Notes: generated from the letters alone by a model not told the origin. A stretch of 36,142 nt of DNA from an uncultured Pseudomonadales bacterium (GCA_905480475.1 CAJQQO010000248.1:1-36142), one strand, 5' to 3'. Shown: positions 1 through 36,142, counted from the first letter of the stretch. Made by a program: numbers and translations.

Positions 1-28
1 TGAAATTATTACAGTTTATTGTGCAAAT

Positions 29-81
29 AGTCATTGTATTTCGCTGGTGAGATACATAGGTGAGATACAATGACTGTTTTT
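29..81 (+). terminator. Imperfect inverted repeat plus T-run, possible terminator of an upstream gene
   Basis: Bases 29-39 are a perfect reverse complement of 65-75, and the pairing continues inward with G-T wobbles to about 45/59. A run of five T follows at 77-81. This fits an intrinsic terminator for a gene ending left of the window, reading rightward. The right half also carries an 11-base direct repeat (GGTGAGATACA at 46-56 and 59-69, period 13). The upstream gene is not visible, so the role is inferred. Confidence 0.4.
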
Positions 82-112
82 AACCCCTCATACCTTGTCC
101 AATCACGCCATG

Positions 113-133
113 GCATCTGGTATTTCCAGATGC
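113..133. repeat. Perfect 8-bp hairpin upstream of the metallophosphoesterase
   Basis: GCATCTGG (113-120) and CCAGATGC (126-133) are separated by a 5-base loop TATTT. There is no T-run behind it, so it is not a canonical terminator. It lies about 80 bases before the metallophosphoesterase start and could be an operator or a leader hairpin. The function is unknown. Confidence 0.4.
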
Positions 134-210
134 AGGTTCCGTCAAATTGGACTTCCCAGACTTTGCTAGACACTCAGAAGAGTTAAAATGTAACTCAAAG
201 AGAGGGTGTT

Positions 211-990
211 ATGAGCAAGGGCAGACGATATACACAGCAGTTTAAAAAAGCTGAGGAGCGACGTTTGTCCAAAAAAATCGGTATAATTGGTGATGTTCAC
301 GCAGAAGACACCTTACTCGCCATGGCGATTGATTGGTTAGAAAAGAAGAATGTCGATGTAATCATTTGTACCGGAGATATAGCGGATGGCCTAGGTGATA
401 TTAACGCGGCCTGCAATATACTAGCGAGTAATGCTGTGCTAACGGTTGCTGGTAATCACGACAGATGGCTTTTAACAGGCAAGGCGCGCCATGTTGAAAA
501 TGCCCACTATAAAAGTGCGGTTCACGATAGGAATTTACAATTCCTTGATGAGCTTCCAAAAACCTTGTCGTTACCGATTCACTGTGGAGACCTATTACTA
601 TGCCACGGCGTGCTTGATGACGATCTCGCAAAGATATGGCCGGGCACCACTGAGACTGAAGTTAAGCGCTCATTGTCGTTCGACAAGCTGTTGTCCCAGT
701 CTAGTAATGTGCCAAGCTTTGTGGTTAATGGCCATATGCATTTTCGAACTTTAATTGACTTCGAGGCCTGCAAGCTGATTAACGCGGGTACATTGAAGGG
801 GTTGTATTCAGGGCTTAGTATTCTTGATTTAGATGCGCAAACCCTTAACGGGTTTGACTTTGCTCCGGGTGGGATGATTCTACCCTCTCAAAATCATTTG
901 GTTTCGAGGTCTGATGGCCGCCGAGTATGGCGTGATACGCAAGCGTTCGAGGGCCATTGGGAGCCCGTCGTTTTGCATCAGTCAAACTAG
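211..990 (+). CDS. Calcineurin-like metallophosphoesterase
   Basis: The product is a 259-residue soluble protein predicted to be a dinuclear-metal phosphoesterase; the substrate is unknown. All signature blocks of the family are present in order: GDVH at residues 27-30 (GDxH), GDIADG at 55-60 (GDxxDG), GNHD at 81-84, and a later GHMH. It resembles small YfcE/MJ0936-like or diadenosine-tetraphosphatase-like single-domain enzymes. The first 20 residues are basic and not hydrophobic, so no signal peptide is seen. An AGAGGG ribosome-binding site at 201-206 supports the ATG at 211. The gene stands alone: the next gene on the same strand starts about 470 bases downstream. Family assignment is firm, specific function is not. 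Confidence 0.88.
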   Translation: MSKGRRYTQQFKKAEERRLSKKIGIIGDVHAEDTLLAMAIDWLEKKNVDVIICTGDIADGLGDINAACNILASNAVLTVAGNHDRWLLTGKARHVENAHYKSAVHDRNLQFLDELPKTLSLPIHCGDLLLCHGVLDDDLAKIWPGTTETEVKRSLSFDKLLSQSSNVPSFVVNGHMHFRTLIDFEACKLINAGTLKGLYSGLSILDLDAQTLNGFDFAPGGMILPSQNHLVSRSDGRRVWRDTQAFEGHWEPVVLHQSN

Positions 991-1462
991 TACTTTTTCC
1001 TTCTAATGCTAGGTGTCGATATCTTCGAGTTCGTCCGGCCTGTACCCCGTCAGCACTTTTATTTAAATTAATGGTGCTGCTGAAGCTGTTTCACAGTTGC
1101 TCTTCTGGGTCCACCATTATTTTTTATAGACTTATCCACCCCGCGACACTATTCGCAATCCAATTTTGAGAGCATATTTTAAGGAGTCGGAGCGTCTTGA
1201 AAATCGGTAAACTACCCCTCGTCCGATGAGCAAATCGGGTCCAACGAGTAATGACGGGTTACAGGTACAAAAATTCAGGTCTCATTGGCATCGCGCACTC
1301 CTTAAGACTCGCGCCCAGTTTCTGCTAATTATATTTCTTACAACAAGCAGTTTTACACCAGAATCCAAACAGACAATCAGAGTTGTAATCCGTAGATCGA
1401 AAAATTTGAACTAAAGTCACTTGCGAGACGTAGCATTGCATCAACCTAAAGATTAAGAATTT
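991..1462. other. Spacer without a recognisable gene (472 bases)
   Basis: Only short open frames occur here, with no ribosome-binding site and no recognisable protein motif. No tRNA, clear intrinsic terminator or mobile-element end was recognised. It probably holds the end of the upstream transcript and the promoter of the FAD oxidoreductase. Confidence 0.5.
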
Positions 1463-2467
1463 ATGAAAATTGCAATTTTAGGTGCAGGCCTTGCAGGACT
1501 GACCCTAGCATCAGAACTCCATAAAAAAGGCGCAACCGTTTGCGTGTTTGAGCAAGCTCAAACACTGGGAGGGCGGCTCAACTGCCAGCGTATGCCCTGG
1601 GGTACTATCGATATAGGCGCCCAGTACTTTACTGCGCGTGAAGAGCGATTTAAGCAGCAGGTAAACACATGGCTTGGGACGGGCGTGGTGGTGCCTTGGG
1701 ATTTTACTCCCCACCAAGTGCGGCGAAGCTCACTCACTTTGTCGCCAGATAATGTGCAGCGCTATATAGGCCAACCGAATATGAATAGCTTGACCCATTC
1801 ACTGGCTGAAGACCTCCATATCGTAAAAGGAACACAGATAACCTCGGTGGTAAAGCAAAATAGCGCAAATTCCAATCGCCAATGGACACTACTGGATAAG
1901 AAAGCTAAGCCGATCGATAATCAATTCGATTGGGTTGTTTCGAGCTTACCCGCAGAACAAAGCCGAGTGCTTTTTAAGCATAGTACGATCGCTTCCTATA
2001 TACCAAGATCTGCGCACTTACCCTGTTGGGCAGTGGGGCTGGCAACACAAGGACGCGTCGACTTTAATGTGCAAGGCATTTTTGGTGACAACGATGTGGC
2101 TTGGGTATCACGACAATCATCCAAACCCGGTTGGATAAAAACTAACAAGTACGATGACTGCTGGGTGATTCATTTTACCAGTGACTGGTCTGAACGGCAC
2201 GCTAATGCGCCCTATGACATTATTACCAGTGAAGCAATGAAATGGTTATCCCACACTTTGCGCGAGCACAAAGACAATGATTTTAAACTGCAGTATTGCA
2301 AACTCCACTTCTGGAACTACGCCCAATTTGATAACCCGGCAGCCAGTGGAAAAATTATCGCCGATAAAAAATTGGGGATCGGACAAATAGGCGCATGGTT
2401 GGCCGGCGGCAGAGTAGAAGGTGCCTATGTATCAGCGATAAATTTTCTGGATTATTTTATCGACTAA
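1463..2467 (+). CDS. Renalase-like NAD(P)/FAD-dependent oxidoreductase
   Basis: The product is a 334-residue flavoprotein of the amine-oxidase/renalase-like superfamily. The N-terminus is a Rossmann FAD-binding fold, with GAGLAG at residues 7-12, an acidic FEQA end of beta-2, and LGGRL near 36-40 (the GG motif of the glutathione-reductase-like fold). A GAQYFTAR block follows, as is usual in bacterial renalase-like proteins. Near the C-terminus, GAWLAGGRVEGAYVSA fits the second FAD-contact motif. In many proteobacteria such genes lie near photolyase or lipid genes, but none is seen here. The substrate is unknown. The ATG at 1463 gives the full Rossmann motif; the ribosome-binding site is weak. 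Confidence 0.85.
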   Translation: MKIAILGAGLAGLTLASELHKKGATVCVFEQAQTLGGRLNCQRMPWGTIDIGAQYFTAREERFKQQVNTWLGTGVVVPWDFTPHQVRRSSLTLSPDNVQRYIGQPNMNSLTHSLAEDLHIVKGTQITSVVKQNSANSNRQWTLLDKKAKPIDNQFDWVVSSLPAEQSRVLFKHSTIASYIPRSAHLPCWAVGLATQGRVDFNVQGIFGDNDVAWVSRQSSKPGWIKTNKYDDCWVIHFTSDWSERHANAPYDIITSEAMKWLSHTLREHKDNDFKLQYCKLHFWNYAQFDNPAASGKIIADKKLGIGQIGAWLAGGRVEGAYVSAINFLDYFID

Positions 2468-2760
2468 AACAGTGGCTAATTTATCGCGCTATATGCGGAA
2501 ATTCAGTACTAATTTGAATCCAAGACGATATATAAGTGCTTGCCCTAACTTTACCCTCAACGCTTTTGAACCATTCAAAGCCGGTTTACGTACTATATTA
2601 TAGCTGTTCTTTATCGAATATATACAGCTCGAAATGCTTACCAGTTCTGTGTTAGCGAAGCATCTCAGTGGCCTCTGCGATGAAAACCAACCGAGTTTAT
2701 TCGCAACAGTCTCGGGCGAGTACTGGTGCAGTGAGGGCTAAGCATTGCCTTGGTAAAAAA

Positions 2761-3027
2761 ATGGAAGAGAAAATTAACATCAAGCGAGCCTTAGAAGCCT
2801 TTAATATCATCCGTGAACAGGGCTTTAAAAAAGATGGGCACACCATTATGAACGGCGTCAGAGCCAGTGTGGGCTTTGACGGTTACACCATATCACTGGG
2901 CAATGACTATGTTAACCTCGATATATTTTTTCATAATAAGTTTTCGATCTCCTACACCAACCGAAGAGAACGCGATCTTTTTCTAACCAAGCTCGATACC
3001 ATTTTAAATAATAGAGCAACGCGTTAA
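2761..3027 (+). CDS. DUF3081-like small conserved protein
   Basis: The predicted product is about 88 residues if the ATG at 2761 is used. The core reads like the DUF3081 family of marine gammaproteobacteria: an N-terminal helix, a central GFDGYTISLGNDYV block, an FHNKF segment, and a C-terminal LDTI helix. Function is unknown for the family. The frame stays open upstream to a GTG at 2668 and an ATG at 2680. The extra residues are Ser/Arg-rich and do not resemble the family, so the shorter form is preferred. It lies 36 bases before nei and could be co-transcribed with it. Confidence 0.6.
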   Translation: MEEKINIKRALEAFNIIREQGFKKDGHTIMNGVRASVGFDGYTISLGNDYVNLDIFFHNKFSISYTNRRERDLFLTKLDTILNNRATR

Positions 3028-3063
3028 CCAATATATTATTAATTGAAAACTGAGTATTCCTTT

Positions 3064-3888
3064 ATGCCTGAAGGTCCAGAAATTCGTAGAGCTGCTGACA
3101 AAATAGAAGCGGCCATTAAAGATCAAGTCATTGAGGAGATCACATTTGGCCTGCCTAAGCTCAAGCGCTTCACAGCGAAATTGCGAGGCCATCGAGTATC
3201 GGACGTAGAAACACGCGGCAAAGCATTACTGACACACTTTGACAACGGCTTAACCATTTATTCGCACAATCAACTCTAAGGTGTATGGCGGCTGTGCAAA
3301 CGCGGTACGCTACCTAAAACCAAACGGCAACTGCGCCTTGCATTACACACGTCTACTACTAGTGCACTGCTTTACAGCGCTTCGGATATCAGCGTTTGGC
3401 AACGCGAGGAGCTAAATCAACACCCGTTTCTTGCTCGCATCGGGCCCGATATTCTTTCGCCGACACTGCGCTGGCAAGATTTGGCCAAGCGCCTGCAAAG
3501 CAAAGCATTTTCTGGCCGCTCACTTGCTGCGCTTTATCTCGATCAGCATTTTCTTGCTGGCATCGGCAATTATTTGCGCAGTGAAATTCTTTTTGCCGCC
3601 GCTGTTGACCCCTCAGCAAAGCCTAAAGATCTTTCGCGAATGCGAATTAATACACTGGCACGACAAACACTCAGCGTAAGTCGTCGCAGCTACCATAGCG
3701 CTGGTATCACACTTTCTGATAAGCAATACCGCTGGCTTTGCGACCAGGGGTTGAGTCATGCCGAGGCGAGGTTCATGGTTTTTGGACGCAGTAATTTACC
3801 CTGTCATATCTGTTTTAAAAAGATTAAGCGCACAGAAGCTGGTGCGCGGCGACTATATAGCTGTGCAAACTGTCAAGCGATTCAATAA
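3064..3888 (+). pseudogene. nei: Endonuclease VIII (Nei) interrupted by one in-frame TAA
   Basis: Read through a single stop, this frame encodes a 274-codon Nei DNA glycosylase/AP lyase that removes oxidised pyrimidines (E. coli Nei has 263 residues). It begins [18 protein letters not shown], with the catalytic Pro2 and Glu3, and has Lys53 in the [10 protein letters not shown] block. It reaches SHNQL at residues 67-71, then TAA at 3277-3279, and resumes in the same frame with GVWR. E. coli Nei has a Tyr at that point, so one base change from TAT/TAC explains the stop. The rest is well conserved: LLYSASDI, HPFLARIGPDIL, FLAGIGNYLRSEILF, and a C-terminal zinc finger (CHIC...CANC) with the DNA-binding Arg. 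There is no frameshift. It is either a young nonsense pseudogene, a readthrough gene or a sequence error. Confidence 0.9.
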
Positions 3889-4366
3889 GGGATTACAGAC
3901 TAGGGAATAAGGTGCAACTGCTACGCACCTGCTTGTACGCTGTCAAAGATAGTTAGACCGTTCGCGGCCTGATTTAAGAGAGGGGTTTGCTAAAACAGGC
4001 TGCCGTGTTGATGTCTACACTCGAACTTTCTAACGTTAATACGAAGCTAGAAGTTCACCGTCATTCAGCAAAAGCAGTATGCTCTAGGGCATGGCGGGGC
4101 TGATATTCCAGCGAGGTTTCCCTACCCAGTACCCTAGCACTACTTTCACGCTAAGCGCGCTAATTATTTCGGTAAAGCATGCTTTAAAGGGCGTCTACGG
4201 GTGACTGGATAGAGGCTTCTAAGTGGCCGTCTTAGTTTCTATGACCCTAAAATCTTTCACAGAAATCACACCGTGTTGATAAGAATCAATTAAGGCTGCA
4301 TCTGGTTGTGAATAATAAAATCGAGACTAGCTCATTGCTGCCTTTTGGGTGGAATTATAATAATAG
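3889..4366. other. Spacer without a recognisable gene (about 480 bases)
   Basis: This stretch between nei and the candidate small RNA has no open frame with coding character on either strand and no recognisable RNA gene. It ends with the -10 element described separately. Confidence 0.45.
4356..4361 (+). promoter_or_regulatory. Consensus TATAAT -10 box of a candidate small RNA
   Basis: TATAAT matches the sigma-70 -10 consensus exactly. The -35 region is weak (TTGCTG at 4335-4340 with 15-base spacing, or CATTGC at 4333-4338 with 17). Transcription would begin near 4367-4369 and meet a strong terminator about 80 bases later. Confidence 0.4.
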
Positions 4367-4446
4367 GAAATCCAGCTCCGATTTCTGGTTACATTTTGAT
4401 CAACTAAAAATATAAGCCGCCTCCTTTCGAGGTGTCGGCTTTTTTA
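4367..4446 (+). ncRNA. Candidate small RNA (about 80 nt)
   Basis: A perfect TATAAT at 4356-4361 is followed by a 5' hairpin (GAAATC 4367-4372, GATTTC 4380-4385, 7-base loop). An A/T-rich unstructured linker of about 28 bases comes next, then a strong intrinsic terminator at 4414-4446. Hairpin, A-rich linker and U-tailed terminator is the usual build of an Hfq-type small RNA. No known family was recognised. An alternative is that it is a terminated leader of the downstream operon, 330 bases away. Confidence 0.4.
4414..4446 (+). terminator. Intrinsic terminator
   Basis: AAGCCG (4414-4419) pairs with CGGCTT (4436-4441), with an inner CCTC/GAGG helix and a CTTTC loop, directly followed by a run of T to 4445. 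No protein-coding gene ends within 500 bases upstream, so it most likely ends a short RNA starting near 4367. Confidence 0.75.
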
Positions 4447-4664
4447 TGCCTGATTAACTTCCGACTGTATACGACGTATAGATAGGCTCGCCCAATATCC
4501 AAGCCCTTGCTAACGATTCGTATTTATCAATTGCACCTCGCATGCTGACAACTGTTTTCTATACACAAAATTTTCTAGCGGTCATCATCTTCTAAAAAAC
4601 CGCTGAGTGCTGTTTCGGTCGTAAACACACAAGCGGACATTAAAAAAAAGATAACTTTAAGAAT

Positions 4665-4680
4665 TGGTACATAGCTTGCA
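4665..4680 (+). promoter_or_regulatory. Sigma-54-type -24/-12 promoter candidate
   Basis: TTGGTACATAGCTTGCA places GG at 4666-4667 and GC at 4678-4679 with exactly 10 bases between them. This is the required RpoN spacing, close to the consensus TGGCAC-N5-TTGC. It lies about 93 bases before the ATG at 4773, giving a leader of roughly 80 bases. No sigma-54 activator gene is in the window. If real, the fibre/anchor operon depends on RpoN and an enhancer-binding protein. Confidence 0.5.
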
Positions 4681-4772
4681 ATAAGGATCAAAAATAACGC
4701 AATTTGATCGATTAATTCGCAGTTTGCAAAAATTTCACACATTATTAACCGATTGGCAGAGGGATTCTTAGC

Positions 4773-5378
4773 ATGCAAGAGTATTTAGGGCAGTATCAGA
4801 ATACATTAAATATCAATCGTATTTCATGGCTCGCGTTGATACCCAGCATTGCGAGCATTGTATTTTTTAACAGCGCGGCGTTAGCCGATGCGGACGGCTG
4901 GGATAATAACTGGAATTTTAAACGCGGTGGAGACAAGAGCGTTGTCCTACTTCAAGCAGATCTAATTAAAAAAGGCGAGTCGGATTACTACGACAACGTC
5001 GGCAAAATCACATACACCAATTACGACTATTCAAATACGACTAACACTAGTACGGATAATAGTATTTCTAATGACAGTCGAACGGGCGCATTCAACGACG
5101 TTTATTCTGTGGGTGCAATCAATGCATCAACAAATTCTATAACGATAGATGGCTCAAATAATGATGTCATGATTGATAGCAACTCTGAAGCCAGAGAGTC
5201 CATCAATAGCAGCATTAGCATTACGGAGAGTGTTTTATCTCGATTGGGCGAGAGCGAGTCGGCAAACGGTGAGGCAGCTCCTGAGGAAGGCACTTCTGAC
5301 CCAGAGGAAGACATGAATGCTAACAGCACAACGGCTTTTGATAATGCTATTCCAACCATTTCAATCCAGCCACGATAA
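4773..5378 (+). CDS. HfaA-like small secreted protein of a CsgG/HfaB locus
   Basis: This 201-residue protein is the first gene of the operon. The N-terminus has a long n-region followed by a hydrophobic stretch at about residues 17-37 ending FNSAALA, a signal-peptidase-I type site before DADGW. The mature part is Asn/Ser/Thr/Asp-rich with beta-strand-like text (SVGAINASTNSITIDGSNND) of the kind seen in HfaA and curlin-related proteins, and it has no Cys. An acidic tail (PEEGTSDPEED) follows. AGAGGG at 4758-4763 is a good ribosome-binding site. The stop overlaps the next start by one base (TAATG), implying translational coupling to the CsgG-like exporter. The HfaA label rests on position and composition, not on motif identity. 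The inferred role is an exported fibre or anchor subunit. Confidence 0.6.
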   Translation: MQEYLGQYQNTLNINRISWLALIPSIASIVFFNSAALADADGWDNNWNFKRGGDKSVVLLQADLIKKGESDYYDNVGKITYTNYDYSNTTNTSTDNSISNDSRTGAFNDVYSVGAINASTNSITIDGSNNDVMIDSNSEARESINSSISITESVLSRLGESESANGEAAPEEGTSDPEEDMNANSTTAFDNAIPTISIQPR

Positions 5379-6583
5379 TGCGCAAAATTAACAGAATACC
5401 TCGCCCTTACTTCGTCAGCCACTACTGTATTTCAGATTTGGCGAGGCAAGTTATTATTTTGATTTTTTTGTTTTCTACCGCAGCTTGTAACGTTATTCAG
5501 CCGTCGCTTAGCAAAAATCAAAACCTTGGTCTTGGACCGCCAATCACCGATGTTGTTACGCCGTTCGATACGGCGCTTGAGTGTCTTGATGGACGGATCT
5601 CTAAGCGTATAACGTTTTCGGTTGGCGCTATTCTCGATCAGACTGGTAAAGAACAATACACTAACGGTGGCTCGGGTAAGTATATCTCCCAAGGGGCGGG
5701 AGATATCGTTCAGTCGGCACTATTTCGATCGGGCGCGACGGTTATTAATCGCCGCGATCCTCGAATAATGGACACAGAGGTTCGCTGGGGGTTAATTGAA
5801 AAACAAGATTTTATCCGTTCCGATTTCTTTGTTACTGGAAGCATTAATAGCCTCGACTTTTTGCCAGGTGGGGGGCTGGATTTGCAGGTGAGGGGTGTCG
5901 GTCCGCGATACCGCCAACATCGCATTTTAGTCGGTTTGGATATCTCGTTAACGGAGGCAAAAACCGGCCGTATTGTTGCGAATATTCCTATCCAAAAACA
6001 AATTGTCGCAACTGAAACCGGCCTAGGCATCGGCAGATTTTTCGGGGACGTGCTTGTTAATCTAGATACTGGCGGCGGCTATCGAGAGGCCACACAATTT
6101 GCTGTTAGACAAATGCTAAATTTCGCGACATTTGAACTCATCACGCAACTAATGAAACCCGAAAGATACTTAGATTGCAGAAAAAAAATTAGTCACATTC
6201 ATGGCCTTAACGAAAATTCGCGATCTGCACGCGCTATTTATGAATATGAATTACGTTTAAACGAAGAGCGTAAAGTAGAAAAAAATCGAGCAAAGTCAGG
6301 GCTACATCAAGTTGCTTTGGGCTCCACGCTAGAGACTTCTGATGAAAACCAGGCAGTTTTACAAAACGCAGGCGCCAGCAGCCTGAATACAGATGTCTCC
6401 GATGTAGAGAATTCAAGTCCAGGCTCATCTCAAAAAGCGCCTTCCGATATGGAAGGCTCAAGTACAGACACAGCAAATAATGTCCGTGCAATCACCAATG
6501 ATAAGTCGAGTACCACGATTTACTCAGACGCTGAGGATATTGAGAGCAATCTTGAGAAAAAAAATAGAATCCTCAATCAATAA
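5378..6583 (+). CDS. CsgG/HfaB-family outer-membrane lipoprotein (secretion channel)
   Basis: The product is a 401-residue lipoprotein of the CsgG superfamily, closest in style to HfaB. Such proteins form a multimeric outer-membrane pore for curli or holdfast-anchor subunits. A hydrophobic stretch ends FSTAAC, giving a lipobox-like site with Cys37. The CsgG core follows at about residues 60-270: GAGDIVQSALFRSG, FVTGSINSLDF, LVGLDISLTEAKTGRIV, QKQIVATETGLGIGRFFGD and an AVRQMLNFATFELI helix. These match the HfaB pattern of VQKQI...G.G..RF. Unlike E. coli CsgG (about 277 residues), it has an acidic low-complexity tail from about residue 285 to 401, of unknown role. It is coupled to the upstream gene by a 1-base overlap. 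Family confidence is good; the cargo is inferred from neighbours. Confidence 0.85.
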   Translation: MRKINRIPRPYFVSHYCISDLARQVIILIFLFSTAACNVIQPSLSKNQNLGLGPPITDVVTPFDTALECLDGRISKRITFSVGAILDQTGKEQYTNGGSGKYISQGAGDIVQSALFRSGATVINRRDPRIMDTEVRWGLIEKQDFIRSDFFVTGSINSLDFLPGGGLDLQVRGVGPRYRQHRILVGLDISLTEAKTGRIVANIPIQKQIVATETGLGIGRFFGDVLVNLDTGGGYREATQFAVRQMLNFATFELITQLMKPERYLDCRKKISHIHGLNENSRSARAIYEYELRLNEERKVEKNRAKSGLHQVALGSTLETSDENQAVLQNAGASSLNTDVSDVENSSPGSSQKAPSDMEGSSTDTANNVRAITNDKSSTTIYSDAEDIESNLEKKNRILNQ

Positions 6584-6609
6584 CAGTTAGAAATGAAAGG
6601 TTTTTCAAC

Positions 6610-6625
6610 GTAACCCTACTGTTAC
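6610..6625 (+). promoter_or_regulatory. Hairpin 1 of a potential kissing-loop pair
   Basis: GTAAC (6610-6614) and GTTAC (6621-6625) form a 5-bp stem around the loop CCTACT (6615-6620). The loop is the exact reverse complement of the loop of the next hairpin. The element lies in the spacer between the exporter gene and the acidic secreted-protein gene, within the presumed operon mRNA. Confidence 0.5.
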
Positions 6626-6637
6626 TAAAAAAAATAA

Positions 6638-6659
6638 CCTTCAAGAGTAGGCTTGAAGG
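6638..6659 (+). promoter_or_regulatory. Hairpin 2 of a potential kissing-loop pair
   Basis: CCTTCAAG (6638-6645) and CTTGAAGG (6652-6659) form a perfect 8-bp stem around the loop AGTAGG (6646-6651), which is complementary to loop 1. There is no T-run after it on the plus strand, so it does not end the operon. On the minus strand it is followed by TTATTTTTTTT, so it could stop antisense transcripts. It sits 24 bases before the ATG of the last gene. Confidence 0.6.
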
Positions 6660-6683
6660 CAATTGACCTAAGAGAGAAAGATT

Positions 6684-7730
6684 ATGAACAAAAAAATGGG
6701 AATTTTAACCTCAGCAATTCTACTCGCATCATCAATGGCAAACGCCGACAATGATAGCTTGTCAGAAACCCTCGGTGGCCAGCTTAATAACACATTAGCG
6801 AATTACGATGGCGCTATAGCTGGTATCGCTGTCAATGACGAAGATATCAACGCTAGCGTTTCTATCGGAGATGTTAACGACATTATTTTAGAAGCTGTAA
6901 ACATCGACACTGAGATCGCTGTTAACCGCATCTCAACAACCGTTTTAGGTGTTGCCAATACTGGTAACGTATCTGTAGCTTTAGAACAGTATGACATTTC
7001 TGGCTCTGCTAGCGAATCTGCTGAAGGCTCACTTTCTGGCAACGAGTCTTGGTCTTTAGATCAGGCTATCGGCGGTTCTTTGTCTTCTGACGAAACTGTT
7101 ACTTTCACATATGACCGTGATGAAAGTTCAACTGATGGCGAGATGAATTCACAGTACTCTACTGACTATGATTACTTCTCAGATATTGACGATGACACTA
7201 TCGGCGGTGAGGTTGGTGGGGAGTACGCTGCTTCTTTTGACGGACAGCTCGCTGGCTCTAACTATCGTGATGATCTAGGTGGTTCACTTTCTGGCGCCGA
7301 ATCAGGTAGCGCTTATGCAAGCGGCTATGCGACTGATTTCGACCAAGAAGTCGACATTGATGATGATACATACGGTGACTCATACTCCGACTACAGCACT
7401 CAAAACGACACCACAAATGCAACAGGTACTCTAACTGACACTTTAGCCGTTTCGGCTTTTGCTAATAGTCAAGAAGCGTATTCTGCTGGTTTTTCTGGTT
7501 CAGCCGCAACTTCAAGTTCAATTGAAGCTGCAGCAGCAGGTACTGTTATGGATGTTGCTGTATTTAACATCGCGTACAACACCGGTGAATTGGACGCGTC
7601 TATCAACATCGACGTAGACCATTCATTTGACGCGCAGAATATCGACTTCTCTACCAACGCAACTGGCGCTATCTTAACGGGTAACACCAGTGTCGGTTAC
7701 GCCCCTGCTGATATTTCAGTAGGTGAGTAA
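6684..7730 (+). CDS. Acidic Cys/Lys-free secreted repeat protein, HfaD-like by position
   Basis: This 348-residue protein has a clean signal peptide (MNKKMGILTS through ANA, cleavage after Ala21). The mature chain has no Cys and no Lys, only three Arg, and is rich in Asp, Ser, Gly and Ala. A motif pair flanks the middle: residues 84-98 (STTVLGVANTGNVSV) and 323-337 (STNATGAILTGNTSV) align at 8 of 15 positions. The middle holds three GSLS units (115, 131, 200) and two DIDDDT blocks (167-172, 224-229) that could bind calcium. It is the third gene after a CsgG/HfaB homologue, the hfaD position, so an exported surface adhesin or fibre subunit is likely. TAAGAGAG before the ATG serves as ribosome-binding site. 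I do not recognise a named family. Confidence 0.65.
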   Translation: MNKKMGILTSAILLASSMANADNDSLSETLGGQLNNTLANYDGAIAGIAVNDEDINASVSIGDVNDIILEAVNIDTEIAVNRISTTVLGVANTGNVSVALEQYDISGSASESAEGSLSGNESWSLDQAIGGSLSSDETVTFTYDRDESSTDGEMNSQYSTDYDYFSDIDDDTIGGEVGGEYAASFDGQLAGSNYRDDLGGSLSGAESGSAYASGYATDFDQEVDIDDDTYGDSYSDYSTQNDTTNATGTLTDTLAVSAFANSQEAYSAGFSGSAATSSSIEAAAAGTVMDVAVFNIAYNTGELDASINIDVDHSFDAQNIDFSTNATGAILTGNTSVGYAPADISVGE

Positions 7731-7744
7731 TTCTTTTAGAAAAT

Positions 7745-7782
7745 ATAAAATCACTAGCTCTAGTAGCTAGTGATTTTATTTA
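7745..7782. terminator. Intrinsic terminator of the CsgG-like operon (bidirectional)
   Basis: A perfect 15-bp stem (ATAAAATCACTAGCT at 7745-7759 against 7765-7779) has a 5-base loop CTAGT and a T-rich 3' side. It lies 15 bases after the stop of the acidic secreted protein, and can also serve the minus-strand genes converging from the right. Confidence 0.85.
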
Positions 7783-7961
7783 ATAAAAAAAATATTGGCT
7801 CTTTCTTCAATTTCTCTTCTATGAAAATTATCTAATTCAGATTTAACATTGTTGTATTCAGTATTAAATTGAGTGTCGCCATAAATCGTGATCGAATGCA
7901 TTTAAGTTCATAGCAAAAATCATATAATTATCTCTCTGAATTCAAAATACATAAGGCCAAA

Positions 7962-8390
7962 CTAAGCTGCGCTCCTTATCGCGTCATTGCTTAAGCGCTT
8001 TGTTAGGCAGTGTAATACAAAAAATGTAACGAGCAAATAGCCTGCTGTACCAACGTGCTTAAAAATCACCTGAGTAGGCGCTTGTGCATGATAGGCAAGC
8101 ACAGCATCGGTAACCGGCATAACAAACCCAAAGATAGCTGCCCAATTCAAAATATTGTAATCCTGCAAATAAAGCAGATAGCCAATAATTAAAGCTAAAA
8201 ATAAAGTTCGAGAAGCATAAATTCTGACCAAGTCAGCGTCACCAATATCAGTTAACACTGTTCCCCTCAAAACCTAGAACGCAGACGGGTCTATATAGGC
8301 ATGCAAAGCATAAATACCTTGCAAAACAGTCATCAGCAAAACCAATATAAAACATGCAATTTTGTACGGCTTATAACTATCTTCAACCAT
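7962..8390 (-). pseudogene. DUF4267-like small membrane protein interrupted by one in-frame TAG
   Basis: Read from the ATG at 8390, this frame gives about 142 codons with a single internal TAG at 8276-8274 (codon 39). Before the stop is a hydrophobic helix (FILVLLMTVLQGIYAL) and YIDPSAF. After it come GDADLVRIYASRTLFLALIIGYLL and two more membrane segments. This arrangement (a DP..F loop, then GD..VRIYA.R and further helices) is what DUF4267-type four-helix proteins look like, so the stop splits one original protein. A shorter product from the TTG at 8270 is possible but would lack the first helix. The function of the family is unknown. The gene follows the phosphatase-like gene on the same strand. 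Confidence 0.65.
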
Positions 8391-8440
8391 TATATTTATC
8401 CAATTTTATAGTATGAGTGTTCTCGTGCAGCGTAACACTA

Positions 8441-8692
8441 TTAATAACCGGCAAAAAAAACCGAACGTTTACCCTTGAGAAGTTCTCTATATTTTTTAGC
8501 CACTTTATTGCGATGGTTTTTTTCCATTACCAATACAATATCAGCCCACTCGATTAAATCGCCTGATACACTTGTCTCAGCATCGTAATTAGTACCAGCG
8601 CCAATTGCGCCCACGCCTTCATAGCTAGAAAACACGGCTTCAGCGGTTGGGCTTCTCAAACGATTTTCACTACAAATAAATAATAGATTCAT
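8441..8692 (-). CDS. Low-molecular-weight tyrosine phosphatase-like protein, short C-terminus
   Basis: The product is about 83 residues from the ATG at 8692. The N-terminus carries the phosphatase P-loop CSENRLRS: Cys7-x5-Arg13-Ser, the C(X)5R(S/T) signature. It belongs to the small LMW-PTP-like family that reads LFICSxNRLRSPTAE and ends with an IPDxY...M segment. Here the protein stops soon after LKGKRSVFFAGY, about 20 residues short of the family. The other two frames past the T8 run do not restore the usual ending, so the 3' end looks replaced or lost rather than simply frameshifted. The general acid Asp would be in the missing part, so activity is doubtful. It lies 15 bases after the calycin-like gene. 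Confidence 0.65.
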   Translation of the reverse strand: MNLLFICSENRLRSPTAEAVFSSYEGVGAIGAGTNYDAETSVSGDLIEWADIVLVMEKNHRNKVAKKYRELLKGKRSVFFAGY

Positions 8693-8707
8693 TTTCTGCA
8701 AGCATCG

Positions 8708-9010
8708 CTAGGATTCATTGACGATATGCGCATGCGTAAAGTACGTATCCTTATTGGCAACAATCGCACTACTATTTATTTGGTCCTTATTAAAATTGAT
8801 AAGCAAAGTGACATAATCACCGCGCGATTCTTCATGCCATGCGAGAAAGTAAACACCCGATTCAATTTCGGTTGAATTATATTGAAATGGACCCAACCAA
8901 ATATCAGGCTCCGAACCCGAAAGATCCCTATAACTTAAACCCGCTCCCTCGCACTTAAGATTGTAGGAATGCCCATTGCCATATCTATAAACTATATTTT
9001 TCCCTTGCAT
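8708..9010 (-). CDS. Small MoaF-like (calycin-fold) protein
   Basis: A 100-residue soluble protein. The text alternates aromatic and polar strands: YRYGNGHSYNLKCEGAGLSY, then GVYFLAWHEESRGDYVTLLINF. This resembles the MoaF/phenolic-acid-decarboxylase type of calycin beta-barrel, where vYFLsW.E....VTLvldf is typical. The ligand is unknown. AAAGGG about 10 bases before the ATG supports the start. It is the first of three closely spaced minus-strand genes. The assignment is by pattern only and moderate. Confidence 0.5.
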   Translation of the reverse strand: MQGKNIVYRYGNGHSYNLKCEGAGLSYRDLSGSEPDIWLGPFQYNSTEIESGVYFLAWHEESRGDYVTLLINFNKDQINSSAIVANKDTYFTHAHIVNES

Positions 9011-9505
9011 AAGACAAAACCCTTTTAATCAGAATCGATAAATATATCCACATACTAATTTAGTTTCGCATATCGACATGGGAGTGACTACACACTGGAC
9101 TAGCCATAGTCTAACGGATACTTTATTTGAGAGACAATATCATCTCAACAGTATCATTTGAGCATTCAACGCAAAACTTTAAGTCAGAAGCGTTTTGTTA
9201 AACCTCCAATATCAGTATGTTTCCTTCAGGCTTTGCAAAAGAAAATTGACTCTAAAAACTCTCTTCTGACCCCAAGCTCATTTACCAGCAACAAGGCATA
9301 GCATTTATTAGCGTAAAACAGACATAATCGAGTATTTTAGATACTAAACACGCCCTATTGTATTGATATTGTTATAGCCCATATAAATCAATATTATCAA
9401 CTACTTAGACTCAGTCTATGCCTATGGAATCGCATAGGCTTGCACCGGAATGGCGCAACCACCGAAGCTAACTACACTGTAGTTTAAATCGATAGCTAAC
9501 CGACC
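9011..9505. other. Divergent spacer (495 bases)
   Basis: It separates the minus-strand small genes from the diguanylate cyclase and should hold both promoters. A small perfect inverted repeat (GCCTATG ... CATAGGC, around 9419-9438) and a CTACA-C-TGTAG element (about 9473-9483) lie in front of the cyclase and may be operators or leader hairpins. No gene is seen. Confidence 0.4.
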
Positions 9506-10474
9506 GTGCAAATCAACATGCAGACACCTAAGATCCCAATTAATGAGCACAGCCGACTTGAAGCGCTCTCACGTTTAAATGTGCTTGATACGCCGCCCGA
9601 AGAACGCTTTGATCGTGTGACCCGCATGGCGAAAAGGCTATTTAAAGTCCCTATTGCCTTAGTCAGCTTGGTCGACGAAAATCGCCAGTGGTTTAAATCA
9701 TGTGTGGGGCTAGACGCTACAGAAACAAGCCGGGATATTTCTTTTTGCGGTCACGCTATTCTTGGCGACCAAACATTTTATATTCCCGATACGCTGGAAG
9801 ATGATCGATTTGCTGATAACCCCTTGGTAACCGGCCCGCCCTTTATTCGATTTTATGCAGGTCATCCTTTAAGTACACCGAGCGGACAGAAAATTGGCAC
9901 ACTTTGTATTATTGATAGTGTACCTCTAACAATGAGTGAGGATGACTTGATGGCGCTAGCGGATTTGGCAGCAATGGTTGAACAGGAAATAGCGGCGCTG
10001 GAGCTGGCAACTGTGGACGACCTTACTAATATTTCAAATCGACGTGGATTTAATCGCCTCGCAAAACATAGCCTAAATATTTCCCAACGTGAAAACACGC
10101 CGCTCTCTCTAGCTTACTTTGACATCGATAGTTTTAAAAAAATAAATGATTTGCACGGCCATATCGAAGGCGATAGGGCCTTAAAACTGTTTGCAAAACA
10201 ACTTGACGTTTCGTTTCGAAAGCCTGACCTATGCGCTCGATTGGGAGGCGACGAGTTTGTTGCACTGCTAAATAATACGCATAAGCTTGATGCCCAAGAT
10301 ATCTTAAAGCGCTTTGCATCCGAACTGCAATCAAACCTTGAAAAAGAAAAACTCCCTTACGATATTACTTTCTCCTGTGGCATTATTGCTTTCGATGATA
10401 ACGAACACCACAATATTGACATGCTAGTTAACTGTGCCGACCAAGCAATGTATCAAGCAAAAGCTGCACGTTAA
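9506..10474 (+). CDS. GAF-GGDEF diguanylate cyclase
   Basis: The 322-residue cytoplasmic protein makes cyclic di-GMP from two GTP. An N-terminal GAF domain spans about residues 20-165 (RLEALSRLNVLDTPPEERFDR, FCGHAIL, GTLCIID), of the type found in many sensory cyclases. The GGDEF domain follows at 170-320. It has an intact active site GGDEF (247-251) and an RxxD inhibitory site (R238-K-P-D241) five residues upstream, so product feedback is expected. There is no membrane segment and no EAL domain. The start may be the GTG at 9506 or the ATG at 9518; neither has a strong ribosome-binding site. Its closeness to the CsgG/Hfa-like locus suggests, but does not prove, a link to surface attachment. 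Confidence 0.9.
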   Translation: MQINMQTPKIPINEHSRLEALSRLNVLDTPPEERFDRVTRMAKRLFKVPIALVSLVDENRQWFKSCVGLDATETSRDISFCGHAILGDQTFYIPDTLEDDRFADNPLVTGPPFIRFYAGHPLSTPSGQKIGTLCIIDSVPLTMSEDDLMALADLAAMVEQEIAALELATVDDLTNISNRRGFNRLAKHSLNISQRENTPLSLAYFDIDSFKKINDLHGHIEGDRALKLFAKQLDVSFRKPDLCARLGGDEFVALLNNTHKLDAQDILKRFASELQSNLEKEKLPYDITFSCGIIAFDDNEHHNIDMLVNCADQAMYQAKAAR

Positions 10475-10540
10475 TCGCTATATTTAGAAATCGGTAACTG
10501 AAAAAAAAGCTAAAAAACATAATAATAAAAAGAATTAACC

Positions 10541-10573
10541 TATAGATGCTAAGAGAAATTATTAGCATCTATA
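10541..10573. terminator. Bidirectional hairpin terminator between convergent genes
   Basis: TATAGATGCTAA (10541-10552) pairs perfectly with TTAGCATCTATA (10562-10573). The right arm overlaps the stop codon of the minus-strand SRPBCC gene. It separates the convergent diguanylate cyclase and SRPBCC genes. The T-tract is weak on both sides. Confidence 0.55.
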
Positions 10574-11018
10574 TTGGTTTATTTAAGCGCTCATCAACAC
10601 CTTTAAGAATCGCACCAAACAAAGAGGCAATTCTTTTCTCCGACAACTTATCGATTAGCGCGCCCACAAGCGGCACCTTCATATAGCCGTGAGATTCCCA
10701 AGCAACCCGCGTACCATCGCCTTCAGTTTGTAGAGTTATTTCGCCTTTGCTGTGATCAATAAATATCGGTTTGGATTGTTCGATGTGGTAGCACATACGA
10801 GTGGGAGGTTCGAAATGGCTAATGCGCTCAACCATCTGAATAGACCCTGAACCCAACTTTCTTAATGCACCTAAACCGTTTTTATCTAGCTTACCTGCTT
10901 CCAATAACACGGCAGTATCGACACCGCGATACTGTTTATAAGCTTCGTGATCACTAATAGCCGAAAAAACCGTATCAATATCTTTGTTGATAAAGCGTTC
11001 AACACGCACTCGAAACAT
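10569..11018 (-). CDS. SRPBCC-family (polyketide cyclase/START-like) protein
   Basis: The product is 149 residues. It opens FRVRVERFINKDIDTVFSAISDHEAYKQY, the usual start of SRPBCC hydrophobic-ligand-binding folds. It continues with YHIEQSKPIFIDHSKGEITLQ strands, VAWESHGYMKVP and a long C-terminal helix (LFGAILKGVDERLNK). No catalytic residues can be assigned; relatives bind lipids or aromatic polyketides. It is the last gene of a probable minus-strand operon with the P450 and the LLM oxidoreductase, so it may bind the same hydrophobic substrate. The gap to the P450 is 116 bases. Confidence 0.8.
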   Translation of the reverse strand: MFRVRVERFINKDIDTVFSAISDHEAYKQYRGVDTAVLLEAGKLDKNGLGALRKLGSGSIQMVERISHFEPPTRMCYHIEQSKPIFIDHSKGEITLQTEGDGTRVAWESHGYMKVPLVGALIDKLSEKRIASLFGAILKGVDERLNKPI

Positions 11019-11134
11019 TGCTGGCTCCAGATAATACGAGGGACAAACTATTTTGATATTGCGCCAACTTCACTTAGCACAATACTTTTGTCACTCTAAC
11101 ACTATTTTTAATCTAGGATCACAGCAAGTCCAAT

Positions 11135-12295
11135 TTATAAAGTTACCCAGACTTCTTTAGGGCCACGCAATACCCCACCAACAATTTCAGTGGTACGCTC
11201 CGTATCTAGTTGCATATTAGGAAACTGCTTTAACAAGACCTCAACACCTGTTTCCACTACCCGTCTTGCCATATGGCTACCAATACAAAAGTGCTCACCA
11301 TGACCAAAGGCTAAATTATTATTTTTACGGCTAGGATCAAACTCTCTTGGGTTACTAAAAACTTCCGGATCATTGTTGGCGCTGGTTATACACAAACGAA
11401 CATCATCGCCCGATTTTATATCCGCACCACCCAAATTAATTTCATTAACACATTCTCTTGGCACCATAACCAATGGCGGCTCCCAGCGTAGCACTTCTTG
11501 AATTAATGCTTCTTTGGTTTCATCCTGCAAGGCTAATTGTTTTAACTCTGGATTATTCAGTATTATCGTAAGCGCAGTACCTAATGTGTTAGAGCTAGTA
11601 TCAATGGCTGCAGGAAATAGATTGCGGCAAAAGCCGATGATCTCTGCATCACTTAACCCTGCGCCATTAACCTCAACTTGCGCGAGTAAGGATATAACAT
11701 CCTCTTGAGGGTTTTTCTTTCTATCGGCTAACAATGGCTCTAAATAAACGCCCATTTCTTCGCAAGCTGCGATGGCAGAGGGCAAGCTAATAAAGCTATG
11801 CATAATACGCTCAGCCCAATCCTCCAATAGATCAACATCTTTTGCGGGTAAGCCTAACAAGCTAGCAATATTGTTAAAGGTAAACGGACGAACATAATCC
11901 TTAACCAAATTTACCTGCTTCTTGCCCTTTAATGCTTTTGCCAGCTTTTCGGCCTCTACAGTAAAAACGGTTTCTGAAAGCTGACGCATTTTTTTCGGGA
12001 AAAACACTGGCGCAACCGCCGAGCGATTATGCCGATGCTTAGCGCCCGACATAGTAGCGATCACCTCGCCCATCGTTGGGCCTAGTACTTTTTGATAAGC
12101 CGTAGGGGCTGATAAATATTGATCATCAGCAATTACTTGCTTAACCAATTTATAATCATGCACTAACCAAATCGGCCTACCGCCAAAGAGTATTTCAAAA
12201 ACAGGCCCTTTACGCTGCGCATAATCTGCTAACACTTCATGCAGATCAGCCAGATCATCAATCGCAAAATCAACTTGATGCGTTTCTGTAGTCAT
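11135..12295 (-). CDS. Cytochrome P450
   Basis: The 386-residue soluble bacterial P450 should hydroxylate a hydrophobic substrate with electrons from a ferredoxin. The heme signature FGHGEHFCIG is near residues 330-339, with the thiolate Cys at about 337. The K-helix ExxR is E-V-L-R in ALIQEVLRWEPP, about residues 267-270. The I-helix oxygen-activation segment is AAIDT at about 229-233, in place of the usual A-G-x-x-T. No ferredoxin or ferredoxin reductase lies nearby. The ATG at 12295 is preferred over the GTG just before it because AGGGAAGG sits at a proper distance. It begins 17 bases after the LLM oxidoreductase gene and is probably co-transcribed with it. Confidence 0.92.
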   Translation of the reverse strand: MTTETHQVDFAIDDLADLHEVLADYAQRKGPVFEILFGGRPIWLVHDYKLVKQVIADDQYLSAPTAYQKVLGPTMGEVIATMSGAKHRHNRSAVAPVFFPKKMRQLSETVFTVEAEKLAKALKGKKQVNLVKDYVRPFTFNNIASLLGLPAKDVDLLEDWAERIMHSFISLPSAIAACEEMGVYLEPLLADRKKNPQEDVISLLAQVEVNGAGLSDAEIIGFCRNLFPAAIDTSSNTLGTALTIILNNPELKQLALQDETKEALIQEVLRWEPPLVMVPRECVNEINLGGADIKSGDDVRLCITSANNDPEVFSNPREFDPSRKNNNLAFGHGEHFCIGSHMARRVVETGVEVLLKQFPNMQLDTERTTEIVGGVLRGPKEVWVTL

Positions 12296-12312
12296 CACCT
12301 TCCCTCTTTTAT

Positions 12313-13263
12313 CTAAAAATAGCTATCAAGACGTTTAACAATGTGCTCACAAAAATCACCCATCTGATCAACATCATCAATAAAGCACGACGGTTTAATA
12401 CCTATATGGGTGTAACCCACATCAACAATCGCTTCAATTTGCTGATCCAGAGTTTTATCAAAATCACCGACCGATGTCGCATCAGCAAACTCTGGCACTA
12501 ACCAAGTCGTTAACTCAAAATCATCAAACGAACGACCCGCGCTTTGCATTGCCGCAGCCAAACCATTGAAGTCGCCCTTGGCAGGAAAAAACGCCGGCAT
12601 AAAACCGCTGCCGTAATTTACAATTCGATTAATCACTTTTTCATTCAGCTCACCACCACCAAACCACAGCTTAGGTACATCGTTATAGGGCTTTGGCTCG
12701 AAGTACACATCATTAAATTGATAGAAATCACCAGCAAAAGTGACCGGCGTTTCACGCCAAAGCTTATGCCAAATAGCTAAGTGCTCATCAAGCCGCTTAC
12801 CACGCTCGTTAAACGGAATCTGTAGTGCCTTATATTCTTCTTGATGCCAACTAACTGTCGGCAATACGGTTAGGCGTCCGCGCGAAATCAAATCCAGAGT
12901 CGCAATCTCTTTAGCCAGATGAATCGGATTACGCAGCGGCGCAAGCAATGCCAAAGATAAAATACGTATTGTTTCGGTAGCACCCGCCATAGCCGCCAGC
13001 TTAATTAATGGGCTTGGCCAAGGCGTGGCTGGATCCTGCATATGCGGCAATACAAACTCCCGCGGGTTTGCCACCATACCATTAGCGTTAGCACTTGGCC
13101 CCATAACGACATGTTCGCTTACAAACACACCATCAAAACCACATTGCTCTGCAATTTTGGCAAACTCCAGATGTTTATATTCATCTTGCTGTTTATCGAC
13201 TAAAGTAAATAGCTCGCTTAAGGCTAATAACAACTTTGGTTTTTTTGCATTTATCTTCGCCAT
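12313..13263 (-). CDS. LLM-class flavin-dependent oxidoreductase
   Basis: A 316-residue TIM-barrel enzyme of the luciferase-like monooxygenase (bacterial luciferase/F420-type) superfamily. Family marks include AEQCGFDGVFVSEHVV, the segment ATETIRILSLALLAPLRNPIHLAKEIATLDLISRGR (residues about 95-130) and FGGGELNEKVINRI. The text is closest to the TIGR03619-like F420-dependent group, but FMN use cannot be excluded. It is the first gene of a minus-strand set with the P450 and SRPBCC protein, divergent from the TetR regulator. It may oxidise or cleave a ketone in the same pathway; the substrate is not readable from sequence. Confidence 0.88.
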   Translation of the reverse strand: MAKINAKKPKLLLALSELFTLVDKQQDEYKHLEFAKIAEQCGFDGVFVSEHVVMGPSANANGMVANPREFVLPHMQDPATPWPSPLIKLAAMAGATETIRILSLALLAPLRNPIHLAKEIATLDLISRGRLTVLPTVSWHQEEYKALQIPFNERGKRLDEHLAIWHKLWRETPVTFAGDFYQFNDVYFEPKPYNDVPKLWFGGGELNEKVINRIVNYGSGFMPAFFPAKGDFNGLAAAMQSAGRSFDDFELTTWLVPEFADATSVGDFDKTLDQQIEAIVDVGYTHIGIKPSCFIDDVDQMGDFCEHIVKRLDSYF

Positions 13264-13441
13264 GCTTTTCCTAACTGCTTAATTCAAACTTCTCACTATA
13301 AGAATCTCTCACCATACAAATACATCAACATTAAACACCTCTGATACCGATGTAATCTAAACTCGCTTTGTATCCATCAACATCTTTCGCTATCATTCAC
13401 TCAAATTATCATTCCCTTTTTTATCACTAGAGATTATCCCA
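13264..13441. promoter_or_regulatory. Divergent promoter/operator region with paired direct repeats
   Basis: This 178-base spacer between the LLM-P450 genes and the TetR gene carries CATCAACAT twice (13323-13331, 13375-13383), TATCATTC twice (13391-13398, 13407-13414) and a GATAC/GTATC inverted pair (13343-13347, 13370-13374). A TetR-type regulator next to it makes autoregulated operators here plausible, but no single clear palindrome stands out. Confidence 0.35.
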
Positions 13442-14035
13442 GTGCCAAAGGTCGTTGATCACAAACAACGTAAACAACTTATTATCGATAAGTCGACAGA
13501 TATTATTGCCGAGCATGGCTTTGACGAACTTACCATTCGAGGCCTTGCTGCATCCCTTAATATGTCTACCGGCATGATCACCCATTACTTTGATAGCAAA
13601 GATCAAATTCTTTTTGCCTCACTACAAGGCGTACACGACCGTTTTTATCACCGCGCCGAAAAAGCTATTGGTGACCAGCATGGCATTGAAGCTATTCGCC
13701 GCCGTATGCAGGCCTCTATTCCATTAGCTAAGTCTGTTAAAAAAGATTGGTCCATCATGTTTCAATTTTGGGGCCGCGCTACGCATGAAGCTGAATTCTC
13801 CAAATATATGAAACGCGAACATAGCAAACTGCGCCAACTCGATTTAGATCATCTCGCTTATGCTCAAGCGCACGGTGAAATCGATAAAAAGCATAACCTC
13901 GAACATATTTTTGAGCAGCTCGACGCCATGACAACCGGCATGGGCATTACTAGCGTATTTAACCCATCCCGTTTAAATAAAAATAGTACTCACGCTATTA
14001 TTGATGAAACGCTGCAGCAACTAAAAAAACGCTAA
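13442..14035 (+). CDS. TetR/AcrR-family transcriptional regulator
   Basis: The 197-residue protein has an N-terminal helix-turn-helix (about residues 10-55): IIAEHGFDELTIRGLAASLNMSTGMITHYFDSKDQIL. This is the full TetR DNA-binding signature, with G-x-I/M-x-H/Y-x-Y/F-x-x-K. The C-terminal part is helical, as expected for ligand binding and dimerisation; the start of that domain, about residues 80-130, resembles TetR_C_6/BetI-like regulators. Translation probably starts at the GTG at 13442; no in-frame ATG precedes the HTH. It is divergent from the LLM-P450-SRPBCC genes and convergent with the KstD-like gene, so it likely controls this catabolic block. Confidence 0.9.
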   Translation: MPKVVDHKQRKQLIIDKSTDIIAEHGFDELTIRGLAASLNMSTGMITHYFDSKDQILFASLQGVHDRFYHRAEKAIGDQHGIEAIRRRMQASIPLAKSVKKDWSIMFQFWGRATHEAEFSKYMKREHSKLRQLDLDHLAYAQAHGEIDKKHNLEHIFEQLDAMTTGMGITSVFNPSRLNKNSTHAIIDETLQQLKKR

Positions 14036-14065
14036 GCGCTCATGCCACACTCTAGCAATAAACCT

Positions 14066-15769
14066 TTAAGCTGGCTTACCGCTAATATGCATACCCGCTA
14101 AATAACCAAAGGTCATCGATGGGCCTAATGTCGAACCCGCGCCGGGGTACGTTGGCAGTAATGCCGCCGAGCAATTACCCGCGGTATACAAGCCCTCTAT
14201 AACACTTCCATCGTGCCGCAATACTTGCGCATGCTCATTAAAATCCATACCTCCCATCGTACCCATTTCGCCGGGAAACACTTTAACGCAGTAGTACGGC
14301 GGCTTATCTAATGGGCCGAGACAGGGATTAGGTTTAACCTCTCCCGAGACATAAGTTCGATCATAGGTGCCGTCACCACGCTGAAAATCCAAATCTTTAC
14401 CCGTGACCGCGTAGTCATTAAATTTCTCTACTTCAGCTTGCAAACCCGCCGCATCAAGACCCGCGATCTCTGCCAACTCTTGCAAACTATCGGCCTTAGT
14501 TAAAAAGTCTGGGTGCCACCATGCTTTTGGAATCGCCCAGTCGGGCATAACATCAGGCGTGAGTATTGGCCCGCAAGGAAATGATTTACGAAACTTTGAA
14601 TCAAACACTAAAAAACTTGGGACGGTCGGGGCTTCGTCGCTGTAGTTACTGTAAATCGCTTTAACAAAATCGACATAATTTTGCGCTTCGTTGGCATAAC
14701 GCTTACCACCTTGATTAACAACCATTCCCCAAGGTTGCGCTTTTTCGATAACGACCAAGCGACCTTTGGTTTCGCCCGGCACTAACATCGTCGTTGTCCA
14801 CCACGCATCATCCATTTGACTGGTCGATGCGCCAATCTCCATAGCGGCAAGAATGGCACCGCCGGTATTTTCACCATGCGCGGCAGTCCAACTAATATCG
14901 GTTGGACCGGGTAAATACTGTTCGCGCATTTGTTGATTGCGCTCAAAGCCCCCTGCCGCTAAAACCACACCATCATTCGCTTTGATATTAATCTCTTTGC
15001 CGTTAAGCTGCGCTTTTACACCGATGACTTTGCCTGCATCATCAACATGCAAGCTTTGCACATCGGTATTGAGTTGCAGATCGATATTTCGCTCAATCAT
15101 TGATTTACGCAAACGCCCTACACCGGCCTGCCCGGCTGTCATTCGCTTATCGCGCTTACCCTTAAGACGCGCGGATATATCCAAGCAATAGGCCATCACC
15201 ATTTTGGCGCTTTTCCATAACCAACCTTTTTGTCTTCCTAACAACCATTGCCCTTCGCGCTGCGTTACATTGATGCGCGTATAAATCGATAGTTGCTGAT
15301 GCAAAGGCTGCATGCGATAAAAATCATCGCCCAATTCATTACCGTGCATTGGAATGGGTTCTAAAGAACGATTGCCAGATTTAGCGCCTTTGGCAAAAGA
15401 AAAGTAATCCGGAAAAGTGGGATGGTTAACAAATTCCAAATGGGTATTGTTATAGAGGTACTCAATCATTTGTGGACCTTGTTCCACATAACGATCGATC
15501 AGTTTTTCTGGCACCTTATCCAACGGCGTAACATCTTTAATATACAGCGAAGCTTCTGCCACACTGTCGTCATAATCGTCGGCCGCTTTTGCATAACGAT
15601 TGCAAGGTACCCAAACGCCATGCCCAGATGTTGCGCTAGTGCCGCCATATTTATCGGCTTTTTCTAGCACGGCCACTGTTTTGCCTTGGTCATGCGCGAC
15701 AATAGCCGCTACCATAGCGCCACTGCCAGAGCCAACAACTACCACATCAACTGTTTGATCCCAGTTCAT
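14066..15769 (-). CDS. FAD-dependent dehydrogenase, 3-ketosteroid delta-1-dehydrogenase-like
   Basis: A 567-residue flavoprotein of the FAD_binding_2/succinate-dehydrogenase-like family. The N-terminus shows VVVVGSGSGAMVAA (G13-S-G15-S-G17) and YGGTSATSGHGVWVP, the FAD-binding pair seen in KstD and related 3-oxosteroid dehydrogenases. The C-terminus has LLPTYPGAGSTLGPSMTFGYLAG. In KstD the Tyr-x-Gly-x-Gly of this block is part of the active site, and that Tyr and Gly are kept. Length fits KstD (about 510-570). It probably introduces a C=C bond next to a ring ketone. Whether the substrate is a steroid is inference. It lies 40 bases after the SnoaL-like gene on the same strand. Confidence 0.82.
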   Translation of the reverse strand: MNWDQTVDVVVVGSGSGAMVAAIVAHDQGKTVAVLEKADKYGGTSATSGHGVWVPCNRYAKAADDYDDSVAEASLYIKDVTPLDKVPEKLIDRYVEQGPQMIEYLYNNTHLEFVNHPTFPDYFSFAKGAKSGNRSLEPIPMHGNELGDDFYRMQPLHQQLSIYTRINVTQREGQWLLGRQKGWLWKSAKMVMAYCLDISARLKGKRDKRMTAGQAGVGRLRKSMIERNIDLQLNTDVQSLHVDDAGKVIGVKAQLNGKEINIKANDGVVLAAGGFERNQQMREQYLPGPTDISWTAAHGENTGGAILAAMEIGASTSQMDDAWWTTTMLVPGETKGRLVVIEKAQPWGMVVNQGGKRYANEAQNYVDFVKAIYSNYSDEAPTVPSFLVFDSKFRKSFPCGPILTPDVMPDWAIPKAWWHPDFLTKADSLQELAEIAGLDAAGLQAEVEKFNDYAVTGKDLDFQRGDGTYDRTYVSGEVKPNPCLGPLDKPPYYCVKVFPGEMGTMGGMDFNEHAQVLRHDGSVIEGLYTAGNCSAALLPTYPGAGSTLGPSMTFGYLAGMHISGKPA

Positions 15770-15809
15770 AAATTTACCTATTTCGCTAGCCTAGTGTTTA
15801 GCTAATATC

Positions 15810-16280
15810 TTAACCTAGCGTCACGGTGACACTATCGCCATCGACAATGGTTGTCTCATTAAACACGGCGCGATTGCTTGTATACTTAATTAGCCACTGC
15901 CCATCGACCTTGGCAAATTGATCTTCATACACACCGGTTTGCTTATAGCTGACGCCTTTGCTGGTATCAACAGAGGCGTAGGAGCAAACCCATTTAGCAG
16001 TTGCGCTATTACCGCTGACGGCTATCTCAGGGTTATAACCTTGATGAATACCTTTAGCAGTATTGGTTTTTGCGTAATCGCTAATCATATTAACGAAATC
16101 GCTGACCTGCTTATAAACGCCCGCAGGGCCATAATCGATCACAGCATCGCTGGTAAAACATTCGTACACTTCAGCAAACAACTCTTGATCTAAAGCGCGA
16201 AAGTATTTATTTTTTGTCGCTTTAATTGCTTCAATCGCCTCGAGCGTAGCAATTCTTTCGGCGAGGTCTTTATCATTCAT
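15810..16280 (-). CDS. SnoaL-like/NTF2-fold protein
   Basis: A 156-residue cone-shaped NTF2-like protein. The sequence IKATKNKYFRALDQELFAEVYECFTSDAVIDYGPAGVY is the typical SnoaL_4-type opening (helix, D...F...ftdDavvdy). QTGVYEDQFAKVDGQWLIKY is the characteristic C-terminal strand block. Members include ketosteroid isomerase-like and scytalone-dehydratase-like enzymes; the acidic residues around DYGP could be catalytic. It is the leading gene of a minus-strand pair with the KstD-like dehydrogenase and divergent from the Rieske gene at 16445. A role as isomerase or dehydratase on the same ring substrate is inference. Confidence 0.82.
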   Translation of the reverse strand: MNDKDLAERIATLEAIEAIKATKNKYFRALDQELFAEVYECFTSDAVIDYGPAGVYKQVSDFVNMISDYAKTNTAKGIHQGYNPEIAVSGNSATAKWVCSYASVDTSKGVSYKQTGVYEDQFAKVDGQWLIKYTSNRAVFNETTIVDGDSVTVTLG

Positions 16281-16444
16281 AAGCCAGCTTCCTGATTATC
16301 TAATTATTAACCGCTTAGTAATTTATTCGATTTACCGCACATTCTAAACCTTAGAGATATTTATTTACAACACTTGTTTTGTTATAGTTGCGCGGCAAAG
16401 CGATTTTAACTAATCCTTAATTTGAAAAAACAGCAGGCAAATCA

Positions 16445-17554
16445 ATGGCTAAAGCAGCGGATTACTCATTAGGGCCCAATACCTTCCCACGCGGCTGGTT
16501 TATTGTTGCCGAAAGCAGCGATTTGGATAGCGGCCCTCTGGCGCTGCATTTTTTTGGCCAAGACTTGGCGCTATACCGTGGAGAAAGCGGTAAACCCGTT
16601 TTGCTTGATGCCTACTGCAAGCATATGGGCACACATCTAACGGCAAGCGATAGTGCGGTTATTGTTAAAGAAGGCAATCAAATTGAAGGTGACTCCATTC
16701 GCTGCCCTTACCACGGTTGGCGTTATGCGCCGGATGGTACAGTAGATGACATTCCCTATCATGATGGCCCCTGCCCTAAGTCTGCATCCATTCGCTCATA
16801 CCCTGTCAGAGATGTTATGAATTGCATTATGGCTTGGTATGACGCCGACGGTGGCGAACCGGAATACGAGCCGCCATTTATTAAAGAGTGGACCGATAGC
16901 CAATGGGTTAAATGGAAGCTGGATGTGTTAGAAATAGAAAACCATCCGATTGAGATGATGGACAATATGGCCGACCTACATCACTTAGGGCCAGCTCACG
17001 GTGCGCCTTGTGAATTTTTTGAAACCGAAATTCACGATCATATTTATGTACAAAGACAAGGCGGATTTTTAAAATTATTTAACGCCATGCTTTATACATT
17101 TACCTGCTATATCGGACCGGGTATTTTAATAGGAAAGGATTTTTACAATAATATGGAGTACTACCATATTATTGCCTACACACCTGTAGATGATGGTGTG
17201 GTGAAAATTTATCACGGTGCATTATCAAAAGGCGAAAATAAAATCCCTGATGACCAAGATATAGAAATGGCAAGACAAATACAGGCCGGCGCATTAGAAG
17301 CCTTAAGCGCGGACTTTAGTATTTGGAAAAATAAAAAGCCAGCATTGAATATTATCACCCTGCCAAATGAAGGGCCGTTTGCAACAGGTAGAAGCTGGTA
17401 TAAACAGTTTTTTGAAAAGACTGAAAAAGCCAACGAGTATCAACAACAAGTGAATGGCTTACATAATGCGAATAACTTTCCGACTGTGATTGATGAATAT
17501 ATGCAGTGGGAAGAGAGTTGGTTATCGCCGTTGGCTTTGTTGAAAAAAGGTTAA
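16445..17554 (+). CDS. Rieske non-heme iron oxygenase, KshA-like
   Basis: The 369-residue oxygenase component has an N-terminal Rieske [2Fe-2S] domain: Cys58-Lys-His60 in AYCKHMGTH and Cys87-Pro-Tyr-His90 in CPYHGWRY. The mononuclear iron site follows at Asp177-x2-His180-x4-His185, in NMADLHHLGPAHG. This is the class IA/KshA-type arrangement (3-ketosteroid 9-alpha-hydroxylase and related single-subunit oxygenases). A reductase is needed but none is in the window. The gene is single, divergent from the SnoaL-like gene and convergent with the methyltransferase (6-base gap). It probably hydroxylates a polycyclic or alicyclic substrate; the exact substrate is not determinable. Confidence 0.9.
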   Translation: MAKAADYSLGPNTFPRGWFIVAESSDLDSGPLALHFFGQDLALYRGESGKPVLLDAYCKHMGTHLTASDSAVIVKEGNQIEGDSIRCPYHGWRYAPDGTVDDIPYHDGPCPKSASIRSYPVRDVMNCIMAWYDADGGEPEYEPPFIKEWTDSQWVKWKLDVLEIENHPIEMMDNMADLHHLGPAHGAPCEFFETEIHDHIYVQRQGGFLKLFNAMLYTFTCYIGPGILIGKDFYNNMEYYHIIAYTPVDDGVVKIYHGALSKGENKIPDDQDIEMARQIQAGALEALSADFSIWKNKKPALNIITLPNEGPFATGRSWYKQFFEKTEKANEYQQQVNGLHNANNFPTVIDEYMQWEESWLSPLALLKKG

Positions 17555-17560
17555 TCGCTT

Positions 17561-18421
17561 TCACCAACAAGCGCGCACCAAACGAAACCCATGGTAAATA
17601 CTCATATCATCATCTCGTGATGATTCAATTTCCTGCGCCGTTTGATCATGATCAAGCGGCTCTAATTTTTCGTAACCTAAGCCATTTAATAACTGCTCTA
17701 TCTCCTGCTCAGAGAAGTAGGAATAGTATGGCTCAAGCTTGCGTACATCTTGCGCCAGCGAATAATCTCTACAGGCTTTATCGCCACCGCTTATTTTCTC
17801 ATAGGGCAAAGCATATTCAAAAGCAATACTGCTGCCACTGACCGACAAATTGCGTACCGCTTGCAAAGTTTCTTTAACGGTATCAGGTGTAAGATATACG
17901 GTAACGCCCATCCACGCATAGTAAGTTGGTATCGTCTTATCAAAACCCACACGCAATAAAGCATCAGTTAAATTATCGCTTTCAAAGTCGCAGGGAGCAA
18001 AAACCAGATTTTTTGGCCAATCCCAAGCCAAATCTTCTATACGTTTTTTCTTTTCAATTTGCGTTGCAGGAAAATCCACTTCATAAATAGTTAAATGACT
18101 TAAGGATTCGTTTTGTCTAAACGCATAGGAATCGATACCGGCGCCAAGAATAACAAATTGCCTAGCGCCTTCGTTATAAGCCTTATGCAAGCAAGCTTCT
18201 TGATAGCCTTGCCTAAATGCCAAGTACGGTCGGTTGCGATAAACCTCGCGCGGCACACGATCCGAGGGCGCAAAGATATCAATCATTTTTTGAAATTCAG
18301 GATCGATTAACTCAAAGGCTAATGAATCATCAAAGACATGCGGTGGCGGGTCAAATTTGACATGGGCGGCGCGAGCCATCGCAACAGCCCAAGCGGTAGT
18401 ACTGGATTTATTCTCTTCCAT
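17561..18421 (-). CDS. Class I SAM-dependent methyltransferase (leucine carboxyl methyltransferase/TIGR00027 type)
   Basis: A 286-residue methyltransferase. Motif I is FVILGAGIDSYAFR, preceded by CLHKAYNEGARQ, the form used by the PPM1/TIGR00027 family. It also has an acidic SAM-binding YEVDFPATQIEKKKRI block, FAPCDFES, and YYAWMGVTVYLTPD, which is typical of this family. The AAHVKFDPPPHVFDDSLA opening is typical as well. AAGGAGCG before the ATG is a good ribosome-binding site. The substrate is unknown; it might methylate a carboxyl group of a pathway intermediate. It is convergent with the Rieske gene. Confidence 0.88.
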   Translation of the reverse strand: MEENKSSTTAWAVAMARAAHVKFDPPPHVFDDSLAFELIDPEFQKMIDIFAPSDRVPREVYRNRPYLAFRQGYQEACLHKAYNEGARQFVILGAGIDSYAFRQNESLSHLTIYEVDFPATQIEKKKRIEDLAWDWPKNLVFAPCDFESDNLTDALLRVGFDKTIPTYYAWMGVTVYLTPDTVKETLQAVRNLSVSGSSIAFEYALPYEKISGGDKACRDYSLAQDVRKLEPYYSYFSEQEIEQLLNGLGYEKLEPLDHDQTAQEIESSRDDDMSIYHGFRLVRACW

Positions 18422-18492
18422 TGCGCGCTCCTTTTATAAGCTATGCCAAGCCGCCAAAAATCAGCGGCTGATTATCGATTTACAATTGAGCG

Positions 18493-18846
18493 CTAATGGA
18501 TTGTATTATTTAAGCGCTTACCCCAATCACCATTATTTTCGATTTCGCAATTTTCTTCTGTTTCAAATTGGACATGTTTGCCTATATCACGCAACAGAAT
18601 TTCAATGTCGCCAAGCTGCTGCTGGATACATTCGCAAAGCCAATGGTCTAGATTTTTTTTACGCGCTTGCTCCAGCGAGTCATTGCTTTTAAATACGCAA
18701 ACAATGCGCAGCGAATTGGGAAAATCACTAAAACTGACAAGGTGAGTTAACCACTCAAAACCCTCCACTTTATCCAGCGCATCATTACAGACTTTATGAA
18801 GCGCCGCGATCAAGGCCTTCTCAGTTTTTTTATCGGTTTTTTTCAT
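18493..18846 (-). CDS. Conserved hypothetical protein of marine gammaproteobacteria
   Basis: A 117-residue soluble protein. It reads KTDKKTEKALIAALHKVCNDALDKVEGFEWLTHLVSF, then SLRIVCVFKSN, and ends HVQFETEENCEIENNGDW. I recall similar proteins in marine gammaproteobacteria, sometimes annotated as Fis-family regulators, but no helix-turn-helix is visible here, so I do not give that name. It lies between the methyltransferase and the alcohol dehydrogenase on the same strand. The function is unknown. Confidence 0.65.
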   Translation of the reverse strand: MKKTDKKTEKALIAALHKVCNDALDKVEGFEWLTHLVSFSDFPNSLRIVCVFKSNDSLEQARKKNLDHWLCECIQQQLGDIEILLRDIGKHVQFETEENCEIENNGDWGKRLNNTIH

Positions 18847-18866
18847 TTATTACTTTTCTTGCTCCT

Positions 18867-19871
18867 TTAATCTTTGCAAAGCACAACGCGGTAATGCGCG
18901 TCACCACTTCTTAACCTATCGATAGCCTCATTGATATTGTCAAAACTAAACTTTTCGATAACCGGTTTAATATTATGCTGCGCGGCAAAATCCAACATCT
19001 TGGCAATAGCTGCCGGGCTGCCCGCCGGCGAAGATGACACCGAGCGCTGACTTAACAATAATGAGAACACATTAATATTCAACGGCTCCATAGTCGCGCC
19101 AACAAAATGCAATCGGCCTCGCGGTGCTAGTGTACTAAGATACAAATTCCAATTAAGCGTTACATTAACGGTTGAAATAATTAAATCAAAGCGATTGGCC
19201 GCCGAGGCAATTTCTTTTTTATCACGTGAACTCAAAGTGTGATGCGCACCCAGCTCAAGCGCTTCTTTGCGCTTAGCTTCACTGGAAGTAAACGCAGTCA
19301 CCTCACAACCCCAGGCACGCAAAAACTGCAATGCCAAATGACCAAGACCGCCAATACCAATCACTGCCACTTTATCGGTCGGTTTAATATTGTATTCAAG
19401 CAATGGATTAAACACTGTAATACCTGCGCAAAAAAGCGGGCCAGCGGTTTCTAAATCAATGCCATCGGGAATCGCTACCACACTGTTAGACTCGGCACGG
19501 ACCTTATCGGCAAAACCGCCATAATGACCCGCAATAGTCGTTTGCGCGCTGCCACATAAATTATGATCGCCGTTATCGCACTGTTTACAATGATTGCAAT
19601 AACCGGCATGCCAGCCTAAACCAACAGACTGACCCTGCTGTAAATGCGTAACATTACTACCAAGCTTGGCAATTTTTCCTACCACTTCATGTCCCGCAAC
19701 TACAGGGTATTGCGAAAATTCCCAGTCATTATCGATAACACTAATATCGCTATGACAGATGCCGGAGTACTGCACGTCTATCTCTACTTGATCGGCAGCT
19801 AACTCGCCGGGGTCGTATTCAAAGGGTTTTAATTCACCTTTTGCTTCAAAAGCCGCATACGCATTAATCAT
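18867..19871 (-). CDS. Zinc-dependent alcohol dehydrogenase (MDR family)
   Basis: A 334-residue medium-chain dehydrogenase that interconverts alcohols and aldehydes or ketones with NAD(P). Catalytic zinc ligands are visible as Cys39 (GICHSD), His61-Glu62 (AGHEVVG) and Cys148 (FCAG). The structural zinc lobe is Cys92, Cys95, Cys98 and Cys106. The Rossmann motif is GIGGLG at 172-177, followed by HLALQFLRAWG. The layout is closest to the CAD/YahK subgroup, which usually prefers NADPH. AGGAAG six bases before the ATG supports the start. It may serve the local oxidative pathway or general aldehyde reduction. Confidence 0.9.
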   Translation of the reverse strand: MINAYAAFEAKGELKPFEYDPGELAADQVEIDVQYSGICHSDISVIDNDWEFSQYPVVAGHEVVGKIAKLGSNVTHLQQGQSVGLGWHAGYCNHCKQCDNGDHNLCGSAQTTIAGHYGGFADKVRAESNSVVAIPDGIDLETAGPLFCAGITVFNPLLEYNIKPTDKVAVIGIGGLGHLALQFLRAWGCEVTAFTSSEAKRKEALELGAHHTLSSRDKKEIASAANRFDLIISTVNVTLNWNLYLSTLAPRGRLHFVGATMEPLNINVFSLLLSQRSVSSSPAGSPAAIAKMLDFAAQHNIKPVIEKFSFDNINEAIDRLRSGDAHYRVVLCKD

Positions 19872-19914
19872 TATTGCTTCCTGTATTTTTAAACCATAAA
19901 AATTAATCGGTTAG

Positions 19915-20574
19915 TCATTCAACCGGAATTAAGGTATAACGATAGACAGCGATAAAATGGCTACTACTGCCTAGCAAAACAAAAATATGGAAAATCGCAT
20001 GATTAAACGGTAGCCTTTTAATGCTATATAAAACCGCGCCAATGGTATAAGCAATACCACCAGCAATTAACCACCACAAACCTTGCGCCGAAATACTCTC
20101 CATCAAAGGCTTCATCGCAAACACAATCATCCAACCCATAAATAAGTACATCAGTGTTGAAAGCAATTTAAAGCGACCAGTAAAAAACAGTTTGATAACT
20201 ATACCAATCACTGCCATCACCCAACTCACGGCAAAGATAATCCAACCCACGGAGTTGGCTAAGGTGATCAACATAAATGGGGTATAAGTACCGGCGATTA
20301 ATAAATAAATTGAGGCATGGTCTAACACTCTAAAGCGCGCCCTACGCTGAGGATTAGTTTGGCTATGGTAAAGAGTGGACGCCGCATAAAGTGTTATCAG
20401 GCTTAAACCAAAAACCGTAAAGCTAATCAACGGCAACGCACCACCATAATCCAGCGCTTTTATCACCAACAAAACCGTGGCGATTAAACTTAATATCAAA
20501 CCAATGGCATGTGAGCTGATATTAATCCGCTCTTCAGCGGGCGGATAATCTTGGGCACTGGAGAGACTGCTCAT
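19915..20574 (-). CDS. Hemolysin III/PAQR-family membrane protein (TrhA-like)
   Basis: The 219-residue integral membrane protein has about seven hydrophobic segments. Family marks are the opening ERINISSHAIGLILSLIA (conserved E and H), TLYHSQTNPQRRARFRVLDHASIYLLIAGTYTPFML, and near the end FNHAIFHIFVLLGSSSHF. The His and Asp residues correspond to the metal site of PAQR proteins. Bacterial members include YqfA/TrhA, linked to membrane fluidity homeostasis; haemolysis is not implied. It probably belongs to general cell physiology rather than to the catabolic set around it. Confidence 0.9.
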   Translation of the reverse strand: MSSLSSAQDYPPAEERINISSHAIGLILSLIATVLLVIKALDYGGALPLISFTVFGLSLITLYAASTLYHSQTNPQRRARFRVLDHASIYLLIAGTYTPFMLITLANSVGWIIFAVSWVMAVIGIVIKLFFTGRFKLLSTLMYLFMGWMIVFAMKPLMESISAQGLWWLIAGGIAYTIGAVLYSIKRLPFNHAIFHIFVLLGSSSHFIAVYRYTLIPVE

Positions 20575-20758
20575 TAAGGGGGGATCCGTTATAGTTTTAC
20601 ATGCAGGGATTCAAGACTAACCAAGCATGACTATAACAGAGCCGGGACTTTGTAAAAATAGAAACCAAGGAAAGAAGCGAATTTATCTAACAGAAAACGT
20701 TAGTGTCACTCGATAAGCGCGCATCGCAGTGGAGTATCAATAAAATCGTATGGGGATA

Positions 20759-20799
20759 TTTTCAGGCTAAATAGCGTTGGCTACCATTTAGCCTGAAAA
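20759..20799. repeat. 14-bp perfect hairpin after the second Rieske gene
   Basis: TTTTCAGGCTAAAT (20759-20772) pairs perfectly with 20786-20799; the loop is 13 bases. The T and A runs are inside the stem with A following, so on neither strand is there a U-tail. It lies just beyond the stop of the minus-strand Rieske gene and may protect the mRNA end or act as a weak terminator. Confidence 0.5.
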
Positions 20800-20816
20800 A
20801 GTAGGCGTTAAATCAA

Positions 20817-21941
20817 TTAGGAGCTTTGAGCTTGCAAGGCTTCAAATTCAGCGATATTAGCTGGCCATTCAATTCTGGGCTCACTTTTATCGTAGACTTT
20901 TCGCTCTTTAAGAATCTCCGGCACTTGATCAACCGGCACCAAAAACTGCTCATACCATTGGCGCAGGCGTGTAACCGGCCCATCACCGTCGCAAAGAATT
21001 GGATTATTGATAGGGATTTTATTCTGCCAAATACGCATATCGGCAAAAACACCGCGATCTTCTGCCTCGACCATTTGTTCGTTGACGTAGGCAATTTGCG
21101 CCTCTCTATCACCTTCCATTCCTTCGGGAATACGCTCTTTAAATCCAGCTAAAAATTCAAAGCTATCCATTGAAGTGGGTACGTTCATAACCAAAGACAT
21201 AAAGCGACGCGGCTCATAAGCCGAGCCACCAGTAATATTTTGGTGATGGATCATATAACCCGGGCCGAAATAGGTTGCCCGCGATTTTGCATCGCCCATA
21301 AACTCGGTTTTAGTTTCTTGTAACTGTGTATAGGTGTGGCCTTCACAGATATTGACAAACACATCAACTGACGGCGCGCCATGGACTGGACCAAAGTGCG
21401 CTTTGTCAGCCATATTATCAATTAATTCGCGGGCGTTATTCGGCACGGGAACGCGACGAATAACCCACGGCGTCCAACCCTCTTCCAGCACTTCTTCATC
21501 TTGTGGGATCGCTTGCTCAGGAATCGGTAAAGCGCCATCGGGATCATGCCAAACATAAACCAGTTCGTTAATCTCCATCGTTGGCCAGCTTTTAATTCGT
21601 GCGCGAGCAGGAATATTATTGGCGTATGGAATATCGTTACAAATTCCGTCACCGCCCCAGCTCCACTCATGAAACGGACAAACAACCGAATCACCTTTAA
21701 CACAGCCATCAGCTAAGTTGGCTCCCATATGCGGGCAGAAGGCATCTAACACATGCAGCTCACCGGTTTCTTCACCACGATAAGCAACTAGCGAGGTGCC
21801 GAAGTAATCCAGCTGCATTGGCTTATTATTAAATTCATAATCTGCGCCAATGCAAAACCAGCCGCGCGGATAGCGAGACGGTAGTGAACTTTCAATAATA
21901 TACGGTGGCGGTAAATCTTGCTGTTGGTCGTTGCTGCTCAT
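20817..21941 (-). CDS. Rieske non-heme iron oxygenase, KshA-like (second copy)
   Basis: The product is a 374-residue oxygenase from the ATG at 21941. The Rieske site is Cys69-Pro-His71 (AFCPHMGAN) and Cys88-Pro-Phe-His91 (CPFHEW). The catalytic iron site is Asp179-x2-His182-x4-His187 in NMADKAHFGPVHGAP, the same build as the gene at 16445. The two share PRGWF, LVAYRGE-like and D..C.HMG blocks but differ enough to act on different substrates or positions. An upstream ATG at 21986 would add 15 residues; the downstream start is preferred because it fits the homologous start region and has AAGAGAA in front. No reductase gene is present. Confidence 0.88.
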   Translation of the reverse strand: MSSNDQQQDLPPPYIIESSLPSRYPRGWFCIGADYEFNNKPMQLDYFGTSLVAYRGEETGELHVLDAFCPHMGANLADGCVKGDSVVCPFHEWSWGGDGICNDIPYANNIPARARIKSWPTMEINELVYVWHDPDGALPIPEQAIPQDEEVLEEGWTPWVIRRVPVPNNARELIDNMADKAHFGPVHGAPSVDVFVNICEGHTYTQLQETKTEFMGDAKSRATYFGPGYMIHHQNITGGSAYEPRRFMSLVMNVPTSMDSFEFLAGFKERIPEGMEGDREAQIAYVNEQMVEAEDRGVFADMRIWQNKIPINNPILCDGDGPVTRLRQWYEQFLVPVDQVPEILKERKVYDKSEPRIEWPANIAEFEALQAQSS

Positions 21942-22149
21942 TACATGGATTCTCTTTGCGAATATAGCTATCGCCTGATATATCAATAGCGAAATTATTT
22001 TGACATTATAGAGCGCTACCTGTGATTGAAAATTGCAGCTTATTTAGATAGCAGTACAAAAGCGGCCAAATACCCATAAATCATAATTCATTCAGGCCAC
22101 ATTACCCGAAAGTAAGGCTATTTAAGGCATTGAGATAGGGAAAACATCC

Positions 22150-22184
22150 GCTTGATAGCTAACGATATAACTAAGCTATCAAGC
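22150..22184. terminator. Hairpin at the 3' end of the amidohydrolase gene
   Basis: GCTTGATAGCT (22150-22160) pairs perfectly with AGCTATCAAGC (22174-22184); the right arm contains the stop codon of the minus-strand amidohydrolase. Only a short T run (GTTTTCC) follows on the minus strand, so termination strength is uncertain. Confidence 0.5.
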
Positions 22185-22955
22185 CGTAGACGCAGGTCGG
22201 TAAAAGTCGATAGCGTTTTGACTTAGCACTTTCTCCACAGCCAAATCATCAATATTTGCCAGCGTATCGATTAAAAGCGCGCGATCAGCATCTTGGTAGG
22301 GAGATGGCGCGCGAGTAGACGGTAAGTCAGTACCAAACATTAACGCATTGGGATTGGCCGAATAAAGATCTTCTAGCGCCTGTTGAATATCAAAATCAAC
22401 TCGGCTAAAACCGGTCGCTTTAACCCGAACACCCTGCTCTGCAAGTTTTAACAGCGCGGCAAAACCACTATGGCTTAAACCTAAATGATCAATACTGACC
22501 GCGGGCAATTCGAGCAAAGTACTTGATAAATCTGTTAGCGCGGAGGAGTCAATATAGAGTTCAATATGCCAAGCGGCAATTTCATAAACGCGCTTTGCCA
22601 TAACGGACAATTGATCAAGTTGCTCTGAGCCGCCACGCTTAATATTAAAACGCACGGCACGAACACCGCAGTTGTCTAGCTCAATAATTTCCTGATCAGA
22701 TACACTTGCCGGTAATTGCGCAACACCCACATATTTAGGGCCTAGTTTTCTGAGGGCATTAACTAAATAGCTTTGATCAAAGGCTTGAAATGACCCCGAT
22801 ACAATTGCACCACCTTGGAGCTGATAGCCTGAAGTCGATTGTAGATATTGCTCAACGGTAAATTCATCGGGCAAATAGCCATGATTAGCAAGTAAGGGAA
22901 ACTGCTTATCAATAATATGTAGATGGCTGTCAAAAATTTTATGCTGAGCGCTCAT
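22179..22955 (-). CDS. Amidohydrolase-2 family metal-dependent hydrolase
   Basis: A 258-residue TIM-barrel hydrolase. FDSHLHIID near residue 8 supplies the HxH metal-binding motif of strand 1. SIDHLGLSH carries a further His, and LMFGTDLPSTRAP contains the strand-8 Asp. This is the layout of the amidohydrolase_2 family, which includes lactonases and decarboxylases such as 2-pyrone-4,6-dicarboxylate lactonase and ACMSD. The specific reaction is unknown; ring-opening product hydrolysis would fit the oxygenases around it. It lies after a 192-base spacer beyond the Rieske gene start and is on the same strand. Confidence 0.85.
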   Translation of the reverse strand: MSAQHKIFDSHLHIIDKQFPLLANHGYLPDEFTVEQYLQSTSGYQLQGGAIVSGSFQAFDQSYLVNALRKLGPKYVGVAQLPASVSDQEIIELDNCGVRAVRFNIKRGGSEQLDQLSVMAKRVYEIAAWHIELYIDSSALTDLSSTLLELPAVSIDHLGLSHSGFAALLKLAEQGVRVKATGFSRVDFDIQQALEDLYSANPNALMFGTDLPSTRAPSPYQDADRALLIDTLANIDDLAVEKVLSQNAIDFYRPASTA

Positions 22956-23273
22956 ATTCCCGGCTTGCTAACTGTCGAATGAATCATTCTTGGACTCAGC
23001 AATAGTAACACTTGAGCGACAATAAGGATTAATCAGCTGATCTATAGAGCTTATCAATTGCTCCGTCGATTTTGCTAGATAAACTTCCATTTAAACGCAA
23101 GCTTTTTAATCTGTCGTTCAGTTTATTATTTCTACTTTGTAAGTGTCGCCTTAAGCGATTCGTTATACATTCGCATCTATAATTAGACACATTCAAATCA
23201 AACAATAAAACCTTATTGGCATTCAATAAAACCCTACTGCCATAGTGGCCAACTCGCAACGGAGCGTATTTAA

Positions 23274-25013
23274 ATGAGCAGCAATAGTGCTGAAGTATTA
23301 ATTAAAGGTGGATCTATCGTCGATGGAACGGGCGAGCCTGCATTTATATCAGACGTTCGAATAAGCAATGGACTGATAGCCGAGGTGGGTAATGATCTTA
23401 GCGTCAATGCTAATGAAAAAGTCATCGACGCAAGCGGTTGTCTGGTCACGCCAGGTTTGATCGAAAGTCATACCCACTTTGATGGCACCATGTGGTGGCA
23501 GCCCGATCTTGATCCCCTACCCGGCTGTGGCGTTACCACGATCATTATGGGTAATTGCGGTTTTGCGATTGCGCCGGTACATGAAGACCCTGAAGTGCGC
23601 GCACAAGTGGTAAAAATATTCTCGTTTTTTGAAGATATTCCCGAAGAGCCCTTTTTTGAAAACTTACCATGGGATTGGCGAAAATGGTCTGAGTATCAGG
23701 CCTCAATGACAAGCAATGTTAAAGTACCAACCAACTACGGTACCTTTGTTGGCCATATCGCACTGCGCTTGGCCGTAATGGGAATGGACGCATGGGAGCG
23801 CGCAGCAACTACCGAAGAGATTGTTTTAATTGCCGAGCATCTTGAAGATGCGCTGTCTGCTGGCGCTCTGGGCATGTCTACCAACCTAATGGATCATGAC
23901 GGCGAAGATCGTCCAGTGCCATCACTGCAAGCCGACGATAGTGAATTTCGCGCGTTATTTGAGGTGCTTGCCCGTCATGACCGCGCAACAGTACAGGTTG
24001 TCGTTGATAGCATTATGCGGATGACCGCAGTCGATTCTATGGAACGTATGGCACGCATATCTGAAGGCTTAGACATTCGCTTGCAATGGGCTGGCGTGCC
24101 GACATTGCAATGGCAAAAGGATTACGGCTTACAACAACCTTTAGTTGACTTGCATGAACGCTTTGCCAAAGAGGGTCGCGATTTTTGGACCGGTTACGCA
24201 CATGTACCAATAACCGTCACGGCGAGTATTCGGCAGTCATTATTATTTGCCCAGTCGAACGAATTTGTTTGGCACGAAGTGGTTACTGCCGAAAGTGATG
24301 AAGAAAAATTGGCTCTACTGGCAGATCAAAGCTGGCGCGAACGCGCGCGACATTCATGGGATAATGACTCCTTAGAGACTTCATTTTTCCGCAAGCCGCA
24401 AACCATGGTATTGGATAATTCAGAAAATGAAACCGGCCCAATGGGTATTAGCCTGGGTGATTATTCCGAACAACTCGGAGTACATCCATCCGATGCATTA
24501 GCAGAATGGTTTATCAATAATGGCTTATCTTCTACCGTCACAATGCCGCCGTGGGAAAAAGACGACGATATGGTTGTGCGCTTAACACGTGACCCGTTTG
24601 CAGTGGGTAATATCAATGACTCAGGCGCGCACGGGCAATTATTTTGCGGTGCCGGTGATAACCTTTTGCTTTATACCGATTACGTTCGCGGATCGGGTAA
24701 ATTAACTGTTGAGGAAGCGGTGTATTCGCAAACCGGCAAGCTCGCGCAGCATTTCGGTTTTACTGATAGAGGCGAAATCAAAGTCGGTAAACGCGCCGAT
24801 GTTACGGTGTTTAATCTAGAAGAAATTGAACGACGTGAGAAATACAAAGTTTACGATGTACCCGATGGCAAAGGAGGAAAAACCTGGCGCTGGACTCGCG
24901 ATGCAGCGCCGGTAAGATTGACCTTGGTTAACGGAGTATCAACATTCGAAGATGGCAAAGCGACCGGCGCAAGACCCGGCAGCATGGTTAGCCCGCAAGA
25001 TGGTAATGCTTAA
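23274..25013 (+). CDS. Amidohydrolase-3 / N-acyl-D-amino-acid deacylase-like protein
   Basis: The 579-residue hydrolase opens with a composite beta-sandwich start (VLIKGGSIVDGTGEPAFISD). The HxH site follows in VTPGLIESHTHFDGTMWWQPDLDPLPGCGVTTIIMGNCGFAIAP, the signature of the D-aminoacylase/N-acyl-D-amino-acid amidohydrolase group. FTDRGEIKVGKRADVTVFNLEEI is the typical C-terminal block. The real substrate in such oxygenase-rich regions is often not a D-amino acid, so the name should be taken as family only. GGAG about 10 bases before the ATG supports the start. It is convergent with ilvD. Confidence 0.88.
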   Translation: MSSNSAEVLIKGGSIVDGTGEPAFISDVRISNGLIAEVGNDLSVNANEKVIDASGCLVTPGLIESHTHFDGTMWWQPDLDPLPGCGVTTIIMGNCGFAIAPVHEDPEVRAQVVKIFSFFEDIPEEPFFENLPWDWRKWSEYQASMTSNVKVPTNYGTFVGHIALRLAVMGMDAWERAATTEEIVLIAEHLEDALSAGALGMSTNLMDHDGEDRPVPSLQADDSEFRALFEVLARHDRATVQVVVDSIMRMTAVDSMERMARISEGLDIRLQWAGVPTLQWQKDYGLQQPLVDLHERFAKEGRDFWTGYAHVPITVTASIRQSLLFAQSNEFVWHEVVTAESDEEKLALLADQSWRERARHSWDNDSLETSFFRKPQTMVLDNSENETGPMGISLGDYSEQLGVHPSDALAEWFINNGLSSTVTMPPWEKDDDMVVRLTRDPFAVGNINDSGAHGQLFCGAGDNLLLYTDYVRGSGKLTVEEAVYSQTGKLAQHFGFTDRGEIKVGKRADVTVFNLEEIERREKYKVYDVPDGKGGKTWRWTRDAAPVRLTLVNGVSTFEDGKATGARPGSMVSPQDGNA

Positions 25014-25023
25014 ACGACGATAC

Positions 25024-25055
25024 GCAATAGCCGATTAAAACTGATCGGTTATTGC
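25024..25055. terminator. Bidirectional hairpin between convergent amidohydrolase and ilvD
   Basis: GCAATAGCCGAT (25024-25035) pairs with ATCGGTTATTGC (25044-25055) with one G-T wobble and an 8-base loop. It spans the ilvD stop codon in the 21-base gap between convergent genes. No long T-tract is seen on either side. Confidence 0.5.
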
Positions 25056-26783
25056 GCCTTCAGAAGCCGAGCTAACATTGGCTGCATACTTAGCGAGAAC
25101 ACCACGCTTATATTTTACTTTCGGTGCTTTCCATTTAGCTTTACGTGCCGCCAACTCTTTAGCACTCACATCCATACTTAAGGTTCTGCTTTTCGCATCA
25201 ATAGTGATGCGATCACCATTTTTAACCAAGGCTATTGGCCCACCGACATGTGCTTCGGGAGTAATATGGCCAACCACAAAACCATGGGTGCCACCCGAAA
25301 AACGGCCATCGGTAATTAGCGCAACTTCATTACCCAAACCTTGACCCATAATCGCTCCGGTATGCGATAACATTTCTTGCATGCCCGGCCCACCTTTTGG
25401 CCCTTCGTTGCGAATAACAACCACATCGCCCTTTTTAACTTTTTGATCAAGTATCGCTTTTAAGGCCGCATCCGAGGAGTTATAAACTCGCGCCCTACCT
25501 TCAAAACGTAAACCTTCATGGCCAGAAATTTTGGCCACCGAACCTTCGGGCGAAAGATTGCCTTTTAGCACAACCAAGTGGCTGTCAGATTTAATGGGAT
25601 TATCCATAGCACGAATAATATCTTGTGCGCCGGGATACGGCTTCACCTTGGCCAAATTTTGTTTAAGCGTTTTGCCGGTAACGGTGAGGCAATCGCCGTG
25701 CAGCAAGCCGGCATCTAGCAACATCTTCATTAGCGGTTGAATACCGCCAATTTCAATCAGATCTGCCATGCTATAACGACCGCTGGGCTTAAGGTCCGCC
25801 AGCATAGGTACGCGCTTACCGACGCGGGTAAAGTCTGCAAGGCTCAGCTTAATGCCTACACAATGCGCCATCGCCAATAAATGTAAAACTAAATTAGTAG
25901 AGCCACCCAGTGCGATCGCGACCGTCATAGCGTTTTCAAACGCTTTTTTGGTCATAATCATTTTTGGCGTGATGCCTTTTTTGACCAAATTCATTACGGC
26001 CTTACCGGCAGCTTCACAATCTTCAAGTTTGTGTTCCGAAACTGCCGCCTGAGCCGAACTGTTAGACAAACTCATACCCATGGCTTCAATTGCCGAGGCC
26101 ATAGTATTAGCGGTATACATACCACCACAGGATCCTGGGCCGGGAATCGCTTTGCTTTCAATCGCCTTCAGTTCTTTTAGCGGTATTTTATTGTTAGCCT
26201 CAGCACCAATCGCTTCAAAAACCGATACCACATCAAGCTGCTTGCCATTGTGCATGCCGGGTAAAATAGTGCCTCCATAAACAAATACTGCGGGTCGATC
26301 TAAGCGAGCGATTGCCATTAGACAACCGGGCATATTTTTATCACAGCCGCCTACAGCAACAATGCCGTCATAACCCTGACAAGCCATTACTGTTTCAATC
26401 GAGTCGGCAATCACTTCGCGCGAGACTAAGGAATATTTCATATTCTCGGTACCCATAGAGATACCGTCAGAAATTGTTATGGTATTAAAGATAACCCCTT
26501 TACCACCGGCTAAATCCACACCGCTGCACGCTTTATCCGCCAGTTTATTAATATGCATATTGCAGGGCGTGACCATACTCCAAGTTGAAGCAATACCTAT
26601 TTGCGGCTTCTTGAAATCAGCGTCGCTAAATCCGACTGGGCGCAACATAGCTCGGCTTGCAGCGCGATCTTTACCATCGACAACGACCGAAGAATAGGCA
26701 CGCGGATTAACCCGGGCCTTTTTGGCTTTAGCTTTGGGGGTATTTTTAGATCCGGACATGGGCGGCTTGCTGGAACTGGACAT
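25035..26783 (-). CDS. ilvD: Dihydroxy-acid dehydratase
   Basis: The 582-residue enzyme makes 2-keto acids for isoleucine and valine (and pantothenate) synthesis, using an iron-sulfur cluster and Mg2+. The three cluster cysteines are visible: Cys74 (MVTPCNMH), Cys147 ([10 protein letters not shown]) and Cys219 ([14 protein letters not shown]). This is the pattern of the shorter, often [2Fe-2S], IlvD type, rather than the about 616-residue E. coli form. [10 protein letters not shown] and [13 protein letters not shown] near the C-terminus are also typical. The first about 25 residues form a Lys/Ala/Ser-rich extension of unknown role. It is a single gene, with no other ilv genes nearby. Confidence 0.95.
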
Positions 26784-27046
26784 AGAATAAAACCTAGTAA
26801 TTCAATAAAAAGTAGATAACTTAGTGGATGCTTGGAGAACAGGACTACTCTAGCAATTTATTTTGCTCGCAACAATCACTACTCAAGCGAATTAAGTGTT
26901 GCTTAGCACAGGCATTAGCATCACCGTCATCAGCACTAACGCTTATGCTTAGCTGTCTAAAGCCGTTGATTGCATTTGGCAGATGCGCCCTATGAATAAG
27001 CTCGCATACAGATTGTGATTGATAATGCAGCTAGGGAGACAGACAA
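26784..27046. other. ilvD upstream region (about 260 bases)
   Basis: The leader of ilvD on the minus strand. It contains no convincing gene. A tiny frame reading MTVMLMPVLSNT is present, but it is not rich in Ile/Val/Leu codons and no attenuator hairpin with a T-run follows. Together with the terminator at 27047-27076 it fills the gap between ilvD and the TPR gene. Confidence 0.4.
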
Positions 27047-27076
27047 TAAAAAGGCCGCTATTTAGCGGCCTTTTTT
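27047..27076. terminator. Strong bidirectional intrinsic terminator of the TonB operon
   Basis: GGCCGCTA and TAGCGGCC form the core of the stem around a short loop, flanked by AAAA on one side and TTTTTT on the other. It therefore works on both strands. It lies about 50 bases after the stop of the minus-strand TPR gene. Confidence 0.9.
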
Positions 27077-27123
27077 GATATTTGCTTGGCTTATTATAGC
27101 CAATGAACGTAAGAACTAAGCGC

Positions 27124-28506
27124 TTATACCTTTTTACACGTGGCAAGCTTAGCGCCGTTGGCAATCAACTTACTGCGACGATCACCTTCACTTTGCACAT
27201 ACTGCTTCCAACTACGCGCGCCTTTCTCGGTTTTCTTAAACTTGATAGCGCGATCAAAAGATTTAGCCGCCGCACTGTAACAATGTAATGCTTGCTCGGC
27301 GGTGCCACGGTTCATCCAAGCAAGATCTTCACGCTTTAAACCACCTTTTTTAATCGCGTTACGCGCTGCAACCAATGCTTTTTCATTTTCGTTCAAATTA
27401 AGATAAACACCCGCTAATCGAGACCAGGCATCCCCGTTAGATGATTTTTTTGCCGCTTCTTCTAATACCGGTGAGGCTTTTCGGTATTCTTGAGCGCGCT
27501 GATAGGCTGAACCCAATAGCGCTAGGTTTTTCTGACTGCGCTCAATCGCCCCGTTTTGCATACCTTTATCCAGCACAGTTGCGGCACGGTAGGGAATATC
27601 GACGGCTAAATATTGGTAGGCTAAAGCAACAAATTGTTTTTCTTTATCCAAGCCATTTTGTAAGTAGGTAACTTCTAACGCCAAAAGCTCTTTTTTACTG
27701 TCCTCTAACGCACCGTACATGGCAGCTAGTTGCTTCCAATATTTGACTTTGGGGTAGTTAGTTAATAAGCGATTGCTGACAAGAATCGTCTCTTTATATT
27801 TATCTTTCTCGTAGTAAAGCGCCCACTGAAAATTCAACCAGTTTTCTTTCGGAACCTGACCCGCTGCTACGGATTCTCTTACCACTTCTTCAACAAGCTT
27901 TAAGGCATCGGTTTTACGATTAAGCTGGTAATAACCCCGTGCTAGCAAAATCTTACCGCCCGGATCGACAATAGCGGCTTCTTTCATCCACGCTTCAAGC
28001 TGTTTAACTGCTTGACGGTAATCTTCAGTAACAAATAATAATTGGGCCGCCGTATAACGGGTATCCGTTCGCTGCTGCTCATCGGCCTCTGGCTCATTAA
28101 TTAATGCTAAATACGCTTTAATCGCCAATGGAATTTTATCTTGAGCGTAGTAAACATAACCCAGATAACGATTTACCTGCGAATGCTCAAAACCCGGCGA
28201 ACAACCACGACTTAAAGCACTCTTAAGTTCTTTTTCCGCTGATGACCAATCTTCCGCTTCAGTAAGCTCTTGAACCTTGGTTAAACGCTTGGCACAAGCA
28301 GTACCAACCGATTTACGCCGCTGTGAAACCGCATTTTTATATTTTAATTTTGATTCTTTTTCTGCTTTAGTTAGCTTCTTTTCTTGCGCGTAGGCTTGAT
28401 TAATACCGATATCACTACCAATCATTATTACGCTGGCAGTAAAAACCAAACTTATCGTCAGGCAGAGTCGCCCTAACCATGATGTATTTAATCGCTTTAA
28501 AGACAT
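27124..28506 (-). CDS. Secreted tetratricopeptide-repeat protein of the TonB2-type operon
   Basis: The 460-residue protein starts with an N-terminal signal sequence (hydrophobic LCLTISLVFTASVIMIG, cleavage likely after QAYA near residue 41). The rest is helical repeats of TPR type, for example YLGYVYYAQDKIPLAIKAYLAL, ARGYYQLNRKTDALKLVEEV, RLAGVYLNLNENEKALVAARNAI and ALHCYSAAAKSFDRAIKF. TPR genes are often the last gene of TonB2/ExbBD operons in marine gammaproteobacteria, where a periplasmic partner role (TtpB-like) is proposed. It lies 145 bases after tonB, same strand, with a strong terminator downstream. Confidence 0.85.
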   Translation of the reverse strand: MSLKRLNTSWLGRLCLTISLVFTASVIMIGSDIGINQAYAQEKKLTKAEKESKLKYKNAVSQRRKSVGTACAKRLTKVQELTEAEDWSSAEKELKSALSRGCSPGFEHSQVNRYLGYVYYAQDKIPLAIKAYLALINEPEADEQQRTDTRYTAAQLLFVTEDYRQAVKQLEAWMKEAAIVDPGGKILLARGYYQLNRKTDALKLVEEVVRESVAAGQVPKENWLNFQWALYYEKDKYKETILVSNRLLTNYPKVKYWKQLAAMYGALEDSKKELLALEVTYLQNGLDKEKQFVALAYQYLAVDIPYRAATVLDKGMQNGAIERSQKNLALLGSAYQRAQEYRKASPVLEEAAKKSSNGDAWSRLAGVYLNLNENEKALVAARNAIKKGGLKREDLAWMNRGTAEQALHCYSAAAKSFDRAIKFKKTEKGARSWKQYVQSEGDRRSKLIANGAKLATCKKV

Positions 28507-28651
28507 AACACTACTCTACGGTCTCTATTTTATCGTCGCTATCACTTTGCCACTAAACTTTGCTGACATATGAAAAACAAAGTAACTTGAGCGCTGCAAT
28601 AACAAGTACTTTAAACAACTGATGAAGTTTAACTACTCGCTAAGCTTGTGA

Positions 28652-29266
28652 CTATTTTTCGCCAAAACCGGCAAAAGTAAATTTATATAAAACACCGGAT
28701 ACTTCAACGGCAACACCGTTAACTACGCGAGGATTATATTTAAGTTTATCAGCGGCCTTTAATGCCGACTTGCCAAAACCGTAGTTTTCAGGCCATTCTT
28801 CTAATAACTTAACGTCTCTTACGCCGCCGGCAGTGGTAACAGTAACTTCGACCACGGCATAACCGGTTTTACCACTTTTCTCAGCACGAGAGGGGTAACG
28901 CGGTTGCGGAACATAAATAGGAATGAAATCAGTATCGCGGCTAAAACCACCTTGCAATCCGATTTCAGGATTAAATTTACCAGCACCCGCGTTAACATTT
29001 AAGGCGTTGTCCGGTGAATCAATTTCAATATCTTGCGCTTCAAGCTCTGGTGGTGGCGCTTCAACTTCATCGGGCTTGTCAGGTAATTCTTCGTCGAGCT
29101 TGGCTTCAATATCTGTGTCGGGCATATTGAAATCGGCGATTTTAACGCCTTTATCTTGATCGAGAGTCAAATCGCCCATATCGATCAAAGCACTCATAAG
29201 CATAAAAAGTGCGAATGCGATAATTAAACCGAGGAGCATGCTGCCGCCTAAACGTATCACTTGCAT
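28652..29266 (-). CDS. TonB-family energy transducer (TonB2 type)
   Basis: The 204-residue protein links the inner-membrane ExbB/ExbD motor to outer-membrane receptors. It has a single N-terminal membrane anchor (about residues 8-28), then an acidic Pro/Glu-rich periplasmic linker (PDKPDEVEAPPPELE). The C-terminal TonB domain follows: PQPRYPSRAEKSGKTGYAVVEVTV, then SALKAADKLKYNPRVVNG. The short size and short linker are typical of TonB2-like proteins rather than E. coli TonB. It is 13 bases from exbD. Confidence 0.9.
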   Translation of the reverse strand: MQVIRLGGSMLLGLIIAFALFMLMSALIDMGDLTLDQDKGVKIADFNMPDTDIEAKLDEELPDKPDEVEAPPPELEAQDIEIDSPDNALNVNAGAGKFNPEIGLQGGFSRDTDFIPIYVPQPRYPSRAEKSGKTGYAVVEVTVTTAGGVRDVKLLEEWPENYGFGKSALKAADKLKYNPRVVNGVAVEVSGVLYKFTFAGFGEK

Positions 29267-29279
29267 GATTGCTATCCCC

Positions 29280-29690
29280 TTACTTCGGATCAGTTGCTAA
29301 GTGGATATCGGCGACGCCAGCTTCTTTCGCTGCGTCCCATACCAATGCGTAAGTACCTGCATTGGAATTACCATCCGCTTGAATTACAACTGCACCCAGT
29401 GGGTTGTCTGCCTGAATACGCTCAATAACGGTTTTAACCGCTCGCTCATCAACTTTTTTACGGTCAATCCAAATTGCGTTTTTGGCATCAATAGCAATTA
29501 GCACGTTTTGGTTTTTAACCTGATCGCGTTCAGTAGTCGCTGGACGAACCACTTGCACACCGGGCTCTTTGATGAACACCGCGGTCACAATAAAGAAGAT
29601 CAACATGATAAATACCACATCGAGCATCGGCGTGAGATCGATCTCACCCCCATCTTGATTGGCTCTTGCTGCCGCGCCTCTCGTTGCCAT
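29280..29690 (-). CDS. exbD: ExbD/TolR biopolymer transport protein
   Basis: A 136-residue protein with one membrane segment and a periplasmic domain. The signature EIDLTPMLDVVFIMLIFFIV carries the conserved Asp of the proton path in LDVVF. The periplasmic part (VIERIQADNPLGAVVIQADGNSNAGTYALVWDAAKEAGV) is the usual ExbD fold. It forms the motor with the ExbB encoded 80 bases upstream. Confidence 0.92.
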   Translation of the reverse strand: MATRGAAARANQDGGEIDLTPMLDVVFIMLIFFIVTAVFIKEPGVQVVRPATTERDQVKNQNVLIAIDAKNAIWIDRKKVDERAVKTVIERIQADNPLGAVVIQADGNSNAGTYALVWDAAKEAGVADIHLATDPK

Positions 29691-29770
29691 ATTGATTGAA
29701 TCCTAAAAATCTTTAATTACTTTGATAAAACCTTCGCTACTTGCTTCAGCTTCACATCAACAATCACGAC

Positions 29771-30298
29771 TTAGTGATCGGATGTCAGATGATCTTCTAG
29801 TAACGAACTTTCGCGTTCAACAACACGCATCAAATAAGCTTGGGCAAATACACCAGATAACGCAGCAACCATGCCTGCCATTGTCGGTACGGTTGCGCGT
29901 GATACCCCGCCAGCCATCGACTTAGGATCACCACCGCCAGTAATTGCCATTACGTGGAACACTTCAATCATTCCCGTTACGGTACCTAGCAAACCTAACA
30001 TAGGCGCTAGGGCAACCAGTGTCTTAATCAACGCCATGTTCTGGTTGATTTTAGCCACTGACTGCGAGATTAACATTTCACGAATTCGACGTGCATGCCA
30101 CGATCGTCTTTCCGGACGATCTTCCCACTCGGTAATAACGCTTTGAATGTCCTTTTTCAAACCTGAGGCAAAATAAAACATGCGCTCAAATATCAAGGTC
30201 CACATTAAAAACAGCAGACCACCAATGAGTAGCAGAACTGGGCCGCCCTTATCTAAAAAGAGGGAGACAACACCCAAAGCATCTGTAATAAACTCCAT
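29771..30298 (-). CDS. exbB: ExbB-family proton channel subunit
   Basis: A 175-residue MotA/TolQ/ExbB protein with three membrane segments: LLLIGGLLFLMWTLIFERMFY, LIKTLVALAPMLGLLGTVTGMIEVF and VPTMAGMVAALSGVFAQAYLM. The middle ALAPMLGLLGTVTGMI block is the family hallmark. It is the shorter of two ExbB-like proteins in the operon and probably the actual motor partner of ExbD. The gap to the long ExbB-like gene is 20 bases. Confidence 0.92.
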   Translation of the reverse strand: MEFITDALGVVSLFLDKGGPVLLLIGGLLFLMWTLIFERMFYFASGLKKDIQSVITEWEDRPERRSWHARRIREMLISQSVAKINQNMALIKTLVALAPMLGLLGTVTGMIEVFHVMAITGGGDPKSMAGGVSRATVPTMAGMVAALSGVFAQAYLMRVVERESSLLEDHLTSDH

Positions 30299-30318
30299 GC
30301 TATTTGTTTCCTGTCGCC

Positions 30319-31701
30319 TTATTTGCCTTCAGCATTGCGCGCGATAATACCCGCAGCTTGCTCTTCAAGCACATGGATAACACGCTTGGCACGACCACTT
30401 ACAACGGTATGCGCCAGCAAAGTAGGAATAGCAACGATCAAACCCAGTACCGTTGTGATCAACGCGCTGGAGATACCACTAGCCATTGTTTTCGGATCAC
30501 CTGCACCGAATATCGTAATCGCCTGGAAGGTAATGATCATACCGGTAACGGTACCTAGTAGACCTAGCAACGGTGCAACCGCAGCAATAATCTTTAACAA
30601 GGTTAGCGAGTTCTCTAAAGAAGGAATTTCTTTAAGCACCGCTTCGTTAAGTTTTAATTCCAGCGTTTCAGTATCCATATTTGGATTTTCATCAGCTACT
30701 GCTAAAACACGACCCAATGGGTTACCAGTGTTTGGCGTAGTTGATTTAAGCTGTGAATTTACTTTACCGCTAACCACTAGTAGCACTACAAAGCGCCACA
30801 GGGCAATTAACATCGCAAAAGCACCAACAGCAGTGATCACGTAACCAACTTCGCGACCTTGATGCCAGCGCTCTACCAAAGTAGGCGTATCAATAAACGC
30901 TGCAAGCAAACTACCGCCAGTAGGACCAGTAGGGTCAATACCAAAACGGCCAGAGCCTTCGGTTGAATTAGCTAACTCTTCAGCCCAACCGGTAAATGCG
31001 CTGGCGGGTTGACGAGGCAAGATTGAAAGAGAGTTATCGGAATACTTAAGATATTGACCGTCTTTAGTCACAATGTTGAACGAGCCAACACGCACTACGT
31101 CAGCCTGAATATCATCACCAGCTGGTGTCGCTACGGTAGTGCTGAACTGAACTACACGACCCGACTCAATCATCTCACGCTGCATTTCAAACCATACGCG
31201 CTCGATTTCTTCAATCGTTGGCAGAGCATCACCTTTAAGCTTATCGATTAGTTCAGTTAAGAACTCACCACGATTCGGGTATTCGGTGCTAACTAAAGAG
31301 ATATTGAAGTTCTCACGCATATCACCTGCAGTAGAGTTGATATGACCAAATAGCTCCGTTAAAGAACCTTTGGCTTCGTTTAAAGCTTCACGCTTAGCAA
31401 CGATTTTTTCTTTATTAAGTTCAAATTGTTTTTCAAGACGAGTAGAACGCTGCTCTTCTTGAGTACGGGTTTGCTTGGCTTTTGCCAACAAACTCGCTTG
31501 TTGATTTTTTTCTTTTATAAACTGCGCTTCACGCTGTCTGTTTTCACGGGCTTCATTCACTTTGCCCTGTTTAACAAAACTCAGTAATTCGTCGAGTGAT
31601 TTTGCGCTGTCTTGTGCAAAAGCTGCTGGAGCGATGGATAACGATGCAGCGACAAACAGCGATACTGGTAATGCGCTCAATTGTTTAAATAAAGTTTTCA
31701 T
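30319..31701 (-). CDS. TtpC-like long ExbB-family protein with periplasmic coiled coil
   Basis: A 460-residue protein. It has a signal-like N-terminus (cleavage after AAFA near residue 29), a long charged coiled-coil region (about residues 35-120, KQGKVNEARENRQREAQF and on) and a periplasmic globular part. Membrane segments and the ExbB signature AAVAPLLGLLGTVTGMI follow at the C-terminal third. This build matches TtpC of the Vibrio TonB2 system, which is needed for TonB2 function. Its start overlaps the end of the DUF3450 gene by 4 bases (ATGA), showing tight coupling. Confidence 0.88.
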   Translation of the reverse strand: MKTLFKQLSALPVSLFVAASLSIAPAAFAQDSAKSLDELLSFVKQGKVNEARENRQREAQFIKEKNQQASLLAKAKQTRTQEEQRSTRLEKQFELNKEKIVAKREALNEAKGSLTELFGHINSTAGDMRENFNISLVSTEYPNRGEFLTELIDKLKGDALPTIEEIERVWFEMQREMIESGRVVQFSTTVATPAGDDIQADVVRVGSFNIVTKDGQYLKYSDNSLSILPRQPASAFTGWAEELANSTEGSGRFGIDPTGPTGGSLLAAFIDTPTLVERWHQGREVGYVITAVGAFAMLIALWRFVVLLVVSGKVNSQLKSTTPNTGNPLGRVLAVADENPNMDTETLELKLNEAVLKEIPSLENSLTLLKIIAAVAPLLGLLGTVTGMIITFQAITIFGAGDPKTMASGISSALITTVLGLIVAIPTLLAHTVVSGRAKRVIHVLEEQAAGIIARNAEGK

Positions 31702-32513
31702 TGAGCTGCCTCCGGCGCTGAAATTGGTAGTTGCAGAATATCTTTAACTGCTTGGTTACGGGCAATACGAATGCCAGTATTGATATAACTGCCCCACTCA
31801 CCTGCGTCTAGAGCTTCCCACTCGCGAGTTGTGTTGTTCCAACGGCCAACTTCTTGACCATCTTCAGTTTTGTACAATAAAGCGATACGACCTACACGGA
31901 ACATATCAACTTTGCGATCTTTACCGTCGCCGTTAAAGTCGATTGAAGAATCGTATGCTTCAATCTTACGACCGTATTCGTTTTCAATCTTGTAGGCTTC
32001 CAGTACTTGGCGGAAGTTTTCTGCAACAGTCTGGTTCGATTGATCCAGATTACCGCGCAAGCTATCCAAGCGAGCTTGGCGCTCTTGAGCAAGGAATGGC
32101 ACATCAAGAGAGATAAAATTCTCTAGACCATCAAGCATTTTGACCAGTAAAGGCGTAATTTGACGTTGGATAACAGTTACTTGAGACATCGCCTCATCAA
32201 TTTCAGCAATTCGATCAAGCTGATTTTGAATGCGCGCTTCAAGCTGGGCGTTGTATACCCTTAAGCCTTCAATCTCTTTGTTAACCTGCTTGTAGCTTTG
32301 CAGCAAGCTGTCAGTTTGATCGGCGATGCCGTCAATTTTGGCTTGTGATTTTTGTGCAGCAGTGACTTTGCTTTGTCCAACTTGAAAAACCTGATCAAGT
32401 TTATCTGCACTTGCATTGCCCGCGTAGAAGCAGACCGAACTAATTACACACACGCCAATTCGCGCAAAGCGCGTAAAAGCCCGTGGAATCGGATAGTAAG
32501 AGTTAGTAGCCAT
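31698..32513 (-). CDS. DUF3450 periplasmic coiled-coil protein
   Basis: A 271-residue protein, first gene of the TonB2-type operon. The N-terminus carries a hydrophobic signal (IGVCVISSVCFYAGNASA, cleavage near residue 36). A long coiled coil follows (SLLQSYKQVNKEIEGLRVYNAQLEARI), then a C-terminal domain with FRVGRIALLYKTEDGQEVGRWN. DUF3450 genes are typically the first gene of ExbB-TtpC-ExbB-ExbD-TonB sets in marine gammaproteobacteria. The role is probably structural in the periplasm, but unproven. Confidence 0.88.
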   Translation of the reverse strand: MATNSYYPIPRAFTRFARIGVCVISSVCFYAGNASADKLDQVFQVGQSKVTAAQKSQAKIDGIADQTDSLLQSYKQVNKEIEGLRVYNAQLEARIQNQLDRIAEIDEAMSQVTVIQRQITPLLVKMLDGLENFISLDVPFLAQERQARLDSLRGNLDQSNQTVAENFRQVLEAYKIENEYGRKIEAYDSSIDFNGDGKDRKVDMFRVGRIALLYKTEDGQEVGRWNNTTREWEALDAGEWGSYINTGIRIARNQAVKDILQLPISAPEAAQ

Positions 32514-33170
32514 GAGATTCGTATTTCCGAATTTGAGGACGATTTAATTTTGTGCTTTTAAAATTTATATAACTGTGACAGCTGTTGGCCAAAAAGATCA
32601 CCAGCAAGGGCACAATTAAGTTAATTCGACAAACCTTAAGCAAGCTATCTTACCGGCTTTGTTATAGAACTTAACCAGTAAATTCAATTGATCGCAGGTG
32701 CGCACTATATCAGTTCATCGAAAAAATGCGTTTATCCGCAGCGGCTGTTGATAACTTTAAAACGACCGCTTACACAGAGCGGCGCATTTTAATAATATAT
32801 ACGGCAGTTGCGCAACGTTATTAAACGTATAAGGTGTTAAAACTTGGATTAATCTTCCGCTTCATGGAAGCAATAATTACTATTACTCGACATAATGCGC
32901 TTATTGAGTAGTTTGGTAACACGGTAACGCCCAAAAATAATTAACCGCAATAAGCCAAATAACTTTAAGAAAATGATGCTTGCTAACATAGCTCATATCC
33001 AAACCAACAGAAATCGCCCATTAAACCAACAACAATTTCAGACCTTGTTAGAGTCAGATAAAAATCTGCTGCCGCCCTTCAATCAAGCTTGAACTGAAAA
33101 GCTAACGCGATATATCTCGCCGCAGACTTCCATCACATTGTCTGTTTATTTTTTAACCTGCCAAGGCGAG
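32514..33170. other. Spacer between the TonB2 operon and thyA (657 bases)
   Basis: No convincing gene. It contains the promoter region of the TonB2 operon on the left side. Interleaved inverted repeats are visible: AAAATGCG (32723-32730) with CGCATTTT (32783-32790), and an inner CCGCT/AGCGG hairpin. A 39-codon frame starting at 32973 (MMLANIAHIQTNR...) has no ribosome-binding site. No clear Fur box was seen. Confidence 0.45.
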
Positions 33171-33965
33171 CTAAACTGCAATCGGTGCCGAGATATGCGG
33201 GTGATGCTGGTAATCCTGTAGCGCAAAATCATCAAAGCTAAAATCAAATAAATCATCAATGGCTGGATTGATAGACATCGCAGGTAGCGCGAGCGGTTGC
33301 CGCTCTAACTGCAAATCAACCTGTTCAATATGATTGCTATAAAGGTGGGCATCGCCCAGCGTATGAACAAAGTCACCGGGCTTTAGACCACAAACCTGCG
33401 CCAGCATCATGGTTAACAATGCATAGGAGGCAATATTAAACGGCACACCTAAAAAGATATCGGCGCTGCGCTGGTATAGCTGGCAAGATAATTTGCCTTC
33501 GGCTACATAGAACTGAAACAAGGTATGACACGGTGGCAGAGCCATTTGCTCGATACAGCCAACATTCCACGCGCAAACAATATGACGACGCGAATCAGGG
33601 TTTTCTTTTAACTGGCTAAGTAGCTGCTTGATTTGATCGATATGCTGGCCATCACCTGCTGGCCATGAGCGCCATTGATAGCCGTATACCGGACCAAGCT
33701 CGCCGTTCTCATCGGCCCACTCATCCCAAATCGACACCCCATTTTCTTTTAAATAGGCGATATTGGTATTGCCGGATAGAAACCACAGCAGCTCATGAAT
33801 AATAGACTTAAGGTGCAGCTTTTTCGTGGTCAGCGCTGGAAAGCCCTGCGAAAGGTCAAAGCGCATTTGATAACCAAACACACTCTGGGTGCCTGTACCC
33901 GTTCTATCGGACTTCAAAACACCTTGTTCGCGCACATGACGCATTAAATCGAGATATTGCTGCAT
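33171..33965 (-). CDS. thyA: Thymidylate synthase
   Basis: The 264-residue enzyme, the same length as E. coli ThyA, converts dUMP to dTMP with methylenetetrahydrofolate. The catalytic Cys146 lies in [11 protein letters not shown]. Other signature blocks are [31 protein letters not shown], and [20 protein letters not shown]. The gene is 7 bases after lgt on the same strand, in the gammaproteobacterial order ptsP-TSUP-lgt-thyA. Confidence 0.98.
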
Positions 33966-33972
33966 AGTTTAA

Positions 33973-34923
33973 TTAACGCTTCTTTTTCTGATTACTTATT
34001 TTGTTACGGCCGCCTGCTTTATCTTTACGGCCAGTTTTAGCTTTTTTGCCCGACTTAGCCCCATCTTTGCTAGCCTGCGCGGAGGATTGACCATGACCGG
34101 CGGTTCCGGCTAAATCACTGCTCAGCGGTGAAAACTGCTGGCCGTTTTGGTAAAACCGATAATAGCTAAATGCTAACATAGCCAAGCCGCCAATAATCAT
34201 CGGTAGTGATAAAAACTGACCACGGGTCATCCAATCAAATACCAGCGAGGCATCCGGCTCGCGGAAAAACTCAACGATATAGCGCGCCACGCCATAACCC
34301 AGTAAAAACAATCCGGTTGCCGCCCAAGGTGGACGTCGCTTAGCGGTAAATCCATAAACCAGTATTAATAGCACCACGCCTTCTAAAAAGCATTGATACA
34401 GCTGTGAAGGGTGACGTAATAATTGACTGCTATCAGTTGGAAAAACCATCCCCCAAGGCACATCGGTGGCGCGACCATATAGCTCGGCATTAATAAAATT
34501 GGCCATTCGCCCCAAACCCAGACCTATTGGTGCCAGCGGCGCTACAAAATCACAGACCGCAGCTAAGGGCTGTTGCAATTTACGGGCATAAAGAATTAAC
34601 GCAAAAAACACACCGAGCAAACCGCCATGAAAAGCCATGCCACCTTCCCACATCCGAAATAACCATAGCGGGTCTTGCAGAAACCGGTCAAAGCCATAAA
34701 ACAATACATAACCGATACGACCACCCAATACTGCGCCGAGTGCGCCGTAAAAAATTAAGTCCTCAACCTGATCGGCACGCATGGGAGACCATGGCTGCAC
34801 AGCTCGTCGTCGACCTAATAAATAGGCGGCAATAAAACCCAGCAAATACATCATGCCGTACCAGCGCACGCTAATCGGGCCAATTGAAAAAATAACCGGG
34901 TCTATGATCGGATACTGCAACAT
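33973..34923 (-). CDS. lgt: Prolipoprotein diacylglyceryl transferase
   Basis: The 316-residue inner-membrane enzyme adds diacylglycerol from phosphatidylglycerol to the lipobox cysteine of prolipoproteins. It has multiple membrane segments, MAFHGGLLG (His99 region), the signature GLGRMANFINAELYGR (about 136-151) and HPSQLYQ. It carries an extra Lys/Gly/Ser-rich cytoplasmic tail of about 45 residues (from about residue 272) that E. coli Lgt lacks. The CsgG-like lipoprotein in this window would need this enzyme. Confidence 0.96.
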   Translation of the reverse strand: MLQYPIIDPVIFSIGPISVRWYGMMYLLGFIAAYLLGRRRAVQPWSPMRADQVEDLIFYGALGAVLGGRIGYVLFYGFDRFLQDPLWLFRMWEGGMAFHGGLLGVFFALILYARKLQQPLAAVCDFVAPLAPIGLGLGRMANFINAELYGRATDVPWGMVFPTDSSQLLRHPSQLYQCFLEGVVLLILVYGFTAKRRPPWAATGLFLLGYGVARYIVEFFREPDASLVFDWMTRGQFLSLPMIIGGLAMLAFSYYRFYQNGQQFSPLSSDLAGTAGHGQSSAQASKDGAKSGKKAKTGRKDKAGGRNKISNQKKKR

Positions 34924-34966
34924 TATTTATGACTACCCAAATAAGCAAACAAATATAAATTGCGCA

Positions 34967-35755
34967 TTAACGATTAAAAAACATCTGCGCCGCAATCAAA
35001 AACAACAACAAGGCAAAACTCTTTTTAAGTGTGCTTTCCGGCAATCGAGACGCCAAGCGCGCACCTAATCGCGCGCATGGCATACTTGCGAGCGCAATAC
35101 CGACAAAGGCCGGCCAATAAATATAACCGGTACTTGCTGCTGGCAAGGTATCAAGCGAATAACCTTGCACTGCATAAGTAGCGGCACCAAATAAAGCAAT
35201 GGGCAAACCACAAGCCGCCGACGTCGCTACCGCTTTTTTCATAGGCTGGCGACATAAACTTAAAAAAGGCACGGTTAATGAACCGCCGCCGATACCAAAA
35301 AAAGCACTAGCGCCACCAATCACGCCACCACCTGCAGCAAGTACTGCAGGGTGTGGTAGTGCGATGCCGGTCGAAGACTGCAAGCCAAAAAACATTTGTA
35401 TCGATACCAACATCAAGAAGCTGGCAATAGCTAACTGTAAATGACCCCCCTCTATACCGGCGGCCACGACAGAGCATGCGATAACGCCAAGCGCCAAACC
35501 CGGCAGCATGCTTTTAAATATCGACCAGTTTACATTGCCCAATTTGTGGTGGGCGACAATAGAGCTGCAAGAGGTAATAACAATGGTGGCAAACGAAGTA
35601 CCGACCGCGAGATGCACTAAAGACTCGGCAGCAAAGCCTTGCAAAGTGAAAATAAAAATAAGGATAGGTACAATAATTGCGCCGCCACCAACACCGAATA
35701 ATCCAGCAAGCACACCAGCAAAAGCGCCAATCAATAAATATAACAACCAGCTCAC
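34967..35755 (-). CDS. TSUP-family (TauE/SafE) membrane transporter
   Basis: A 262-residue permease with about eight hydrophobic segments. The N-terminal LIGAFAGVLAGLFGVGGGAIIVPILI and the mid-protein GGVIGGASAFFGIGGGSLTVPFL are the paired G-x-G-G-G motifs of the TSUP family. Members export sulfite or other organic sulfur anions. The gene overlaps ptsP by 4 bases (ATGA) and is 43 bases from lgt. Confidence 0.92.
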   Translation of the reverse strand: MSWLLYLLIGAFAGVLAGLFGVGGGAIIVPILIFIFTLQGFAAESLVHLAVGTSFATIVITSCSSIVAHHKLGNVNWSIFKSMLPGLALGVIACSVVAAGIEGGHLQLAIASFLMLVSIQMFFGLQSSTGIALPHPAVLAAGGGVIGGASAFFGIGGGSLTVPFLSLCRQPMKKAVATSAACGLPIALFGAATYAVQGYSLDTLPAASTGYIYWPAFVGIALASMPCARLGARLASRLPESTLKKSFALLLFLIAAQMFFNR

Positions 35756-36142
35756 GAGCTAGCGTCTCGCTTTTTGATGCGATCGCGAAACAATCGGGTA
35801 ATACCTTTTTTCTCAAGCAACTGCTCTACTGCATTGTGAATCTCTTCAACTTCGTGCAGCTCTGTCACTTCGGCCAGTAAGGCTTTTGCCTCAGCCATAC
35901 TCACACCACGCAATACCGACTTTACTTTGGGCAAATTGGTTGCGTTCATCGATAGTGAGTCGTAGCCCATGGCCATCAATAAAATAGCCGCACCGGGATC
36001 ACCCGCCAGCTCGCCACAAATACTCACTGGCGTACCAACAGTGCGACAGGATTCGGCAACATATTCCAAGGCTTGTAAAACCGCGGGATGATAGGAGTTA
36101 TAAAGCTCGGCCACATTAGGGTTGTTGCGATCAACCGCCAAA
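35752..36142 (-). CDS. ptsP: PtsP (EI-Ntr phosphotransferase), C-terminal part only
   Basis: The last 129 residues of a protein that runs off the right edge of the window. AVDRNNPNVAELYNSYHPAVLQAL, then VSICGELAGDPGAAILLMAMGYDSLSMNATNLPKVKSVLR, is the PEP-utilising enzyme C-terminal domain of EI-type proteins, here the nitrogen PTS enzyme I (PtsP) by neighbourhood. The catalytic Cys lies in ICGELAGD. The N-terminal GAF domain and phospho-His domain lie outside the window. Confidence 0.93.
   Translation of the reverse strand, partial: LAVDRNNPNVAELYNSYHPAVLQALEYVAESCRTVGTPVSICGELAGDPGAAILLMAMGYDSLSMNATNLPKVKSVLRGVSMAEAKALLAEVTELHEVEEIHNAVEQLLEKKGITRLFRDRIKKRDASS

Follow-up and report, generated by a model that had tools for sequence, protein, structure and literature searches.

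A kissing-loop RNA candidate between the pore and cargo genes of a putative third CsgG-type secretion lineage

Three plus-strand genes form a compact trio in a stretch of DNA from an uncultured Pseudomonadales bacterium (GCA_905480475.1, CAJQQO010000248.1; the window is this whole stretch of 36,142 nucleotides). They encode a small secreted protein (ORF1), a CsgG/HfaB-type lipoprotein predicted to form an outer-membrane channel (ORF2) and an acidic secreted protein (ORF3), referred to here as the cargo. All three lie where a first-pass annotation of the sequence had placed them. The order that it described, with a CsgG-like gene between those of a small and a large secreted protein, is seen in the window and in relatives. 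The coupling claimed for the first pair is visible as a TAATG overlap, in which the ORF1 stop codon occupies 5376-5378 and the ORF2 ATG lies at 5378. The gap between ORF2 and ORF3 measures 100 nt and contains two hairpins (table 1).

Table 1. Features of the gene trio and its surroundings, in window coordinates.
Feature	Position	Strand	Description	Basis
Terminator-like hairpin 5' of trio	4418-4434	+		consensus scan; weak alone
ORF1	4773-5378	+	small secreted protein, 201 aa	homologs in same place in relatives
ORF2	5378-6583	+	predicted CsgG/HfaB-type outer-membrane lipoprotein channel, 401 aa	
Kissing-loop RNA	6610-6659	+		shuffles, covariation, comparison of loci
Hairpin 1	stem 6610-6614/6621-6625, loop 6615-6620	+	loop CCTACT	
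A-rich linker	6626-6637	+	12 nt	
Hairpin 2	stem 6638-6645/6652-6659, loop 6646-6651	+	loop AGTAGG	
ORF3 (cargo)	6684-7730	+	acidic secreted protein, 348 aa	
Cargo strand-turn-strand motif 1	6813-6866	+	residues 44-61	
Cargo strand-turn-strand motif 2	6927-6983	+	residues 82-100, TTVLGVANTGNVSVAL	
Cargo strand-turn-strand motif 3	7557-7610	+	residues 292-309, FNIAYNTGELDASI	
Cargo strand-turn-strand motif 4	7644-7700	+	residues 321-339	
Hairpin 3' of trio	7745-7779	.	probable terminator	consensus scan listed minus strand; symmetric stem by reading

Within the genus, a whole-genome search gave a match only in the window's own genome. The contig also carries thyA, whose identity to full-length members of the genus is 73-86% (78-86% for most), in most cases higher than to other families. 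This gene fits the genus, so the contig belongs with the assembly, and a binning error as its source was rejected. The genome holds two further CsgG-family proteins, one of them within a lipoprotein cluster; on contig C149 (L006 539-2295) a CsgG-family gene sits inside a cluster of three lipoproteins. An operon of three lipoproteins, one of them CsgG-like, is described from Acinetobacter baumannii islands (PMC3224125). Elsewhere in the window, a possible frameshift divides a Nei/MutM-like DNA glycosylase (3043-3888) between two frames, at 3043-3279 and 3481-3888.

Most of what is known of CsgG-family pores comes from curli and the Caulobacter holdfast. ORF2 scores 37.7 bits with the Pfam CsgG model (PF03783, cut-off 20.8), which places it in the family. 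The closest named model is NCBIfam HfaB (NF037935), with 90.9 bits, below the equivalog cut-off of 300. The earlier assignment of the second gene product to the CsgG/HfaB-type lipoproteins agrees with both scores. Cys37, the predicted lipidation site, follows a hydrophobic signal and is invariant in 16 homologs; the C-terminal tail is of low complexity. Against group profiles, ORF2 reaches 441.6 bits with its own clade, 133.6 with broad HfaB, 75.7 with Caulobacterales HfaB and 28.6 with curli CsgG, scores that ally it with HfaB and not with the curli type. A tree of 54 sequences, the deeper branching order of which is poorly supported, separates the ORF2 clade from curli CsgG (support 100) and from an HfaB clade that takes in proteins of Vibrio, Photobacterium and Variovorax plasmids. 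Judged from profiles and tree, ORF2 and its relatives constitute a third CsgG-type secretion lineage, short of the HfaB cut-off in NCBIfam.

The predicted ORF2 model has a mean pLDDT of 60, with a core of about 70-90. Its best PDB matches in a fold search are CsgG structures, including the membrane-bound 4uv3 (Z 12.3, residues 57-281). Where CsgG has transmembrane strands, the model has long hairpins at 150-193 and 199-231; their strands (150-168/174-193 and 199-222/225-231) make up two predicted transmembrane beta hairpins. Lipoproteins of the PelC, LpoB and GNA1162 types share the core fold and turn up in the same search, and ORF2 could be a periplasm-facing ring of this kind, lacking a membrane channel, in which case the secreted proteins would use another route. 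We consider such a ring very improbable: PelC-like matches rank below CsgG and cover the core, and ORF2 has both long hairpin insertions of membrane-bound CsgG and reaches 133.6 bits with HfaB-type channels. With its predicted channel features, ORF2 counts as a CsgG-family member of the HfaB type. The grouping with channel-less LpoB/PelC types, which the first-pass annotation had named as fatal to its reading, was not what the fold search returned.

Relatives were sought by scanning named genomes with ORF2 aligned to its relative from another family. The scan yielded 33 loci, mostly from Acinetobacter, plus Methylophilales LSUCC0135, Nitratireductor aestuarii and Brucella oryzae; a Pacificitalea manganoxidans plasmid locus was added from a plasmid collection. 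The first proven pair joins the window to a Moraxellaceae locus (L039), with 51% identity for ORF2 and E values of 2e-9 for ORF1 and 8e-6 for ORF3. Trio order is kept in more than 30 other loci of several classes, and an overlap of the first two genes is seen at almost every Acinetobacter locus. The arrangement is not due to chance, because it recurs in more than 30 relatives examined; relatives of the first and third genes do co-occur with CsgG-like genes, against the lack of co-occurrence that the earlier reading had named as its refutation. Flanking genes vary from one lineage to the next, the behaviour of a module. ORF2 is present in 29 of 299 Moraxellaceae genomes, all of one genus.

Several loci depart from the common form. 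In one operon copy (L149 805-2185, genome G948) the channel gene is mostly deleted, and the small gene, the RNA element and the cargo are retained. The channel gene of B. oryzae (L076 6039-6919) appears split over two frames, and intact relatives exist. A gene for an outer-membrane beta-barrel-like protein lies 3' of the trio in two Rhizobiales loci (L045 7951-8832 and L076 8310-9059). At L042 4540-6932 (genome G028) a distant CsgG-family protein adjoins several small secreted proteins with other repeats (VEVGNVVNYA...AQIAIGSM), which are probably another cargo type; a two-partner-secretion-like pair is also found there.

The cargo has neither Cys nor Lys in the 327 residues past its signal peptide, as had been reported, and its calculated pI is 4.05. 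Among the long ORFs of the window, it alone has neither residue. The chance of zero Lys, at the window's Lys frequency, is about 2.5e-8, and that of zero Cys about 0.03. Searches of Pfam and NCBIfam at E 1 returned nothing, and no curlin repeat was found. In the architecture computed for the cargo family, a hypervariable middle separates one pair of motifs near the N-terminus from another pair at the C-terminus. Motifs of the kind ALNLAVNTGDIDASVN and TTAIGAVNTGSITVTV have 54-71% mean pairwise identity, and the middle has 8%. By BLAST, the N-terminal half of one cargo aligns to the C-terminal half of another, which therefore indicates internal duplication. A low-confidence AlphaFold2 model (mean pLDDT 43.6) places a strand-turn-strand at each of the four motifs, at pLDDT 50-60.

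ORF1 contains an SDYY motif followed by SVGAINASTNSITIDGSNNDVMIDS and has no family match in Pfam or NCBIfam. It carries a short stretch resembling the cargo motifs (SIGTVNTSTNNINIDGSNN in relatives). A profile of the cargo repeats scored ORF1 no higher than shuffles. Motif-matrix tests lean towards a common motif, 119 of 3400 shuffles reaching the observed value. The short motif common to ORF1 and the cargo is only suggestive, because motif and register were picked by eye.

The first-pass annotation had described the locus as HfaABD/CsgG-like. Its HfaB-type channel and its gene order stand; a set of HfaABD orthologues does not emerge, as ORF2 falls below the HfaB cut-off and in its own clade. 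The trio resembles Caulobacter HfaA-HfaB-HfaD (PMC6707917) in gene order, in an HfaB-type CsgG channel and in two Sec-secreted partners, but differs in the placement of ORF2, in its RNA element, in a cargo unrecognized by HfaD repeats and in that no linked holdfast genes were seen at trio loci. The HMM comparison with the Hfa families that had been proposed gave a divided result: ORF2 is HfaB-like; ORF1 aligns with HfaA at p 0.0015 and 17% probability in hhalign, the signal peptide contributing, so that homology is only suggested; and ORF3 aligns with HfaD only across the signal peptide region (p 0.022). Homology of the cargo to HfaD is not claimed, because shuffled copies scored higher than the real cargo with the HfaD repeat HMM, and this candidate was dropped. 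The match to HfaABD is firm in gene position but not in the homology of the partners. A true holdfast anchor, in which the three proteins would be HfaA, HfaB and HfaD and would tether an adhesive polysaccharide at the outer membrane on the Caulobacter model, is unlikely. Gene order and HfaB similarity agree with it, as do the weak ORF1-HfaA profile match and the T-x-A-(I/V)-G in which, by eye, cargo and HfaD both end near the C-terminus. It is opposed by the 90.9 of 300 bits for ORF2 and its separate clade, by HfaD repeats that do not recognize the cargo, and by polysaccharide genes, none of which were seen near the trio in the window or in the loci read, just as the first-pass annotation had found none.

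Curli, the type VIII secretion system (CsgG, CsgE, CsgF, CsgA and CsgB), shares with the trio the CsgG fold and secreted strand-turn-strand repeat proteins. It differs in its separate CsgG clade, in its curlin repeats and in CsgE and CsgF. Neither of the latter was found in the window's genome (88% complete), in line with the first-pass annotation, and the E. coli control was positive. A curli identity was rejected because CsgE/CsgF and curlin repeats were not found. A curli-like amyloid fibre is a broader proposal, with ORF3 as the polymerizing subunit and ORF1 as the nucleator, like CsgA and CsgB. The CsgG-family pore, the short motifs of ORF3 with a similar one in ORF1, and the absence of Cys and near-absence of Lys all fit. 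We nonetheless hold the fibre to be somewhat unlikely: the cargo has no hit to a family or to curlin repeats, its motifs number only four and are interrupted by a long variable insert, CsgE and CsgF were not found, and profile search does not support the ORF1 motif. One report (PMC10038080), citing other work, mentions a CsgG orthologue of A. baumannii, which may or may not be the trio gene, as affecting matrix thickness where there is no complete curli system.

Two things escaped the first-pass annotation: the spread in Acinetobacter and an RNA element in the gap between ORF2 and ORF3. As RNA, hairpin 1 reads GUAAC(CCUACU)GUUAC and hairpin 2 CCUUCAAG(AGUAGG)CUUGAAGG, and their 6-base loops are exactly complementary. 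The nested part folds at -14.2 kcal/mol (z -3.2); the combined score of the element was reached by none of 1000 dinucleotide shuffles. Acinetobacter loci have such a pair at the same place, for example AUGGG(CUCGCU)CCCAU and GAAGUACUU(AGCGAG)AAGUACUUC, with loops CTCGCT/AGCGAG. The two-hairpin arrangement occurs in 61 of 65 loci, a redundant set with 27 distinct elements. Across the 26 distinct Acinetobacter elements 98.2% of cells are paired and nine pairs show two-sided change; none of 500 shuffles and no slid register come close to this pairing. The loop-loop helix is invariant among these 26 except for two U-G cells, and evidence for its covariation is consequently taken from the window and from the Pacificitalea and Nitratireductor gaps. 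Between window and Acinetobacter the stems differ, and three of six loop-loop pairs differ on both sides, all of them still pairing. These pairs were counted by position, as MAFFT aligned the window element wrongly with the others. The Pacificitalea and Nitratireductor gaps have 5-bp kisses, equalled in 13 of 1000 and 1 of 1000 shuffles, respectively. The kissing-loop structure is well supported by these comparisons.

A strict detector run over 1.76 Mb of fetched sequence matched only this gap and its opposite-strand mirror. Rfam has no family for the element at gathering scores, weak window matches lying elsewhere. The window sequence has one copy in its own genome, and among 299 Moraxellaceae genomes the Acinetobacter pattern is confined to trio carriers; a mobile-element RNA repeat was rejected on these grounds. 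One copy of the pattern adjoins a locus with ORF2 largely deleted. The element was not found at the Methylophilales (L044) and B. oryzae (L076) loci, so that the export system can exist without it, and it is weaker at L045 and L113.

Across elements, G-T cells number about 36 and A-C cells 3, a count that is not a probability because the rows are related; the excess of G-T cells points to the sense RNA as the folding strand. The hairpins could instead work as DNA or as an antisense terminator. The A-rich linker is a T-run on the minus strand, where hairpin 2 resembles a terminator in a consensus scan. A terminator, however, does not need mutually complementary loops that change together between lineages, and the G-U pairs lie on the sense strand and hardly at all on the opposite one, which renders either role distinctly improbable. 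A kissing RNA of the operon message is the preferred reading. It is not a sense terminator, because no T-run follows it on the sense strand. Since it ends 24 nt 5' of the ORF3 ATG and leaves the ribosome-binding region uncovered, a direct block of translation is also unlikely. Its most likely role would be differential decay or processing of the two message parts, by which, acting in cis, it may let the cargo be made in excess of the pore. Stem-loops that give the genes of one message different stability are a known bacterial principle, according to PMC5927463. Those described there are likewise structured RNAs inside an operon whose products are perhaps wanted in different amounts; they differ from the trio element, which is absent from Rfam and whose two hairpins are tied by a covarying loop-loop helix.

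Plasmid sets from the HfaB clade offer a further comparison (L114, L115 and L116). As in the trio, an HfaB-like channel adjoins secreted repeat proteins, but no such RNA element was detected in them. On the Vibrio alginolyticus (L114 3926-5858) and Photobacterium (L115 3968-5981) plasmids, HfaB-, HfaD- and HfaA-like genes follow one another in that order (B-D-A); in V. alginolyticus the set adjoins replication and partition genes. On the Variovorax plasmid (L116 1306-8744), an EAL-domain gene lies upstream of an HfaB-like gene, which is followed by one for a very large, S-layer-like repeat protein.

On balance, we favour the view that the trio is a self-contained operon for outer-membrane export and surface assembly, with a cargo excess tuned by RNA. 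The following mechanism is envisaged. (i) ORF2 lipoproteins with the CsgG/HfaB fold would oligomerize into an outer-membrane channel. (ii) ORF1 and ORF3 would leave the cytoplasm via Sec. (iii) Both would traverse the ORF2 channel without CsgE or CsgF and remain on the cell surface, possibly in an adhesive role. (iv) ORF3 would stack through its four conserved strand-turn-strand motifs, the hypervariable acidic middle facing outward. (v) ORF1, which has a similar short motif, would probably serve ORF3 as linker, nucleator or anchor. (vi) The mRNA between channel and cargo genes would fold into two hairpins kissing by six base pairs. (vii) This compact element would separate the fates of the message parts, by differential decay or processing, and yield more cargo than pore. 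A wider proposal, for and against which we are evenly balanced, is that a previously undescribed cis-acting kissing-loop RNA sets the ratio of surface protein to pore in a third CsgG-type lineage with its own class of repeat cargo; stems would have been exchanged, and loops in part, between the window's marine gammaproteobacterium and Acinetobacter, and perhaps in alphaproteobacteria too.

The RNA is undescribed in Rfam and in the open literature searched, where no published description of the trio was found either. The trio probably exports two repeat-bearing proteins to the surface via a CsgG/HfaB-type pore. It would add a third CsgG lineage, frequent in part of Acinetobacter and also present on a marine alphaproteobacterial plasmid, with an uncharacterized two-protein cargo. 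It provides a testable route to substrate choice by CsgG-family pores that lack CsgE and CsgF. The RNA element, as a compact natural kissing complex, would permit a direct test of cargo-to-pore tuning inside a single operon.
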